From positions 1 through 64,000 of the forward strand of contig JAGSGY010000004.1 of assembly GCA_023954855.1 (NCBI GenBank): DNA of 64,000 bases. Reading direction: 5' to 3'. The stretch comes from Pseudomonadota bacterium (GTDB taxonomy: Bacteria; Myxococcota_A; UBA796; GCA-2862545). The notes below the pieces were generated by a model that saw only the letters and a program-made list of their open reading frames with translations, was not told where the DNA came from and did not search any database. Below are positions 1 through 64,000 of the stretch, piece by piece. The position numbers were made by a program, and so were the translations under genes. Within the stretch, counting starts at the first letter, position 1, and the number at the start of each line of letters is the position of its first letter.

Positions 1-585
1 AGGATCGAGACAGTCGGTGATCTCGGCCGCCGGAGTGTGCTCCTCGGCCGTGCGCGCGAACATCACGTGGTCCTCCCAGACGCCGTTGATTCGCAGGTAT
101 CGGAGCGCGAGGCCTTCTCTGCGAAAGCCGACCCGCTCAGCCAGCCGGAGGCTCGCGGTGTTCCGCGGGATGATGTTCGCCTGCACCCGATGCAAGGCCA
201 GGCCGCACCCCTGGTCGTTGAAGGCGAGATCCAACAGGCCCGTCACCCCCTCGGCCCCGTATCCCTGCCGGGCTCTGTCCAGGCTCACGCGCCAACCGGC
301 GTAGCAGCTGCTGAAGCTCCGCCGAAAGATCTGGCTGAGCGAGAACAAGCCCACGAGCCCACCGTCGTGCAGGTCGAAAGCTCCGAGCCGCACCTCGGTT
401 CCCGCCAGGATCCCCTGACGCGTGCGAATCACCTCAGCCTCGAAGGCTGCCGCATCGCTCACATCCCGCGCGGGGCGCCACGGGGCGAAGTGGGCATGAC
501 TGAGCCCCTCGACGCGCAGGTATTCGGCCCGGTCCGTCTCTCGAAGCGGGCGCATCATCAATCGAGCGGTGCGAACTCGCGGCAC
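1..585 (-). CDS. GNAT-family N-acetyltransferase, RimJ/RimL type (partial, cut by window edge)
   Basis: The reading frame enters from base 585 and stays open to base 1, so the C-terminus is missing (195 codons visible). The likely start is the GTG at 585-583, giving VPRVRTARLMMRPLRETD, the usual first strand of RimJ/RimL acetyltransferases; the ATG pair at 558/555 would cut that strand. Downstream come a Y-L-R-V-E-G helix, a central strand ending G-L-F-S-L, a Q-G-Y-G-A-E acetyl-CoA-binding loop and the family-typical NTASLRLAERVGFRREG stretch, in which the helix after N-x-A-S packs on the cofactor. The family transfers acetyl from acetyl-CoA to protein N-termini or small amines; the substrate here is unknown. 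It lies 52 bp downstream of the lipoprotein gene on the same strand and may be read through from it. Confidence 0.85.
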   Translation of the reverse strand, partial: MPRVRTARLMMRPLRETDRAEYLRVEGLSHAHFAPWRPARDVSDAAAFEAEVIRTRQGILAGTEVRLGAFDLHDGGLVGLFSLSQIFRRSFSSCYAGWRVSLDRARQGYGAEGVTGLLDLAFNDQGCGLALHRVQANIIPRNTASLRLAERVGFRREGLALRYLRINGVWEDHVMFARTAEEHTPAAEITDCLDP

Positions 586-637
586 GAACCATCCAGAGCA
601 TGGGAGTCGCGCGCAGCATACGGCTGGCGAGCGCGCC

Positions 638-1585
638 CTACACCTTCTCGAACATCAGCAGAGTGTTGTCGGTCGGGTCCCCTTCTTGCAGCACGACGGT
701 CTCGGCCCGCTTGAACCCCTGACCTTCGAGCCATGAGGTCCAGCCATCGACCGAGCGAAAGTGGCGGAGTTGGGCAGCGTTTTCTTGCCAGGACAGACCG
801 ACCCCGGCGTTGAACACGTCGTGCGCGAGGGCCACAAAGCGGTCCATGGTCGGGTCGGGCACGTCGTGCTCGCGAAGCATCAGCTTGCCCCCCGGACGAA
901 GAACCCGGCGAAGACTGCCGACGAAGCCCTCTAGGGCATCGGGGGGGCAGTGGTGAAATCCGATCAGGTTGCTGACGAGATCGACGCTCGCGTCTGCGAT
1001 ATCAGCCGAGACGGGGTCATAGTCGCCGAGGTGAACGAAGCTGCCGACCTTCTTGAGCTGCCCGCGCTCGACCACGTCGACGGCACCATTCGTAGGCTCG
1101 AGGTCGTTGAGCACAAACACCGGCCCTTCGACCTGAATGCGCTTGTCGAGACTGTTCAGGTACCGTCCGGTCGTGCCCATCTCGACGTACCCATCCACGC
1201 GGGTGCCATCGCCGAGCAGCTTCGCCATCTGATCCGCCATCTCAAGCTTCTGCTTCTTGAGTGCCGGCAGCGCGTAGCGCACCGTTGCGCCCACGGGAGT
1301 GATGCCGGGGAGCCCAGCGGCGACGGCCTCGTAAATCGCCTCATCGGAAGCATGGGACAGCGTGCTGCGATGAATCAGCTCGTGGAACTTGTCCTCTGGG
1401 TAGAGGTGAAACACCGTCACCAGGAACATCAAGAAGCGCTCGCGCAGCGCCTCATCGCCGTAGATGTGGTGGAAGTTACTTTCGGGATCGCCCACCACCC
1501 CCGCGGGAATTGGGGCCTCGGCCGCACCACAAGATGCGAGAAAGGCGGTGGCAAGAGAAGAGAGCAGCAGGTCGCGTCGGTGCAT
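638..1585 (-). CDS. Tat/lipoprotein-signal protein with a SAM-methyltransferase-like domain
   Basis: The protein has 315 residues from the ATG at 1585 (MHRRDLLLSSLATAFLASCG). Residues 3-4 are Arg-Arg, followed by a hydrophobic stretch and a lipobox LASC near residue 19, so it should be a Tat-exported lipoprotein. A longer frame reaches 1711 but would bury the signal. The C-terminal half has the order of a class I methyltransferase: a glycine motif VEMGTTGRYL, an acidic strand end LNDLEP, a D-x-V-S-N-L strand and VLRPGGKLMLREHD (motif post I/IV type). Methyltransferases use cytoplasmic SAM, so a lipid-anchored exported copy is odd; either the domain has lost catalysis or it binds another ligand. 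It is divergent from the FAD oxidase, with only 35 bp between the starts. Confidence 0.75.
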   Translation of the reverse strand: MHRRDLLLSSLATAFLASCGAAEAPIPAGVVGDPESNFHHIYGDEALRERFLMFLVTVFHLYPEDKFHELIHRSTLSHASDEAIYEAVAAGLPGITPVGATVRYALPALKKQKLEMADQMAKLLGDGTRVDGYVEMGTTGRYLNSLDKRIQVEGPVFVLNDLEPTNGAVDVVERGQLKKVGSFVHLGDYDPVSADIADASVDLVSNLIGFHHCPPDALEGFVGSLRRVLRPGGKLMLREHDVPDPTMDRFVALAHDVFNAGVGLSWQENAAQLRHFRSVDGWTSWLEGQGFKRAETVVLQEGDPTDNTLLMFEKV

Positions 1586-1620
1586 GCCTATCAGCATAGA
1601 CCACCTGATACGCTGCGCCC

Positions 1621-4080
1621 ATGAGCGACTCAGACAGCCCCAAACCGCCCGCCGCCCGACGCGCCCTCTCCCTCGCCGGGCGACTGATCGGCACCGTCTC
1701 CACCGTCGCACTCCTGACGGTCGCCGGCACCATCGTCTGGCTCGACGCCGGACCGCGCATCAGCCCCGATCACGAAGTGGTCGATGTGACCGAGCTCATC
1801 CACATCGAGACCGAGCGCGTGGTGGCCCCGACCTCCGTCGACGAGATTCGCGAGCTGGTCGCGACCCACGATGGTCCGATCAGCATCGGCGGGGGCCGGT
1901 TCAGTATGGGCGGCCAGATTGCCACCGAGGAGACCCTCTTCCTCGACCTCCGCGAGTTCAACACCGTCATCGACGTCGACGTCGAGAACAAGGTCGCCAT
2001 CGTCGAGTCCGGAACCACGTGGAAGACGCTGATCGACACCATCGATCCGCACGACCTCTCCGTGAAGATCATGCAGTCGTACGCCAACTTCACGGTCGGC
2101 GGGTCGCTCTCGGTCAATGCCCACGGCCGCTACGTCAACGAGGGCCCGCTGGTGCACTCGGTGCGCGCCATCACCCTCATCCTCGCCGACGGCTCGCTGG
2201 TGCGCTGCTCACGCGACGAGAACGCAGAACTGTTCTGGGGAGCGGTCGGCGGCTACGGCGCACTGGGCGTGATTGCCACCGTCGAGCTCGACCTGGCCGA
2301 CAACGTGAAGATGGAGCGCACCGTCGAGCACATGCCCGTCGGCGACTTCCTCACCTACTTCGACGCAAACATCCGCGACTCGCAGTCGGCCATCTACTTC
2401 AACGCCGACCTCTACCCCCCGGCCTACGACGACCTGGTCGCCATCACCTTCAGCGAGACCGACAAGGCGCTGACCACCGACGCCCGCATCCAGCCTGGTG
2501 GACCGTCGAGTTCGACCGACAAGTTCATGTACTGGTGGGTGAGTGAAGCCCCCCTCGGAAAGCAGGCGCGCAGCGAGGTGATCGACCGACTACGCCTGCG
2601 CTCGCAGCCCGTGATCTGGCGGAACTACGAAGCAAGCTACGACGTGGCGAGCCTGAACCCGGCCTCCCGAGCGAAGTCCACCTACGTGCTTCACGAGTAC
2701 TTCATCCCCGTCGAGAATTTCGAGAGCTTCGCCCCAAAAATGGCCGAGGTGTTCAACAAGCACGACGTCAACGTGGTGAACGTCTCGCTTCGACACGCAT
2801 CCGCCGAGCCCGACTCGCTGCTGACGTGGGCTCCGCGCGAGTGTTTCGCGTTCGTCGTCTACTACAAGATGAAGACCACAGACGAGGCCTGGCAGCACGC
2901 CGAGACCTGGACCCGGGAGATGAACGACCGCATCCTCGAAGAAGAGGGCACGTGGTACCTGCCGTACCAGATTCACGCGACCCAGGAACAATTCGACCAG
3001 GGCTACCCGCGGGCCTCCGAGCTGTTCGCGCTGAAGAAGCAGGTCGACCCTGACTACGTCTTCCGCAACAAGCTCCTGGATGCCTACCTGCCCCCGACCG
3101 CAGAGTACGGAGGCAAGAGCGATGACGATGCCATTCGAGCCAAGCTCGCTGCCCGAGAGACCTGGCTGCGTCCAGAGGACCAGACTTTTCTGACCCTGCC
3201 CGAGTGGCTGATCGTCTACAGCGCCGATGAGTTGGGCGCCTTTCTCAAGGACCACCGCCCCTCGGAGTTCCCCTACTTCGCGGCCATTGGCCAGTTCTGG
3301 ACCAACTACCGGGTCGTCTGGGGCCGAACCCGCGACAGCTACGACTTCAACACCGGCTACCACGCGATGATCGGCGTGATCGGCGCCTCCTACACCGTCG
3401 AGATGGCCGCAAAGGGCCTGTACGAGCACACCCTGGGCCGCCTGTTCGAGGGCAGCGTCCGGGTGCCCGAAGAAGACGTCTACGCGCAGCTGACGGCGGA
3501 CTACGGCGCCTACACCCACCACACACCCTGGTACCTGTTCCCATTCGCGGAACGTCGGGCAGAGCTCAGTGAGGTCGATGGTGCGGGACTCCGCGGAACC
3601 GAGCGCCAGATCGCCACGCGCGTGGAGCTGACGCTGAAGAGCTGGTGGGCGTGGTGCCTGGGAGCGGGAACGGGAGCGGCCTACGCCCCCGAAGCCGAGA
3701 CCCTCGAAGCGTGGGTTCGAGCAGACGCCGCAGCGCTCGAGGGGATTGACGGTGTTCACGTCCTCGAACAGCTCGGGCCCAACGACCTCCTCATCGCCAT
3801 TCCGCGCTACGAGCCGTTCACTGCGGCGGCCCTAGAGCTCGCACGGAGAGACATCGACCTCATCGAGGTGGCGGGCGGCGAGCGCATCCTCGTGCAAGTG
3901 AGAGCCGACAGCACCTGGGAGGAAGGCCCGCTCTGGGCCGATGTACTGCTCGAGTGGCCGCTGCTCTCCGCACCCGAGTCCAAGCGCGTCGCCCTCGAGG
4001 TTCCCGTGCGCCGCCTCGACGAGGTGCTGCCGGCCCTCGAGGCGAGCGGTGCGACGGTCGAGCACCTGTACGATTTCTAG
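1621..4080 (+). CDS. Membrane-anchored FAD-linked oxidase with long C-terminal extension
   Basis: This is an 819-residue protein. Residues 14-43 hold an Arg-rich N-region and one membrane helix (LIGTVSTVALLTVAGTIVW), then an FAD_binding_4 (PCMH/VAO fold) domain at about 60-235: the ISIGGGRFSMGG loop, the VDVENKVAIVESGTTWKTL strand pair, the GGSLSVNAHGR motif and the GGYGALGVIATVELD closure. The middle third looks like the substrate domain of sugar-lactone or alditol-type oxidases. The last ~300 residues (from LPEWLIVYSADELGAFLKDH) are not part of the usual family, which ends near 450-550 residues. No covalent-FAD His can be assigned with confidence. The substrate is unknown. The start ATG is the first in frame and lies just after the promoter gap shared with the exported methyltransferase-like gene. 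Confidence 0.8.
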   Translation: MSDSDSPKPPAARRALSLAGRLIGTVSTVALLTVAGTIVWLDAGPRISPDHEVVDVTELIHIETERVVAPTSVDEIRELVATHDGPISIGGGRFSMGGQIATEETLFLDLREFNTVIDVDVENKVAIVESGTTWKTLIDTIDPHDLSVKIMQSYANFTVGGSLSVNAHGRYVNEGPLVHSVRAITLILADGSLVRCSRDENAELFWGAVGGYGALGVIATVELDLADNVKMERTVEHMPVGDFLTYFDANIRDSQSAIYFNADLYPPAYDDLVAITFSETDKALTTDARIQPGGPSSSTDKFMYWWVSEAPLGKQARSEVIDRLRLRSQPVIWRNYEASYDVASLNPASRAKSTYVLHEYFIPVENFESFAPKMAEVFNKHDVNVVNVSLRHASAEPDSLLTWAPRECFAFVVYYKMKTTDEAWQHAETWTREMNDRILEEEGTWYLPYQIHATQEQFDQGYPRASELFALKKQVDPDYVFRNKLLDAYLPPTAEYGGKSDDDAIRAKLAARETWLRPEDQTFLTLPEWLIVYSADELGAFLKDHRPSEFPYFAAIGQFWTNYRVVWGRTRDSYDFNTGYHAMIGVIGASYTVEMAAKGLYEHTLGRLFEGSVRVPEEDVYAQLTADYGAYTHHTPWYLFPFAERRAELSEVDGAGLRGTERQIATRVELTLKSWWAWCLGAGTGAAYAPEAETLEAWVRADAAALEGIDGVHVLEQLGPNDLLIAIPRYEPFTAAALELARRDIDLIEVAGGERILVQVRADSTWEEGPLWADVLLEWPLLSAPESKRVALEVPVRRLDEVLPALEASGATVEHLYDF

Positions 4081-4128
4081 ACGCGCAGACGAGCCGTAAG
4101 CCAGCGACGTCGCGTACGTTGGGGGTGC

Positions 4129-5361
4129 ATGCTGACGCTTCTCGCCCTGACCGTTCTCGCCGCCGAGCCCTCGTCCTTCGAGAGCCTGCCGCTGTTCCAT
4201 CGCACGACCGTCATCGCCTCCGTGAGTCCGGAGATGCATTGGTTTGACGCGTCCTACATCAGTGTGGAGTGGGTCGGATGCCGCATCGGGGTCCCCGCAG
4301 TGCCTGCCGATGAGCTGCAGGACGACGCCATCCGAGTGAGCTGCTGGTTTCCGAGCGGTCCCACACGAGCCACCCCGCCCGAAGACCCCGAGCTGCGGGC
4401 CCACTATCGAGCGGCCCTACGCGCAGCCCGACGGTCGGATGCGAAGACGCGGGCGCTGGGCGTTCGCTATGCCGGAACCTGGGCCGAAGTCCACGCCTAC
4501 GACTTCGTTCCCGTGCCCTACAGCTATGAAGGCAAGAGCATGCGGCTGTACGAGCACGGAACCGCCATGTACGCATTGCGAGGAGACGAGCTCGAGCCCG
4601 CGCCTCGGCCCGGCATGTTCTCGGGAGGAGGCACCGGGATGATGCCGGAGCTCGACGGACTCACCGGCGCCTTCGTCGTGCACACGGACACTCCGGAGTC
4701 GGTCGACGGCACCTCTGTCTTCCTCAGTCACCTGCTCGAGCCCGAGAACCCCGTCTACGCCCGCGCAGAAGCCCAGACGCGCGAGGCGATTCGTGGGGCT
4801 CTACACGCGTTTCGCTCTGGGCAGCCCTCTCCCCCCGGCCCGCCGCCGACCACGGTGCTCCCAGAGCACACCCGCCGCACGCTCGTCTGGGACATCTCGG
4901 CCTTCGCTCGCCCCAAGATGGAAGACGGGCTCTACATCGTCGAGCAAATCAGCCACTACGAGAAGCTCCGGGTCCCGCTCGACCAAGCACTCACGGGTGT
5001 CGTGACGTGGACTCGGGCCCACGAGGACACCGGTCTGGCCTTCGAAGCGACCCTCGATCTCGCCAAGGAGACCGCTCGGATCGCCATCACCGGGCCCACC
5101 GGCGACACGGCCTGGACCGAGTTCTCAGTGTCGACCGAGCTCGTCGAGGACGACGGCCGCGCCTGGCTGAAGAGCGCGACGATGACCGCCACAGCGCGCC
5201 ATCCGGATGAGACCCAGCCAAACGGCCACGAGCGTCGCCATTCGCTACCGGCAGTGGGCGACTTTCACACACTGGACGTCTACCCCTCGGGACTCACCCA
5301 GTCCCCCATCGCGTGGACCTCAGAGACCGCGGACTACCGCCACAAGGCTCACGGCGAGTAG
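4129..5361 (+). CDS. Secreted protein of unknown function
   Basis: This 410-residue protein is not recognised. It begins MLTLLALTVLAAEPS, a very short signal peptide with no basic N-region and a probable cut after VLAA. The mature part is rich in acidic and aromatic residues, has four Cys in the first third, a glycine-rich stretch (MFSGGGTGMM) and a second half with alternating strands (VVTWTRAHEDTGLAF, TARIAITGPTGDTAW) that suggests a beta-sandwich. No repeats or catalytic motif were found. It follows the FAD oxidase by 48 bp and may share its message. Its end overlaps the convergent lipoprotein gene by 13 bp. Confidence 0.7.
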   Translation: MLTLLALTVLAAEPSSFESLPLFHRTTVIASVSPEMHWFDASYISVEWVGCRIGVPAVPADELQDDAIRVSCWFPSGPTRATPPEDPELRAHYRAALRAARRSDAKTRALGVRYAGTWAEVHAYDFVPVPYSYEGKSMRLYEHGTAMYALRGDELEPAPRPGMFSGGGTGMMPELDGLTGAFVVHTDTPESVDGTSVFLSHLLEPENPVYARAEAQTREAIRGALHAFRSGQPSPPGPPPTTVLPEHTRRTLVWDISAFARPKMEDGLYIVEQISHYEKLRVPLDQALTGVVTWTRAHEDTGLAFEATLDLAKETARIAITGPTGDTAWTEFSVSTELVEDDGRAWLKSATMTATARHPDETQPNGHERRHSLPAVGDFHTLDVYPSGLTQSPIAWTSETADYRHKAHGE

Positions 5362-6827
5362 GGCGTCGCGTCGAAGTCACCGCCTGGGTAGATGCCGACC
5401 TTCCGTCCGTCCTGGGTACCGGCCAGACCACAGTTCCCGGCCGTTCCGTACACATTGTTCGAGAAGTCGGTGTACGCGCAGAAGTTGTCGGCGACATTGT
5501 GAAGCCGCACCGGATAGGCCGCGTCCAGACCGCCCTGGTCGTAGTTCTCGATGTCCCACTGCTGCTCACCCTTGCCCGAGTTGCAGGCTTCGGTGTTCGC
5601 CGTCCACGGGCCGATCAGGCCGCCGCTCTGGGACAAGCAGCTGTCGTCCCCGAGGTTTTGAAAGCCGCTGTGCCCGTCGTGGTCGACGAGCTTCCACCGC
5701 TGGTTGCTGTCACCGCGGTCGCAGCCCACTGTGGAGACCGTGCCACCCGAAGCGTGCAGGCAGTTTCCGCCGCTCTTGAACTTGAGCAGATGGAAGTCCG
5801 GCTCGTCATCGCAGGCATCGCCAAGTCCGTCGTCATCGGCGTCTTCTTGAAGCGGATTCGCAACGTCGGGGCAGTTGTCCTCTTCGTCGCCGACGCCATC
5901 TCCATCACCGTCGTCCCCGGTGATGAACTGCCCTGGCTCGGGGCAGATGCCACCGTGACAGGTCCAGTCGGGGAAGTCGTAGAGAATCATCGCGCCACCG
6001 GGTGCGCAGACCTCTTCGTCGACGGGATCTTCGGTGCATCCGGCGAGGAAGCCACCGCCGCCGCGGTCCTTGTCGACAATCTCGATGCGCGACTCGACCT
6101 GGCCGAGGAAGTCGCCGGTGATGTCGACCGTGCCGCCCTCGTTTCCGTTGCCGGAGAAGTCGGTGTCCTGCGTGATCTTGCCGTTGAGGACGAGGGTGAT
6201 GTCGAGATCGACGGTCGCGGTGTCGTCGGCCCAGTCTGGGTCGTTGACGTAGTCGTGTACCGGCACTGTCGCGGTGCCTTCGCAGTCCGTGTAGGTGAAC
6301 TCACTGATGGCGCGGAGGCCGTTGAGCGTGACCTTCCAGGCCACACTTCCGCTGTCGCAGGCCGTGTTCCAGTTGCCGGTGCCGCCGGGGTTCTCGCAGT
6401 TGTTCATGCGGCACTGCATCTCGTCCTTGATGGGGACAAAGGCCTTCACCAACTCGTCATTCGCCCACAGTGGCACCGGTTCGTTCTCGCAGCCGGGCGT
6501 CGTCACCTGGTAGTTGGCGCTGTCGGTCTGAAGCTCGTCGTCGCGGTCGAGCCAGGCGATCTGCACCACGTTGAAGCCGCACCCAAGGCCAATCTGATTC
6601 TCGGCCCCGAGCGGTTGGCAGTCGTTGAGGTCGGGCTCGGACCCGTCAGAGGTAAAGCAGATCTCGTCGATGCGGTCGAGGTTGATCACGGTGACGCTCG
6701 GGTCGACCATGTCGAGCACGGTGCCCGTCGGCGGGTCGAAGTGGTCCTGCGGAAGGTCCAAGCGCTCACCGCCGCACGCCGCGAGCCACAGAAACATGAA
6801 CGATGAGGACACGTGGCGCGAGCGCAT
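5349..6827 (-). CDS. Lipoprotein with thrombospondin type 3 repeats and ricin-type lectin domain
   Basis: The protein has 492 residues. It starts MRSRHVSSSFMFLWLAACGG, a lipoprotein signal with cleavage before Cys18. Residues ~30-110 resemble the beta-sandwich with a TSDGSEPD loop seen in chitobiase C-terminal-like domains. Around 300-350 comes a run of Asp-rich calcium-binding repeats (DGDGDGVGDEEDNCPDV, then EDADDDGLGDACDDEPDF), typical of thrombospondin type 3 motifs. The last ~145 residues form a ricin-like beta-trefoil with QRWKLVDHDG and QQWDIENYD (QxW motifs) and paired Cys. A cell-surface, calcium-stabilised carbohydrate-binding role is inferred. Such lipoproteins with TSP3 linkers are common in myxobacteria. 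Confidence 0.85.
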   Translation of the reverse strand: MRSRHVSSSFMFLWLAACGGERLDLPQDHFDPPTGTVLDMVDPSVTVINLDRIDEICFTSDGSEPDLNDCQPLGAENQIGLGCGFNVVQIAWLDRDDELQTDSANYQVTTPGCENEPVPLWANDELVKAFVPIKDEMQCRMNNCENPGGTGNWNTACDSGSVAWKVTLNGLRAISEFTYTDCEGTATVPVHDYVNDPDWADDTATVDLDITLVLNGKITQDTDFSGNGNEGGTVDITGDFLGQVESRIEIVDKDRGGGGFLAGCTEDPVDEEVCAPGGAMILYDFPDWTCHGGICPEPGQFITGDDGDGDGVGDEEDNCPDVANPLQEDADDDGLGDACDDEPDFHLLKFKSGGNCLHASGGTVSTVGCDRGDSNQRWKLVDHDGHSGFQNLGDDSCLSQSGGLIGPWTANTEACNSGKGEQQWDIENYDQGGLDAAYPVRLHNVADNFCAYTDFSNNVYGTAGNCGLAGTQDGRKVGIYPGGDFDATPYSP

Positions 6828-6965
6828 TCAGGGCTCCTGGTCGCGCCATCATGAGGGATCCCACAGCCCACACGCAAGCCGTTCTCAATAGGGCAAGGAC
6901 GTACTTCAGCTTGCCTTGTCGGCTCTCGGCCCTTAATTGGGGCCGTCATCCACTTTGGAGAATCC

Positions 6966-7232
6966 ATGTACCGCTGTGCCAAGTGCCAACGCGTCACCAC
7001 CGCTCGCTCCTCCGCCCACTCCGTCGTTTCCGACATTCGCCCGCGTGAGTACACCCACCGCGCCAACGCGATTCCCGTCGCCGGCGGCAAGCGTCGCAAG
7101 CGCGCCAAGCGCGACGACCGCGGCGGCCGTGGCTGGGAGATCCGCTCCGAGATCCTCGTCTGCACCGATTGCCTCCCCGAGGCGCAGTCCGAGCTCAACG
7201 CCAAGATCGAGGCCCTCACCGCTTCTGCGTGA
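6966..7232 (+). CDS. Small zinc-ribbon protein
   Basis: This 88-residue protein is very basic in the middle. It has two Cys pairs, C-A-K-C at residues 4-7 and C-T-D-C near residue 70, spaced as a zinc ribbon. Between them lies a charged segment with GGKRRKRAKRDDRGGRG, which could bind nucleic acid. A good ribosome site (TTTGGAG at 6954-6960) precedes the ATG by 5 bases. I do not recognise a named family. The gene stands alone with its own upstream gap of 138 bp and a hairpin after the stop, so it is probably transcribed by itself. Confidence 0.75.
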   Translation: MYRCAKCQRVTTARSSAHSVVSDIRPREYTHRANAIPVAGGKRRKRAKRDDRGGRGWEIRSEILVCTDCLPEAQSELNAKIEALTASA

Positions 7233-7236
7233 GGCC

Positions 7237-7256
7237 TTGCCCGACTCGTCGGGCAA
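7237..7256 (+). terminator. Hairpin after the zinc-ribbon gene
   Basis: TTGCCCGA at 7237-7244 pairs perfectly with TCGGGCAA at 7249-7256 around a 4-base loop, 5 bases after the stop codon. No T-tract follows, so it may be a weak or Rho-assisted terminator, or an RNA-stabilising hairpin. Confidence 0.5.
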
Positions 7257-7389
7257 CCACCGGACTCTCCCATCGCACCGCATTGCGCGGTTCGCAGGGT
7301 AGAGCACCAACAGAACTTCACGAGATCGCGCGCGGAGGGCCAAGGGACACGGCTCCCTTGATACACTGCGCCGACTCGAGGATTCTTCA

Positions 7390-9747
<2,358 letters not shown>

Positions 9748-9750
9748 TCG

Positions 9751-10716
9751 CTAGTCGACCTCGGCCTCGAGCAAGCGTAGACGCGTGTAGCGGCGTCTCT
9801 TCTCGAGAAACCACGGGTCGAAGCCGACCTTCTTCAGCTCGTTGCGCAGGCGGTACACCAGTACGTGCAGCTTGTTGTCGTCTTGGGCGTTTCGGCCCCA
9901 CACGCCGGTCAGGAGCGTCTCGTTCGAGCACCAACCGCGCGCGGTCTCGCTGACTTCGGCATCGCCGACCCATTGCCGGGTGAGCAAGTACAGAAGCACT
10001 GCGCGATTCTCGGCCTCGACCTTGTACTCGATATCGCGGACCAGATCCTTGACCACCGCCTCGGGACCGGTGGGACCATCGAGGGTCGCATTCACGCGGT
10101 ATGGGTAGCGGCCAGAGGCCGGCAGACGGGTTGGAATGGCCGTCGTCTCGAGCAGCGACTCGCGCTGGACGACCTTGTAGCCCTGGCCAGCCACCTCAAA
10201 GAGCGTTCCGAGCTCGAGCGGGCGGTCTTCGGTGCCCTCACCGAGCCAGATCTCGGATTCGCCGCTGACGATAATCGTCGCCATGCGCCCGTCGCCCTCG
10301 GCGGTGAGGACCTCGCACTCTTCGGTGCCGCCGAAGTGCAGGCGGTCCCCGCGAATCGGAAAGCACACGCCGGTGGCTTCTTCTTGGACGACCAACCCGT
10401 GGAGCGGGATGTCGGTCTCGATGGACGCGACGAGCTTGAGCCGCGTGTCGGGCCCGATACCCACGATGTCGCCGGCGCCGAGTTCCTGCGAGCCCTTGAT
10501 CCGGTCACCGTTGTGGAAGGTGCCGTTTCGACTGCCCAGATCACGGATAAAGGCCTTGTCGCCCTCGACCCACATCAGCGCGTGAAATTGCGACACCATG
10601 GTGCCGTTGATCACCAGATCGTTCACGGGGGCGCGTCCCACCGGGCACGGCCGTCCCGAGAGACGATGGAGATACACGACATCACCGGCGGCCGAGAGCA
10701 CCTGAAGATCGAACAA
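9751..10716 (-). CDS. FHA-domain protein with C-terminal winged-helix DNA-binding domain
   Basis: The protein has 321 residues. An FHA domain occupies residues ~5-95 and shows the canonical GR-x(7)-N, SQFHA and GSRNGT positions that bind phosphothreonine. A second beta-rich region (~100-200) may be another degenerate FHA-like sandwich. The C-terminal ~110 residues end with DDNKLHVLVYRLRNELKK and a basic wing (EKRRRYTRLRL), as in OmpR-type effector domains. The family role is phospho-dependent binding to kinases plus DNA binding. It sits between, and opposite to, two Ser/Thr kinase genes, so regulation by one or both is likely. It is divergent from the second kinase with 95 bp between starts. 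Confidence 0.88.
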   Translation of the reverse strand: MFDLQVLSAAGDVVYLHRLSGRPCPVGRAPVNDLVINGTMVSQFHALMWVEGDKAFIRDLGSRNGTFHNGDRIKGSQELGAGDIVGIGPDTRLKLVASIETDIPLHGLVVQEEATGVCFPIRGDRLHFGGTEECEVLTAEGDGRMATIIVSGESEIWLGEGTEDRPLELGTLFEVAGQGYKVVQRESLLETTAIPTRLPASGRYPYRVNATLDGPTGPEAVVKDLVRDIEYKVEAENRAVLLYLLTRQWVGDAEVSETARGWCSNETLLTGVWGRNAQDDNKLHVLVYRLRNELKKVGFDPWFLEKRRRYTRLRLLEAEVD

Positions 10717-10811
10717 GGGGCCTCCACAAAGACGACGACTACGGGGTCGAGGCTGCTAGCTTGTCCGCCAGCCGCCGTCCGAGCCACGGACATTAGATTA
10801 GGTGTTCCAAG

Positions 10812-12281
10812 ATGTCACGCGCCACCGAGCCCCTGCCCGACAGTGGAGACAGCCTCTCCTCTGGTCGCTACGCTCTCCTCGACCTGATCGGCGAGGGCGC
10901 GAGTGCTGCCGTGTACCGCGCGAAAGACACGTCGTTGGACCTTCCGCGCGCCGTGAAGGTGCTGCGCCCGACCGAGACGCGCGGCGACGACCAGCGGCGA
11001 CGCCTTCGAGCCGAAGCTCGAGCACTCTCCGAGCTGTCCCACCCGAACATCCTGCGCATGTTCGATTTTGGGGCGGAGGGCACGTACGACTACGTCGTGA
11101 TGCAGCTCGCCGAGGGAGGCAGTCTCTCCGAGGTGATCAAGACACAAGGTCCGATGGAGGCGAGCCTGGCCGTGGACTACACGCTGCAGGTCCTCGGAGC
11201 CCTCGCACACGCCCACAGCCGAGGAATTGTTCACCGCGACGTGAAGCCACAGAACATCCTGCTGGACGGTGAAGGCAAGGCCTTGCTCGCGGACTTCGGT
11301 ATCGCCCTGGTCGTCGACGACGACACCCGGTCCACGCGAACCGGTGTGGCTATGGGCACCATGGCGTTCATGGCTCCGGAACAGCGGCTCGATGCCCGCT
11401 CCGTCGGCCCAAGCGCCGATCTGTACGCCGTCGCGACGACCCTGTACAACCTGCTCACCGACGACAACCCGGTGGACTTGTTCGCCGCCGCCGAAGACTC
11501 ACCGCGGTGGCGCGGCATCGATCCACGTATCGTCGCCGTCATCCAGCACGCCGTCCGCTACGACCCGGCGACCCGCTATCAAGATGCCGACACGATGTAC
11601 ACGGAGCTGCTCAAGGCCCGCGAGGACCTGACGACGGCGGTCCCCATTGTCGTCTCCCCCGGCCCCAAGCCGGTCCCAGAGGCGCACCCCACCGGTGTGA
11701 CGCTCGTCGCACCGCCCACCGAGGAGCGTGTGGTGTGGCCATGGCTGGTCGCCGCCGGGCTGCTGGCGCTCGCCCTGTTCGGGGTCTGGACCCAGTCCCG
11801 TCCCGCAAGCGTCGCTCCACCCACGGAGATTGCAGAGGCGGCCGTCGAGCCTTTGCCTGCCCCCGAACCCGTTGAAGTCAGTGAACCCACGCCCGTCGAG
11901 CCGGAGCCCGAGGTCCCCGCCGCCATACAGCCGGCACCGAAGGTCGCGACGGTCAAGCCAAAGCCCCCCGTCAAGGCCGGCCCGTTTCCCCTAGGTCGAT
12001 GGCGAGGCACCATGAGGGGGCGCACCTTTGACCTCACCTTGAGCGGCACGCCCAAGACCATCGTCGGAACGATGATTCAGCGCAATGGCGACCTCGTCGT
12101 GCCCACCGAGATCGAGGGCAGCTTCCATGAGGGAACCGGCGTGCTCAAGTTTCACGACAAGGATGACAATCCCGATGCGATCGACGTCTACCTCAAGAAG
12201 ACGGACTCGGGATTCACGGGCGAATTCGTCGGCCGCCACGTCACCCGAAAGGGGCCCATTCTGCTGATCGAGTACCTGTAG
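10812..12281 (+). CDS. Transmembrane Ser/Thr protein kinase with extracytoplasmic sensor domain
   Basis: The protein has 489 residues. The kinase domain (~18-270) has the G-E-G-A-S loop, AVKVLRP lysine, HRDVKPQN, DFG and APEQ. It resembles the first kinase closely (both have M-G-T-x-x-F-M-x-P-E-Q-R-L-D), suggesting duplication. A membrane helix (WPWLVAAGLLALALFGVW, ~306-324) is followed by a Pro/Glu-rich linker and a ~95-residue beta-rich outer domain from PLGRWRGTMRG to the end. The outer part is probably a ligand- or envelope-sensing lipocalin-like fold (inferred). The start at 10812 is directly downstream of the divergent gap with the FHA gene. Confidence 0.9.
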   Translation: MSRATEPLPDSGDSLSSGRYALLDLIGEGASAAVYRAKDTSLDLPRAVKVLRPTETRGDDQRRRLRAEARALSELSHPNILRMFDFGAEGTYDYVVMQLAEGGSLSEVIKTQGPMEASLAVDYTLQVLGALAHAHSRGIVHRDVKPQNILLDGEGKALLADFGIALVVDDDTRSTRTGVAMGTMAFMAPEQRLDARSVGPSADLYAVATTLYNLLTDDNPVDLFAAAEDSPRWRGIDPRIVAVIQHAVRYDPATRYQDADTMYTELLKAREDLTTAVPIVVSPGPKPVPEAHPTGVTLVAPPTEERVVWPWLVAAGLLALALFGVWTQSRPASVAPPTEIAEAAVEPLPAPEPVEVSEPTPVEPEPEVPAAIQPAPKVATVKPKPPVKAGPFPLGRWRGTMRGRTFDLTLSGTPKTIVGTMIQRNGDLVVPTEIEGSFHEGTGVLKFHDKDDNPDAIDVYLKKTDSGFTGEFVGRHVTRKGPILLIEYL

Positions 12282-12328
12282 GGCTCGCCGGGTTGCCAGA
12301 AGACCAAGCGACGGCGTAGCCTCGGATC

Positions 12329-13564
12329 ATGCTCGCGCTGCTCGCCATCTCCACGGTCCTCGCAGCCACCCCACACGGCGACCTGCACGTCGGTAGCGGT
12401 GTGGGCGCGGACGGCTCTGGAGGCGTGTCCGCAGGCGGTTCGGTGGGGGTACGCGTTCATCCTCGCGTTCGCATTGACCTCCGGGGCGACGCAGGCCTGT
12501 TGCCACAGTACGGCGCCGGCGTGCTCCTACGCCCCGAAATCCGCTACAGCCCTACCGAACCTCGCGCCGACTGGGGTCGCTTCGATCTCGTCGGGGGTCT
12601 CGGCGGACGGGCCACGACCACGGGACTCGGCGAGGTCGGGTTCCTCGGCGGCGCTTTGCAAGTCCCCTTCCCGGGCTCAAGGTCCTGGGATCTGCGCGTC
12701 GAGGGGGGCTACCTCTTCGACCACACGGGCCTCGGCGCAGCGACGCTCAGCCTCGGCCCCGTATTTGATGTGCGCCGTCGCGCCCCCGAGGTGCTTCCCG
12801 AGCCCGAGCCCGAGCCGGTCATCGCCGTGGTCCCAGACCCGCCCCCGGGCTCGAGCATCGTCACCGACCTCACCGATGTCGAGGTGTGGTTTCCGCACCC
12901 CATCTGTCGGTGGATGCCGCTGGATCAAGCCAACGAGCTGCTTGCCACCATGGACGAGGCCGACGTGCAGGCCGTCGCACCCGGCCATCGCTCGGCGTGG
13001 CTGAACGTCCGCGGAGCCACCCCGCTGGAGCTTCAAGCGGTGTCGAAGGTCGGCTCGCTCGTCGTCGTGACGGCGCTCGGCGATCAGGTCGAGTTCAACG
13101 GCCACACTGTCTCGGTGAACGAGGACGGCGTGCTGCTCCTTGCGACCGAGCCTGGCTCTGTCGTGGTCGACATCGTGGGCAACGGACGCCGTCAGTCGCT
13201 GGACCTGATTGTCGCTCCAGAGATGACGACCTGGGCCCGCGCATCCGAGCCACAGACGCTGCACGTGACGTTCCCAGCGGACTCGGCCGTACTCTCGAGT
13301 CGCGGTCGCCAGCGGATCCGGGAGATCGCCGAGGCGATTGGGGACGCGCGCTTCAAAGTCGAAGGCTCGTACTCCCCTGAAGGCAACGAAGAGGAGAACC
13401 GCGCGCTGGCCGCCGATCGGGCAAGGGCTGGCCAGCAGGCACTGATTGAGGCCGGTGTACCGGAGGAGCGCGTCGAGGTCATCCTCGAGCCGAAGAAGAT
13501 CGAGTCCACGGACTGGCGCGTACTGCGTGCGGCCGTCATCACGCCCTCGGGGCTCAGCCAATGA
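12329..13564 (+). CDS. Outer-membrane protein with OmpA-like C-terminal domain
   Basis: The protein has 411 residues. The signal peptide is short (MLALLAISTVLAATPHGD) without basic residues. Residues ~18-150 alternate as a small beta-barrel (GGSVGVRVHPRVRIDLRGDAG, TLSLGPVFDVRRR). A Pro/Glu linker (LPEPEPEPV) leads to a middle domain of unknown type and then an OmpA-type peptidoglycan-binding domain (~305-405: LHVTFPADSAVLSSRGRQRI, VEGSYSPEGNEEENRALAADRA). The normal G-H-T-D is G-S-Y-S, so the peptidoglycan ligand contact is altered. Its last 4 bases overlap the next gene (ATGA), so the two should be translated together. Confidence 0.8.
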   Translation: MLALLAISTVLAATPHGDLHVGSGVGADGSGGVSAGGSVGVRVHPRVRIDLRGDAGLLPQYGAGVLLRPEIRYSPTEPRADWGRFDLVGGLGGRATTTGLGEVGFLGGALQVPFPGSRSWDLRVEGGYLFDHTGLGAATLSLGPVFDVRRRAPEVLPEPEPEPVIAVVPDPPPGSSIVTDLTDVEVWFPHPICRWMPLDQANELLATMDEADVQAVAPGHRSAWLNVRGATPLELQAVSKVGSLVVVTALGDQVEFNGHTVSVNEDGVLLLATEPGSVVVDIVGNGRRQSLDLIVAPEMTTWARASEPQTLHVTFPADSAVLSSRGRQRIREIAEAIGDARFKVEGSYSPEGNEEENRALAADRARAGQQALIEAGVPEERVEVILEPKKIESTDWRVLRAAVITPSGLSQ

Positions 13565-14559
13565 TGGTGCTCACCCTGTTGAGCCTTGCCTTCGCCAACG
13601 ACTTTCGGGTCGTGGGTGAAGGCGACACCGTCGAATCCATCGCCGAACCCATGGCCGATGTGGACGCGGCAATGATTCGCGCGCTCAACAAGCTCGAGGA
13701 CGGCGAGCAGCCCATCATCGGCATGCTGTTGCAGCTCCCGGAGCTGGACGAGCACGCTCACCAAACAGGCTACGTGATTGCCCTCACCGGCACCGGAACC
13801 CTGACGGAGCCCAGCGCGGCTGCTTCACCGCTCGCCCTGGGTGCTGAGCTGCCCGCCGGCTCGACCGTGTGCACCGGCACCGGAAGCTTTGCGACGATTC
13901 GCCTCGCTGCGGACGGCGCCACCGGAGGGCACGACGACGTCAGCCTCCTCGATGACACCTGCGTCTCGATTCGGGGCCTCTCCACTCGCCCCACATCCCG
14001 CTCGACCACGCTGGACCTCGGCCAAGGCAGCCTCTCGGTGCGGGCCGCCGAGAGCCTCGGGCGCATGAATATCGTCACTCGCGACGGCATCACCACCGGA
14101 GAGCTGGGCGGGTTCCGAGTGACCCTCGAGGAAGAAGCGTCGCGCACCGAGGCCCTCTACGCTCCGGTCGCCATCCTCGGCGCCCAGACCGAGCGCGAGG
14201 TTCCTGCCGGCTTCGGTGGACGTGTCTCAAAGGGCGAGAAGCCTACCGAGCTCACCCCGCTGCTTCCGCCAGGAAAGCCGATTCGTCCCGCAAACGGCAG
14301 TCCTCTCCGGCGGCACGACTTTGCATGGACCGCTGTGGACCGGGCCCTCGGCTTCCGCATCGAGTTCTCGACCGCACCCGACTTCTCGGAGCTCGTCGTC
14401 GTCGAGGAGATTGGCGCCGTTTCCTGGAAGCCCGACTTCCTCGCGTTGCCGCAGCCCGCACGGGCCTGGTGGTGGCGCATCTCGAGCATCGATCGCCTCG
14501 GCTACGTCGGGATTCCGTCGGATGAGCAGCAGATCAACGAGCCGCTACCGACGCACTAG
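13561..14559 (+). CDS. Periplasmic protein with LysM-like and FecR domains
   Basis: The protein has 332 residues. A short signal peptide (MMVLTLLSLAFA) is followed at ~15-60 by a LysM-like segment (FRVVGEGDTVESIAEPM ... MLLQLPE), a peptidoglycan-binding motif. Residues ~75-200 match the FecR fold: LPAGSTVCTGTGSFATIRLAADG, then a strand pair ending LDLGQGSLSVRA. The last third is a fibronectin-like sandwich (FAWTAVDRALGFRIEFSTAPDFSELV). It overlaps the OmpA-like gene by 4 bases. Together they may form an envelope anchoring or sensing unit for the upstream transmembrane kinase (inferred). Its stop shares a CTAG with the convergent histidine kinase. Confidence 0.75.
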   Translation: MMVLTLLSLAFANDFRVVGEGDTVESIAEPMADVDAAMIRALNKLEDGEQPIIGMLLQLPELDEHAHQTGYVIALTGTGTLTEPSAAASPLALGAELPAGSTVCTGTGSFATIRLAADGATGGHDDVSLLDDTCVSIRGLSTRPTSRSTTLDLGQGSLSVRAAESLGRMNIVTRDGITTGELGGFRVTLEEEASRTEALYAPVAILGAQTEREVPAGFGGRVSKGEKPTELTPLLPPGKPIRPANGSPLRRHDFAWTAVDRALGFRIEFSTAPDFSELVVVEEIGAVSWKPDFLALPQPARAWWWRISSIDRLGYVGIPSDEQQINEPLPTH

Positions 14560-16946
14560 ACCTCGGCGAGCAAGAACGTCCGAGCGTCCTCAAGCTCCGC
14601 CTCGACCTCGACCAGCACACGCTGAAGGTCACCGAGGCCATCTTCCTTCACCCGATTCTCGAGCTTCGCCGCAGACTTGCCCAGCGCAGGCGCTCCGTAC
14701 ATCGGACTCGACCCCTTCATCGAGTGCGCCGCGCGCTCGACCACCTCGGGGTCTCCGTCTTCGAGCCCCTGGCGCATGGTGGCCATCAACTCGTCTGCGT
14801 TGACCAGAAAGGCCTCGACCAGCTCCTGGCGCTTCGCGAGATCGCCGCCACAGAGCTGCAGCAGCATGTCGAGAGCCGCGAGTGCCCGGTTGTCCACCGA
14901 CGGTGCTGCTGCCGGGGTCTCCGGTCCATCCTGGGGCCCGAGCCGCTCAAGAGTCGCGACGAGCGCCTCAATCTCGATGGGTTTCGAGAGCACTTCCAGC
15001 ATGCCGGCTGCGAGGCAGTCGCGTCGCGCTTCGGACGATGTACTTGCCGTCAGCCCAATCACCACCGGGGCCTCGTCTCCTTGAAGGCTGGTGATCTTCC
15101 GGGTGGCCTCCAGTCCGTCCATGACCGGCATGAGGACGTCCATCATCACCAGGTCGTAGCGCCGACGGCCCACCGCATGAACCGCCTCCTCGCCATTGGA
15201 GGCAATGTCCGGCGAATAGCCCAGGCGCTGAAGCACCAGCTCGATCACCCTCTGGTTGGTGGGGTTGTCCTCGGCGACGAGGATCTCGAGCGGAGCGCGC
15301 TCGGCCAAGCTGTTCTCGAAGAAGGACCAAGCCGTACGCTCGGTACTTCGCTCGCCATGAACCGCAGCATCGACGACCACGCAGAGGTCGCGGCCGCGAA
15401 TCGGCGAGAAGGCGATACCGCCGTAGCCGAGGTCGACCGCGCTGAGCTGCGAGGCTCCGGCGGTCAGACTCGCCAAGAGCACCGAGGGTGGGGCCTGAAG
15501 GGCTCGGAGCTGCTTGGCCATCTCGGCGGGGTCACCCGCCTCAACGCTCACGACGATGCCGTGGTACCGCGCACTCTCGAGCGCTTTTCCGACATGCTCG
15601 AAGCGCTCGACGACGTCGACGGTGGAGCCCGTCTCGGTCAGCGAGCTCACCACCGACTCCGCCGTAAACGGTCGCGGCTCGACCAACAGGATCCTGCGCC
15701 GACGAAGTCGCGTGATCAGGGTCAGGGCCGAGGGGTCGTCCGTCGTGGGCTCCCAGTCAATGGCAAACCAGAAGCGACTGCCCGCTCCGAGCGTACTCTC
15801 GACGCCAATCGTGCCGCCCATCGCCTCGACAAGGCGACGACTCACCGCCAAACCGAGGCCGGTTCCTCCAAACCGTCGATTCGTCGAGGCATCGGCTTGG
15901 ACAAACGGCCGGAACAGGGACTCCAGGCGCTCTTCCGGAATGCCCACCCCGGTGTCGACCACCTCGAAGAGGAGCTTCCCGGCTTCGCTGCGGGTGCGAA
16001 CGATGACGCCCCCTGCGTCGGTGAACTTCACGGCGTTGCCGACAAGGTTTGCGAGGACCTGCCGGAGCCTCGCAGCATCGCCCAGGGCGCGGGTCGGCGC
16101 CGTGACGTCAAAGCTTCCAGCAATCTCGACGCCGGCCTCGCCTGCGGCTCCCGCGAAAAGTTCGAGCACCTCACCGACGACCTCGCGCGGGTTGTAGCGC
16201 ACCCGCTCAAGCTCGAGGTGTCCGCTCTCGATCTTCGACCAATCCAGAACGTCATTCAGCAGCGCGAGAAGGCTTCGCCCGGACCGGTCGATGGTCTGAG
16301 CCATCTCGACTTGACCGTCGTCGAGGCGTGTGTCGAGGAGCAGGCGGGCCATGGCGAGAACGCCATTCAGCGGCGTTCGGATCTCGTGGCTCATGTTCGC
16401 CATGAACGCCGACCGAAGTCGGAGGGACTCCTCGAGAGCCTTGCCTGAGCTCGCCAGGGCGAGGTTCTGATCGTTGAGTTCGCCGGCGCGCTGGCGCGAC
16501 AGCTGCTCTGCATCGGACTGGCGCTGATACGCGCGCGCCCCAATGAGTGCACCGAGAACCATGGCGATAGCGAGTGCACCCCGGTCTGGAATCGGAACCA
16601 TGACGAAGGCCGGCAGGGTCACAAGGCCACCGAGTGTCCACAGCGCAGCAAACCGAGGCCCGTCGGACCAGGCGCCCATGACCACCGAGAGTAGAACGAA
16701 CCAGCCGGGGCCGATCCCAACGCCCATGAACCCGAGCGCGGCGCTTCCGAACAGCTGGGTGAGCAGAAGAATGCGTCCCCATTGCTTGCCGGGAACCCAG
16801 CGTGTGGCCCCGGAAAGTACCGCCACCACCAGGCCAAACGAGCCGTACTCGACGTCCCCTACGGCGAAGCAGAGCAGCGCTAAGGCAACCCACGCCAAGC
16901 CGACGCGGACTGCCCAGGCCCGTTCAATCTCGATCGGTCCGGTCAT
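14556..16946 (-). CDS. Hybrid sensor histidine kinase (membrane, HisKA-HATPase-pseudoREC-REC-HPt)
   Basis: The protein has 796 residues from the ATG at 16946; an in-frame ATG at 16997 would add 17 unlikely residues and overlap the operator of the divergent gene. About six membrane helices fill residues 10-140. A short coiled coil precedes the HisKA box (FMANMSHEIRTPLNG, H187) and a complete HATPase (NLVGNAVKF, DTGVGIP, GGTGLGLAVS). A receiver-like domain follows without its acceptor Asp (RRRILLVEPRPFT ... GIVVSVEAG), then a good receiver (ILVAEDNPTNQ, MMDVLMPVMDG) and an HPt domain (ERAAHSMKGSS). The chain H-D-H suggests a phosphorelay to a separate regulator that is not next to it. Confidence 0.92.
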   Translation of the reverse strand: MTGPIEIERAWAVRVGLAWVALALLCFAVGDVEYGSFGLVVAVLSGATRWVPGKQWGRILLLTQLFGSAALGFMGVGIGPGWFVLLSVVMGAWSDGPRFAALWTLGGLVTLPAFVMVPIPDRGALAIAMVLGALIGARAYQRQSDAEQLSRQRAGELNDQNLALASSGKALEESLRLRSAFMANMSHEIRTPLNGVLAMARLLLDTRLDDGQVEMAQTIDRSGRSLLALLNDVLDWSKIESGHLELERVRYNPREVVGEVLELFAGAAGEAGVEIAGSFDVTAPTRALGDAARLRQVLANLVGNAVKFTDAGGVIVRTRSEAGKLLFEVVDTGVGIPEERLESLFRPFVQADASTNRRFGGTGLGLAVSRRLVEAMGGTIGVESTLGAGSRFWFAIDWEPTTDDPSALTLITRLRRRRILLVEPRPFTAESVVSSLTETGSTVDVVERFEHVGKALESARYHGIVVSVEAGDPAEMAKQLRALQAPPSVLLASLTAGASQLSAVDLGYGGIAFSPIRGRDLCVVVDAAVHGERSTERTAWSFFENSLAERAPLEILVAEDNPTNQRVIELVLQRLGYSPDIASNGEEAVHAVGRRRYDLVMMDVLMPVMDGLEATRKITSLQGDEAPVVIGLTASTSSEARRDCLAAGMLEVLSKPIEIEALVATLERLGPQDGPETPAAAPSVDNRALAALDMLLQLCGGDLAKRQELVEAFLVNADELMATMRQGLEDGDPEVVERAAHSMKGSSPMYGAPALGKSAAKLENRVKEDGLGDLQRVLVEVEAELEDARTFLLAEV

Positions 16947-16978
16947 GCGCGGGATGATACCGCGCGGCCGAAACACAA

Positions 16979-17016
16979 CACATGAGCTTGCATTCATATG
17001 AATGATGTGTCATGTG
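16979..17016. promoter_or_regulatory. Palindromic operator, probable ArsR/SmtB-type site for the CDF-ArsR operon
   Basis: A 38-bp inverted repeat is centred at 16997/16998. The inner arms form the perfect 12-bp palindrome ATTCATATGAAT (16992-17003; CATTCAT/ATGAATG as 7-bp arms). The outer arms CACATGA (16979-16985) and TCATGTG (17010-17016) also match exactly, with 5 unmatched bases between inner and outer arms on each side. Inner AT-rich palindromes of this kind are typical of SmtB/CzrA-class repressors, and such a repressor is the second gene downstream. Confidence 0.7.
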
Positions 17017-17022
17017 TCTCTC

Positions 17023-17922
17023 ATGGGACATCATCACGCACACGGCACCCAGCGCGCGCTCACCATCGCACTCATCCTCAATGGCGCGTTCCTCGTGGTC
17101 GAGGCCGCGCTCGGGTTCTGGACAGGCTCGCTGGCGCTGCTCTCCGATGCCGCCCACATGGTCTCGGACGTGGGCGCACTCGGACTTGCACTCGGTGCCG
17201 GTCGACTGGCGATGCGCTCCGGCGGAGCAGACAAGACCTTCGGCTGGCGCCGTGCTGAGGTGCTCGGTGCATTTCTCAACGCCGCCCTCCTACTGCTGCT
17301 CTGCGGGTGGATCGCGCTCGAAGCCGTTGAGCGCCTGCGAGGTGGGGCGCCCGAGGTTCACGCCCTACCGGTGCTCATCGCCGGTATCCTCGGTCTCGGC
17401 ATCAACCTGGGCTCGGCCTGGTTTCTTCATCGCGAGGCGGATGCACACGACCTCAACGCGCGCGGTGCCCTGTTTCACATGCTCGCTGATGCGCTGGGGT
17501 CTGTGGGCGCCATCGGAAGCGCGGTCGCCCTCTCGCAAGGCTACTGGATTGCCGATCCCATCATCTCTCTGGTCATCGCAGGCCTAGTCCTCGTCTCTTC
17601 GGTGTCGCTGCTGCGCGAGTCCGCGAATGTGCTGCTCGAGTTCGCGCCCCCGACGGTCGACGTCGACGTGGTCACGAAGACACTCTGTGCAGTCGAGGGG
17701 GTCGAAGAGGTGCACGACCTGCACCTCTGGAGCCTCGACGGCAAGCGCGCCGTGTTGTCAGCCCATCTCGTCACGCGGATGAACCCCTTCGAAGTACGGG
17801 CCGCCGCGGCCCACGCCCTCGAGCACGTTGGCGTGAACCACAGCACCCTGCAGATGGAGCTTCACCCTTGTGCAACGCCCTGTGCACTGGACGAGGAGGG
17901 GCACCATGACCATGCCCACTGA
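17023..17922 (+). CDS. Cation diffusion facilitator metal exporter (CzcD/ZitB type)
   Basis: The protein has 299 residues from the ATG at 17023 (MGHHHAHG); an upstream in-frame ATG at 17002 lies inside the operator. Six membrane helices occupy ~12-200, with the paired metal site H-x-x-x-D in helices 2 and 5 (LSDAAHMVSD, LFHMLADALG). A cytoplasmic ferredoxin-like domain follows (VEGVEEVHDLHLWSLDG). Both ends are His-rich, the tail ending HHDHAH. The family exports Zn(II), Co(II) or Cd(II) in exchange for protons. The next gene, overlapping by 17 bp, encodes a sensor with a zinc site, so zinc is the best guess. Confidence 0.93.
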   Translation: MGHHHAHGTQRALTIALILNGAFLVVEAALGFWTGSLALLSDAAHMVSDVGALGLALGAGRLAMRSGGADKTFGWRRAEVLGAFLNAALLLLLCGWIALEAVERLRGGAPEVHALPVLIAGILGLGINLGSAWFLHREADAHDLNARGALFHMLADALGSVGAIGSAVALSQGYWIADPIISLVIAGLVLVSSVSLLRESANVLLEFAPPTVDVDVVTKTLCAVEGVEEVHDLHLWSLDGKRAVLSAHLVTRMNPFEVRAAAAHALEHVGVNHSTLQMELHPCATPCALDEEGHHDHAH

Positions 17923-18202
17923 GGCCGACATCGCCGCCACCGCCTCGCTCCTCGACGCACTGGGCCACCCCGGTCGACTGAGCGTCGTTCTCGCGCTGCA
18001 CACGAACGGTGCGCTGTCGGTGTCGGCTCTGTGTGCGCTCGTCGGTCTCGAGCAGAGCGCGATGTCTCACCAGCTTCGCGTGTTGCGAGATGCGAGGCTC
18101 GTCCAGGCACAGCGACAGGGCAAGCAGATGCTGTACAGCCTCCACGACCACCACGTCGCCCACATTGTGGCGGATGCTCTGTCACACATCCGCGAAAACT
18201 AG
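17906..18202 (+). CDS. ArsR/SmtB-family metal-sensing repressor with alpha-5 zinc site
   Basis: The protein has 98 residues. The ATG at 17906 is preceded by GAGGAGGGG (17893-17901), a strong ribosome site inside the exporter gene. It has a winged helix with SAMSHQLRVLRDARLV recognition helix. The C-terminal helix carries D81-x-H83-x(10)-H94-x(2)-E97, exactly the alpha-5 ligand set of SmtB/CzrA-type zinc sensors. The alpha-3N Cys pattern (ELCxC) is absent (A-L-S-V-S), so it is not a CadC/ArsR-type Cys sensor. It should repress the CDF operon until zinc binds. Its stop overlaps the convergent small gene by one CTAG. Confidence 0.92.
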   Translation: MTMPTEADIAATASLLDALGHPGRLSVVLALHTNGALSVSALCALVGLEQSAMSHQLRVLRDARLVQAQRQGKQMLYSLHDHHVAHIVADALSHIREN

Positions 18203-18414
18203 GTGCGTTCAATCTCGACGGACAACAGGATTGCAGGCCCCTCACGCACCCGAATACGCACCTCTACTTCGTCCCCAAGTAGCCTGCGGATAGCCTCACC
18301 AAGCCGTTCTGCGTCCTGCGTGCTCGGTGCAGCGAGCGAGACCCCAGACAGGTCTGCCTGCCCGGCGAGGCGCTCGAGGCGACTCAGGATCCGCGCGTCG
18401 TCAACGGCACTCAA
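18199..18414 (-). CDS. Small protein of unknown function
   Basis: This 71-residue acidic protein, MSAVDDARILSRLERLAG at the start, is predicted to have two helices and a strand pair (EVEVRIRVREG, AILLSVEIERT). It is not recognised. It starts 26 bp from the divergent NtrC-type regulator and ends in a CTAG shared with arsR. The sequence looks protein-like, but at this length a chance frame cannot be excluded. Confidence 0.5.
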   Translation of the reverse strand: MSAVDDARILSRLERLAGQADLSGVSLAAPSTQDAERLGEAIRRLLGDEVEVRIRVREGPAILLSVEIERT

Positions 18415-18440
18415 ACCGTCCCCCAGATAGACTTGGCGTC

Positions 18441-19811
18441 ATGAACAAAGGCACCCTGCTGATCGCGGACGACGAAGAGCTGATTCGCTGGTCGTTGTCC
18501 CAACATCTTCAATCCGTTGGCTACACGGTCGAGCAAGCCGAGGATGGCGAGGCCGCCCTGGCCGCTGTCCACCAGGTCGGCCCGTCTGCTGTGCTGCTCG
18601 ACGTCAAGATGCCGAAGGTCGACGGCATCGAAGTCCTCCGGCGACTTCGCGAGTCCGGAAACGACATCCCCGTGATCATGATCACGGCGTACGGCGCGGT
18701 TGAGACGGCCATCGAGGCCACCCGCCTGGGCGCCACTGCCTACATGCAGAAGCCCTTCGACCTCGCCGAGGTCGAGCTCATCGTCGAGAAGGCGCTCCGC
18801 GAGTACAAGCTCGAGCAGCGGGTTCGCTACCTCGAGGTCTCGCGCAGGCGCGGCTACCGTGGATTCATCGGCCAGGCGACGTCCCTGAATCCCGTCTTCG
18901 AGACCCTCAGGCGCCTCGAGTCGGTCGACGCCCCCACGGTCCTCATCACCGGCGAGTCGGGCACCGGAAAGGACGTCCTTGCACGCGCCATCCACCGCTC
19001 GGGCCCCCGCAGCAGCCAGCCCTTCATGGAAGTCGACTGCGCGGCATTGCCCGAGAATCTCATCGAGAGCGAGCTCTTCGGTCATGAGCGGGGCTCGTTC
19101 ACCGACGCTCACCAGCTCAAGCGCGGCCTGTTCGAGGTCGCCAAGGGCGGCATCGTCTTCTTGGACGAAATCGGCGAAATGACGCTCGCCACGCAGGCCA
19201 AGTTGCTGCGCGCCCTCGAGAACCGCACCTTCAAGCGCGTCGGCGGCGTGGCGAAGATCGCGATGGACGTCGCCATCATCGCTGCGACGAACCGAGACTT
19301 GAAGGCCGAGATCGCGGCGGGCAACTTCCGCGAGGACCTGTACTTTCGACTCAACGTCGTGCCGGTTCACGTTCCGCCGCTTCGGCAGCGCCCGGGGGAC
19401 GTCCCCCTTCTCGTCGAGCACTTCCTGCAGCACTTCAACAAGCGCTTCGGACGAAACATAGAGAGTGTGGCTCCCGACGCCATGGAGCGCCTCGAGAGCT
19501 ACCCGTGGCCCGGCAACGTGCGCGAGCTTCGCAACGCGCTCGAGCGTATCTCGATCTTGCACCAGGACGCTGAGCTCGGCGACAGCGCCCTGCCGCCGGA
19601 GATTCGCTTCGCCGGCCGAGCCCAGTCCAAGGCGAGCAGCGCCTGTCCGTTCACGCTCCCGGAAGAGGGCATCGATCTCGAACAGGTCGAGCGCGGCTTG
19701 CTCGTTCAGGCGATCGAGCGCACAGGTGGAAACCAGTCGGCGGCCGCCAGGCTCCTCGGCATTAGCCGATACGCGCTGCGGTACCGCATGGACAAGTTTG
19801 ACCTGAAGTAG
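18441..19811 (+). CDS. NtrC-family sigma-54-dependent response regulator
   Basis: The protein has 456 residues from the ATG at 18441. Receiver 1-120 has D10/D11, phospho-acceptor D54 and K of MQKPF. The AAA+ domain is ~140-380: Walker A GESGTGKD, ELFGHERGSFTDA, Walker B IVFLDEIGEM, and the arginine-finger region. The sigma-54 contact loop reads GSFTDA (218-223) instead of GAFTGA. A Fis-type helix-turn-helix closes the protein (GNQSAAARLLGISRYALRYRM). It is the obvious partner of the globin-coupled histidine kinase 850 bp downstream, and sigma-54 promoters lie before safE and the usp-cco operon, its likely targets. Confidence 0.93.
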   Translation: MNKGTLLIADDEELIRWSLSQHLQSVGYTVEQAEDGEAALAAVHQVGPSAVLLDVKMPKVDGIEVLRRLRESGNDIPVIMITAYGAVETAIEATRLGATAYMQKPFDLAEVELIVEKALREYKLEQRVRYLEVSRRRGYRGFIGQATSLNPVFETLRRLESVDAPTVLITGESGTGKDVLARAIHRSGPRSSQPFMEVDCAALPENLIESELFGHERGSFTDAHQLKRGLFEVAKGGIVFLDEIGEMTLATQAKLLRALENRTFKRVGGVAKIAMDVAIIAATNRDLKAEIAAGNFREDLYFRLNVVPVHVPPLRQRPGDVPLLVEHFLQHFNKRFGRNIESVAPDAMERLESYPWPGNVRELRNALERISILHQDAELGDSALPPEIRFAGRAQSKASSACPFTLPEEGIDLEQVERGLLVQAIERTGGNQSAAARLLGISRYALRYRMDKFDLK

Positions 19812-19915
19812 GTCAGAGCGACGGATGATGCCTCCAAAATGGCGTCACTGGTCGCACTGCAAGGTTGGGGCCACCCCCGACACAGCGGCATGAGCCATGC
19901 CCCCCCTGCCGAGTC

Positions 19916-19933
19916 TGTGTCCCCCGGCACACA
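19916..19933. promoter_or_regulatory. Candidate upstream activator site (TGTG-N10-CACA) before safE
   Basis: TGTG at 19916-19919 and CACA at 19930-19933 are separated by 10 bases; the arms extend to TCTGTGT/ACACAGA (19914-19935 region). It lies 50 bp upstream of the -24 element. The same TGTG-N10-CACA layout occurs upstream of usp-cco (22153-22170), so it may be the site of the NtrC-type regulator. Confidence 0.45.
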
Positions 19934-19982
19934 GAAGTGGGTGAAAAGACCCGCGTGTGAGTCCGACAACGCTCCAGGACCA

Positions 19983-19996
19983 GGCACGGCCTTTGC
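19983..19996 (+). promoter_or_regulatory. Sigma-54 (-24/-12) promoter of safE
   Basis: The sequence reads AGGCACG-GCCT-TTGCA, with GG at 19983-19984 and GC at 19995-19996, the invariant 10-base separation. Only the first base departs from the TGGCACG-N4-TTGC consensus. The ATG of safE lies 24 bases after the -12 GC. Confidence 0.75.
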
Positions 19997-20019
19997 ATGC
20001 AGGCGGAGACGGAGAACGC

Positions 20020-20658
20020 ATGACTCTCGCTCCTCTCATCGCCGCCGGGCTCGCCGGGCTCGCCGGCTCACCGCATTGCGTCGGAATGTGCGGCCCCTTC
20101 GCCGCCGCTGCGAGTCGCACGGGTGCGGGAGGCGTCGCGTGGCACGCTGGGCGTCTTGTGACCTACGCAACGCTCGGGGCCCTAGCCGGCGCGCTTGGCA
20201 GTGCCATGCCTGGTCCGACGTGGCTCGTCCGCGGTCTCGGTGCCCTGCTGTTGATCGGCTTCTCCGCCCGTCTGGCCGGTTTCATTCCGGAGTTCCACCT
20301 CGCCTCTGTCCCCGGCCTCCAGCGAGCGCTCACGCGCGCTGCCCGACTGGAGGGTCCGCTGGGGAGTGGGGTGTTTGGCGCCCTAGCGGGACTGATGCCC
20401 TGCGGACTCGTGTACGCCGCCCTTGCCGTGCCCATCGCGGCCGCGGAGCCCACGGTTGGCGCCGTGTCGATGGTCGCCTTTGGCCTCGGCACTATCCCGC
20501 TCCTCGCACTGCTCTCGGGCACCGTGCAGGGCCTGATTCGCAAGTCCAAGGCTGCCCGCTACGCCCTCGCGGCTACGGTGTTGGTCACAGGCCTCGCCTC
20601 GATCTCCACCCGTGCGCCGGCTCCACCAGGAGAGGCACCGCACTGCCACGAAGAGTAG
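20020..20658 (+). CDS. SafE/TauE-like membrane protein of the cbb3-oxidase maturation type
   Basis: The protein has 212 residues from the ATG at 20020 (ribosome site GGAGACGGAGA). About six membrane helices are present, with the family hallmark GSPHCVGMCGPFAAA in helix 1 (two Cys and a His) and a matching LAGLMPCGLVYAA in the second half. It ends in CHEE after a Pro-rich tail. Genes of this type (sulfite exporter TauE/SafE family, DsbD-like fold) often sit beside cco genes and are thought to act in copper or haem delivery to cbb3 oxidase; that role is inferred here. It is convergent with the globin kinase gene. Confidence 0.85.
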   Translation: MTLAPLIAAGLAGLAGSPHCVGMCGPFAAAASRTGAGGVAWHAGRLVTYATLGALAGALGSAMPGPTWLVRGLGALLLIGFSARLAGFIPEFHLASVPGLQRALTRAARLEGPLGSGVFGALAGLMPCGLVYAALAVPIAAAEPTVGAVSMVAFGLGTIPLLALLSGTVQGLIRKSKAARYALAATVLVTGLASISTRAPAPPGEAPHCHEE

Positions 20659-22110
20659 CTAGGCCTTGCGCAGCCGTAGCAGGAAGGTCGCCCCGCCCAG
20701 GCCGGAAGTCTCGGCCAAGAGTTCGAGTCCGCCGCCCATCGAAGATGCCGCCTTCTTCGACACCGCCAGCCCGAGGCCCGTGCCCTGGGTCTTGGTCGTC
20801 ACGAAGGGCTCAAACAAGCGACCGCGAACGCTCGGTTCGACACCGGGACCGTCATCTTCGACACGGACCAGGCCAGGCTCGACGGTGAGGCGAACTCGCT
20901 CTCCAGCGGCGAGGCCGTTGACGCCGAGGTTGAGCAAGATCTGCTCGACCAAGTGGGGGTCTGCGAGCGCCGTCCCCTCGCCGACCACCTCGACAGCCCC
21001 CGGAAGAAGCTCGGCGACCTCCCTCGCAACCACGTGCAAGTCGAGCTCGGAGAGCTGCGGGTCTGCGGGTCGGGCGAACGCGAGCAGCTCGGTCACCAGC
21101 CCGTTCAGGCGCTTGATCTGCTGCTGAACCTTCTGCATGACCGCGCGGCGTGGGTCCTCGGCAGAGAAGCCCATCGAGAGCACCTGCACGGCACCCGAGA
21201 TCCCCGCCAGTGGGTTTCGAATCTCGTGTGCGACGGCCGCCGACAGCTCACCGAGCTTGGCCAACGCCTCGGAGCGCTGAAGCCGCGCCTCCATGTCGAT
21301 GGCGTCAGTGAGTTCCTCGATATGCAGCAGCACATCGGCCTCTTCGTGCTGCAAGGGCACAACGTCGATGCGGAACTGACGCACCTGACCCGCGATGGCC
21401 GTGTCGGCCCGCAAGATGCGGATGTCGCGGCCTGACATTCGCGCCCGTTCGACCGCTTCTCCGAGCTCTGCCGCCTCGATGAGCTCCGGCGGAAGCGCAT
21501 CGCGCCAGTGCAGCCCGAGCATCGGAGAGCTGCCGAACAGACGATAGGTCGGCCGCGTGGCGCTGATCACGCCGCCCTGTGCATCGAGAAGCAACACCGT
21601 GACCGGGAGCCGCCCGATGAGCAGGTCCTGAAGCGTACGCAGCTGCTCGAGCTCATGCTGCTCCATGTAGGCGTTGGTCATCACCGCGGCGTCGAGCGTC
21701 GTGATGCGGCGCACCGAGACAAGAAGCTCCGCCACACCGGAGTCAAGCTCACTGAGCGCAATGCCCGTCAGATGCTCGACAATCACCGCCATCGCCGTTG
21801 AGACGTACCGGGGGGGCAGGCCGACCTCAACATGCCGGTGACCGACGTGGGCCCGTCGCTGAAAGTAGCGGTCGTCGTGAGGCCCGCTGATCATCTCTTC
21901 CAGCCACCGCCCCATGCTCGCGCGCAGACGCTCGAGCTGGGCATCATCCTTGATGATTCTCCGCGTCCCATCGTGCGCCATGACGCGGCTGTAGAAGCCG
22001 TCGACGATGGACTTCGTGTGCGGCTGGACCGTGGGCCAAAACACCGCGAGACGCGCCGAGTCTTCTGGCTCAAATCCGACGTAGTGAACGAGCTCACGCC
22101 AGCTGCCCAT
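20659..22110 (-). CDS. Globin-coupled sensor histidine kinase (haem oxygen sensor, NtrB-like)
   Basis: The protein has 483 residues from the ATG at 22110, preceded by GGAGGG. Residues 1-155 are a protoglobin domain: Y40 in the B-helix D-G-F-Y-S position (distal haem pocket) and H93 in HVGHRHVEVGLPPRY (proximal haem ligand), the pattern of globin-coupled sensors; the Y-H spacing of 53 nearly equals that of AfGcHK from Anaeromyxobacter (Y45/H99). A PAS-like segment follows (~165-270), then HisKA with H295 in AAVAHEIRNPLAG and a full HATPase (LNLGVNGLAAG, DDGPGVE, GTGLGLAVS). There is no membrane helix, so it should be a soluble O2/NO/CO sensor. It is divergent from usp-cco (169 bp between starts) and close to the NtrC-type regulator. 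Confidence 0.93.
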   Translation of the reverse strand: MGSWRELVHYVGFEPEDSARLAVFWPTVQPHTKSIVDGFYSRVMAHDGTRRIIKDDAQLERLRASMGRWLEEMISGPHDDRYFQRRAHVGHRHVEVGLPPRYVSTAMAVIVEHLTGIALSELDSGVAELLVSVRRITTLDAAVMTNAYMEQHELEQLRTLQDLLIGRLPVTVLLLDAQGGVISATRPTYRLFGSSPMLGLHWRDALPPELIEAAELGEAVERARMSGRDIRILRADTAIAGQVRQFRIDVVPLQHEEADVLLHIEELTDAIDMEARLQRSEALAKLGELSAAVAHEIRNPLAGISGAVQVLSMGFSAEDPRRAVMQKVQQQIKRLNGLVTELLAFARPADPQLSELDLHVVAREVAELLPGAVEVVGEGTALADPHLVEQILLNLGVNGLAAGERVRLTVEPGLVRVEDDGPGVEPSVRGRLFEPFVTTKTQGTGLGLAVSKKAASSMGGGLELLAETSGLGGATFLLRLRKA

Positions 22111-22152
22111 GCAGCCCTCCAGGCGACCCTCATATGCCACCGTTCTAGATGT

Positions 22153-22170
22153 TGTGCGAATTACCACACA
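22153..22170. promoter_or_regulatory. Candidate upstream activator site (TGTG-N10-CACA) before usp-cco
   Basis: TGTG at 22153-22156 and CACA at 22167-22170 flank 10 bases, 72 bp upstream of the sigma-54 -24 element and in the divergent gap with the globin kinase gene. It shares its layout with the site before safE. Confidence 0.45.
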
Positions 22171-22241
22171 CGCCGGGGCCATCTGACCCAGAGGTCGCCG
22201 CTCGATGGCCGAAACATGCCCACGCAGGCCCATTCCAGACC

Positions 22242-22256
22242 TGGCACGATCCGTGC
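22242..22256 (+). promoter_or_regulatory. Sigma-54 (-24/-12) promoter of the usp-cco operon
   Basis: TGGCACG (22242-22248), 4 bases, then GTGCT with GC at 22255-22256. GG and GC are 10 bases apart and the -24 box is perfect; -12 has G for the first T of TTGC. The usp ATG is 24 bases after the GC, and a GAGCGAGGAGG ribosome site lies between. Confidence 0.75.
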
Positions 22257-22279
22257 TTTGGGAGAGCGAGGAGGCCCTC

Positions 22280-22720
22280 ATGAAACTCTTGCTCGCGCTC
22301 GATCTCCACGACAACCCCGAGACGCTCGTCGACCAAGCGGTCGAGTGGACCCAGCGTTCGAAAGGCAAACTGTCCCTAGTGTTCGTCGAAGAACTTGGCG
22401 AAACCTGGGCTGTGGGCATTCATGATCCGACGGTCGTCAGTCTCCTCGAGACCGAGCGCACCGCCATTCGCGCCCGCCACCGTGAGCGCCTCGCGCAGCT
22501 GCTTGAGCGCATCCCCGAAGACCTCCGCGGCGACGCGGAGGTGGTGGCGGGTGTCGCCTGGAACGCCGTTGTCGAGGCCGCCAAACCCTACGACCTGCTG
22601 CTCGTCGGCACGCACGGTCGCAAGGGACTCGCCCATTTCTTCCTTGGCAGCGTCGCTGAGCGCATCGTCCGCGCCTCGTCCTGCTCTGTCCTCGTTCTGC
22701 GCCCGCCGGCGGAGGCCTAA
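22280..22720 (+). CDS. Universal stress protein, first gene of the cbb3 oxidase operon
   Basis: The protein has 146 residues from the ATG at 22280. It is a single UspA domain with D8 in the first strand and the ATP-binding signature G-x2-G-x9-G-S ([18 protein letters not shown]). Its TAA overlaps the ccoN ATG by one base (TAATG). Usp proteins are often co-expressed with microaerobic respiration genes; the role here may be signalling or protection under low oxygen (inferred). Confidence 0.9.
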
Positions 22721-24165
22721 TGTCCAATTCACCCGATTCGCGACCCACGTCGCCCATCCAGTACGATGACGGCATCGTCAAGATGTTCATCGGCGCCACC
22801 ATGTTGTGGGGCGTCGTTGGCATGCTCGTCGGAGTCATCCTGGCGTTGCAGCTGGCCTGGTGGCCCGCCAACACCGGACTTCCGTACCTCACCTTCGGCC
22901 GGCTTCGCCCGCTGCACACGAACGCGGTCATCTTCGCCTTCGCGGGCAACGCGATGTTCACGGCCATCTACTACTCGATGCCGCGACTGCTCAAGGCGCC
23001 GATGTGGTCTGCGGCACTGTCGAAGTTCCACTTCTGGGGCTGGCAGGCCATCATCGTGTCCGCAGCGGTCACGCTTCCGCTGGGTCTCACCCAGGGCAAG
23101 GAGTACGCCGAGCTGATCTGGCCGATCGACCTCGCCATCGCCGTGGTCTGGGTCGCCTTCGCGATCAACTTCTTCGGCACCATCCAGAAGCGTCAGGTCA
23201 AGCACCTCTACGTCGCCATCTGGTTCTACATGAGCTTCGTGCTCACGATTCCGGTGCTGCACATCGTCAACAACCTCGCCATTCCGGCCACGTTGACCCG
23301 CAGCTACCCGATCTACACCGGCATGACCGACGCGCTCATTCAGTGGTGGTACGGCCACAACGCCGTGGCCTTCTTCCTGACCACGCCGTTCCTCGGCATG
23401 ATGTACTACTTCCTCCCGAAGGCGGCTGACCGGCCGGTCTTCAGCTACCGGCTGTCGATCATCCACTTCTGGGCGCTGGTGTTCCTGTACATCTGGGCCG
23501 GCCCTCACCACCTGCTCTACTCCGCGCTCCCCGACTGGGTGCAGACGACCGGCATGGTGTTCAGTGTCATGCTCATCGCTCCCTCCTGGGGCGGCATGCT
23601 CAACGGTCTGCTGACGCTTCGCGGCGCCTGGGACCGCGTCCGGCAGGACCCCATCCTCAAGTTCTACGTCGTCGGCGTCTCGTTCTACGGAATGAGCACC
23701 TTCGAGGGACCGATGATGTCCATCCGCGCCGTCAACGGCCTCGCCCACTACACCAACTGGGTCGTCGGCCACGTGCACTCCGGCACTTTGGGCTGGAACG
23801 GCATGATGACGTTCGGCATGATCTACTGGCTCGTGCCGCGCCTGTGGGGCCGCAAGATGGCCAAGGAGAGCTGGGTCGGACTGCACTTCTGGCTCGCCAC
23901 GCTCGGCATCATTCTCTACATCGTCTCGATGTGGGCAGCTGGCATCACCGAAGGCTTGATGCTTCGCGCCATCGACGAGAACGGCCTGCTCATGTACGGC
24001 CAGTTCCTCGACGTCGTTCGCACCTTGGACCCGTTCCACTGGGCGCGCTTCCTCGGCGGCTCGATGTTCCTCACGGGCATCTGCATGATGTTCGTCAACG
24101 TCCTCCTCACTGTGCGCGGAGGCGGCGAGGCTGTCTCGTCCGCTGCACCCGTCCCCGCCAAGTAG
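22720..24165 (+). CDS. ccoN: cbb3-type cytochrome c oxidase subunit I
   Basis: The protein has 481 residues, full length for CcoN, with about 12 membrane helices. Conserved haem and copper ligands are visible: H in RPLHTNAVIF (low-spin haem b), WYGHNAV (CuB His with nearby Tyr), WAGPHHLLY (two CuB His), and HYTNWVVGHVHSG (haem b3 and low-spin haem ligands). It is the catalytic subunit, reducing O2 to water at the cytoplasmic membrane with high affinity. It is translationally coupled to usp. Confidence 0.97.
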   Translation: MSNSPDSRPTSPIQYDDGIVKMFIGATMLWGVVGMLVGVILALQLAWWPANTGLPYLTFGRLRPLHTNAVIFAFAGNAMFTAIYYSMPRLLKAPMWSAALSKFHFWGWQAIIVSAAVTLPLGLTQGKEYAELIWPIDLAIAVVWVAFAINFFGTIQKRQVKHLYVAIWFYMSFVLTIPVLHIVNNLAIPATLTRSYPIYTGMTDALIQWWYGHNAVAFFLTTPFLGMMYYFLPKAADRPVFSYRLSIIHFWALVFLYIWAGPHHLLYSALPDWVQTTGMVFSVMLIAPSWGGMLNGLLTLRGAWDRVRQDPILKFYVVGVSFYGMSTFEGPMMSIRAVNGLAHYTNWVVGHVHSGTLGWNGMMTFGMIYWLVPRLWGRKMAKESWVGLHFWLATLGIILYIVSMWAAGITEGLMLRAIDENGLLMYGQFLDVVRTLDPFHWARFLGGSMFLTGICMMFVNVLLTVRGGGEAVSSAAPVPAK

Positions 24166-24168
24166 AGA

Positions 24169-24188
24169 GAGCGGGCTCACCCCCGCTC
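24169..24188 (+). other. Hairpin between ccoN and ccoO
   Basis: GAGCGGG (24169-24175) pairs with CCCGCTC (24182-24188) around a 6-base loop, immediately after the ccoN stop and just before the ccoO ribosome site (TCGGAG). There is only a three-base T run. It may adjust the subunit ratio by stabilising the ccoN message or damping readthrough. Confidence 0.45.
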
Positions 24189-24202
24189 CTTTCGGAGAAC
24201 TC

Positions 24203-24901
24203 ATGTCTACACACCAAGAACACTGGCACCGCAGGATGCTCGAGCACCGCTCGACGCTGTTCGCAGTGCTCACCGTCGCCGGTATCAGCGTCGGGTCCCT
24301 GGTCGAGATTGTCCCGATGTTCGCCCAGAGCACAGAGGCCGAGGCCGCAGCCGCCAACATCGAGCCGTACAGCGCGCTCGAGCTGGCGGGCCGCGACATC
24401 TACCTACGCGAGGGCTGCTACACCTGTCACTCCCAGATGGTTCGCCCGATGCGTGCCGAGACCCTTCGCTACGGCGAGTGGTCGCGCGCCGAGGAGTACA
24501 CCTGGGACCGTCCGTTCCAGCTGGGCTCGCGCCGCATTGGCCCGGACCTGCACCGCGTCGGCGGCAAGTACCCGGACGCGTGGCACTACGAGCACATGCG
24601 GGATCCGCGCTCGATGTCCACGGACTCGGTCATGCCGAACTACCCGTGGCTGCTCGACTGGAGCATCGACTCCGCCGACATCGGCGCGTCGATGAAGGCC
24701 CACCAGCGCGCTGGAACCCCGTACACCGACGAGCAGATTGCCGACGTCGCCACCGCCCTCCAGACCGAGGGCCAGGTCATCGTCGACAACCTGGCGGAGC
24801 GCAACATCACGACGACCCCCGACAAGGAAATCGTGGCCTTGATCGCGTATCTGCAGCGCCTGGGTACCGACCGTCCGAGCATGGCAGGAGGTGAGAAATG
24901 A
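24203..24901 (+). CDS. ccoO: cbb3-type cytochrome c oxidase monohaem subunit II
   Basis: The protein has 232 residues. One N-terminal membrane helix (~18-38) and a single haem c site C-Y-T-C-H in EGCYTCHSQMVRPM; an axial Met is likely in SVMPNYPW. The GPDLHRVGGKYPDAWHYEHM stretch is diagnostic for CcoO. It passes electrons to CcoN. It overlaps ccoQ by ATGA. Confidence 0.96.
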   Translation: MSTHQEHWHRRMLEHRSTLFAVLTVAGISVGSLVEIVPMFAQSTEAEAAAANIEPYSALELAGRDIYLREGCYTCHSQMVRPMRAETLRYGEWSRAEEYTWDRPFQLGSRRIGPDLHRVGGKYPDAWHYEHMRDPRSMSTDSVMPNYPWLLDWSIDSADIGASMKAHQRAGTPYTDEQIADVATALQTEGQVIVDNLAERNITTTPDKEIVALIAYLQRLGTDRPSMAGGEK

Positions 24902-25071
24902 ACCCCATCTTCCGCCACGCAGCCGAGAACAGTGACGCCGGACCCATGATGGGCGTGCTCACGCTGATGTTCATGGCCTGTTTCGCATACTGGACGTGGT
25001 GGGCCTACGCGCCGTCCCACGCCCAAGCCCACGACGCCGCTTCGCGGTTGCCGCTAGACGAGGAGGCCTGA
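24898..25071 (+). CDS. ccoQ: cbb3 oxidase small subunit
   Basis: This 57-residue protein has one membrane helix (MGVLTLMFMACFAYWTWWAYA) and an acidic tail ending DEEA. It is placed between ccoO (4-base overlap) and ccoP (one base gap), the canonical ccoQ position. CcoQ stabilises the complex. Sequence likeness alone would not identify it; the position does. Confidence 0.85.
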   Translation: MNPIFRHAAENSDAGPMMGVLTLMFMACFAYWTWWAYAPSHAQAHDAASRLPLDEEA

Positions 25072-25072
25072 G

Positions 25073-25597
25073 ATGGCTGACGAACACGTCCCCGATCAGC
25101 TCCTGGGCCACTCCCAGGACAACGACGGAATCCAAGAATACGACAACGACCTGCCAGACTGGTGGCTCGGCCTGTTCTTCATCTGCATCATCTGGGCGGG
25201 CTTCTACGTCGCCTACTACCATGGCTACATGCAGACCTCGCAGGCGCAGCTGTACGACGAGGAAGTGGCCGCGGCGATCGTCGCCTACGGCACGCCCGAA
25301 GAGGTCGACCTCGCATCGGTCGAGATCACACCTGAGATGGTGGCGGCCGGCGAGCCGGTCTACGTGAAGAACTGCGTGATCTGCCACGGCGAGACCCTCG
25401 AGGGAGGACCCGGTGGCGGACCCTCGCTGGTCGATGCCGAGTGGATTCACGGCGGCAGCTACCCCGAGATCGTGCACACGGTCTCCGAGGGTGTGCCGGC
25501 GAAGGGCATGCTGACCTGGGGCCCGATCCTCGGCGAAGAGAAGGTCCAGCAGGTCTCGGCCTACGTTCTCTCCAAGGCCCAGGCGGCAGGTAACTAA
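25073..25597 (+). CDS. ccoP: cbb3 oxidase subunit III, short form with one haem c
   Basis: The protein has 174 residues. The N-terminus (HDNDGIQEYDNDLP-like: DNDGIQEYDNDLPDWWLG) and membrane helix are typical of CcoP. Only one haem c site is present (C-V-I-C-H in YVKNCVICHGETLEGG) with a Met ligand near PAKGMLTWG. Canonical CcoP has two haem c domains in ~290 residues; here the first domain is absent and a short acidic spacer follows the helix. The remaining domain matches the distal haem domain. It follows ccoQ by one base. Confidence 0.93.
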   Translation: MADEHVPDQLLGHSQDNDGIQEYDNDLPDWWLGLFFICIIWAGFYVAYYHGYMQTSQAQLYDEEVAAAIVAYGTPEEVDLASVEITPEMVAAGEPVYVKNCVICHGETLEGGPGGGPSLVDAEWIHGGSYPEIVHTVSEGVPAKGMLTWGPILGEEKVQQVSAYVLSKAQAAGN

Positions 25598-25598
25598 G

Positions 25599-26930
25599 AT
25601 GGGCGTCTTTCACGGCGAGCGCGAGTGGGTCTACCCCAAAGATGTGACAGGGCGGTACCACCGTCTGCATCGCGGGACGGCCTTCTTGCTGCACATCTGG
25701 CTCCTGCTCGGGCCGTGGCTGAACTTTCAAGGTCGGCCGCTCTTCCGCTTCGAGCTGGGAACCCGTCGCATCTACGCATTCGGAGGCATCTTCACCGCGC
25801 ATGACGGCGTGCTGATCATGCTCTCCGCACTGCTGGCCGCCGTGGCCCTGTTCTTCTTCACCTCCCTCTTGGGACGTCTGTGGTGCGGCTTCGGCTGTCC
25901 ACAGAGCGTCTTCATCATCAACTGGGTGCTTCCGCTCGAACGTCTCATCGAAGGCGACCGAGCGGAGCGCGTGCGGCGCGACAAGAAGGGCGTCCGCACG
26001 AGCACCACCGCGCGAAAGGCCGTGAAGTTCATCGCCTTTGCGCTGATCGCCCTGCTTGTCTCTGGCTCATTCATGGGCTTCTTCGTGGACCCTCGCCTGC
26101 TCTGGACGGGCGGCGCCACGACCGGCAACTACGGCGTTCTCGCCTTCTTTACCGTGCTCTGGTTCGTCGACTTCGTCTGGTTCCGCGAGCAGCTGTGCAT
26201 CTACCTGTGTCCCTACGCCCGCTTTCAGAGCGTGCTCATGGATGAGGACACTCTGACCGTCGCCTACGACATGAACCGCGGCGAGCCCCGCAAGAAGGGC
26301 AAGCTCACCAGCGGCGAAGACCACTGCGTCGACTGCAACCGCTGTGTCGTCGTCTGCCCCACGGGCATCGACATCCGCGACGGTTTTCAGCTCGAGTGCT
26401 GGTCGTGTGGACGCTGTGCCGACGCCTGCGTCGACGTCATGGACCGCTTCGACCTGCCGAGCCTGGTCAGCTACCAGACCGAGGCCGACCTCGCCGGCCG
26501 CCCGACCCGCTGGGTCCGTGGCCGCACGCTGGTCTACGCCGGCGCCTTCACCGCCCTGCTCGCCCTCTTCGCTGCGAGCCTCGCATTCCGTGCCCCCTTC
26601 GAGGCGACTGTGAACCGCGCCCCCGGAACCCTGTACGTCGTCGACGACGAGGGCTTCGTGAAGAACACCTTCCTCGTGCACATCATCAACACGTCGGCCG
26701 ACGAACACACCTTCACGATCAACGTCGCGGGAATCGAAGGGGCCGAGGTCACGGCACCGGTCACGACCATCGAGTCCACCGATGAGGCCATCATTCCGCT
26801 CGTCGTGCGCGCGAGTCCAGACAGCGCATCGATGCGCACCATGCCCATCGTCGTGACCGTACTCAGAGACAACAAGGCGGTTGAGGTCCCCGTGACCTTC
26901 AAGACCAATGCCCAAGACGGAGGCCTCTAA
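25599..26930 (+). CDS. ccoG: cbb3 oxidase maturation ferredoxin-type protein
   Basis: The protein has 443 residues. Four or five membrane helices surround W-C-G-F-G-C-P and two [4Fe-4S] Cys clusters: HCVDCNRCVVVCPTGIDIR and LECWSCGRCADACVDVM. An Ig-like periplasmic C-terminal domain follows (~330-443). CcoG (FixG/RdxA) is a cupric reductase supplying Cu(I) for CcoN. Its TAA overlaps the next gene start (TAATG). Confidence 0.95.
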   Translation: MGVFHGEREWVYPKDVTGRYHRLHRGTAFLLHIWLLLGPWLNFQGRPLFRFELGTRRIYAFGGIFTAHDGVLIMLSALLAAVALFFFTSLLGRLWCGFGCPQSVFIINWVLPLERLIEGDRAERVRRDKKGVRTSTTARKAVKFIAFALIALLVSGSFMGFFVDPRLLWTGGATTGNYGVLAFFTVLWFVDFVWFREQLCIYLCPYARFQSVLMDEDTLTVAYDMNRGEPRKKGKLTSGEDHCVDCNRCVVVCPTGIDIRDGFQLECWSCGRCADACVDVMDRFDLPSLVSYQTEADLAGRPTRWVRGRTLVYAGAFTALLALFAASLAFRAPFEATVNRAPGTLYVVDDEGFVKNTFLVHIINTSADEHTFTINVAGIEGAEVTAPVTTIESTDEAIIPLVVRASPDSASMRTMPIVVTVLRDNKAVEVPVTFKTNAQDGGL

Positions 26931-27058
26931 TGCGCCACTGGCCAGTCGAGCTGCTCATCGCGGGAGCCGTTGTGCTCGCCATGAACGTGACCTTCATCTA
27001 CTTGGCGGTCAACAACCCAGACCCCGTCGTCGAGAGCTATGAGAGCGAAGCGAGGTGA
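26930..27058 (+). CDS. ccoH: Very short CcoH/FixH-like membrane protein
   Basis: This 42-residue protein has one membrane helix (VELLIAGAVVLAMNVTFIYLA) then VNNPDPVVESYESEAR, which aligns with the membrane segment and first outside residues of FixH/CcoH (pattern N-x-x-x-x-x-L-A-x-x-x-x-P-x-x-V-x-x-x-Y). The usual ~120-residue periplasmic FixH domain is missing. It starts in the ccoG stop (TAATG) and ends overlapping the ccoI start, in the canonical ccoGHIS position. Confidence 0.75.
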   Translation: MRHWPVELLIAGAVVLAMNVTFIYLAVNNPDPVVESYESEAR

Positions 27059-29310
27059 GCAGCATGCCCCAGATCTCTGGCTGTCCGCACTGCGCGGCAC
27101 CGGTCGAGGGCGATGAGGGCACCTTTTGCTGCTCGGGCTGCGAGCTCGCGTACGCCGTACTCTCCGATGCAGGGCTGCAGGGCCACTACCTGGAGCGCGA
27201 GGTCCCAGGACTTCGGCCCCTGCCCCCGGTCCGACGCGACTGGTCGCTCGTCGCGCTGACCGAGCACGATGGCAGCTGCGAGGCCGTGCTGGCGGTGGAT
27301 GGCTTGACCTGCGCATCGTGCGTGAGCGTCGCTGAGGCCCTGCTGGAACGTCAGGACGGGGTTCAGGCCGCCGAGGTGAGCTTTGCCACGGGCAAGGCTC
27401 GGGTACGCTTCGACCCCACGGCAATCACCCTGGACGACCACGCAAGGACCCTCGCACGGGTCGGCTACACCCTTCGCCCGGTCGCCGCCGAGCCCACTGT
27501 GGACCACGACCCGCTGGTTCGGCTGGGCATCGCGCTGTTCTGCGCCGCCAACGTGATGGGCTTGTCGATTCCGATCTACCTTGGATGGCTCGAAGGCATG
27601 GACCTACGCTTCGAGCGCCTCTTTGCCTGGGGCTCCCTGCTGCTCGCTACTCCGGCCACCCTGGTCGCAGCCGCCCCCTTCTTTCGTTCTGCCTGGCATG
27701 GCCTGACCGCGCGCACACTGCACATGGACCTACCGCTCGCCCTCGCCATTGGCGGGCTCTACGTGCACGGCATCTACGCGACGTTGGCGCACAGCGAGGC
27801 GTACTTCGACTCTCTGACGATGCTCATCGCCCTGCTGCTCGTCGGACGTGCCCTCGAGGCTCGTGGCCAGCGCAACGCAGCAAGCGCAGCGGACCTTCTC
27901 GGCTCGGCCCTCCCCGGCGTCGTCACCCGCGTGGAAGCGCTCGGAGACGCGGTCGTCCCCACCTCAGACCTGCGCGTGGGCGACCGCGTGCGCATGACTG
28001 GCGGCGACACGGTCCCAGGCGACGGCATCATCGATCAGGGGGAGGGCCGGGCATCCTTGGCCCTCGTCACCGGCGAGAGCGTGCCGGTACCGGCCATTCC
28101 CGGTACCCAGCTGCCGGCGGGCGCCGAGCTCCTCGACGGTGACATTGTCTTGCGGGTGCGAGAGATGGGTGCGGGCACCCTGATCGGGCAGATGCAGGCC
28201 GCGCTCACGCAGACCTCGACCTCGCGAAACCCCACGCAGGCCGACCGTCTGGCCCCTGCCTTTACCGCTGCCACCATCCTTCTCGGCCTGGCCGCACTCG
28301 CGCTGACGCCATGGATTGGCAGTGCCGAGGCGATGCGCAGAGCCGTCGCGGTATGGGTCGTCGCCTGCCCCTGCGCCCTGTCCCTCGCTCGTCCGCTCGC
28401 GGTGTCGGCCGCACTCTCGGGACTCGCCCGCCGAGGCCTGTGGCTGCGCTCCGGCGATGCCCTACTCGCACTCAACGATGTGCGCACCGTGGCCCTCGAC
28501 AAGACCGGCACCCTCACCGAAGCCCAAGCCCGCGTCGTGTCCGCCGAGGACGAAGCGCTGCGGATAGCTGCGGCCCTCGAGGTTGGCTCGAGCCACCCCA
28601 TCGCGCGGGCCATCGTCTCCGAAGCGGTGGGTCGCGGCATTCCCCTTCCTCGGGCCGCCGAGATCGAAGAAGTCCGTGGCCAGGGCGTGCGCGGCAGTGT
28701 CGATGGCCGGCTCTGGGAAGTGCGAAGCGCCGGAGTCGACGCCGTCCGCGTGGTCAGCGACGACCTCGAGCACCTCATCCGCCTTGCCCACGTGCCACGG
28801 GCCTCGGCAGGACCTGCCCTGCAAGAGCTGCAGACCACAGGCATTGACCTGCGCATCCTCACCGGCGACCGCGCAGAGGCCGCGTCCAGGCTGGCGGAGC
28901 AGCTGAACATCCCCGCAAGCGCCGTCCATGCCGAGCTGTCGCCGCTCGAGAAAGTGGACCTGGTCGATGCGCACACCGCCTTCGTCGGCGATGGCCTCAA
29001 CGATGGCCCGGCTCTGGCCGCAGCAGCGGTCGGCCTGGCCGTGGCTCACGGTGCGCCAAGCTCCATTGCCGCAGCCGACGGCGTCGTTCGGGCGGGCGCA
29101 TTGGGCGTACTGACCGATGCGCTTCGCACAGCTCGACGCACACAGCGCACCATCTCGGCGAACCTCGTGCGATCGGCCGCTTACAACGTGCTTGCGGTTG
29201 CCGCCGCCATGGCCGGGCTCGTCAATCCACTCGTCGCGGCCATCTTGATGCCCATCTCAAGCCTGCTCGTACTCGCCACGTCAGCGAAGCTGGCTAAGGG
29301 AGACGCATGA
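27055..29310 (+). CDS. ccoI: Copper-transporting P1B-type ATPase for cbb3 oxidase assembly
   Basis: The protein has 751 residues from the GTG at 27055 (ATG at 27064 is the alternative). The N-terminus holds a Cys cluster (CPHC ... FCCSGCELAY) characteristic of CcoI, then an HMA domain with G-L-T-C-A-S-C. The membrane CPC motif (VACPCALSLARP), phosphorylation site DKTGT, a TGES actuator motif and GDGLNDGPAL are all present. It exports Cu to the periplasm for the CuB site. It overlaps ccoS by ATGA. Confidence 0.96.
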   Translation: MSSMPQISGCPHCAAPVEGDEGTFCCSGCELAYAVLSDAGLQGHYLEREVPGLRPLPPVRRDWSLVALTEHDGSCEAVLAVDGLTCASCVSVAEALLERQDGVQAAEVSFATGKARVRFDPTAITLDDHARTLARVGYTLRPVAAEPTVDHDPLVRLGIALFCAANVMGLSIPIYLGWLEGMDLRFERLFAWGSLLLATPATLVAAAPFFRSAWHGLTARTLHMDLPLALAIGGLYVHGIYATLAHSEAYFDSLTMLIALLLVGRALEARGQRNAASAADLLGSALPGVVTRVEALGDAVVPTSDLRVGDRVRMTGGDTVPGDGIIDQGEGRASLALVTGESVPVPAIPGTQLPAGAELLDGDIVLRVREMGAGTLIGQMQAALTQTSTSRNPTQADRLAPAFTAATILLGLAALALTPWIGSAEAMRRAVAVWVVACPCALSLARPLAVSAALSGLARRGLWLRSGDALLALNDVRTVALDKTGTLTEAQARVVSAEDEALRIAAALEVGSSHPIARAIVSEAVGRGIPLPRAAEIEEVRGQGVRGSVDGRLWEVRSAGVDAVRVVSDDLEHLIRLAHVPRASAGPALQELQTTGIDLRILTGDRAEAASRLAEQLNIPASAVHAELSPLEKVDLVDAHTAFVGDGLNDGPALAAAAVGLAVAHGAPSSIAAADGVVRAGALGVLTDALRTARRTQRTISANLVRSAAYNVLAVAAAMAGLVNPLVAAILMPISSLLVLATSAKLAKGDA

Positions 29311-29441
29311 ACGCCATCGCCTTTCTCGTACCGCTCGCGATCGCCCTGGGTGGGACCTTCCTGGTCTTCTTCCTCGTCGCCGTGCGCAATGGCCAGTTCG
29401 ACGATCTCGACGACCCACCGACGCGGATCTTGCGGGACTAG
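29307..29441 (+). CDS. ccoS: cbb3 oxidase maturation protein CcoS
   Basis: This 44-residue protein has one membrane helix and the family signature VRNGQFDDLDDPPTRILRD (W/V-x-x-x-x-G-Q-F-D-D-L). CcoS is needed for haem and copper insertion into CcoN. It is the last gene of the cco operon; its TAG lies in a CTAG shared with the convergent gene. Confidence 0.9.
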   Translation: MNAIAFLVPLAIALGGTFLVFFLVAVRNGQFDDLDDPPTRILRD

Positions 29442-30643
29442 CCCCCGACCGAGCCCTTCCAGCTCGGCGGCTCGGGCGACTCGACGTACAGGCCAATCCA
29501 CTCGTCGGTCCACTCGTCGTCGTGAAAGAGCAGCCAGCTTCGCAGCGACGGATTCGCCGGGTGAAGCGCGTCGCGAACCGCTTCGACCGCAGCCTCGACA
29601 TCGGTCATCGCCAGGTCCACATAGTGGTAGCGGCGCCCCTCACCAATGCCCACGACCGTGCCTAGGCCACGTGCTGCGAGCGTTTCCTGCACGACCGCAG
29701 CGATGGAGTCGGCATCCTTGAGTTCGCAGCGCGCATCGCCTTTGCCGTCGATCTTGAGGTAGCCGAAGCGCGCCCGGCCGAAACACTCTGAGAAGAACGG
29801 CGTAGCTGCGTAGGCGGCGTCCCAGAGCTCGGGCACCGGCGTCTTGGCAAGATACAGATCTGAGTGGCCGCTGTAGTCCTCGGCCTCCTGACTGCGGTAC
29901 TCGCGCTCGGTCCACGCCTGCGACCAGAGGTCCCCGGCAAGCGGGTCGCGCTGACGTTGATCGCTGCGGTGCTGGCTGACGGCGCGAACGATCTCGGACA
30001 TCGCGCGGCCCGGCTGCTTCGGCTTGGCGAAGAACCGACCAATAAACGAGGGTTCATCGTCATCGGATTCCTCGACGTTGATGTCCCCAGTCCAGCGGTA
30101 GAAGTCCTGCTCACCGAGCAGCAGCTCCGCCGCAAATCCCGCCAAGACCGCGCCCGACCGGTCGCCCTCCGACAAACTCGCCGCGAAGATCCCCAGGTCC
30201 AGGCGGCGATGATCGCCAGGCCGGGCCTCAAACCGAACGTCATCGAGCGCAAGACCGCCCGAGCGCGCCTCAAACAGCTCCCTCACCTTGGCGAGGTCGG
30301 TCGCGGGCCGCCACGCGAGCACGGTCCACCCAGGAACCTTCGGAGCTAGCTGGAGTACATGAGCAATCAGCGGGCGGATGCTGTGCGTCGCCTCTGCGGT
30401 CAAGATGAGCCGGGCGCCGCCTTGGCCGTCGAGACCCATCTCCCAGATGATGCCGGCGTCAATCGGCCAGATAAGCTGGTTCATCCAGTCCGTCGGGTCC
30501 CAGGCGTCTTTGCCTTCGACTACGGCACGAAGGTGGTCGGCTGCGTCGCTGAAGGCCGTCCAGAACGCCTGAATTTGCAGCTCGACGGCCTCACGCTTCT
30601 TGCGCTCCGCGCGGTCCGCATCGGCAGTGAACACCCAACGCAT
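29438..30643 (-). CDS. Cytoplasmic protein of unknown function
   Basis: The protein has 401 residues from the ATG at 30643 with GGGAGG upstream; an open frame runs to 30910 but the upstream part is Arg/Pro-rich and overlaps the LysR gene region. No signal or membrane helix. The sequence is Trp- and acid-rich with mixed alpha/beta character: IWPIDAGIIWEMGLDGQGG, a repeat-like likeness between the parts around 60-130 and 290-360, and a C-terminus DDEWTDEWIGLYVESPEPP. I do not recognise a family. It is divergent from the LysR regulator (180 bp between starts). Confidence 0.7.
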   Translation of the reverse strand: MRWVFTADADRAERKKREAVELQIQAFWTAFSDAADHLRAVVEGKDAWDPTDWMNQLIWPIDAGIIWEMGLDGQGGARLILTAEATHSIRPLIAHVLQLAPKVPGWTVLAWRPATDLAKVRELFEARSGGLALDDVRFEARPGDHRRLDLGIFAASLSEGDRSGAVLAGFAAELLLGEQDFYRWTGDINVEESDDDEPSFIGRFFAKPKQPGRAMSEIVRAVSQHRSDQRQRDPLAGDLWSQAWTEREYRSQEAEDYSGHSDLYLAKTPVPELWDAAYAATPFFSECFGRARFGYLKIDGKGDARCELKDADSIAAVVQETLAARGLGTVVGIGEGRRYHYVDLAMTDVEAAVEAVRDALHPANPSLRSWLLFHDDEWTDEWIGLYVESPEPPSWKGSVGG

Positions 30644-30823
30644 CAGACCTCCCTCGCCGAGTGTAGGCCGAGAGGAGGCCTCGCGTGCCGGGGCGACTAC
30701 GATCCCCCACTCATCGACCTTCCCGAGCCGCCTAGCCAGTAGGTCGTTCCGCACCAGAGCGCGCGGAGCCGCAGAATGGGTAGGTGGACCGGTCTCCTTG
30801 ATATGGTCAGGAACGGAGAACAC

Positions 30824-31780
30824 GTGGACTGGGATGACCTTCGGCACTTCCTCGCTTTGGCACGGACCCGCTCGGTGCGAGCCGCGGGTGCGGTCCTTGG
30901 GGTGAGCCACTCCACGGTCGCCCGCCGCGTCGAAGCGCTCGAGGCCCGCCTCTCCACCCGTCTGTTCGACCGCAGCCGCGACGGCTATGCGCTGACCGAC
31001 GCCGGCGAGAGGATGCTCGAGACCGCCGAGCGGGTCGAAGGTGAGATGGCCGCCCTAGAACGTGGGCTCGTCGGGCAAGACGAGCGCCTCGCCGGTGTCG
31101 TCGCAGTGACCTGCTGCGATCACTACGTCTCCGGGCTGCTCATGCCCAAACTCAGTGCGTTCTGCGCGATGCACCCGGAGATCGAGCTGTCCTTCAACAC
31201 CGACAGCCGTCCCTTCGACCTCTCAAAGCGCGAGGCCGACCTCGCCCTCCGCATGCTCGCCCGAGATCGCCTGCCTCCCGAGCACCTAATCGGTCAGAAG
31301 CTCGTGCCCCTCACCATGGCCAGCTACGTCGCGCAGGCGCACGAAACGCGGCTCGACCCGGATGTGGCGGGCTCACAGGCCAGGTGGATTTCCTTCGAGG
31401 ACCGCAAGATCCACGCCGGCCTGATCGCGAGCTCAAGCTACCCCGACCTGCCGGCGTGGGGCAGCTTCACCTCTCTCGAGCTGATGGCCCAAGCCGCCAC
31501 CGAGGGCCTCGGGTTGGCCATGCTGCCGACCTACGTCGGTGACCAGAAGCCGGAGCTGCGCCGGTTGGCGAAGCCGGATCTCCGCCAGCTTGCCGACCTG
31601 TGGCTGGTGAGCCACCCAGACCTCCGAGACAATGCGCGCTTCAGGGCCACCCGACAGACGGTTGCCGCTGCAATCCGCTCTCTGAGCCCACTCTTCGAGG
31701 GTTTGGCCCCGTGGTCCACCGACGCACCCGGCCGTCCCAAAATCACACCAGATAGGATGGACGACTGCGCCGTACCTTAG
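30824..31780 (+). CDS. LysR-family transcriptional regulator
   Basis: The protein has 318 residues from the GTG at 30824 (VDWDDLRHFLALARTRS), chosen because AACGGAGA precedes it at good spacing and LysR proteins usually begin like this; an ATG at 30803 would add 7 residues. The winged helix has GVSHSTVARRVEALEARLSTRLFDRS. The effector domain (~85-295) is of the periplasmic-binding type, with a CCDHYVSGLLMP opening. The divergent unknown gene or the downstream methyltransferase (25 bp away) are candidate targets. Confidence 0.92.
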   Translation: MDWDDLRHFLALARTRSVRAAGAVLGVSHSTVARRVEALEARLSTRLFDRSRDGYALTDAGERMLETAERVEGEMAALERGLVGQDERLAGVVAVTCCDHYVSGLLMPKLSAFCAMHPEIELSFNTDSRPFDLSKREADLALRMLARDRLPPEHLIGQKLVPLTMASYVAQAHETRLDPDVAGSQARWISFEDRKIHAGLIASSSYPDLPAWGSFTSLELMAQAATEGLGLAMLPTYVGDQKPELRRLAKPDLRQLADLWLVSHPDLRDNARFRATRQTVAAAIRSLSPLFEGLAPWSTDAPGRPKITPDRMDDCAVP

Positions 31781-31804
31781 GTGCACCCCATCCCGGAGCT
31801 AGAC

Positions 31805-32440
31805 ATGACCGCGGACGCCGCCTTCTGGAACAACCTCGCCGAGGACTACGCCGCGAAGCCGGTCGAAAACCCCGACGCCTTCGACCGCAAGATCGCCATC
31901 ACTCAGGCCCGAATGCGTCCCACGGACGTCGTCCTCGACATTGGCTGCGGAACGGGCTCACTCGCCCTACGGCTCGCCCCGCATGGTGGCCATGTGCACG
32001 GCCTGGACCTCTCGAGTGAGATGACGCGCATCGCCCGCGACAAGGCCAATGCCGGCGGCGTCGACAACGTCACCTTCCACACCGCGGCCTTCGACCACGC
32101 CTTCACAACCTTCGAGGATGGCGGTCTAGACGGGATCTGCGCCTACAGCATTCTCCATCTCGTTCCCGACCGCAGCGCCGCACTCGCGCAGATCTACCGC
32201 TTGCTCAAGCCAGGCGGCTTCTTCGTCTCGTCCACCGTCTGCATCGGCGGGTCCTGGGTGCCGTACGGCCCCATCCTCAGCGTCATGCGCTGGTTCGGAA
32301 AGGCTCCGATGGTGCACATCATCTCGAAGCAGACGCTGCTCGACGAGCTGCGGGAAGCCGGCTTCGAAGCCATCGAGCAGCCCGACGTCGGGGCGAAGGC
32401 CACGATCGGCTTTGTCGTCGCGAGAAAGCCCAACGCGTGA
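31805..32440 (+). CDS. Class I SAM-dependent methyltransferase
   Basis: The protein has 211 residues from the ATG at 31805 (CCGGAG upstream). Motif I is VLDIGCGTGSLAL, the acidic strand GLDLSSEM, then GICAYSILHLVPD and LLKPGGFFVSST, so all SAM-binding positions are intact. This is a Methyltransf_11/25-type protein, similar in layout to ubiquinone or small-lipid methylases; substrate unknown. It may be co-transcribed with the LysR gene. Confidence 0.88.
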   Translation: MTADAAFWNNLAEDYAAKPVENPDAFDRKIAITQARMRPTDVVLDIGCGTGSLALRLAPHGGHVHGLDLSSEMTRIARDKANAGGVDNVTFHTAAFDHAFTTFEDGGLDGICAYSILHLVPDRSAALAQIYRLLKPGGFFVSSTVCIGGSWVPYGPILSVMRWFGKAPMVHIISKQTLLDELREAGFEAIEQPDVGAKATIGFVVARKPNA

Positions 32441-32480
32441 GCCTGGGGCCCAGCCATCCCGAGGGCGTTAATTGGCAGGC

Positions 32481-33755
32481 ATGAAGTGCCAACTCGCTAT
32501 CGTCGGACTGGGTACCGCAGGGGCCGCCGCAGCCGCCGCCGCTGCCGGCCGAGGCATCGACGTCATCGCCGTCGACAGCCGCCCCCTCGAACAGACCGGC
32601 GCAAGCTGGCTCAACGGCGTCCCCGCCTGGGCCTTTGATATGGCTGGCTTCGAGCGTCCGGTCGCTCCCGAGCTGCGTGGCACCGAGAGCCGCTTCCACC
32701 TGCTTGGAGGGTGGGGACCCGAGCGCGTCAGGCTCGAGGGCCCGCTCGAGGTCGACATGCGCGCATTGACCGAACGCTTGCAGCTGCTGGCAGAAGGCCA
32801 TGGTGCGCGGCTCATTGGCCAGACGCGGGTGACCGGCTTCGACGCGTCAGGCCTCGACACGACTGCAGGCCGCATCGACGCCGAAGTCATTCTCGACGCC
32901 TCGGGGCTCACCGGCATCAACCTGCTGCGCCATCCTTCGGTGGCACGCGCGGACCTCTGTGTCGCATCGCAGTCGGTGCACGCCATCGCGAGCCCAGAAG
33001 GCGCAAAGGCCTTCGTCAAAGACCACGGCGGAGAGCTCGGAGACGTGATCTGCTTCTCTGGGGTGGCGGGCGGCTACTCCATCGTCAACGTCCGCGTCGA
33101 GCACGACCTCGAGACCGTCTCGCTGCTCACCGGGTCCATTCCCGCTTCAGGCGTGCCCGGAGGGGTCGAGCTCAATCGGCGCTTCCGCGAGGAGCACCCC
33201 TGGATTGGCGACACACTGTCGGGAGGCTCGCGAGCCATCCCCTTGCATCGCCCGTGGACCCGCATCGCTCGCGGACGCTTCGCCTCGATTGGAGACGCCG
33301 CGGGCATGGTGCACTCCGCACACGGAAGCGGCATCGCCATGCAGATGCTCGCAGCCCGACTGCTCGCCGACACCCTCGCCGATGGCGGGAATCCCTGGGA
33401 CTACAACGTCGCGTGGCAGCGGAAATGGGGCGGGCTGCTCGCGGGCGCCGATCTTCAGCGCCGCTTTGTGCAGCATCTCCAGCCACGAACCCTCCGGGCA
33501 ATGATGCGTCGGGGCGTCATGACACCCGCGATGCTCCAGGCACCGCTTCAACAGCGCCCCCCGCGCCCTCCCCCAGCAGCACTGCTTCGAGCCCTCCCCG
33601 GCTTGGCGACGATGCCCCGGTCCGTGCGCGCGATGGTGCCCACGCTGGCCCGCGGAGAGGCGCTAATGCTGCACTACCGCGGCTATCCGAGCGATCCGGC
33701 GAAGCTCGCGACATGGAGCCGGCGCCTCGCGCGAATCTCCGGAACCGTGGACTGA
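32481..33755 (+). CDS. FAD-dependent oxidoreductase of the geranylgeranyl reductase-like group
   Basis: The protein has 424 residues from the ATG at 32481 (a TTG 9 bases upstream is possible). The dinucleotide-binding start is LAIVGLGTAGAAAAAAAAGRG. A second FAD contact appears in FASIGDAAGMVHSAHGSGIAMQM, the GD motif of group A flavoproteins. The middle holds an EVILDASG strand. The last ~70 residues are helical and basic. Relatives reduce or hydroxylate lipids, isoprenoids or halogenate indoles; the substrate here is not clear. It stands alone. Confidence 0.8.
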   Translation: MKCQLAIVGLGTAGAAAAAAAAGRGIDVIAVDSRPLEQTGASWLNGVPAWAFDMAGFERPVAPELRGTESRFHLLGGWGPERVRLEGPLEVDMRALTERLQLLAEGHGARLIGQTRVTGFDASGLDTTAGRIDAEVILDASGLTGINLLRHPSVARADLCVASQSVHAIASPEGAKAFVKDHGGELGDVICFSGVAGGYSIVNVRVEHDLETVSLLTGSIPASGVPGGVELNRRFREEHPWIGDTLSGGSRAIPLHRPWTRIARGRFASIGDAAGMVHSAHGSGIAMQMLAARLLADTLADGGNPWDYNVAWQRKWGGLLAGADLQRRFVQHLQPRTLRAMMRRGVMTPAMLQAPLQQRPPRPPPAALLRALPGLATMPRSVRAMVPTLARGEALMLHYRGYPSDPAKLATWSRRLARISGTVD

Positions 33756-33844
33756 ACGAAAACGGAAGCCCCGCTGATGCCCTCGGGTTGCTACCGTAGA
33801 CCGTCCGGGTGCGATACCATCCGACGCCGCAAGCCGAGGACTCG

Positions 33845-34684
33845 ATGAACCGTCGCGACTTTCTCATGTACAGCGCCGCCGCAGCAGCGGCCTCCTCCGT
33901 GCCCTCGCTCGCCTTTGGCGAGGTCTACGTGCCGGGGATGGAGGTCCTCACGCCCGCGTTCGATCGCGCGCGTGCCCGCGGAAAGGCGCTCCTCTGCCTG
34001 CTCGTCACCGACGACGAGGCCGAGCGCTGGAAGCGGGGCGGAGCGTTTGGCGACATGCTGCTCATCAGCGACGACACCACCATGGCCGAGCTCGCCCAGG
34101 TCGAAGTCGTCTGCGCCGGCGAGCGGGAAGTCCGCTCCTACACGGACTGGCTCGACTGGAACGACGGCTGCCTCATGGCCCTCATCGAGACCGCCGAAGG
34201 CGAGCCCTCGCAGCCTTGCTCCTCAGCCTCGCTGCCATCGCCGCTGATTCCCCACGATTACGAGGGCGACGCCGTCCCCGCTGGCCACACCTACGCCGAA
34301 GTTCGCGCCCGCCGCATGGGCTCGCTCGTACACCAGGCCGTGGCTCGCAACGACGACATGGTCAAGCGCCGCGCGACCCAGTGCATTCAGGCCGTCGGCA
34401 AGGGTGCCGCCCAGTCCGTCATCCGCGCAGTCGAGAAGGGACGCTCCATCTCGCCCGAGCGCGTCGACAAGGTTGCCCCCATCCTCGCCTGGCACGCCGT
34501 GAGCGCCACCGACGAGGTGCGTGAGCGCATCCTGCGCCTGCTCGCGAACTCTGCTCGAAACCGCATGGTCCACCACGCGCCCGAAGGCTCGAAGTGGATC
34601 ATTCCCGCGACCGAGGGCGACGCAGCCCGTCCAGGTCCTTCCGGCGCGGTGCCGTACCTGTCTTTCGACGGTGAGAAGGCCTAG
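33845..34684 (+). CDS. Tat-exported protein of unknown function
   Basis: The protein has 279 residues. MNRRDFLMYSAAAAAASSVPSLAFG is a textbook twin-arginine signal with cleavage near residue 25. The mature domain begins with a thioredoxin-fold-like pattern (LTPAFDRARARGKALLCLLVTDDEA) but lacks a CxxC; later residues are helical (QAVARNDDMVKRRATQCIQAVG) with a region resembling a HEAT-like helical pair. No family name can be given. A ribosome site GCCGAGGA precedes the ATG. Confidence 0.78.
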   Translation: MNRRDFLMYSAAAAAASSVPSLAFGEVYVPGMEVLTPAFDRARARGKALLCLLVTDDEAERWKRGGAFGDMLLISDDTTMAELAQVEVVCAGEREVRSYTDWLDWNDGCLMALIETAEGEPSQPCSSASLPSPLIPHDYEGDAVPAGHTYAEVRARRMGSLVHQAVARNDDMVKRRATQCIQAVGKGAAQSVIRAVEKGRSISPERVDKVAPILAWHAVSATDEVRERILRLLANSARNRMVHHAPEGSKWIIPATEGDAARPGPSGAVPYLSFDGEKA

Positions 34685-34707
34685 TCACCGGCGTGCTAGC
34701 CTGACGC

Positions 34708-34827
34708 ATGCGTTGGGCTTTCTTCATTCCGCTGATTGGCTGCGGGAACTCACAGACTCTCATTGGCGGCCAGGTCTACCCAGACGACGTCCTGTCCTAC
34801 TGGACCGACGTCGAACCCTCAGGCTGA
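34708..34827 (+). CDS. Tiny lipoprotein
   Basis: The peptide has 39 residues. MRWAFFIPLIGCGNSQT has a short signal with the lipobox LIGC at residues 9-12; the mature lipopeptide is only ~28 residues and contains DDVLSYWTDVEPSG. It follows the Tat protein by 23 bp and its end overlaps the convergent hydrolase by 9 bp. It is small but the lipobox and position make it credible. Confidence 0.55.
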   Translation: MRWAFFIPLIGCGNSQTLIGGQVYPDDVLSYWTDVEPSG

Positions 34828-35724
34828 CAGCGGCTGCCAGTCCGTCCAGTCGCCTGCGGTGTGGCTCTCGACGTCGGCGAGGAAGCCGAGCACGATGTGG
34901 AACAGCCGGTCTGGATCATCCAAGAAGGGCGAGTGACCGAACCCCTCGGGCTCGATCAGCTTGATGTGGTCCGGCAGATGGTCCCGAAAGAACGCGAAGC
35001 TCGACGGCGGCAGAATGCGCTCGTCTTGCCCCCACATCAGCAGCGCCGGCATCTGAAGCGCCGCCAGGTCTTCAGGTGTCAGCAGGTCCTCTTGCTCGAT
35101 GCTGGACATGAGCTGCTGCAGCGAGGGCTTGGCGAAACTCGCGCGAATGCCGAGCGCCAACAATGAGCGCATGGGGCTCGGACGCGACAGCAGCCGGTCG
35201 ACGAACTGCAGCGCCTCGCCGTGGCTGTCGACCTCGAAGGTGCGTCCAAGCTCCTCGATCTCGTGCCGCTCCATCATCGCCCCGCCAGGAGACAGCAGGA
35301 TGAGTCCACGAACCTTCTCGGGCCGCTCTTTCGCGTAGTGAATCGCCGCAAGACCGCCCATCGAGTTGCCGAGCAACACCACGGGCTCGTCGATGATCGA
35401 GTCCATCGTTTCGAGCAGCGACGCGCGAAGCACGTCGGCGACAAGGCCGTCCTTGGGGGTGACTGAAAAGCCATGGCCGGCAAGATCGGGGCAGGCGATG
35501 CCTTGAGTGACGGGCAACAGGCGGCGGATCAGCGGTAGATAGTGCACGCCCGCGCTGCTGAACCCGTGCAGCATCACCATCTTGGGCAGACGGCCGTTGC
35601 CTCGACCGACAACCGCATGCATGCGTCCGACCGAGGTCTCAACCCAGTGACGACGAAAGCCCATGCGTCGAAGCACGAGCAGCGCGAGTCGGTCAGCGAG
35701 CTTGGGAATATGGCGGGTTGGCAC
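34819..35724 (-). CDS. Alpha/beta hydrolase
   Basis: The protein has 301 residues. It has the oxyanion strand MVMLHGFSSAG, nucleophile elbow G-N-S-M-G-G, an acid in LLMWGQDERI and a His in EGFGHSPFLDDP, a complete Ser-Asp-His triad in the right order. It has no signal peptide. Likely an esterase, lipase or C-C hydrolase of the 2-hydroxymuconate type; the substrate is unknown. Confidence 0.9.
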   Translation of the reverse strand: MPTRHIPKLADRLALLVLRRMGFRRHWVETSVGRMHAVVGRGNGRLPKMVMLHGFSSAGVHYLPLIRRLLPVTQGIACPDLAGHGFSVTPKDGLVADVLRASLLETMDSIIDEPVVLLGNSMGGLAAIHYAKERPEKVRGLILLSPGGAMMERHEIEELGRTFEVDSHGEALQFVDRLLSRPSPMRSLLALGIRASFAKPSLQQLMSSIEQEDLLTPEDLAALQMPALLMWGQDERILPPSSFAFFRDHLPDHIKLIEPEGFGHSPFLDDPDRLFHIVLGFLADVESHTAGDWTDWQPLSA

Positions 35725-35831
35725 GGCGCCTCGGGTCAGTGGACGATCCTACGGGTTCCAGCGCGATTCCGCCAGCGTCGATCCGCCATTATTCGTCATT
35801 GCCAAATCCGCACGGCGCCGCGGTTCCCACA

Positions 35832-37331
35832 CTATCGGCCAGCCTTGTACCGCCGAACGTCGATGCTGTACTTCACGACCCGGGTGCCCATCATGCGCTC
35901 GGTCACACCGAGCTGCCGCGCCGCAGCGGCCATATTCCCACGGTGCGACTTGAGGGCGTCTCGAATCAAGTCTTCCTCGACCGCGGCTACAGCGGCCTTG
36001 AGGGTGGAGCGCGGCCCCGTCCCGGAGTGTTCTGCCGTCTGAAGCGTGGGCGGCAGGTGGTGGCCAAGAACCACGTCGTCGCGGGCGAGTAGCACCGCAC
36101 GCTCCACGCAGTTTTCGAGCTCCCGCACATTGCCGGGCCAGTGGTAGGCCACCATCATGTCGATGGCGGCAGTGGCGATGCGGCGAACCGCCTTTCCGTG
36201 CGACTTGTTGAACACCTCGACGAAGTGGTCGGCGAGCAGAAGGATGTCGCTTCCGCGCTCGCGAAGGGCCGGCAGGCGAATCGGGAACACGTTCAGCCGG
36301 TAGTACAGGTCCGCGCGAAAGCCGCCGTCCGCCACCATCCGCTCCAGGTCACGACTCGTGGCCGCAATCACGCGGACGTCGACACGCACTGTGTGGTTAC
36401 CGCCCACCCGCTCGAACTCGCGCTCTTGAAGGACACGGAGCAACTTCACCTGCGTGGCCGGCGAGAGGTCGCCAATCTCGTCGAGGAACAGCGTTCCACC
36501 CTCGGCCTGCTCGAAGCGTCCCCGACGTCGCTGGTGTGCACCGGTGAAAGCGCCGCGTTCATGTCCGAACAGCTCGGACTCGATGACCCCTTCCGGCAGA
36601 GCCGCACAGTTGACTTTGATGAAAGGGTGACGCGCACGACCCGAGTCGCCATGAAGAGCTGACGCGACAAGCTCCTTTCCCGTCCCGGACTCGCCGAGCA
36701 GCAGCACCGTCGTCTGCGAACCCGCAACCTGCCCCATGTGCGAGTACACCTGACGCATCGCCTTGCTACGACCAAGGATGTTGCCCGGGGCATCGTCATG
36801 CGAGACCGACTCGGCACGCACCGCCACGCGCTGACGCACAGCCGGGGCAAGAAGGGCTGCCGTGAGCGACAACACCCGCTCGAAGCGCTCGAGACTCGCA
36901 TCGTCATTCGGAGGACCAAAGGCTGACAAGGTTGCCAGAACCCTGTCCTCATCGAGCACAGGCACACAGACGAAGCAGAGCTCACTGCCGAATGCGCGCA
37001 TGCCCGTCTTGTCGGTGAAGCGCTCATCCACCGCGATGTTGGCGACCCGAAACGGCTCTCCGCTGATCGCCACCCTGCCGGTCACCCCTTCCCCGAGCGT
37101 CCACGATCCGCGCGTCACCTCTGAAGGCGTGAGACCGTGTGCCGCTTCGATACGCAGGGCACCACTCGCGCGGTCCATGAGCGCCAAGGTGGCTCGCTGC
37201 AGCCCCAGCTCCTCCGAGAGTGCGCGCAACACGGGACCCAGCACCTCGTCGAGGACGGGGGTCCGGCGCACAAAGGTGGCGATGCGACCTAGGAGGCCAA
37301 GGGCAAACTCGGGCTGGGCGGATGCGGTCAT
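35832..37331 (-). CDS. NifA-like sigma-54 activator with GAF domain
   Basis: The protein has 499 residues. A GAF domain (~20-165) contains the NifA-typical GEGVTGRVAISGEPFRVANI. The AAA+ domain (~195-420) has GESGTGKE, intact GAFTGA (HERGAFTGAHQ), LFLDEIGDL and an arginine finger. The Fis-type HTH at the end (AAAARQLGVTERMMGTRVVKYSIDVRRYK) is closest in style to NifA. No Cys-rich interdomain linker is seen, so it is not of the oxygen-sensitive NifA type. No nif genes are in the window. It is divergent from amt, which has a sigma-54 promoter, so nitrogen-responsive control of amt is the likely job. Confidence 0.93.
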   Translation of the reverse strand: MTASAQPEFALGLLGRIATFVRRTPVLDEVLGPVLRALSEELGLQRATLALMDRASGALRIEAAHGLTPSEVTRGSWTLGEGVTGRVAISGEPFRVANIAVDERFTDKTGMRAFGSELCFVCVPVLDEDRVLATLSAFGPPNDDASLERFERVLSLTAALLAPAVRQRVAVRAESVSHDDAPGNILGRSKAMRQVYSHMGQVAGSQTTVLLLGESGTGKELVASALHGDSGRARHPFIKVNCAALPEGVIESELFGHERGAFTGAHQRRRGRFEQAEGGTLFLDEIGDLSPATQVKLLRVLQEREFERVGGNHTVRVDVRVIAATSRDLERMVADGGFRADLYYRLNVFPIRLPALRERGSDILLLADHFVEVFNKSHGKAVRRIATAAIDMMVAYHWPGNVRELENCVERAVLLARDDVVLGHHLPPTLQTAEHSGTGPRSTLKAAVAAVEEDLIRDALKSHRGNMAAAARQLGVTERMMGTRVVKYSIDVRRYKAGR

Positions 37332-37339
37332 GAGGTCAA

Positions 37340-37355
37340 CCTACAATATTGTAGG
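37340..37355. promoter_or_regulatory. Perfect 16-bp palindrome just upstream of the NifA-like gene
   Basis: CCTACAATATTGTAGG is a perfect palindrome 8 bp from the ATG of the NifA-like activator. Its half (CTACA-) recurs in the larger inverted repeat at 37448-37487. It may be an autoregulatory or enhancer site. Confidence 0.6.
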
Positions 37356-37447
37356 ACCCAAGCCATGCGACAAGGCCGCAACAGAAGTCCAGACCCGCCC
37401 GCAACACCCACAAAAAGCGGCTCACCCAAGTAAACACCCTGACCCCG

Positions 37448-37487
37448 ACATAAATGTAGGACAACTTTCACTAGACTACATTTATGT
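37448..37487. promoter_or_regulatory. Inverted repeat, candidate enhancer for amt
   Basis: ACATAAATGTAG (37448-37459) and CTACATTTATGT (37476-37487) are perfect 12-bp arms with 16 bp between. It lies 90-130 bp upstream of the sigma-54 promoter, the usual distance for enhancer-binding proteins. Each arm shares CTACA with the palindrome at 37340. Confidence 0.65.
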
Positions 37488-37576
37488 GTGAAATGCAGGC
37501 GCACCCCCCACGAGACACTCCCGCTGTTCGCTGCTGGATCGGTCTGGCACCCCACTCCAGCCCAGAAGTGCCGCGC

Positions 37577-37591
37577 TGGCACGCCCCTTGC
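37577..37591 (+). promoter_or_regulatory. Sigma-54 (-24/-12) promoter of amt
   Basis: TGGCACG-CCCC-TTGC is a perfect match to the consensus, with GG at 37578-37579 and GC at 37590-37591. The amt ATG is 31 bases downstream. Confidence 0.9.
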
Positions 37592-37622
37592 TTCGGGGCG
37601 GTTGTCACCGGAGCCCCCCCTC

Positions 37623-38873
37623 ATGACCGATCCCACCGCCGCTGATGCCCTCTTCTGGGTCAACAACACTTGGATGCTTGTCGCGACCTTCCTAGTCTTC
37701 GTCATGCACCTCGGCTTCGCCGTACTCGAGAGCGGCCTGGTTCACTCGAAGAACACCGTGAACGTGCTCTTCAAGAACATCACCATTCTCTCGATTGGGC
37801 TGCTGACCTACGCCGCCGTCGGATTCAACCTCATGTACCCGGGAGAGGCCTTCGCCGGCGGCTTCTTCGGCTTCTCGGGCTTTGGCATCGCCGCTGACGA
37901 GACCGGACTCGGAATCGCCTACGCCGACGGCGCCTACACCTACTGGACCGACTTCATCTTCCAGGCGATGTTCGCGGCTACCGCGGCCACCATCGTCTCT
38001 GGGGCGGTCGCCGAGCGCGTGAAGCTCGAGTCCTTCTTGATCTTCTCGTCCATCTACGTCGCCGTCATCTACCCGATGGTCGGCATGTGGCACTGGGGCG
38101 GCGGCTGGCTCGCCGCGGCGGGCTTTCACGACTTCGCCGGCTCGACCATCGTCCACGGTGTGGGCGGCTGGGGTGCCCTGGTCGGCGCCTGGATGCTCGG
38201 CCCGCGTGCCGCAAAGCTTCGCGGTGAAGCACAGCCCCACAGCCTCCCGCTTGCCGCCATCGGCGTTCTTCTGCTCTGGTTCGGCTGGTACGGATTCAAC
38301 GGCGGCAGCGTGCTCTCGGCCGACCCTGGTGCGGTCTCACTCGTCGTGGTCACCACCTCCCTAGCTGCGGCCGCTGGCGTCATGACCGCCGCCGGAACCT
38401 CCTGGGTCGTCGACCACAAGCCCGACCTCTCGATGGCTTTGAACGGCGCACTCGCAGGACTCGTCGGCGTCACCGCTGGCGCCGATGTCGTCACGCCGAT
38501 GACCGCCATCATCATCGGCGGCATCGCTGGCATTCTGGTGCTCGGGTCATCCAAGCTTCTCGACCGCATCCAGCTCGATGACCCGGTCGGCGCCATCCCC
38601 GTCCACCTCGTCTGTGGCATCTGGGGCACGCTCGCCGTCGGCATCTTCGTCCCCGACAAGAGCATCGCGACGCAACTCATCGGTGTCGCTGCCACCGCCG
38701 CCTTCTGCCTTCCCGCTTCCCTGCTCATCTTCGGTGCTCTGCGCGCCACCATCGGCCTGCGCGTCACCGCCGAGGAAGAAGAGATGGGCCTCGACCACCA
38801 CGAGCACGGCATGGAGGCCTACGGACTTCCGTCGGTCACCAGCGAAGTGCTGCTCGAGCTGGCCGCGAAGTAG
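37623..38873 (+). CDS. amt: Ammonium transporter
   Basis: The protein has 416 residues from the ATG at 37623; the frame is open back to 37488 but that stretch contains the promoter. Eleven membrane helices are predicted. Conserved Amt positions: the FVMHLGFAVLESGLV helix, the pore His pair region (IVHGVGGWGALVGAW and IPVHLVCGIWGT), and the signature DFAGSTIVHGVGG. The tail is cytoplasmic and acidic. No glnK follows, unlike in many bacteria; a terminator comes directly after. Expression should depend on sigma-54 and the divergent NifA-like activator. Confidence 0.96.
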   Translation: MTDPTAADALFWVNNTWMLVATFLVFVMHLGFAVLESGLVHSKNTVNVLFKNITILSIGLLTYAAVGFNLMYPGEAFAGGFFGFSGFGIAADETGLGIAYADGAYTYWTDFIFQAMFAATAATIVSGAVAERVKLESFLIFSSIYVAVIYPMVGMWHWGGGWLAAAGFHDFAGSTIVHGVGGWGALVGAWMLGPRAAKLRGEAQPHSLPLAAIGVLLLWFGWYGFNGGSVLSADPGAVSLVVVTTSLAAAAGVMTAAGTSWVVDHKPDLSMALNGALAGLVGVTAGADVVTPMTAIIIGGIAGILVLGSSKLLDRIQLDDPVGAIPVHLVCGIWGTLAVGIFVPDKSIATQLIGVAATAAFCLPASLLIFGALRATIGLRVTAEEEEMGLDHHEHGMEAYGLPSVTSEVLLELAAK

Positions 38874-38934
38874 TCGCTCTGTCGCGAGGTGGGGGCGCGA
38901 CTCAAGCCATCCCCACATCACTGAAAAGGGTACG

Positions 38935-38973
38935 GCTCCTCCTCCCGGCTTTCTGGGGGGAGGAGCTTTTTCT
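38935..38973 (+). terminator. Rho-independent terminator of amt
   Basis: GCTCCTCCTCCC (38935-38946) pairs with GGGGGGAGGAGC (38955-38966) with one T-G wobble around an 8-base loop, followed by TTTTTCT. Confidence 0.9.
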
Positions 38974-38975
38974 GC

Positions 38976-40157
38976 TCAGCTGTACAGCAGGCAGCCCTTG
39001 CGCTTGCGCATGAACTCGACGCGCTGGGGTTCCCAGAGGGTGAGCAAGTCCTTGAGAGCGCCGCCCTGCTCGACCCACTCCCGGAACTCCGAGGACCCGG
39101 TCAGAAGATCGATGGCGATGGGGTCATCCACGTATTCGTAGGTCTCGGTGCGCCACTCGAAGTTCTCGGGGTCGCACTGGTACGCGGCCTGGGTGACGAT
39201 CATGCCGAGCAGGAAGGCATTGAGCGCGTCGCGGTCGGTCACGTGAATCTCGAGTCCACCGCAGTTGACCCCAGCGTGCTTCTGGAAGCCTGGAAGGAAA
39301 GCCGCCGGGCGGAACTCGACCCCGCGCAAGCCCGCATCGGCAGCGAGCGTGTAGCACTTGGCGACGAACGCCTGCGGGTCGAGCCAGGGTGCTCCGACCA
39401 GGTGGAAAGGACGCGTCGTTCCCCTGCCCTCGGAGAGGTTGGTGCCCTCGATGAGGCACATGCCCGGGTAGACCGTGGCCGTGTCGACCGTCGGCATGTT
39501 CGGGGACGGGTACACCCAAGGCATGTCGGTCTCGTCGAGCCACTTGCTGCGCTGCCAGCCCTCGCACAGCACCACATCGACATTGCAGCTGATCCCGCAG
39601 TGGTTCTGGAAGTAGCGGGCGAGCTCCGCCATCGTCATGCCGTGCCGAGGCGCGAGTGGGTAGGCCCCGACGAAGCTCTCGAAGCCCTTTCCAACGATGT
39701 TGCCCTCGACGGTGACGCCGTTGATGGGGTTCGGCCGGTCGAGGACGACGATGCGCGTTCCGACCTGGCCGGCGACCTCCATCATGTACCCAAGGGTGGC
39801 CTGGTAGGTGTAGTAGCGGGCGCCGATGTCCTGAATGTCGAAGAGGATGACGTCGAGATCGCGAAGCGTCTCTGGATCCGGATGCAGCGAGGCCTCAGTC
39901 GTGCCGTACAGCGTGACTGTCTCGATGCCCGTGACCGGGTCGACCGTCTCATCGAGCTGAATCATGTCCTGCACCGTGGCGCGAATGCCGTGCTCGGGGC
40001 CGAACAGCCGGACCAGCTCAACACCGGCCTCTTGCAACAGGTCGATGCCGTGGCGGAAGTTCCGGTCGACGGCAGTGTGGTTGCAGCAAAAGCCAACGCG
40101 CTCGCCTTTCAGTTGGGACACACCCGAGGCGAGAAAGACGTCGAGACCAGACTTCAT
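38976..40157 (-). CDS. DUF1343 protein, exo-beta-N-acetylmuramidase NamZ-like
   Basis: The protein has 393 residues. It has the family marks NHTAVDRNFRHGIDLL, LFGPEHGIRAT (with the catalytic-region Glu-His), ILFDIQDIGARYYTY, LDRPNPINGVTVEGN and LSEGRGTTRPFHLVG. NamZ-type enzymes cut terminal MurNAc from peptidoglycan fragments. No signal peptide is seen (MKSGLDVFLASG), so it should act in the cytoplasm on recycled muropeptides, or be exported another way. It is convergent with amt. Confidence 0.9.
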   Translation of the reverse strand: MKSGLDVFLASGVSQLKGERVGFCCNHTAVDRNFRHGIDLLQEAGVELVRLFGPEHGIRATVQDMIQLDETVDPVTGIETVTLYGTTEASLHPDPETLRDLDVILFDIQDIGARYYTYQATLGYMMEVAGQVGTRIVVLDRPNPINGVTVEGNIVGKGFESFVGAYPLAPRHGMTMAELARYFQNHCGISCNVDVVLCEGWQRSKWLDETDMPWVYPSPNMPTVDTATVYPGMCLIEGTNLSEGRGTTRPFHLVGAPWLDPQAFVAKCYTLAADAGLRGVEFRPAAFLPGFQKHAGVNCGGLEIHVTDRDALNAFLLGMIVTQAAYQCDPENFEWRTETYEYVDDPIAIDLLTGSSEFREWVEQGGALKDLLTLWEPQRVEFMRKRKGCLLYS

Positions 40158-40499
40158 GGGGACACTCGTGGAGGGAGGGGGCGGCGGACGCCGGGAGGGA
40201 GCTTAAGCCTATCACCGAAGCAGACGGCCGCGAGGTTGGTCGCGCGCTCGTAGACGGCGTGGACGTTGGCCACGAGCCCCGGGGTACCTATTGTTCCGTT
40301 CGCTGCCGCTCACTCCGGCCTTCGGCCGGCGCGCTTCGCTCCGGCGGAGTCGCCTCGGTTCCTCGGGCAACCTCGGTCCGCACGGGCTTTCGGTCGGCGA
40401 GCGCGTGGAGAACCCAGGCGCCACTTTGGGATCGGGCGCCAAAGCGCTGACGGACCGAGAAGCCCTCGGTACCTCTGCGACCGCCTTCGCTTCGCGGTT

Positions 40500-40647
40500 G
40501 TGGGACCGCGCCCACACCGTGCGGATTGCATCGCACGCCCGCGATGCCGCTGAACCACCAGCGCGCCGCGGTTCCTCACGAAGCCCCCATCCCTCACACC
40601 TCGCCGACCACGCCCGAGGCCGGGCCGCGGTGTGGGCGCGGTCCCAC
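40500..40647. repeat. 20-bp inverted repeat pair
   Basis: The 20 bases at 40500-40519 are the exact reverse complement of those at 40628-40647 (GTGGGACCGC... and ...GCGGTCCCAC), separated by 108 bp. They could frame a small miniature element or a foldback. Confidence 0.75.
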
Positions 40648-40669
40648 GGCCAGGGGGGGCCTGCGCAGG

Positions 40670-40688
40670 GGGGGACGGCACGTCCCCC
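40670..40688. repeat. Hairpin with 8-bp stem
   Basis: GGGGGACG (40670-40677) and CGTCCCCC (40681-40688) are perfect arms around GCA. No T-tract follows. A similar hairpin lies 16 bp downstream. Confidence 0.7.
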
Positions 40689-40703
40689 TAGCAAGGGGTT
40701 CCG

Positions 40704-40728
40704 AAGGGGGGACGCCAGGTCCCCCCTT
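40704..40728. repeat. Hairpin with 10-bp stem
   Basis: AAGGGGGGAC (40704-40713) pairs perfectly with GTCCCCCCTT (40719-40728) around GCCAG. It could also stop transcription from the right, but no clear T-run is seen. Confidence 0.7.
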
Positions 40729-40786
40729 GGCGGGCGTGGACCGCAGGCCCGAAGGGCCGAGGACCAGGTCCGGTAAAACAGGGCCG

Positions 40787-40954
40787 AAGGCCCGTGAGCC
40801 CATCGCTCGCCGCCAACGTCACCCGTCCTGTACGAACCTCCGCAGCCAACCACCACACCCAATCGCCAAGGCCCGTGAGCCCGGCGCCCACCGCCAACGT
40901 CACCCGTCCTCTCCCCCTGCGCAGCCAACCACCACACCCAAGACCCAAAAGGCC
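40787..40954. repeat. 81-bp tandem direct repeat (two copies plus a fragment)
   Basis: Copy 1 runs 40787-40867, copy 2 40868-40948, and a third begins AAGGCC at 40949. Shared blocks are AAGGCCCGTGAGCCC, CGCCAACGTCACCCGTCCT and a 21-base block starting CGCAGCCAACCACC; 9- to 10-base spacers between the blocks differ. The period of 81 is a multiple of 3, but neither strand gives a convincing protein. Confidence 0.8.
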
Positions 40955-40971
40955 GACGCTCGCAGCCGACC

Positions 40972-41730
40972 TCAGCCGTCGAGCGCCGCCAACTGCCGCC
41001 CGACCGACTCCCAGCCCGGCAGAGTCACGCCGTTCAACTCCACCACCGGCGCGAGGTGCCGGGTGGTCGACGCCACGTAGAGCGCGTCGAGCGAGGCATC
41101 GGCCATCGCGCCCTCACGGACCACGGGGATGCCCAGCTCTTCCGCGCGCTCGACGATCGTCGTGCACGTTACCGACGGCAGGATCTGCCCATCGTGCGGG
41201 GCCGTGTAGATGGTCCCGTCGATCACCGCGAGAATCGCCGAAGTCGTGCCTTCGGCAAAGCGACCCGCTTCGTCGACGAACAGCACTTCATCGGCACCCG
41301 ACCGCTCTACCGCAATCAGCCAGGACACACGGCTACCGTGCTTCATGGCGCCGCCCACAAAGGGATCGGGACGCCAGTCACGCGTGACAGCGGTCAGCGG
41401 CGCATGCAGGCGCGCAAGATCGAGCGGCTCGGCGGTCACGATGCGCTGGCCGCCACCGGTGAGTGTGATCCTCAGCCGTGCATCGGGCACGACCCCCACG
41501 GCGGCACTGAGCTCGGCCTTGAGCTGCTCGGGATGGGGCATGCGGATGTACGCCTGCTCACACGAAGCGGCCAAGCGCTCGAGATGCCGCTCGACGTGCG
41601 CAATGCGGCCCTCACGGGAGCGCAAGGTCTCGAACACCGACCACCCCCGCGTGAAGCCAGGGTCGGTAATAGGAATGGTGGCCGCTTCCAGCCGCATTCC
41701 AACGCCATTGACGAGTGCGAATCGGTCCAT
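40972..41730 (-). CDS. Class IV PLP-dependent aminotransferase (PabC/BCAT type)
   Basis: The protein has 252 residues from the ATG at 41730 (MDRFALVNGVG); an ATG at 41751 would add 7. It has DPGFTRGWSVFETLRS at the N-terminus, the PLP-Lys in MKHGSRVSWL, an E in RFAEGTTSAILAV and the LPSVTCTTIVERAEELG helix. Size and layout fit aminodeoxychorismate lyase or D-amino-acid/branched-chain aminotransferases; which one cannot be told. It stands alone next to the repeat-rich stretch. Confidence 0.88.
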   Translation of the reverse strand: MDRFALVNGVGMRLEAATIPITDPGFTRGWSVFETLRSREGRIAHVERHLERLAASCEQAYIRMPHPEQLKAELSAAVGVVPDARLRITLTGGGQRIVTAEPLDLARLHAPLTAVTRDWRPDPFVGGAMKHGSRVSWLIAVERSGADEVLFVDEAGRFAEGTTSAILAVIDGTIYTAPHDGQILPSVTCTTIVERAEELGIPVVREGAMADASLDALYVASTTRHLAPVVELNGVTLPGWESVGRQLAALDG

Positions 41731-41873
41731 GGGGCCATCTATCCCGCGCACAGCCCCGCGCCGCGCAGCAAGCCGATGCGCTCATCCGCGGCTGAGTGGC
41801 CCCTCAGCCGCGGATTCCCGTTGCGCCCGGCCTTGTGACCCACTAGTACGCGCCCTTCCCAAGGGGACGCATC

Positions 41874-43046
41874 ATGGCTGGCTACGAAGGTCTGGACTTC
41901 TACGAAATGGACGAGCTCCTCAGCGACGAAGAGGTCGCCATCCGCGACGCCGTTCGTGGCTGGGTCGAGGACAACGTCGTTCCGATCATTGAAGAGCACG
42001 CGCAGGCGGGAACCTTCCCGAAGCACCTCGCCAAGGAAATGGGCTCGATGGGCCTGCTCGGCGCCAACCTCGAGGGCTACGGCTGCCCCGGACTCAACAA
42101 CGTGTCCTACGGCCTGATCTGCCAGGAACTCGAACGCGGTGACAGCGGTATTCGCTCCTTCGCCTCGGTGCAGGGCTCGCTGGTCATGTTCCCGATCCAC
42201 GCCTACGGCTCCGAAGAGCAGAAGAACAAGTGGCTTCCGCGTCTCGCCGCCGGCGAGGCCATCGGCTGCTTCGGTCTGACCGAGCCCGACCACGGAAGCA
42301 ACCCGGGCGGAATGGTCACCAAGGCCGTCGACAAGGGCGACCACTACGAGCTCAACGGCGCCAAGATGTGGATCACGAACGGCACCCTCGCCGACGTGGC
42401 CGTCGTCTGGGCCAAGCTCGACGGCGTCGTCCACGGCTTCCTCGTCGAGAAGGGCATGGAGGGCTTCACCGCCCCCGAGATGAAGGGCAAGTACAGCCTG
42501 CGCGCCTCGGTCACCTCCGAGCTCGTCTTCGACGGCGTGAAGCTGCCGAAGGAGAACCTGCTCCCGAAGACGGTGGGCATCGGTCTCAAGGGTCCGCTCT
42601 CCTGCCTGAACAACGCGCGCTACGGCATCGCATGGGGCGCTCTCGGCGCCGCGCAGGCCTGCTTCCACAGCTCCAAGGACTACGCGCTCAACCGCAATCA
42701 GTTCGGCGCGCCGATCGCTCGTTTCCAGCTCGTCCAGAACAAGCTGGCTTGGATGCTCCGCGAGATCACCAAGGGCCAGCTCCTCGCTTGGCGCCTCGGC
42801 CGCATGAAGGACGCGGGCACCATGAAGCACCAGCAGGTCAGCCTCGCCAAGATGAACAACGTCGACATCGCCATCCAGATTGCACGCGTCGCACGCGACA
42901 TTCACGGCGCCAACGGCATCCTCGGCGAGTACCCGATCATGCGCCACGCCGCGAACCTCGAGTCGGTCTTCACCTACGAGGGCACCCACGACATCCACAA
43001 CCTGGTCCTCGGCCAGTGGATTACCGGAATCCAGGCATTCCAGTAG
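41874..43046 (+). CDS. gcdH: Glutaryl-CoA dehydrogenase-like acyl-CoA dehydrogenase
   Basis: The protein has 390 residues. The GIRSFASVQGSLVMFPI motif carries the glutaryl-carboxylate-binding Arg, and the C-terminus TYEGTHDIHNLVLGQWITGIQAF has the catalytic Glu (E369) in the arrangement specific to GcdH. FAD-binding CFGLTEPDHGSNPG is intact. The enzyme oxidises and decarboxylates glutaryl-CoA to crotonyl-CoA in lysine and aromatic breakdown. The transcript ends in a clear terminator. Confidence 0.92.
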   Translation: MAGYEGLDFYEMDELLSDEEVAIRDAVRGWVEDNVVPIIEEHAQAGTFPKHLAKEMGSMGLLGANLEGYGCPGLNNVSYGLICQELERGDSGIRSFASVQGSLVMFPIHAYGSEEQKNKWLPRLAAGEAIGCFGLTEPDHGSNPGGMVTKAVDKGDHYELNGAKMWITNGTLADVAVVWAKLDGVVHGFLVEKGMEGFTAPEMKGKYSLRASVTSELVFDGVKLPKENLLPKTVGIGLKGPLSCLNNARYGIAWGALGAAQACFHSSKDYALNRNQFGAPIARFQLVQNKLAWMLREITKGQLLAWRLGRMKDAGTMKHQQVSLAKMNNVDIAIQIARVARDIHGANGILGEYPIMRHAANLESVFTYEGTHDIHNLVLGQWITGIQAFQ

Positions 43047-43067
43047 AGTGAGCGCCGCGAGGCGTTG

Positions 43068-43111
43068 AAAGAAGAGGCGTGTTCGCAGTGGCGGACGCGC
43101 CTCTTTTCTTT
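43068..43111. terminator. Bidirectional terminator between gcdH and the tetR-type gene
   Basis: AAGAGGCG (43072-43079) pairs with CGCCTCTT (43098-43105), flanked by AAAG on the left and TTTTCTTT on the right, so it can act on both convergent genes. Confidence 0.85.
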
Positions 43112-43136
43112 GGGACCCTGCACCGCAGCGCTGGGC

Positions 43137-43712
43137 TCACAGCGTCTGCGTCAGTCTTCGCGCCATCCACGACCGAAACGCCGCTCGGTCGTCTTCCCCG
43201 TCAGCAAGCCCCAGGGCCTGGCGTAAGCGCTCACCAAAGATGGCATCGCCGAACAGCGCTGCCGCCACGAGCAGCAGCCCAAACTCCGCATCCTCGCGCT
43301 CCACACCCTCCGGCGTCAGGCTCTGCACCTGTTCAGGCAGCTCGGCGAGCGCGCCATCGAAGACCTCAGCGGGCAGGCCCTTCCCCGCAAGCAGTAGCCA
43401 TGCACCGATCCGCGCGTGCCCCTTCTTGCGCACGACGTCGTCGACGCTGTCGATGAAGCCTTCCACCGAGGGAGGCGCCTCCTTGAGGGATGACAGCTCC
43501 GTGAACAGCCCTCCCCACGCCTCGGCCACCACCGCGCGCATCAGACCCGCGCGACTGCCGAAGTGGTGCAGCACCGCCTGCCGAGAGATCCCAACCTCGG
43601 CGGCGATCGCGTCGAGCGTCATGCCGTCGAGCCCGTGGGATGCGAGCTGATGCTGGGCGGCATCGAGGATCAGGCGCTTGGACTCCGCAGCACTTCTTCG
43701 ACGTCTGGGCAC
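43137..43712 (-). CDS. TetR-family transcriptional regulator
   Basis: The protein has 191 residues. The HTH is AIAAEVGISRQAVLHHFGSRAGLMRAVV (residues ~35-62). The ligand domain is helical with no recognisable specificity. It is divergent from the Mpo1-like gene; two inverted repeats of the same half-site lie between them, so it most likely represses that gene and itself. Confidence 0.93.
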   Translation of the reverse strand: MPRRRRSAAESKRLILDAAQHQLASHGLDGMTLDAIAAEVGISRQAVLHHFGSRAGLMRAVVAEAWGGLFTELSSLKEAPPSVEGFIDSVDDVVRKKGHARIGAWLLLAGKGLPAEVFDGALAELPEQVQSLTPEGVEREDAEFGLLLVAAALFGDAIFGERLRQALGLADGEDDRAAFRSWMARRLTQTL

Positions 43713-43753
43713 GAAAACTCCGGTTTGAGGTTGCAGCTCCCCTGAAGGGGCCT

Positions 43754-43777
43754 TACCTACTGACGCGTAAGTAAGTA
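43754..43777. promoter_or_regulatory. TetR operator candidate 1
   Basis: TACCTACT (43754-43761), 8 bases, AGTAAGTA (43770-43777): an inverted repeat with one mismatch per arm pair, located 42 bp upstream of the TetR gene start. Confidence 0.65.
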
Positions 43778-43781
43778 ACGC

Positions 43782-43801
43782 TACCTACTCTCTAGTAAGT
43801 A
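43782..43801. promoter_or_regulatory. TetR operator candidate 2
   Basis: TACCTACT (43782-43789), CTCT, AGTAAGTA (43794-43801): the same half-sites as operator 1 with a 4-base spacer, 15 bp before the ATG of the Mpo1-like gene, where binding would block transcription. Confidence 0.7.
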
Positions 43802-43816
43802 TCGCACGGAGGCCCT

Positions 43817-44305
43817 ATGCGCACCGCAGACGAATGGTTCGAACTCTACGGCGAGTCCCACAAGAACAAGATCAACAAGATCATCCACTGGGTCTGCATC
43901 CCGGTGATCTTGATGACGACGCTGGGCCTGTTCCAGACCATCCCCCATCCCTTCGGTGAGGGCGTGTGGATGCACTGGGGAACCCTCGTCGCCGCCGCCG
44001 GCCTCGTCTTCTACGCGCGTCTCTCCCTGACGCTGGCTGCCGGCATGGCGGTGGTCTCCGCGACCGCCCTCGCTGTGAACGCGGCCCTGGTGACCGCCGG
44101 CGTGAACCTGCTCACCTTCTCGCTCGGCGTGTTCTTCATCGCGTGGCTGTTTCAGTTCATCGGCCACAAGATCGAAGGCAAGAAGCCCTCGTTCTTCCAG
44201 GACCTGCAGTTCCTGTTGATCGGCCCCGCCTGGCTGCTGCAGTTCGTCATGCGCGCCGTCGGCATCCCCGTCGTGGCCGGCGAGAACAGCCCCGCCAAGG
44301 CCTAG
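43817..44305 (+). CDS. Mpo1/DUF962-like membrane protein
   Basis: The protein has 162 residues. It has three to four membrane helices and the family's metal-binding pattern: H in HKNKINKIIHWVCIPV and later FQFIGHKIEGKKPSFFQ, ending in PAWLLQF. Yeast Mpo1 is an Fe(II) dioxygenase that shortens 2-hydroxy fatty acids; the same chemistry in lipid turnover is possible here. A GGAGG ribosome site lies 8 bases before the ATG. It is likely controlled by the divergent TetR protein. Confidence 0.88.
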   Translation: MRTADEWFELYGESHKNKINKIIHWVCIPVILMTTLGLFQTIPHPFGEGVWMHWGTLVAAAGLVFYARLSLTLAAGMAVVSATALAVNAALVTAGVNLLTFSLGVFFIAWLFQFIGHKIEGKKPSFFQDLQFLLIGPAWLLQFVMRAVGIPVVAGENSPAKA

Positions 44306-44327
44306 GCCTCGGTGCCCTAGGAGCGAA

Positions 44328-44936
44328 CTAGTGCTGCGGCAGCTGGGTCTCGCTCTGATGACAGCTTGCGCATGCGGCCCACGCCTGCCCCACGCGGGTG
44401 AGGTGGGCCTGCTCTGGCGTCGCGTCCCCAGTGTCTGAGGAGCGCTTCACAGCGTAGGCACCCTCCACCTGGTCAAGAGGCTCCGCCCCTGCCGTGGGAG
44501 GCGTGTCGTCCCCCCAGACCAGTCCCCATGCGAGCCACTCCCCTGCCGACGCATGCGCCCATCGCGGACGCGGAGGGGGCATGACCTCGAGGGTGGCATG
44601 GCAGGAGCCACAGCCCGCCGATGCCGCTGCGACCGCCTCTGCAAGCTCCTCGGCGTCCTCAGCGAAGCCGATGAAGCCGAGCGCGCCACCGACGGCATCC
44701 TGCGCCGTGAGGGTTGCAACGTCGGCACTCTCACCCTCGGGTCCGGCGGTCAGGTCGCGCGCCACCACGCCGGCGAGCGGTCGATCGCCCGTCCACGCGG
44801 CCTTCACAAGCCGAGGGTACTCCGCATAGTGCGCCAGCAGTTGGGGCCCCACGGGCTCAGGCGGCTGACGGAAGGCCCACGCGAGGATCAGCGCAAGCGC
44901 GGCGAGACCTCCGAGCAGCGGCAAGAGACGTTTCAT
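44328..44936 (-). CDS. Dihaem cytochrome c-like protein, membrane anchored
   Basis: The protein has 202 residues. It begins MKRLLPLLGGLAALALILAWAF, a signal anchor or uncleaved helix. Two haem c sites occur: C-G-S-C-H (~112-116) and C-A-S-C-H near the end. The body is Ala-rich and helical. The two sites are ~80 residues apart, as in tandem four-helix-bundle cytochromes. It is a probable periplasmic electron carrier; partner unknown. Confidence 0.82.
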   Translation of the reverse strand: MKRLLPLLGGLAALALILAWAFRQPPEPVGPQLLAHYAEYPRLVKAAWTGDRPLAGVVARDLTAGPEGESADVATLTAQDAVGGALGFIGFAEDAEELAEAVAAASAGCGSCHATLEVMPPPRPRWAHASAGEWLAWGLVWGDDTPPTAGAEPLDQVEGAYAVKRSSDTGDATPEQAHLTRVGQAWAACASCHQSETQLPQH

Positions 44937-45006
44937 ACCCCGCCGCTAACCCGGCTCTCCGGCCGACGTTGACGCCATCTCCCCGCTGTGCGGTTACTCC
45001 CCGGCC

Positions 45007-46341
45007 GTGATCCTCCCCCTGCTCGCACTGACCGGATGCGTGCCCGCCCACATCGTGGTTCCGGCGCCAGACTACGATGTGCGCCAACCCGAGGGTGACG
45101 CCGTATCGGTGTCGTTTCCGGTGGACGTGCGGCCGAGCGAGGAGCGACGCGACGGCGGCTTCTACACATCCTCCCTGCCACTTCCATTCGTGTCCCACGG
45201 CGACGCCAACCTCGAGCCCAGCAGCCTCGGCGCGGTGGCAAGGGCGACCGAGGGGGCTCTGATGGAACGCGGCGTGCCCGAACAGGACGACTCCGCCTAC
45301 GATGTCCGCCTCTACGTGCTGCATCACGCTGGCACCCGCGACGTCTCGGACGCGCAATGGACGTCAACCCTCACCGGAGGCCTCGCGGGCACGGTCGGCA
45401 AGTTCGTGTACCCGGCGTTCTTTGTCGCCTACTCCACCGTGCGCGTCGAAGTCGAGGGTCCCGCGGGCACGACGGTTCGGGATGTGACCGCCTATGCCAC
45501 GCACCGCCGCTCCGTCGCGCGCACCTGGGGATGGCCGTCGCTGTTCCGAAAGGCTCCGGCCAAGCAGGCGATGACCGACGTGCTCTCCGAGATGCACACC
45601 GACCTGGGTCGGCAGATCGCCACGGTGATCGACGAGAACCGCAGCGGCGAGGTCAGCGGCGAAGCCCCGACCGTTCCTGCCCAGCACAGCCTTCATCGCT
45701 GGAGCCAAGCCGATAGCTTCACGGCTCGCGGAAAGGAGCCCGCCTGGGTGGCGGCCAAGTACCCCTCCGAGCGCTTCAGCCTGGTGACCGGTCACGACAC
45801 CACAAAGGGTGAGGTCGTCGGTCGCATCGCCCTGCCGCTCGACACCCTTGGCTACGACGTCGGCATCTTCGATCGTTGGCAGTGGCAGCTCGACGTCACC
45901 GTGCTCGGCCTTGTCAACCAGGCGGGCACCGGGCTGCGCACACAGGTCGGCAGGGTCGGAGACTTCGCGTTCTCGATGGAAGCCTCCGCAGGCCTGACGG
46001 TCGCCCTTCCCCCATCTGAGTCCTACCGCCCCAGCTTGGCTGCATTGAACGCCCGTGGCACCGGCATGATCTCGTGGCGCCCGGGCGAGGTGACCTGGTT
46101 CGCGCGAGCCGGCTGGAGCGCGATCTCGGTTCGCCACGAACTGGAAGAGATCCCCGACCTCGAGCTGGGCGGCGCCATCGCGATCACCGCTTCCCCAGGC
46201 CTAGAGGTCCAGCTCTCGACCACTACGCTTCTCGCGCTCCAAGTACGCACGTCCGCCACGTTCCAGAACGGCAACCCACTGGCCCTCGGTCGGCTTGGTG
46301 CGGTGCAAGTGGTCCCACAGTTCGCTCTCGGTCTGCGATGA
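45007..46341 (+). CDS. Lipoprotein of unknown function with beta-rich C-terminal half
   Basis: The protein has 444 residues from a GTG start (MILPLLALTGCVPAH), a minimal lipoprotein signal with lipobox ALTGC at residues 7-11. The first half has a GNA1162-like or CsgG-like flavour (SYAYDVRLYVLHHAG-type strands, VTAYATHRRSVARTWG); the second half alternates as outer-membrane strands (WQWQLDVTVLGLVNQAG, FAFSMEASAGLTVALP) and ends VVPQFALGLR. It precedes the sensor kinase by 10 bp and may share its operon. Confidence 0.75.
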   Translation: MILPLLALTGCVPAHIVVPAPDYDVRQPEGDAVSVSFPVDVRPSEERRDGGFYTSSLPLPFVSHGDANLEPSSLGAVARATEGALMERGVPEQDDSAYDVRLYVLHHAGTRDVSDAQWTSTLTGGLAGTVGKFVYPAFFVAYSTVRVEVEGPAGTTVRDVTAYATHRRSVARTWGWPSLFRKAPAKQAMTDVLSEMHTDLGRQIATVIDENRSGEVSGEAPTVPAQHSLHRWSQADSFTARGKEPAWVAAKYPSERFSLVTGHDTTKGEVVGRIALPLDTLGYDVGIFDRWQWQLDVTVLGLVNQAGTGLRTQVGRVGDFAFSMEASAGLTVALPPSESYRPSLAALNARGTGMISWRPGEVTWFARAGWSAISVRHELEEIPDLELGGAIAITASPGLEVQLSTTTLLALQVRTSATFQNGNPLALGRLGAVQVVPQFALGLR

Positions 46342-46351
46342 TGGCGCCCGC

Positions 46352-48427
46352 ATGACCCAATGGCCCAGCCGAATCCTGCACAGCATCGTGCGGCGCTACA
46401 ACCCAGACATCTCCGAGGCCCAGCTGCGTCGGGAGCTTCGGCACCTGCGCGGCACGCTGCGCTTCGTGGCGATCTTCGGTCTCACCGTGGTGATTCCGAT
46501 CTTGGTGCTCGGCTGGTTCGCCCTGTCGAGCATCCAGGGCGAAGAGGTCATCGCCGAACAAGAGGTCATGCGGTCCGCCGATGCGGTGGTGGGCCAGGTC
46601 TACTTCAGCGCCGGCGAGCAGTTCGACCGCTTCGAGGACCAAACCGCGGGTCGACTTCGAGCCGGCGAGTCCGTTCTCTCCAATCTCGGAGACCTCTCAC
46701 CCCACTTGCGCGTGGCCTTCCGTCTCTCGGCCGCGGGAGACCTCGTCGCCCCGTTCAAGCAAGCCGAGCCGGTCACGGCCCGTCCGCCTACCGCTCGCTA
46801 TCGACGCCTGTGGGAAGAGGGGCGCGCCAGGCTCGGGAAGGAACGTCCGGACCAGGCCGCAGAGTCCTTTCGTCTCGCAGCCAAAGCGGGCGTCGACCCG
46901 GGCTACATCGCCGAAGCCCGACTGGCCGAGGCCGTGGCGATCGCTCAAGCCGGCGACGGCGCAACCTCCGATGAGATGCTCGCCGACCTGTACGCAGATC
47001 ACGCCAATGTGCGCGACCGCTATGGCTTCCGCATTGGCGATCTGGTCTTGCTCAAGCGAGGAGAGACGGCGCTCGCCCGTGACCCCGACGTGGGATCCAT
47101 CGCGCTGCACGACCTCGTCGATGAGCTGCTCGGCGGACGCTACTGGACGATCGGTTACACCAGCGAGATGTCCGTCGCGGACCGAGCCCTCACGGCCGTC
47201 GAACGGCACGTCGAAGCCGAGTGGGTTGCCCGAGCACACAGCCGTCTGAGCGAGCGCACCGAGCAGCTGTTCTGGGCCGAGAGCACCCTGCACGAAGTCG
47301 CTGACCTTGTGGACGCTGCCCCTGCCGCTCCAGGCGTATTCCGCTACACCTCCCGTCCCAACAGCCACGCCGTCTGGGCGGTCACGAGCTGGTCCGGTGA
47401 GATCTACGCCTTCTCCTTCGACCGCAGCAGCATGCGCGCCGAGCTCGACGCAGGCGTGGCCTCCGCCGCAAGCCTCGAACCCGACATCACCGCCTGGGTT
47501 GCCGCAGCGGACTCCTCACGTCCCGGCACTCTCGTCACCAGGCCTCTGCAACCGTGGCTCCCCTTCGACGCCATCATCACCGCGCCGACAGACCCCGAAG
47601 CCCTGCTTACGCGAACCCGCCGTCGCCGAACCTCGCGCATTGCCGTCATCTCGATCATCATGCTCACCGTGCTCGTCGGCGTGGCCATGTCCGCCCGAAT
47701 CGTCTCGACAGAACTCGAGAATGCACGCATGAAGACGGACTTCGCCGCGAACGTGTCCCACGAGCTCCGCTCTCCGATCACGAACATCCGGGTGCAAGCC
47801 GAAGCACTGCTCTTGGATCTCGTCTTCGATGACGAGGACCGGCACCGCCATCATGAGGCCATTGTTCGCGAAGCCGAGCGCCTCTCGCGCCTTGTCGACA
47901 ATGTTCTCGACTTCGCGGCGATCGAGCGCGGCGCCAAGAAATACCACTTCCGCCCCGAGGATCCCACCGAGTTGCTCTACCGAGCCCTCGATGCCACCTC
48001 GAGCGGACTGAAGGGCAAGAAGGTCACACTCGACGCCGACATCCCCGAGGCCTTGCCGGTCGTTTGGGCCGATCGCGAGGCCATGAGCCAGGTACTCACC
48101 AACCTGCTCTCGAACGCCATCAAGTACGGCGGCGATGGGAACTGGGTCGGGGTCAGAGCCCATGCGGAAGAGGAAGAACTGGTCATCGAGGTGTCTGACA
48201 AGGGCATCGGCATGAGCGCCGAAGATGCCGCCCAAGTGTTCGAGCACTTCTTCCGATCTTCGGACCCACTCGTCAGAAAGCAGAAAGGGACGGGGATCGG
48301 CCTTGCAATCGTCGGCTATATCGTAGAGGCTCACCGCGGCTCAATCTCGGTAACGAGCGAGAAGAGCATCGGAACCACCTTCACGATCCGCTTGCCTCTG
48401 ACACCGCCAGACGGTGATCACGCTTAG
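46352..48427 (+). CDS. Membrane sensor histidine kinase
   Basis: The protein has 691 residues from the ATG at 46352. One helix at ~36-58 and a second at ~430-452 enclose a ~370-residue periplasmic domain of no known type that is mainly helical with a tetratricopeptide-like stretch (RLGKERPDQAAESFRLAAKAG). The HisKA box FAANVSHELRSPITN has H470, followed by a good HATPase (NLLSNAIKYGG, DKGIGM, GTGIGLAIVGYIV). It is followed by its regulator 8 bp downstream. Confidence 0.93.
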   Translation: MTQWPSRILHSIVRRYNPDISEAQLRRELRHLRGTLRFVAIFGLTVVIPILVLGWFALSSIQGEEVIAEQEVMRSADAVVGQVYFSAGEQFDRFEDQTAGRLRAGESVLSNLGDLSPHLRVAFRLSAAGDLVAPFKQAEPVTARPPTARYRRLWEEGRARLGKERPDQAAESFRLAAKAGVDPGYIAEARLAEAVAIAQAGDGATSDEMLADLYADHANVRDRYGFRIGDLVLLKRGETALARDPDVGSIALHDLVDELLGGRYWTIGYTSEMSVADRALTAVERHVEAEWVARAHSRLSERTEQLFWAESTLHEVADLVDAAPAAPGVFRYTSRPNSHAVWAVTSWSGEIYAFSFDRSSMRAELDAGVASAASLEPDITAWVAAADSSRPGTLVTRPLQPWLPFDAIITAPTDPEALLTRTRRRRTSRIAVISIIMLTVLVGVAMSARIVSTELENARMKTDFAANVSHELRSPITNIRVQAEALLLDLVFDDEDRHRHHEAIVREAERLSRLVDNVLDFAAIERGAKKYHFRPEDPTELLYRALDATSSGLKGKKVTLDADIPEALPVVWADREAMSQVLTNLLSNAIKYGGDGNWVGVRAHAEEEELVIEVSDKGIGMSAEDAAQVFEHFFRSSDPLVRKQKGTGIGLAIVGYIVEAHRGSISVTSEKSIGTTFTIRLPLTPPDGDHA

Positions 48428-48435
48428 GAGAGACA

Positions 48436-49131
48436 GTGCCTCGCATTCTGTTCGTCGAAGACGAGGAGCGCGTCCTTGAGACGCTGAAGCGCTTCTTCAC
48501 CCGCGAAGGCTACGACGCTTATGGCGCCCAGAGCCTCACCGAAGCCGTCCATCAAGCTGACCGCTTTCCCCCGGACATCGCGTTGCTCGACGTGATGCTG
48601 AACGAGGGACCCGAGCCCGAGCACGATGGCTTCGCCGTCTGCAAGGCGTTGCGTGAAGCCGGCTACGAAGGTCCGGTGATCTTCCTCACCGCGCGCACGT
48701 CCGAGGACGACAAGCTGTCTGGCTTCGACCTTGGCGCTGACGACTACGTGACCAAACCCTTCTCGCTTCCAGAGCTCGGGGCTCGCGTTGGAGCGGTGCT
48801 CCGCCGTACCGGTGGCGCCAAGTCGGTCTACCGATTCGGCACCGTCGAAGTCGACCTCGACAACTACGTCGTGCGTCACCCCGGCGAAGAGGAGCGCCTG
48901 TCGAACCGCGAACAGGAGTTGCTGCGCTACCTCATCGAGCATCGCGGCAAGGTTCTGCCTCGCGAAGAGCTGCTCACCAGCATTTGGAAGTACTCGCCGA
49001 ACGTCACTACGCGTACGGTCGACACGCACATCCTCAATGTGCGTAAGAAGCTCCGCGACGATGCCGGAAACCCCCGGTTCATCGAGACCATGCACGGCGT
49101 GGGCTACCGCTTCGTGGCCGAAGAAGGCTGA
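48436..49131 (+). CDS. OmpR/PhoB-family response regulator
   Basis: The protein has 231 residues from a GTG start with AGGAGAG upstream. The receiver has acidic pair E8/D9, phospho-acceptor D52 and K of VTKPFS; a loop after D52 (LNEGPEPEHDG) is about six residues longer than usual. The winged helix ends with TRTVDTHILNVRKKLRDD and a wing GVGYRFV. It pairs with the upstream kinase. Its stop overlaps the start region of the next gene. Confidence 0.95.
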   Translation: MPRILFVEDEERVLETLKRFFTREGYDAYGAQSLTEAVHQADRFPPDIALLDVMLNEGPEPEHDGFAVCKALREAGYEGPVIFLTARTSEDDKLSGFDLGADDYVTKPFSLPELGARVGAVLRRTGGAKSVYRFGTVEVDLDNYVVRHPGEEERLSNREQELLRYLIEHRGKVLPREELLTSIWKYSPNVTTRTVDTHILNVRKKLRDDAGNPRFIETMHGVGYRFVAEEG

Positions 49132-49132
49132 G

Positions 49133-49951
49133 ATTCTCGCGCTCTTGCTCGCCCTGTTCGCCGGGCCCGCGTCTGCCCAGCAGCTGCCGGTCCAAGCGTG
49201 GCAGGACTTGCATCGGGCGCGGCTCGCAGAGGCGATCGACCACGACGTCGACCGCGCTGAGCGCATCTACCGGCGGCTGATCCAGAGTCTGGCCGCCGAA
49301 GACCCTATTCGGGAAGAGGCCCTCTACTCGCTCGGCAGCGCCCTGTACTCGACGGGGCGCAACGCCGAGGCGGTCGAGGTGCTGCTCGAGGGCAACCGCA
49401 CCGCCCAGCGGCGATCTCGCTTTCAGGACCTGCTCCAGCTCATCGAGCTCGACCAGACCAGCGTGCGGCGCATTCCGGCACGCTGGGACTTCGGACGCGA
49501 TGCCCACGGTCTACTGCATCCTTGGGGCTACCAAGAGAAGGGTTCGCTGCGCATCTCGGCTCAACCGGATGGGAACAGCGTGCTCGTGTGGTCCACACGC
49601 GTGGCGGTGAGCGAAGACGACCAGCTGCTGATTGGCTTCGACAATCCCCAGCCCGCACCGGCTGGCATTCGCTTCGACGTGGCGGCCACCGTGTTCGACG
49701 CCTGGCTCGAGGTGGTGGTCCACGACGACCTCGGCCGAGCGTGGACATGGCCGGAGGGTCGGCTTCGCGCCCGCACGAACCTGCTGCTGACCTTTGACTT
49801 GGCCTTCTCGGGCTTCGTCCTGGCTGACGGAAGCCGAGACTCTCTCGATACCTCGACCATCGATCGTCTCGTGATTCGCGACGTCTCGGCCTTCCAGGGC
49901 AAGTACGCCGGCGACCACGACATTCTCCTCGATGACGTCGAGATCTACTAG
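49133..49951 (+). CDS. Secreted TPR and jelly-roll domain protein, probable ATT start
   Basis: There is no ATG, GTG or usable TTG before the signal peptide. The frame opens right after the regulator's TGA with ATT-CTC-GCG (49133), 5 bases after AAGAAGG; this would give MLALLLALFAGPASAQQ, very like other short signal peptides in the window. A TTG at 49145 is the alternative but has no ribosome site. The mature protein has one or two TPR helices (DRAERIYRRLIQ, LYSLGSALYSTGRNAEAVEVL) and a C-terminal beta-sandwich (CIA30/galactose-binding-like) ending HDILLDDVEIY. Its function is unknown; 272 residues with the ATT start. Confidence 0.7.
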   Translation: MLALLLALFAGPASAQQLPVQAWQDLHRARLAEAIDHDVDRAERIYRRLIQSLAAEDPIREEALYSLGSALYSTGRNAEAVEVLLEGNRTAQRRSRFQDLLQLIELDQTSVRRIPARWDFGRDAHGLLHPWGYQEKGSLRISAQPDGNSVLVWSTRVAVSEDDQLLIGFDNPQPAPAGIRFDVAATVFDAWLEVVVHDDLGRAWTWPEGRLRARTNLLLTFDLAFSGFVLADGSRDSLDTSTIDRLVIRDVSAFQGKYAGDHDILLDDVEIY

Positions 49952-49972
49952 CCGCACCATGAGTGAGAGTCC

Positions 49973-51109
49973 GTGGCCCTGATCGTCCAGAAGTATGGTG
50001 GTTCCTCCGTCGCCGACCTCGACCGCCTCGAGCAGGTCGCGAGCCGTATCGCCCGCCACGTCACGGCCGGGCACCAGATCGTGGTCGTCGTCTCGGCCAT
50101 GGGCAACACGACCAACGAGTTGCTGGCACTCGCCAGGCAGACCACGCCATCGCCGGACCGACGTGAACTCGACATGCTGATCAGCGTCGGCGAGCGCATC
50201 TCCATGGCACTGCTCGCGATGAAGCTCAAGGAGCTCGGGGTTCGCGCGCGCTCTCTCACCGGATCACAGTCCGGCATCATCACCGATGAAGCCCATGCCG
50301 ACGCCCGGGTCGTCGAGGTGCGCCCAGCCAGGGTCCAATCGCTCATCGACCAGGGCTTCGTGGTCATCGTGGCCGGCTTTCAAGGTGTCAGCCGCACCCG
50401 CGAGGTCACCACCCTCGGCCGCGGCGGGTCCGACACCACCGCGGTCGTACTCGCGGCCGCCCTCGAGGCCGAGTACTGCGAGATCTGCTCAGACGTCGAC
50501 GGTGTGTGGTCCGCGGACCCTCGCGTGGTCGCCTCGGCCGCGCGCATCGACAACCTGAGCCTCGAGGAGGGGCTCGCCCTCGCTCGCGGCGGCGCAAAGG
50601 TGCTCTTCGAGGACGCACTTCGCTACGCCCGCGACCACAACGTGACGCTGAAGGCATCGGCCACCCACGGACCAGGCACAGGTACACGGCTCTCGGACAG
50701 TGGGTCGACCGAGGCCCGGGCGGTGGCCATTACTGGCGACGACCAGCTCATCGCTGTCGACACGACCGCGGCGGATACATCCGCTGTGCAGGCGGCGATC
50801 CGCGACGCCGGCCTACGACTGCGGCGCAGGATTGGGGGTGTGGTGCACCTCGACACCCGCAATGCACACGGAACCGTGGCCTGGCCCGAGGGCGTCGTCG
50901 ACCACGGGCCCATTGCGGTCCTCAGCGCGGTCGGCAGTGCACTTGGGGAGTCTTTCGAGGACCATCGCCTCGCGAGTGCCGCCCTGGACCAGTCGGGGAT
51001 CGCCATCCACGACCAGGGCTCCGCCGGGGACGCATTGTGGTGGCAAGTGGACGCGGATCGGCTCGATGACGCCGTCCGGATCGTTCACCTCGCCTTGGTC
51101 GAGAATTAG
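49973..51109 (+). CDS. lysC: Aspartate kinase
   Basis: The protein has 378 residues from a GTG start. The kinase domain has the KYGGSSVAD start, [23 protein letters not shown] and [13 protein letters not shown] motifs, complete for ATP and aspartate binding. The C-terminal regulatory half is shorter and diverged: the usual second ACT strand reads [13 protein letters not shown] without the serine/threonine-rich lysine pocket, so feedback by lysine or threonine may be weak. It makes aspartyl phosphate for lysine, methionine and threonine. Confidence 0.93.
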
Positions 51110-51205
51110 GATCGGGTTCACCAGCGGATCCTCGGCGTCTGCAGTCCCATTCTCTTCCGCCTGTGCCCCCGCCACGCTAGGTTCGCATCTGCACCCGGAG
51201 CATGT

Positions 51206-52015
51206 TTGATCCGCCACTTCCTGAACCCGCCGAATTGGTTCACATCCGCCAGCATCTTCTGCAGCGTCTATGCCATGACCCTGCTGATCGGCGTCGAGGC
51301 CGACTCCGAGACCTTGCGCCACGCCTGTGTGCTCGTCGTCTTTGGCGGCATCTTCGACATGCTCGACGGCCGTGTGGCGCGGCGTCTGAACCGATACAGC
51401 GAGTTCGGCGTACAGCTCGATTCCATCGCAGACATCATCAGCTTTGGTGTGGCCCCTGGCCTGCTCGTATGGTCCTGGCTTCTCCACGAGCTCGGCGGCA
51501 TTGGCGCGTTCATGGCCTTCTGGTACGTGCTCTGCGCCGCCTTCCGCCTGGCGCGCTTCAACGTCAACACCCAGAACAACGACTGGGAGTTCGCGGGTCA
51601 CAGCCAAGGCCTGACGTCCACCATGGGCGGCGGCTCGCTGGTCACCTTTGTCTGGCTCGCGAACGGCTACCTCGAAGACGTGCTGGTCCCCACCGCGTGG
51701 CAGCTCGGCGTGCTCACCCTCGCCATCGGCTTTCTGATGGTGTCGAGCATCCCCTACCGGAACTTCAAGGACTACGCCGTCAACCGCAAGGCGCGGCGCT
51801 TCTTCGCCCTCGCGCTGGCCGCGTGCCTCGGCGGCGCGCTGTTCGCGAAGCAGTTCGCAGGACTGTTCGGCGTCGGCGCCTTTCTGTACATGACCGTCGG
51901 CACCTTCGACGGTGTCTTCGTGGCCGTCTGGCGTCGCCTCGGCGGCCTCAAGCTTCCCGGAGACGATGAAGAGGCTGAGCTCGATCGGCTCGATATGAGC
52001 GCCGCCGACGACTAG
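51206..52015 (+). CDS. pssA: CDP-diacylglycerol-serine O-phosphatidyltransferase
   Basis: The protein has 269 residues from a TTG start, chosen because GGAG (51197-51200) is at ideal spacing and the first residues MIRHFLNPPNWFT match the family. The CDP-alcohol phosphotransferase motif D-G-x2-A-R-x8-G-x3-D-x3-D is complete (DMLDGRVARRLN ... FGVQLDSIAD). About eight helices. It makes phosphatidylserine, precursor of phosphatidylethanolamine, in the inner membrane. It is convergent with the hydrolase via a shared CTAG. Confidence 0.94.
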   Translation: MIRHFLNPPNWFTSASIFCSVYAMTLLIGVEADSETLRHACVLVVFGGIFDMLDGRVARRLNRYSEFGVQLDSIADIISFGVAPGLLVWSWLLHELGGIGAFMAFWYVLCAAFRLARFNVNTQNNDWEFAGHSQGLTSTMGGGSLVTFVWLANGYLEDVLVPTAWQLGVLTLAIGFLMVSSIPYRNFKDYAVNRKARRFFALALAACLGGALFAKQFAGLFGVGAFLYMTVGTFDGVFVAVWRRLGGLKLPGDDEEAELDRLDMSAADD

Positions 52016-52776
52016 GCCAAGAAGCGCTCGATGCGCTCGGCGATGTCCGCATCCTGCTCGTTGGCCATCCAGTGACCGGCCTCTGCCACCACCTGAAGCT
52101 CGGCACGAACGCTCGCTGCCAGCCGGCGATGCAGCGCGCGAATGCCGCCGCCGATCCACGGTCCGGACGAATCGCCCTTCAGCAGCAGAACCGGCATGGT
52201 GAGCGCCTCGAAGGGCAGCGGATACAGCTCCGGAGCCGTCTGCACGAGTGACCGACTGGTGTTCACGTCCGTCTGCGAGCGCGACTGCACCACCCGCTCG
52301 AGCACTGCCGCCGGAAAGTGTTCGGGCGCGTGCACGCGTTTGAAGCCAGGCCCCTGCAGCTTCACCTCACCCCTGTCCTGGTCCACTACCTGCCGCCGGT
52401 AGATCCACGCCGACAGCCGAACGACGGGCTGCCAGGGCACTACAGCGGGCTCGAGCAGCACCAGCGCGCGCGGCCGAATACGAGCGGCAAGCACCACCCC
52501 GAGAAGGCCGCCGAGGGAGTGACCGACCAGCACGCCGTCGTCACCGAGCCCCTCTTTGACCACCGGGAGCACAGCCTCGACCATCGCCGGCCAGCTGGGC
52601 TCCGCGAGGGGCGCCGTGCCGTCGAAGCCGGGAAGCGTCAGCACGCGCGTGTCGAATCCACGGGACGCCAGCTCGCGGGCCAAGCCACCGTAGAAGTCGG
52701 CGGACAGGTCGTTGCCCGGGAGCAGGACCAGTCTCGAGTGGGGCTCGGCGGCGGGCGTGTGAAGCACCGCCGTCAT
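52012..52776 (-). CDS. Alpha/beta hydrolase, last gene of the PKS operon
   Basis: The protein has 254 residues. It has the LVLLPGNDLSADF strand, nucleophile elbow GHSLGG, an acid in LLLKGDSSG and a terminal His (AEAGHWMANEQ). Size and fold fit a type II thioesterase or esterase that could release or proofread a thioester in this operon, which lacks an integrated thioesterase; that role is inferred. It starts 4 bases inside the methyltransferase gene. Confidence 0.88.
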   Translation of the reverse strand: MTAVLHTPAAEPHSRLVLLPGNDLSADFYGGLARELASRGFDTRVLTLPGFDGTAPLAEPSWPAMVEAVLPVVKEGLGDDGVLVGHSLGGLLGVVLAARIRPRALVLLEPAVVPWQPVVRLSAWIYRRQVVDQDRGEVKLQGPGFKRVHAPEHFPAAVLERVVQSRSQTDVNTSRSLVQTAPELYPLPFEALTMPVLLLKGDSSGPWIGGGIRALHRRLAASVRAELQVVAEAGHWMANEQDADIAERIERFLA

Positions 52777-53567
52777 TGCGGCCGACTCGCGACCACGCAG
52801 GTGTCTGGGGTGTTGTGTCGGGCCACGACCCGCAGCCCAGCGGCATCGAGGATTGTGGCAAGCTCACGGGGCGTATGCAGCTCGCGGTAGCCGAAGTTCA
52901 GCTCGTCTGCGAAGAGCCAGTAGAAGGCGCGCATGCCGTAGGTGTCCCGTGGCACCGCCGTGATCTGCAGCCCATCCGGCCGTAGACACTCGGCGAAGCG
53001 CTGCAGGACAGCGTGCTTGCGCTCCCCCTTGAAGTGCTCGATCAGGCCCCAGTCGAGGCCCACATCGAAGGCACCCTGCTCCTGCCAGTCGAAGAAGTCC
53101 GCCTGCACATACTCGATGCGATCAGGGTCTCGCGTCAGCGTGAGATCGCCCACCTGGAGCGTTCGCGGTGCGTCGAGGTAGCGCTGGTAGGCGGCCGGAT
53201 CCGCATCCACCAGCACGACCCGCCCCCCATCGCCGAACAGGGCCTGCAGCAGCGAGGCCTCCCACCCCACCTCGGCGCCGAAGAACACGATGTCGGGGTC
53301 GCGCTTGACCGGCAGCGGCGCAAAGAGCTTTCGCTTGGTGCCGAGTCCGCGGAGTGCGTCCTTCTGGTGCAAGAAGCGCGCGATGACCCAGCGCAGGGCG
53401 CGCACGGGAAGGCTGTAGCGCCGACTCGCGTTGATCTGGCGCCAGTCGTCGGTCTGAAGTGCCGCGTAGCTGCGGTTGAACTGGCTCCAGGCGACGCCTC
53501 CGCGCTGCTCGGGCAACAAGACGCCCTCACGGTCAAAGTGCTGGCTCGGCGGCTTGGTGACGTACAT
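52773..53567 (-). CDS. SAM-dependent methyltransferase-like protein, PKS operon
   Basis: The protein has 264 residues from the ATG at 53567 (MYVTKPPSQHF); the longer frame upstream lies in the phosphatase gene. The SAM fold is visible: DIVFFGAEVGWEASLL (motif I variant, lacking G-x-G-x-G), VVLVDADPAAY, DVGLDWGLIEHFKGE and LRPDGLQITAVP. A tailoring methyltransferase role on the operon's product is likely but not proven. Overlaps both neighbours. Confidence 0.83.
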   Translation of the reverse strand: MYVTKPPSQHFDREGVLLPEQRGGVAWSQFNRSYAALQTDDWRQINASRRYSLPVRALRWVIARFLHQKDALRGLGTKRKLFAPLPVKRDPDIVFFGAEVGWEASLLQALFGDGGRVVLVDADPAAYQRYLDAPRTLQVGDLTLTRDPDRIEYVQADFFDWQEQGAFDVGLDWGLIEHFKGERKHAVLQRFAECLRPDGLQITAVPRDTYGMRAFYWLFADELNFGYRELHTPRELATILDAAGLRVVARHNTPDTCVVASRPQ

Positions 53568-54226
53568 CAGGCCGCCCAGGCGTCGAGTGCGCGGGACTGC
53601 TCGTTCGAGAGGCGGGCTCGCGGACGCACCGACTGAATGTGGGCAAAGGCTTCGGCCCAGGTGTCGTGAAGTCCCGCCTGGACCAGCGCTGCAGACAACA
53701 CCGTCACGCTCCGCCCATGGCCTTGCACGCAGTGAATGAGCACCGGCCGTCCCTCCGCGCGTTTCTCGACGGCAAAGGTGGCCGCCTGCCGCAGGTCGTC
53801 TGCGGACGGCGGCATGCGGTCCCAAGTGGGGACGTAGAGGTAGTCGGTCAGTGGCCCCCGACGGGGAAGCTCGCAGGCCACATCCACCACCGCTGGCCAG
53901 GTCGGCCAGTCTTCGTCACTCGGCCACCCCCCAACGAACCAGCCGGGATGCACCTCGGTGACCCTCGGCTCATCCGGGTGAAGCACGCCACGTCCGAGCA
54001 CACGGTACATGGCGTGCCAGTTGGGGAAGAGCACAAAGGACCACGCCGGAAAACCGCCGTCCGCGCGCTTGCCCAGAAGGCCCGTCGCGCCCGTCCACGT
54101 CGCCAGCCCCACGATGAGGGTGACCGCGCTGCAGAAGCCGAGGAAGAGGCCCATAGCCAGCGGCAGCAGCGCCGAGACGACGAGGCCGAGCACACCCGCG
54201 GCGCCGAGCTTGGGCCCGTGACTCAC
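53567..54226 (-). CDS. Membrane-anchored dual-specificity phosphatase, PKS operon
   Basis: The protein has 219 residues. Two membrane helices (~10-50) precede a DSP domain with the catalytic loop V-L-I-H-C-V-Q-G-H-G-R-S (HCxxGxGRS) and a WDRMPPSADDL segment holding the general-acid Asp. A phosphatase acting on lipid or sugar phosphate (as PTPMT1-like enzymes do) suits a membrane-lipid product better than protein dephosphorylation, but this is inference. Confidence 0.88.
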   Translation of the reverse strand: MSHGPKLGAAGVLGLVVSALLPLAMGLFLGFCSAVTLIVGLATWTGATGLLGKRADGGFPAWSFVLFPNWHAMYRVLGRGVLHPDEPRVTEVHPGWFVGGWPSDEDWPTWPAVVDVACELPRRGPLTDYLYVPTWDRMPPSADDLRQAATFAVEKRAEGRPVLIHCVQGHGRSVTVLSAALVQAGLHDTWAEAFAHIQSVRPRARLSNEQSRALDAWAA

Positions 54227-55791
54227 AGCGCCAGCTCTTCGTAGGGTCGCCGGAGTAGCGGCAGCAGCTTGAACTGCGAGTCCCAGCCACGAGCTGAGCC
54301 CTCATCATCCTTGTTGCGCAAGGCGCGCGCCAGACCGTCGTAGTCGACCCACTCGGCGACCGGATCCGACAGCCGGGTGGACTTGCGCTTGCTCGCGTAC
54401 TCATCGTTGATGTCGCCGAGCGCCTTGTCGTAGGCTGTAGCAAGCTCATCGAGCGAGGGTGCGTCGTCTGGGGGCTGCCCCCCGGGCACTGCGAAGAGCA
54501 GGCGGTATCCAGGCAGGTGGGCCCCTTCGGGCTGCGACGGTACGGTCGTGGCCTGGACCCTCGCGAGCATGGGGAAGTGCTCGGCGAGGCGCTCGTAGGC
54601 CATCTCGACCTGGGCTCCGGTGAGCTTCTCGCCGGTATACGACCAGGTCAGGCCCCGGCGACGGGCAAAACGAAGGTCCGGCAGCCCGCGCCAGATGGCC
54701 TTACAGAGAAACACATCCTCGGTCTGGTAGCGCAGCAGCCCGTAGGCATCCGACGCGACGAGCGCGTAGTACTTGCCCACCTCGAGCTCCGTGGACCGAA
54801 GCAAGTTCTCGGGCAGGTCTTCGGCGTCCTCCGGCAGGAACTCGCAGAGCACGCCGGGCGCAATCGGCGGAAAGTGAACCTCTTGACCGTCGTACACCGA
54901 CAGCGTCTCGAGGGTCTCGGTCGACATCGAAAACATCGGTACGAAGCGTGCACTCGGCAGCCACTCGCGCACCTGATTCAGGAATGGACGGGTGTTGCCG
55001 CCGTCCCAGCAGAGGAACACCTCGACGTCCATCCACTCCTCTGGACCCAAGGCGACTTCGGAGTCGAGCACACGCCGGGCGCGCTCTTGCCAGCCTGGCT
55101 CCTCGATGCGTGACGCAGCCCAACGAATCTCGCTCGCGAACTGCGAGGGGTCGGCCATGTAGTCGCGCAGAAAGGCCGTGTGGGTGTCCCAGTCTTCGGC
55201 GAGCGCGTGGAAGTAGGCCGCCTGCGTCGAGGGATTGGTGCTGTACAGCCAGCCGGGATTCGAGAGCACCATGGCCCAGAGCCGAAGCGCATGCACCCCG
55301 TACCGCTCGGACAGCGGCGCGAACACCGGCATGGTCAGCGCCCGGTGCGGTGTGACCCAGAGGTCGAACCACGACGGTCGACCCGTCACCATCATCGCCG
55401 TGAACGAGTCATCGTGCGCAAGGCTCGCCAAGGCGAACAAGATCGGACGCCTCGTCCCAAGGGCGTAGGCCGTGCGGAAGGTCGCTCCGGCAAATGCAAG
55501 CTTGGTCGACCGCAGCCGCCCCTTGGTGAAGGCGATTTCCTTGGGCTCATTGGTGGAGCCCGACGTGCGAACCAAGCGCGCATTCGGAATCGCCCGAGCA
55601 CGGGCCCGGAGCTCATCGTCGTAGCCGCGAATCGGCACATCGGGGGTGACGCCGTACAGCGTTCGAAGCCGCTCCTGCTCGGCGGCATGGCCGGACAGTC
55701 CACGCGAGACCTGCACCGACAGCAGCCCGCCCACCCCGCGAATCAGCGGCGACAGCACCGCGCGTGCGAACGCGTTGACCGCGACACTCAC
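54223..55791 (-). CDS. GH3-family acyl-adenylate/amido synthetase-like protein, PKS operon
   Basis: The protein has 522 residues. It has the ATP P-loop LVRTSGSTNEPKEI (~74-87), a MFSMSTETLE motif, YYALVASDAYGLLRYQTEDV and SYTGEKLTGAQVEMAY (hinge region), and the GH3 C-terminal domain with YDKALGDINDEYASKRK. GH3 enzymes adenylate a carboxylic acid and join it to an amine, often an amino acid. Here it may cap or release the polyketide as an amide. It overlaps the E2-type gene by 4 bases. Confidence 0.85.
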   Translation of the reverse strand: MSVAVNAFARAVLSPLIRGVGGLLSVQVSRGLSGHAAEQERLRTLYGVTPDVPIRGYDDELRARARAIPNARLVRTSGSTNEPKEIAFTKGRLRSTKLAFAGATFRTAYALGTRRPILFALASLAHDDSFTAMMVTGRPSWFDLWVTPHRALTMPVFAPLSERYGVHALRLWAMVLSNPGWLYSTNPSTQAAYFHALAEDWDTHTAFLRDYMADPSQFASEIRWAASRIEEPGWQERARRVLDSEVALGPEEWMDVEVFLCWDGGNTRPFLNQVREWLPSARFVPMFSMSTETLETLSVYDGQEVHFPPIAPGVLCEFLPEDAEDLPENLLRSTELEVGKYYALVASDAYGLLRYQTEDVFLCKAIWRGLPDLRFARRRGLTWSYTGEKLTGAQVEMAYERLAEHFPMLARVQATTVPSQPEGAHLPGYRLLFAVPGGQPPDDAPSLDELATAYDKALGDINDEYASKRKSTRLSDPVAEWVDYDGLARALRNKDDEGSARGWDSQFKLLPLLRRPYEELAL

Positions 55792-56573
55792 AGGTCGCCC
55801 AGGAGAATGTCTGGGTTCTCCACCAGCTTCTTCAGGTGCATGGCGGCCGCAATGTGCTCGAGGCCGTCGGTGATCTGGTGATCGACGGAGAGTCCGAGCA
55901 CCAGCATGGTCCGAATCACAATCTCGCCGTTCACGACCACCGGCTGGTCGCCAATTCGACTCGGGAAGAACAGCGTGCCCGGTCCAGGAACGGCCCCTCC
56001 GGTCAGCCCGCTGTCGCGGTGCATGGTCGCGCTGAGCCCGTAGCTGCCGAAGTGCTTGATGAAGTAGGCCGGGTCCGAGCGCACCTTGTAGTCGTGCAGC
56101 TTCGTGAGCGCGCGGGGAAGGTGCTTGAGACGCATGAGCGCCTTGCCCTCCTCGAGTTCCTCGAAGGGCGTGCTCTTGATGCGACGCACCTCGTCGGCAA
56201 TGTCGAGCACACTCAAGCTCGGCACATCGCGAATGACCGAGGCGAAGAGCACGTAGCCATCGGGCCCTTCTCGACTCACGATCAGGTTGCAGCTGGTCTC
56301 GTCATAGGTCACTTCGCGCGGGCCTAGAGCCGTGTGATAGACGCGCGTTCGCAGTCGCTCGTTCTTCGCGATGACCTCGCCGGTGGCCTTGATCAACAGC
56401 GAGGCCATGCTGACCCGCACGTCCTTTGCGCGGAGCTCCTCGATGCGCGCGAGGGTGTCGGTCACGTCCCACTCGAAGGTGGCGAGCGTGGGCGCGTGGT
56501 ACTCGCGGGTGCGCTTGAGCATGTCGTAGATCATCATGCGCATGGAGGTGAGCTTGCGGGTCGTGAAGGTCAA
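55788..56573 (-). CDS. Free-standing 2-oxoacid dehydrogenase E2-type acyltransferase domain, PKS operon
   Basis: The protein has 261 residues and contains only the catalytic (CAT-like) domain: no lipoyl or E1/E3-binding segment. The active site DHQITDG (H232, D236) is intact, and the LTSMRMMIYDMLKR start matches the E2 core. In its usual setting this domain moves an acyl group from lipoamide to CoA; a free copy here could transfer an acyl chain from ACP or CoA onto an acceptor. Overlaps GH3 and the acyl-CoA dehydrogenase. Confidence 0.88.
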   Translation of the reverse strand: MTFTTRKLTSMRMMIYDMLKRTREYHAPTLATFEWDVTDTLARIEELRAKDVRVSMASLLIKATGEVIAKNERLRTRVYHTALGPREVTYDETSCNLIVSREGPDGYVLFASVIRDVPSLSVLDIADEVRRIKSTPFEELEEGKALMRLKHLPRALTKLHDYKVRSDPAYFIKHFGSYGLSATMHRDSGLTGGAVPGPGTLFFPSRIGDQPVVVNGEIVIRTMLVLGLSVDHQITDGLEHIAAAMHLKKLVENPDILLGDL

Positions 56574-57730
56574 AGCTTGCCATCCCGGAGATGAAGGTCC
56601 ATCAGCGTGTGGAACAGGGCCAGTTTCTGGGTCTCGGTCGTGCCCTCGAAGATGCTCGTCTGCCGCGCATCTCGGTAGCGCTTCTGAATCGGGTGGTCGC
56701 CGTCGATGCCGCGCCAGCCGAAGAGTTGAACCACCGCCGCCGTGGTCTCGAGCGCAAGCTCCGAGGCGTGCAGCTTCCCGATCGCTGCCTGGTGCCCGTA
56801 TGGAAGGCCCGCGTCGCGCAAGCGAGCGGCCTCGAGCACGATCCGACGCACCATCTCGAGCTTGGCGTAGGCCCCGCCGAGGGCCAGCTGCACATGGGAC
56901 TTCTGGGCGAGGGGGCCGCCGTAGACCTGCCGATCGCGAATCCAGGGAAGCGCATCGTTGAGGGCGCCCACCACGATTCCGAGAATGGTCGCAGCACCGC
57001 CGACCCGGATGGTGTGCAGGGTGTCGAGCATCACGGCACTGCCGCTTCCGATGGGCCCAAGTCGGTGATCATCGGTGATCTCGACCCCCTCGAAGCGAAC
57101 GGTGGGCGTCTCTACCGCGCGAAAGCCGAGCTTGTTGGTGTTCGGTCCGACGGTGACGCCGTCCTGCCTGGGAACCACGAAGAAGGTGAGCCCCTGCCCA
57201 ACCCCATTGACCTCGGTCCGCGCGAGCACCTGGTACTGCGTCGAGATGCCCCCGTTGCAGACCATCGCCTTCGTACCGTCGATGACCCAGCCGCGGTCGG
57301 TCTTGCGGGCCGTCGTCGTCAGACCCATCAAGTTCGATCCGGAGGTGTCGGGCTCTGTGAGCGCGAGGGACCCGTAGCGCTTCTCGGCGACGAGCCGGCC
57401 GATGAACTCCTGCTTCTGGTCGGCATTTCCAGCCACCCGCACCGGGTGGAGGGCACCGTCGTTGAAGCCGAGAGTGAACCCAATCGGCGCACACACGCTC
57501 GCAAGAGCCTCGACGCCAACGACCGAGGCCACCGCGCTGAGGCCCTGTCCACCGAGCTCTACGGGCTGCTCGATGTTCGGAATGCCCCACTCCCGAGCGA
57601 TGTCGTGCACCTCGTCGGGGAAGCGGTTCTCGGCGTCGTACTTCACCCGGCGAGGGAGGATGACCTCTTCGGCAAACGCGTGACAGCGGTCCCGCCAGTC
57701 GCGGGTGTCTTGGTCCAGATCAGGCCACAT
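56570..57730 (-). CDS. Acyl-CoA dehydrogenase-like flavoprotein, PKS operon
   Basis: The protein has 386 residues. FAD-binding segments YGSLALTEPDTSGSNL and the adenine-side loop are present, with RDARQTSIFEGTTETQKL carrying the catalytic-region Glu. Its start ATG overlaps the PKS stop by one base. In such operons these enzymes often desaturate an ACP-bound acyl chain; that is the likely role. Confidence 0.92.
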   Translation of the reverse strand: MWPDLDQDTRDWRDRCHAFAEEVILPRRVKYDAENRFPDEVHDIAREWGIPNIEQPVELGGQGLSAVASVVGVEALASVCAPIGFTLGFNDGALHPVRVAGNADQKQEFIGRLVAEKRYGSLALTEPDTSGSNLMGLTTTARKTDRGWVIDGTKAMVCNGGISTQYQVLARTEVNGVGQGLTFFVVPRQDGVTVGPNTNKLGFRAVETPTVRFEGVEITDDHRLGPIGSGSAVMLDTLHTIRVGGAATILGIVVGALNDALPWIRDRQVYGGPLAQKSHVQLALGGAYAKLEMVRRIVLEAARLRDAGLPYGHQAAIGKLHASELALETTAAVVQLFGWRGIDGDHPIQKRYRDARQTSIFEGTTETQKLALFHTLMDLHLRDGKL

Positions 57731-60700
57731 TAGGGCACCAGCACAATCTTGCCGATCGACCGACGCTCGCGAAGCAAGGTGTGGGCCTCTGGGGCCCGGT
57801 CGAAGGCGAGGCGGTGACCGACGGCGGGCCGCAGAGAACCGGACGCCAGCGCGGCGAGCCAGCGCTTCTTGAGCCGCTCGAGGCGGACGGGATGACGCAT
57901 GATCTGGGACAGGTTGGCTCCATGAAAGGACTGGTTCTTAAGGAACAGCGCCTGGGGGTCGAGCGCAGCGATGCCAATGCTCGCACCTGCGCCAATCTCG
58001 ACAAAGCGCCCGCCCTCGTTCAGCAGCGCCACACCCTGGGTCACGGCATCGCCCGAGAGGCTGTCGATGACGGCGTCGACGCCGCCATACTCGGAGATCA
58101 CGGCCTCGACCTGCCCGTAGTCCAGCGGAAACTGGACACCCATGGCGGCCAGGTGTCGGCGCTTCTCCGGCGTGCTGGCCGTGCCGAACACGGTCGCGCC
58201 ATGCTGGAGTGCAAGCTGAACCACCGCACTCCCGGTGGCACCGGATGCGGCGTGCACGAGTACCGCGTCGCCCTCGGCCACACGCCCTGCGTCCTCGACG
58301 CAAACGAGCGCTGTCAGGCCTGTGATCAGCGTGGCTGCGGCGTCCTCATAGGTGACACTGTCGGGTAGAGCGACGGCGAGGAAGGCCTTGGTGTGCACGG
58401 TCCGGGCGTATCCGCCCCGACTCGCAAAGGCGCCGACCCGGTCCCCGGGCTTCAGGTCTGCAACGCCCGAGCCCACCGCCGTGACGCGTCCCGCGACCTC
58501 ATGGCCGGGCACAAAGCTCGGGTCGTTGAGTACTGGATGCAGTCCAACCCGGGCCAGTACGTCGATGAAGTTGACGCCCCAGGCCTGGACCGCGATGGCG
58601 ATCTCGTCGGGTAGCAGTGCTGGCCGCTGCGCGGTCTCTTGGACGAACTCGATCTCGCCACCGAGATCGCGGACGACCCAGGCGGCATCGACATCTCCGC
58701 GGCGACCGGTCGCTACGGGTCCTCGCGAACGGGCCGGTGCCGGTGGAGGCGTGGCCGACGGAGGCGGAGCGACGCTCCCTGCCCCAATGCGTTCGCGAAG
58801 CGCGAAGCCAAGCTCGTTGGGCGTGGGATGCTCGAAGAGCAAGGTCGGATACAGCTGAAGTCCAAGCTCGGCCTCGAGCGTGCGAACCAGCTCGACGCCG
58901 CCGAGAGAGTCGATCCCGAGGTCAGCAAACGTCGCGTCCGGATCCCAGTCCCCCTGCCGCACACGCCGCCCGAGCGCCCTGCGAATCAGGCCGGTGACGT
59001 CGTCGGGGCCTGCGTGCCCCGGGCGGGACGGCGACGGCGCAGGGACATTCGCGGGCTCCACCGTCCGTGCGGTCTTTGGCATCGGCGGGGGCGCGGGCGT
59101 CACGACGGCAGGAGCGACAGCGACGACCGGCGGAGCCACGGGCTCAGGCACCACCGCAATTCGCGTGTGGGCGCGGGTCGCGCCCATTGCACTCGCCAAG
59201 CGCCGCTCACCGTTCATCGGCAGCGAAACCACGAGCACCTGGGCGTAGGGCGTACCCAGGGCGGTGAAGAGGGCTTCGACAGCCTCCTCGGTCTTGAGCG
59301 GAAGAAGACCCGCCGCCACCATCCGGGCGCGATGCGCCTCGTCGGCGACCATGCCCACCTCGCCCCACGGGCCGTAGTTCAGGCTGACAACCCGCTTGGC
59401 GGTGCCCGACCAGACATGCGCAAGGTCATCGAGCGCCCCGTTCGCCGCGGCGTAGGCAGCCTGCCCCGGGCTCGGCACCAGCGAGGTCAACGAAGAGACG
59501 AGGGCCACGAACTCGAGGGGGACCTCTGACAGGGCATCCTCGAGGGCGGCACTGCCGAGGAACTTCGCATCATCGCGCACGAGTGGCTCGCCAGCGATCA
59601 GCAGCCCCTCGCTCAGGGAGCCGGCGCAGTGCACCAGGCCGTCGAGGCGCCCGTGCTTGTCGAGGATGTGGTCCTTGGCCATCGCCACCGCATCAAAGTC
59701 GCCGAGGTCTACGGACAGGTAGGTGAAGTCGACCTCTCCGTCGGCGAGACGCTGGGCCACGGCGGGGTCGAGCTCGGGTCGGCGACCGCTGATCACCACC
59801 GTGGCGCCAAGCTTGCCGAGCCGCTCCGCAAAGGCGCTGCCGATGCCGCCCGCACCGCCGGGAATCCAGACGACCTGGCCAGGCTCGATCGCGAAGTCGG
59901 CCTGGTTCACTCGCTCGAGGGAGGGCCGGGTCCACTGCCCGCCCTCAAATCGCCGCACGGAACCATGGCTCGCGAGCAGCTGCAGCAGCGCCGACGCGGT
60001 CAGCTCCGCCGCGAACACCACCTGAGTCTCCACACCCGTCTCGGCACCGAGTGCGCGGGCCATCGCCGCAACAGAGCGGGATGAGGTCCACACGACCAGC
60101 CGTTCCAATCCCGCGAGGGAGGGAGCCAGCGCTGCCAGGTCCCCGAGAGTGGGCCGAAGAGCCACGGCGATAGCGGCCTGACGCAGCGCGAGACGCGACG
60201 ACGGGGCGCCGACAGGGGCAGGTCCGAGCACCGTTGCACCGGCGTCCACAGCAGCCAGGGCAAGATCGTACCCGAGGTCCGCGACCCCAATGATGGCGAC
60301 GACATCCTCTGGCGGGGGCGCAGCGGGTAGCGCTTCGGCGACCCAGTTCACACCGTAGGCTACGGCCTCTTCCACGTGCAGGCGCTTCGCTGCAAAGTCC
60401 TCGAAGACCGCAGCCGTGCGCCCGAGGGCGTCCTGCAGGCTCAGGTCAACCCGCAGCGTGTCTCGGTCAGAGTGACGAAGCTCGATACAGGCACGGCAAG
60501 GACCGACGAGGGGTCTCAGCACCGTGATGCGGCGGGCCGCGAACCCGAGCATCGGCCTGCGGTCGTCACTGTCGAGAAGGAACGCGGCCATGGCCTGAAA
60601 CGCCCCATCAAGGACGCTCGGGTCAATCCACTGCGGCGTGAGCGGCGTGCCCGGAGCCAGGTCCGCCCAGATCGTGTCCCCGTCGTGCCAGATACGCTGC

Positions 60701-63700
60701 AGCGTGCGCATCGTCGGTCCGTAGTCCAGGCCGGCGCTCGCAAGCGCGTCGTAGATCACCTCGGGCTCGATGCGGGTCCCGCTGGGCTCGGGCATGGCGC
60801 GCGCCTCGACCTGCACGTCGGTGAAGCGCCCACTTGCATGGGTCGTCCAGACGCCGTCGTGGCTGGTCGCCAGGGCCACACGCTCGTCAGTCTCGAGGCG
60901 CCAGCGCTCCATCGTGGCAAATGCAGGAGCCGTGATGGCCACACCCTCGAGAGTTCCGGGCCGGCCACGGTGCGTGAACATTCGCTCGAACATCCACGCG
61001 GCGGGCGCAATGCCTTGTTCCTTGGCCCGATGGTCCTCGAAGACCGCGCGTTCGGCGTCACTGGGCACCCCTTCCGAAGGCGGAGCGGCACTGACCCGGC
61101 GGGCTTGAGCTTCGGGAAAGTCGAGAGGCAGAGCACTGCGCGTGTAGCTGGGCTCTGGCAGAGGCACATCACCTGCAGAGAGCCTGCCCACGCGCACGGC
61201 CTGGCCGGCCTCGAACAGCTCGGCAAGCGCCACCAGGTGCGCCATTGGATCTTGCGTGCGATGCACACCCGCGCACAGCACGTCCACGCGTGAGGCGTCG
61301 GCGATGGCCTGAATGGCCGGCGAGAGAATCGCGGCGCCGCCCACCTCGACGAAGGCCGAGCAACCATCGGAGAGGGCGGAGTGAACCGCGTCTTGGAAAC
61401 GCACCGGAGCGCGAAGCTGAGCCACGAGGTCGGAGCCGGTGGGTAGGGTTGCCCTCGCACCCGTGTAGGTGCTGTACAGCGCGAGTGTAGGAACCTTGAA
61501 CTCGAGCGGGTCGACCACCGCGGCCAACGAAGGCAGCGCGTGTTCCATCGCCGTCGAGTGGGCGGCGCACGGAATCGCGAGCTCGCGGACCACCACGCCA
61601 TCCGCCTCGAGTGAGGCCCGGGTCTTGGCCACGGCATCGGTGGGACCACTGATGACGACCTGGTCGGGACTGTTGAAGCACGCCACCTCGGCACCGGTCA
61701 CCAGGTGCTTGGCGACCGTCTCGGCGGGGGCGAGAACGGCGGCCATGGCCCCTGCTGGCGCCTCGGCCATCGCCGTTCCGCGCGCGATCAACGCCGTGAG
61801 CGCTTGCTTCATCGTGAGCGCACCCGAAGCCGCGAGCGCTGCGTACTCTCCGGCCGAGTGACCGAGAACAGCGTCGGGTCGCACGCCCTGTGCAAGCAGC
61901 CACTTCCAGCTCGCCCACGAGACGGCAAACACCGCCGGCTGCGCATGATCGATGCGCTTGGACGCACTTGCCAGCAGCGCGTCTACGCCGAGACCGAGCA
62001 GCGGCTTCACCACCGCCTCGACCTCGCGCAACGCCTCGGCAAACACGGGGTCATCGCGAAGACCGCGACCCGCCTGGTCCACCTGCGAGCCAGGGCCGGG
62101 GAACACCACCACCAGCCGACGCTTCGAGGGCGTCGACACCGGTCCACGGGCCACCAACTCGAGGTGAGACAGGAGCTCGTCGCGGGTCTCGACGACTTCG
62201 GCCGAGCGCGCCTTGGTGTGCAGCTGAGCCCGGCGTCCAAGTGCCGCACAGATGGCCTCGAGCGGCCACTCCGGGTGGGCATCGAGATGACTGTGGAGCG
62301 CCATCGCCTCGACAGCGAGCGCCTGCTTGGAAGGCCCAGAGAGCGCTACGAGTTGGGCTTCTGCCTTCTGCGAGGACAGCGGCGGAGCGGCCTCGAGAAT
62401 CATGTGGCAGTTCGTGCCGCCGATGCCGAGTGCGTTGACAGCGACCCGGAACGGCGACCCATGCAGGGGCTCTGCCGCGCCGATGGGCCGCGGACCGTCC
62501 GCACTCTGCATGTGGCGAGGGTCCAAGCTGGAGAACGCCGCAATCGGCGGGGCCACGCCGTCTTGAATGGCCAGCACCGACTTGATGACGGCAGCCACCC
62601 CCGCCGCCGACAGCAAGTGCCCGATGTTCGACTTCACCGAGGTCAGCGCCGCCCGCGAGTCCCCGTACACGGTGCGCATGGCGCGCAGCTCGACGGCATC
62701 GCCAATCGCCGTGGCGGTTCCGTGCGCCTCGATCATCGACACGGTCTTCGGCTCGATGTTCGCTTCGGCAAGGGCTCGACGGGCGGCGCGAATCTGCCCA
62801 CGCGGATTGGGCGCCATGCCCGAGAAGGCCTGCCCGTCGTTGGTCACCGCGCTGCCGCGAATGACGGCGAGCACCCGGTCGCCATCGGCCCGAGCCTGGG
62901 CCAGCGACTTGAGCACGACCGCGCCGGCCCCCTCCCCCGGTACGAAGCCATCGGCCTCTGCCGTGAATGGACGGCACTGTCCGGAGCTCGAGAGCACCCG
63001 GTTCGGCCCAAACAGGGCGTAGGTCATCGGAGAGTGTGTGATCTCGACGCCGCCGGCGAGCGCGACCGTGCACTCGCCAAGCTGGATGGCCCGTCTGGCC
63101 TGGTGAATGGCCACCACCGACGATGCGCAGGCGGCCTGAACGACGACCGCCCCACCGGTGAGCTCGAAGGCGCGGCTCACACGGGCGGCGACGATGCTGT
63201 TCGTGCCGTTCTCCATGCGCCCGGTCATGTCCATGTCGCCGCGTTCTACGGCATCGAGGAAGGTCCGCGCGGTGATCGGACTCTCCCCGGAAGAGGCGAA
63301 GACGCCCACGTCCCCACGTCCGACGCCTGCGTGCTGAAGCGCGCTCGCGCAGGCCTCTAGGAAGAGACGCTGCCTCGGGTCCATGGCCGCGCCCTCTGCG
63401 GGGCTGATCGCAAAGAAGCTCGGGTCAAAGTCGAACACGCCGTCGACGAACGCCCCCGTGGGACAGAGCTTGGGGTCGCGACGAAGCTGACGCGCGTGGT
63501 CCCAGCGGTCTTCAGGCACCGGACCAAACTGCGCCTCACCGGAGCTGAGGATCTGCCAGAACTCTTCGAGGGTGTTCGCGCCCGGGAAACGGAGCCCCAT
63601 ACCGATGATGGCGACGTCATCGGAGCGGACCACCGGGTTGAGGTCGTCAGTGGCCTCGATCGGGGCGGGCTCGCCCCCCAAGAAGGCCGCGAGCTCGGCG

Positions 63701-64000
63701 ATGGTCGAGCAGGCCAACAGGGCCTCGTGGGGGATGCGCTCATTGAGCGTGTCTTCGAGTACCGCGTGCACCATCGCGGCCTGCAGGGACGTTCCGCCCA
63801 CCTCGCGAAAGTCATCGTGAAGTCCGAGCGAGCTCGCCGGAACCTCGAGCGCCTCGGCCCAGGCCAAGCGCACCTGGTCGGTCAAGTCTGCGGAGGGCCC
63901 CGCGACGACGGGGTCTGCGGCCGGAGCTGCAAACGCCTGAAGCTCTCCCGCCTCGTAGCGCTCCCGCAACAGGCCACGCTGTAGCTTGCCACTGGTGGTG
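57730..64000 (-). CDS. Type I polyketide synthase, adenylating end-ACP-KS-AT-DH-KR-ACP-ER (5' end beyond window)
   Basis: About 2,090 residues are visible. The frame enters from the right edge with TTSGKLQRGLLRERYEAGEL, the classic end of an acyl-adenylating (FAAL-type) domain, so the true start is outside; numbers below count from the TTG at 63969. ACP1 30-98 (GGTSL, S61); KS 117-530 (C281, H416, H451); AT 619-925 (GHSAGE, S705; CAAHS at 801-805 where specificity motifs sit, neither HAFH nor YASH); DH 972-1200 (H980, D1121); KR 1215-1595 (GGAGGIG, Y1506); ACP2 1655-1730 (LGIDSL, S1688); ER 1764-2079 (quinone-oxidoreductase type, HAASGATGSAVV). All catalytic residues I can locate are kept. 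ER after the last ACP, and no thioesterase, are unusual. Confidence 0.94.
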   Translation of the reverse strand, partial: TTSGKLQRGLLRERYEAGELQAFAAPAADPVVAGPSADLTDQVRLAWAEALEVPASSLGLHDDFREVGGTSLQAAMVHAVLEDTLNERIPHEALLACSTIAELAAFLGGEPAPIEATDDLNPVVRSDDVAIIGMGLRFPGANTLEEFWQILSSGEAQFGPVPEDRWDHARQLRRDPKLCPTGAFVDGVFDFDPSFFAISPAEGAAMDPRQRLFLEACASALQHAGVGRGDVGVFASSGESPITARTFLDAVERGDMDMTGRMENGTNSIVAARVSRAFELTGGAVVVQAACASSVVAIHQARRAIQLGECTVALAGGVEITHSPMTYALFGPNRVLSSSGQCRPFTAEADGFVPGEGAGAVVLKSLAQARADGDRVLAVIRGSAVTNDGQAFSGMAPNPRGQIRAARRALAEANIEPKTVSMIEAHGTATAIGDAVELRAMRTVYGDSRAALTSVKSNIGHLLSAAGVAAVIKSVLAIQDGVAPPIAAFSSLDPRHMQSADGPRPIGAAEPLHGSPFRVAVNALGIGGTNCHMILEAAPPLSSQKAEAQLVALSGPSKQALAVEAMALHSHLDAHPEWPLEAICAALGRRAQLHTKARSAEVVETRDELLSHLELVARGPVSTPSKRRLVVVFPGPGSQVDQAGRGLRDDPVFAEALREVEAVVKPLLGLGVDALLASASKRIDHAQPAVFAVSWASWKWLLAQGVRPDAVLGHSAGEYAALAASGALTMKQALTALIARGTAMAEAPAGAMAAVLAPAETVAKHLVTGAEVACFNSPDQVVISGPTDAVAKTRASLEADGVVVRELAIPCAAHSTAMEHALPSLAAVVDPLEFKVPTLALYSTYTGARATLPTGSDLVAQLRAPVRFQDAVHSALSDGCSAFVEVGGAAILSPAIQAIADASRVDVLCAGVHRTQDPMAHLVALAELFEAGQAVRVGRLSAGDVPLPEPSYTRSALPLDFPEAQARRVSAAPPSEGVPSDAERAVFEDHRAKEQGIAPAAWMFERMFTHRGRPGTLEGVAITAPAFATMERWRLETDERVALATSHDGVWTTHASGRFTDVQVEARAMPEPSGTRIEPEVIYDALASAGLDYGPTMRTLQRIWHDGDTIWADLAPGTPLTPQWIDPSVLDGAFQAMAAFLLDSDDRRPMLGFAARRITVLRPLVGPCRACIELRHSDRDTLRVDLSLQDALGRTAAVFEDFAAKRLHVEEAVAYGVNWVAEALPAAPPPEDVVAIIGVADLGYDLALAAVDAGATVLGPAPVGAPSSRLALRQAAIAVALRPTLGDLAALAPSLAGLERLVVWTSSRSVAAMARALGAETGVETQVVFAAELTASALLQLLASHGSVRRFEGGQWTRPSLERVNQADFAIEPGQVVWIPGGAGGIGSAFAERLGKLGATVVISGRRPELDPAVAQRLADGEVDFTYLSVDLGDFDAVAMAKDHILDKHGRLDGLVHCAGSLSEGLLIAGEPLVRDDAKFLGSAALEDALSEVPLEFVALVSSLTSLVPSPGQAAYAAANGALDDLAHVWSGTAKRVVSLNYGPWGEVGMVADEAHRARMVAAGLLPLKTEEAVEALFTALGTPYAQVLVVSLPMNGERRLASAMGATRAHTRIAVVPEPVAPPVVAVAPAVVTPAPPPMPKTARTVEPANVPAPSPSRPGHAGPDDVTGLIRRALGRRVRQGDWDPDATFADLGIDSLGGVELVRTLEAELGLQLYPTLLFEHPTPNELGFALRERIGAGSVAPPPSATPPPAPARSRGPVATGRRGDVDAAWVVRDLGGEIEFVQETAQRPALLPDEIAIAVQAWGVNFIDVLARVGLHPVLNDPSFVPGHEVAGRVTAVGSGVADLKPGDRVGAFASRGGYARTVHTKAFLAVALPDSVTYEDAAATLITGLTALVCVEDAGRVAEGDAVLVHAASGATGSAVVQLALQHGATVFGTASTPEKRRHLAAMGVQFPLDYGQVEAVISEYGGVDAVIDSLSGDAVTQGVALLNEGGRFVEIGAGASIGIAALDPQALFLKNQSFHGANLSQIMRHPVRLERLKKRWLAALASGSLRPAVGHRLAFDRAPEAHTLLRERRSIGKIVLVP

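Follow-up and report, generated by a model that had tools for sequence, protein, structure and literature searches.

A cbb3 oxidase operon probably driven by a globin-coupled kinase and an NtrC-family regulator through a sigma-54 promoter

In the stretch of bacterial DNA analysed here (64,000 nucleotides, referred to as the window), an operon for a cbb3 oxidase is probably driven by an adjacent globin kinase and an NtrC-family regulator through a sigma-54 promoter; the probability of this reading is put at about 0.8. Judged by sequence comparison, the wiring appears to be related to that of the Myxococcus NmpRSTU system and to be built from different parts.

The operon lies on the forward strand and, by Pfam and NCBIfam, contains six genes in the following order: usp, which encodes a universal stress protein (22280–22720; PF00582); ccoN, which encodes subunit I of the oxidase (22720–24165; TIGR00780 above cut-off); ccoO (24203–24901; PF02433); ccoP (25073–25597; PF14715 and PF13442); ccoG (25599–26930; TIGR02745 above cut-off); and a gene for a ccoI-type copper P-type ATPase (27055–29310; TIGR01525 above cut-off). 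The overlap of usp and ccoN at TAATG, given in a preliminary description of this DNA, is present at 22718–22722; in the sister genome G001, of the same genus, the overlap reads TGATG. The same description had usp heading the oxidase operon, which is true here but is not conserved: the present genome (G000) and G001 are the only ones of the order in which usp lies before ccoN. As the usp-first arrangement is confined to this genus within the order, usp was rejected as the head of a conserved operon; farther out, in the class or phylum, usp precedes ccoN in G060, G260 and G278. The ccoN frames outside the order are mostly 700–900 amino acids long, a length suggestive of a ccoN-ccoO fusion, and those within the order are mostly shorter and separate.

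The candidate promoter, TGGCACGATCCGTGCT (22242–22257, forward strand), reads TGGCACG-N4-GTGCT, so that the perfect -24 element and the correctly spaced -12 GC claimed before usp can be seen in the sequence. It differs from TGGCACG-N4-TTGCW by one mismatch, with G in place of the first T in TTGC. The ATG of usp, at 22280, lies 22 bases downstream of the box, and the transcript would be expected to start near 22268. Taken alone, the box is not beyond chance, as the window holds 10 matches to TGGCACG-N4-TTGCW with at most two mismatches and 11.07 are expected; it is significant because of its position and its conservation. The comparison set comprised 58 relatives, including the genome itself. 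Whether related genomes keep the boxes had been set beforehand as the refuting test, and they are kept at the start of the cco operon: a box scoring at least 12.9, with weights of our own that follow the published consensus, lies upstream of the cco operon in 31 of the 34 genomes from the order in which the DNA before ccoN is readable. Of these boxes, 29 sit 2–72 bases before the extrapolated ccoN start and two (in the genus with usp) sit before usp. When the 140-base upstream stretches were shuffled by a Markov procedure, 43 of 6800 shuffles reached 12.9. A box is present in 21 of the 59 cco promoters from outside the order. The genome also contains rpoN (PF04552, E 7.5e-59). On this comparison, the box before usp is confirmed to be real, and the interpretation as a sigma-54 promoter for the oxidase operon is supported.

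Upstream of the box are two palindromes of the form nTGTGnGAnnTCnCACAn (TGTG-N8-CACA), a motif found by palindromic expectation maximization (EM) on 30 upstream stretches from the order, with a log-likelihood at width 18 of 175, compared with 36–42 in six shuffled sets. The first, TTGTGCGAATTACCACAC (22152–22169), scores 19.5 bits and lies 90 bp upstream of the -24 element; the second (22174–22191) is weak (8.4 bits) and lies 22 bp from the first. Such tandem palindromes, spaced by 20–24 bp (mostly 22 or 23), occur in 26 of the 31 promoters of the order, and no palindrome of at least 12 bits was found in six of the 31; the other 25 count in part by construction, as these promoters served for training. 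When the matrix was trained with the window and G001 held out, the position at 22152 ranked first in the whole window and that at 19937 (19937–19954; 12.7 bits) ranked second. At 12 bits, palindromes are present in 25 of 33 cco promoters within the order and in none of 59 elsewhere in the phylum; the 25 are partly so by construction, as most of them trained the matrix, whereas the 0 of 59 is not. A further genome of the same order (G274) has a box scoring 13.3 and no palindrome. As sequence, the tandem palindromes supply the upstream enhancer expected for an activator ATPase. A genome search for exact TGTG-N8-CACA was abandoned in favour of the matrix, as it mixed in another class of dyad (TGTGACC...GGTCACA); many of the 51 exact places in this genome, e.g., L281–L284, are of that different form, TGTGACC-NN-GGTCACA.

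The preliminary description was upheld as to the box, but overlooked the adjacent globin kinase, the NtrC-type regulator and the enhancer palindromes, i.e., the elements that supply a mechanism. The genes run in the order regulator, safE-like gene, divergent kinase, usp. The regulator (18438–19811, forward strand) has a receiver, a sigma-54-activator AAA+ domain and a Fis-type helix-turn-helix (PF00072, PF00158 and PF02954); its GAFTGA-type loop, GSFTDA, reads G(S/A)FTDA among 25 aligned regulators, with F and T invariant. The safE-like (DsbD_2) membrane protein (20020–20658, forward strand; PF13386) probably has a role in copper or cytochrome maturation. The kinase (20659–22110, reverse strand), divergent from usp, comprises Protoglobin, PAS, HisKA and HATPase domains (PF11563, PF08448, PF00512 and PF02518). 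Its globin part shows a match (E 4e-20) to 5ohe, the structure of AfGcHK, and the proximal heme histidine H93 and the distal tyrosine Y40 are conserved at 90% or more in 27 aligned sequences, with both absent from L055. The catalytic half is closest to the AtoS group by NCBIfam (PRK11360, with PRK11361 for the regulator; both below cut-off). In a tree of the catalytic part, the globin kinases of Nannocystis, G219 and G250 are of NmpS type (100/99) and those of the window's group are not; the globin-domain tree was poorly resolved and was not used. A profile search of contigs with the kinase alignment used kinase-box patterns and returned mostly ordinary histidine kinases, so its use was limited to Nannocystis exedens and Anaeromyxobacter terrae. 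In Nannocystis, G250 and G219 (L293, L300 and L301), a globin kinase with an NmpS-like catalytic part adjoins an NmpR-type regulator, which can be seen as a merged NmpU/NmpS form. The present genome also encodes a second protoglobin protein (L273, contig C67), with a C-terminal STAS-like (stressosome) domain by eye and no kinase.

Homologues of the kinase with the globin part were found in 31 of the 58 genomes and ccoN in 34, a count that leaves out a 32%-identical match in G025. The two occur together in 27 genomes, the kinase alone in four, ccoN alone in seven and neither in 20 (n = 58; Fisher p 2.9e-6). Of the 27 genomes having both, 20 carry kinase and cco genes together in one stretch, and kinase and regulator are together in 25 of 31; in G001, the regulator is on a different contig from the kinase and cco. 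No sigma-54 box was found in three of the 34 cco promoters (G031, G008 and G032). L055, the kinase homologue of G031, has neither heme position, and the ccoN frame of this genome is 745 amino acids long, as if fused; in G008 and G032, no globin kinase was found at the homologue-search threshold. Loss of the box in these three genomes fits a correlated loss with the globin kinase. Four other genomes without a globin kinase (G003, G010, G015 and G019) keep both box and palindrome, and therefore another kinase must serve there; at the loci in G019 (L093) and G010 (L097), where the regulator adjoins cco and the promoter is intact, a replacement sensor was sought and not found.

The same pattern of box and palindrome recurs at other genes. 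A second sigma-54-like box, AGGCACGGCCTTTGCA (19982–19997, forward strand), is followed after 38 bp by the likely safE ATG (20020), and the palindrome at 19937 precedes this box by 45 bases. With a palindrome cut-off of 10 bits, box and palindrome stand before the gene itself at 5 of 25 loci for the regulator, 7 of 31 for safE and 1 of 29 for the kinase. Throughout the present genome, a palindrome of at least 12 bits lies within 180 bases of seven of 49 distinct TGGCACR-N5-TGCW sites, against a background of 15 positions in 181,251 scanned. Behind the seven sites lie the usp-cco operon, two CBS-domain genes, one of them followed by usp, and genes for an AMP-binding enzyme, a DUF892 protein, an Ig-like protein and a lectin-domain protein, of which the last two may be chance matches. 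CBS homologues were found at 25 places in the relatives and the genome itself; of the 23 evaluated, 14 have a sigma-54 box and seven have a palindrome as well. The only perfect match to the sigma-54 consensus in the window, TGGCACGCCCCTTGCT (37577–37592), is elsewhere, about 30 bases before a gene named amtB-like from reading alone. The amtB gene is a textbook target of sigma-54. Upstream of this site there is no notable TGTG palindrome (1.7 bits), which points to a different activator, presumably NtrC. Three further sigma-54-like sites in the genome (L353, L357 and L360, on contigs C114, C132 and C144) lie in a repeated sequence and are followed by DNA that is almost the same at each; this may be a family present in several copies, with a sigma-54 promoter of its own.

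The genes and their domains, the conserved boxes and palindromes, the linkage and the regulon pattern are the observed parts from which a mechanism can be proposed. The usp-ccoNOPGI operon would be transcribed from the promoter at 22242–22257. The neighbouring NtrC-family regulator would be the activator, with oligomers forming on the tandem TGTG-N8-CACA palindromes at 22152–22191, about 70–90 bp upstream, and the bound regulator would remodel the sigma-54 polymerase. The divergent globin-PAS-HisKA kinase would read O2 by means of its heme-binding protoglobin domain, such that, as O2 falls, the regulator becomes phosphorylated and the high-affinity oxidase, the copper and assembly genes, and the nucleotide-binding Usp and CBS proteins would be made. 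In this scheme the start site, the pairing of kinase with regulator, the binding of heme and O2, and the sign are what we infer. FixL is a kinase inhibited by O2. With the globin directly on the partner kinase, induction at low O2 would need O2 to inhibit the kinase, as in FixL and in reverse of AfGcHK, which is more active with O2 bound (PMC8697598). Thus, O2 would be expected to switch the present kinase off. A stand-alone REC-HisKA kinase at C28:59327, 38% identical to the NmpS-like protein of A. terrae, could be an intermediate between kinase and regulator.

Control by FNR or FixK is the common arrangement for cbb3 oxidases, and on that account the sigma-54 match could have been coincidental. 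This is next to negligible in probability: FNR-like boxes (TTGAY-N4-RTCAA, at most one mismatch) occur in 1 of the 34 upstream regions, with 0.38 expected, whereas sigma-54 boxes occur in 31, and control by FNR was rejected, as its boxes are not enriched. Control by FNR/FixK is also cited in PMC11841059, and the same source bears on the view, taken in the preliminary description, that control of cbb3 by sigma-54 departs from the usual: unusual it is, but not unprecedented, having been published for Myxococcus xanthus (PMC11841059). It is also conceivable, if improbable, that a different activator reads the palindrome and drives the sigma-54 box, and that the adjacent pair controls something else. 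The genome has four NtrC-family matches at E 1e-95 or better, the window regulator included, and several genomes have the pair at a distance from cco (e.g., L048, L050 and L053). However, the palindrome occurs in the order where the regulator clade lives and in none of the 59 cco promoters from the rest of the phylum, and the 5 of 25 cluster loci with box and palindrome before the regulator gene look as autoregulation would.

A closer candidate is the Myxococcus system itself. As described in PMC6211767 and PMC11841059, M. xanthus Nmp consists of the globin kinase NmpU, the receiver protein NmpT, the hybrid kinase NmpS and the NtrC-like NmpR. NmpR recognizes GCGCA-N5-TGCGC, depends on sigma-54, and has as targets a cbb3 operon together with a Usp gene and a CBS gene; the sign is reversed at the NmpS step (PMC11841059). 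Control of cbb3 by sigma-54 below a globin kinase is, therefore, already published in the latter source. An NmpU-like globin kinase acting by an NmpS/NmpT relay and NmpR on the present promoter would share this logic and these targets, and the REC-HisKA protein elsewhere in the genome would be in keeping with it. However, the window regulator belongs to a clade (100/100) whose sister is another regulator of A. terrae, whereas the A. terrae NmpR-like protein, used in this comparison in place of M. xanthus NmpR, groups with the regulators that adjoin the Nannocystis, G219 and G250 globin kinases (99/97); the best A. terrae match of the window regulator is other than the NmpR-like protein, and the recognition helix differs. 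The NmpR site is missing from all 31 promoters of the order at zero or one mismatch, and exact sites occur in 9 of 59 cco promoters outside the order (0.27 expected) compared with 0 of 33 within it. These Nmp-type promoters in the phylum suggest that the present bacterium belongs near the myxobacteria. A PAS domain is present in the kinase, whose catalytic part resembles AtoS and is not of NmpS type, and no NmpS (REC-HisKA) or NmpT (REC-REC) gene was seen next to the kinase gene. By comparison, the Nmp-like cluster of A. terrae (L292) contains a 382-amino-acid globin kinase without PAS, a REC-REC protein, a REC-HisKA protein and an NmpR-like regulator (some domains by eye). Identity with NmpRSTU was rejected on regulator clade, catalytic type of the kinase and operator sequence, and is held to be very improbable. 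Among titles and abstracts on globin-coupled kinases, protoglobin with cbb3 or NtrC, sigma-54 with cbb3, and NmpR (subscription journals being mostly outside the coverage), none on the present arrangement was found.

The preferred reading, control by the adjacent globin kinase and NtrC-family regulator, would be a second, differently built O2-sensing route through sigma-54 to a high-affinity oxidase, and predicts a function for a family of globin-PAS kinases. The NmpU/NmpS relay and the direct fusion form a matched pair in which the output sign of a globin sensor can be compared, and together they suggest a regulon that swaps its activator and operator while promoter class and targets stay.

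Compared with known systems, FixL/FixJ-FixK and FNR are alike in placing the same oxidase under heme- or O2-responsive control; FixL carries its heme in a PAS domain, whereas a globin is predicted to do so here, and the polymerase with which FixJ and FixK work is of the sigma-70 type. Pairs of the AtoSC/NtrBC type resemble the present one in the catalytic half and the regulator, and differ in that here there are a globin sensor and respiratory targets. AfGcHK (Anaeromyxobacter sp. Fw109-5; PDB 5ohe) likewise has an N-terminal protoglobin with proximal histidine and distal tyrosine, followed by HisKA/HATPase. However, kinases of its type (382 amino acids in A. terrae) have no PAS and serve receivers of NmpT/NmpS type, whereas the present kinase has a PAS domain and is AtoS-like. 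NmpRSTU and the present system both have a protoglobin kinase on top, an NtrC-like activator, sigma-54 promoters with two tandem palindromes each, and a regulon with a cbb3 operon, Usp and CBS. They differ in that here NmpU-NmpT-NmpS give way to one globin-PAS kinase beside the regulator, the regulator belongs to another clade, the promoters carry TGTG-N8-CACA palindromes rather than GCGCA-N5-TGCGC, and the sign of the kinase must be opposite, if low O2 induces. Possibly, with the chances evenly balanced, a sigma-54 cbb3 promoter passed within one phylum from an NmpR-type globin-kinase/NtrC pair, reading GCGCA-N5-TGCGC, to an unrelated AtoSC-like pair, reading TGTG-N8-CACA; the regulon (cbb3, Usp and CBS) would have been kept, and a four-protein, sign-inverting relay would have been replaced by a single kinase with a globin of inverted sign, in which the oxy-globin inhibits.
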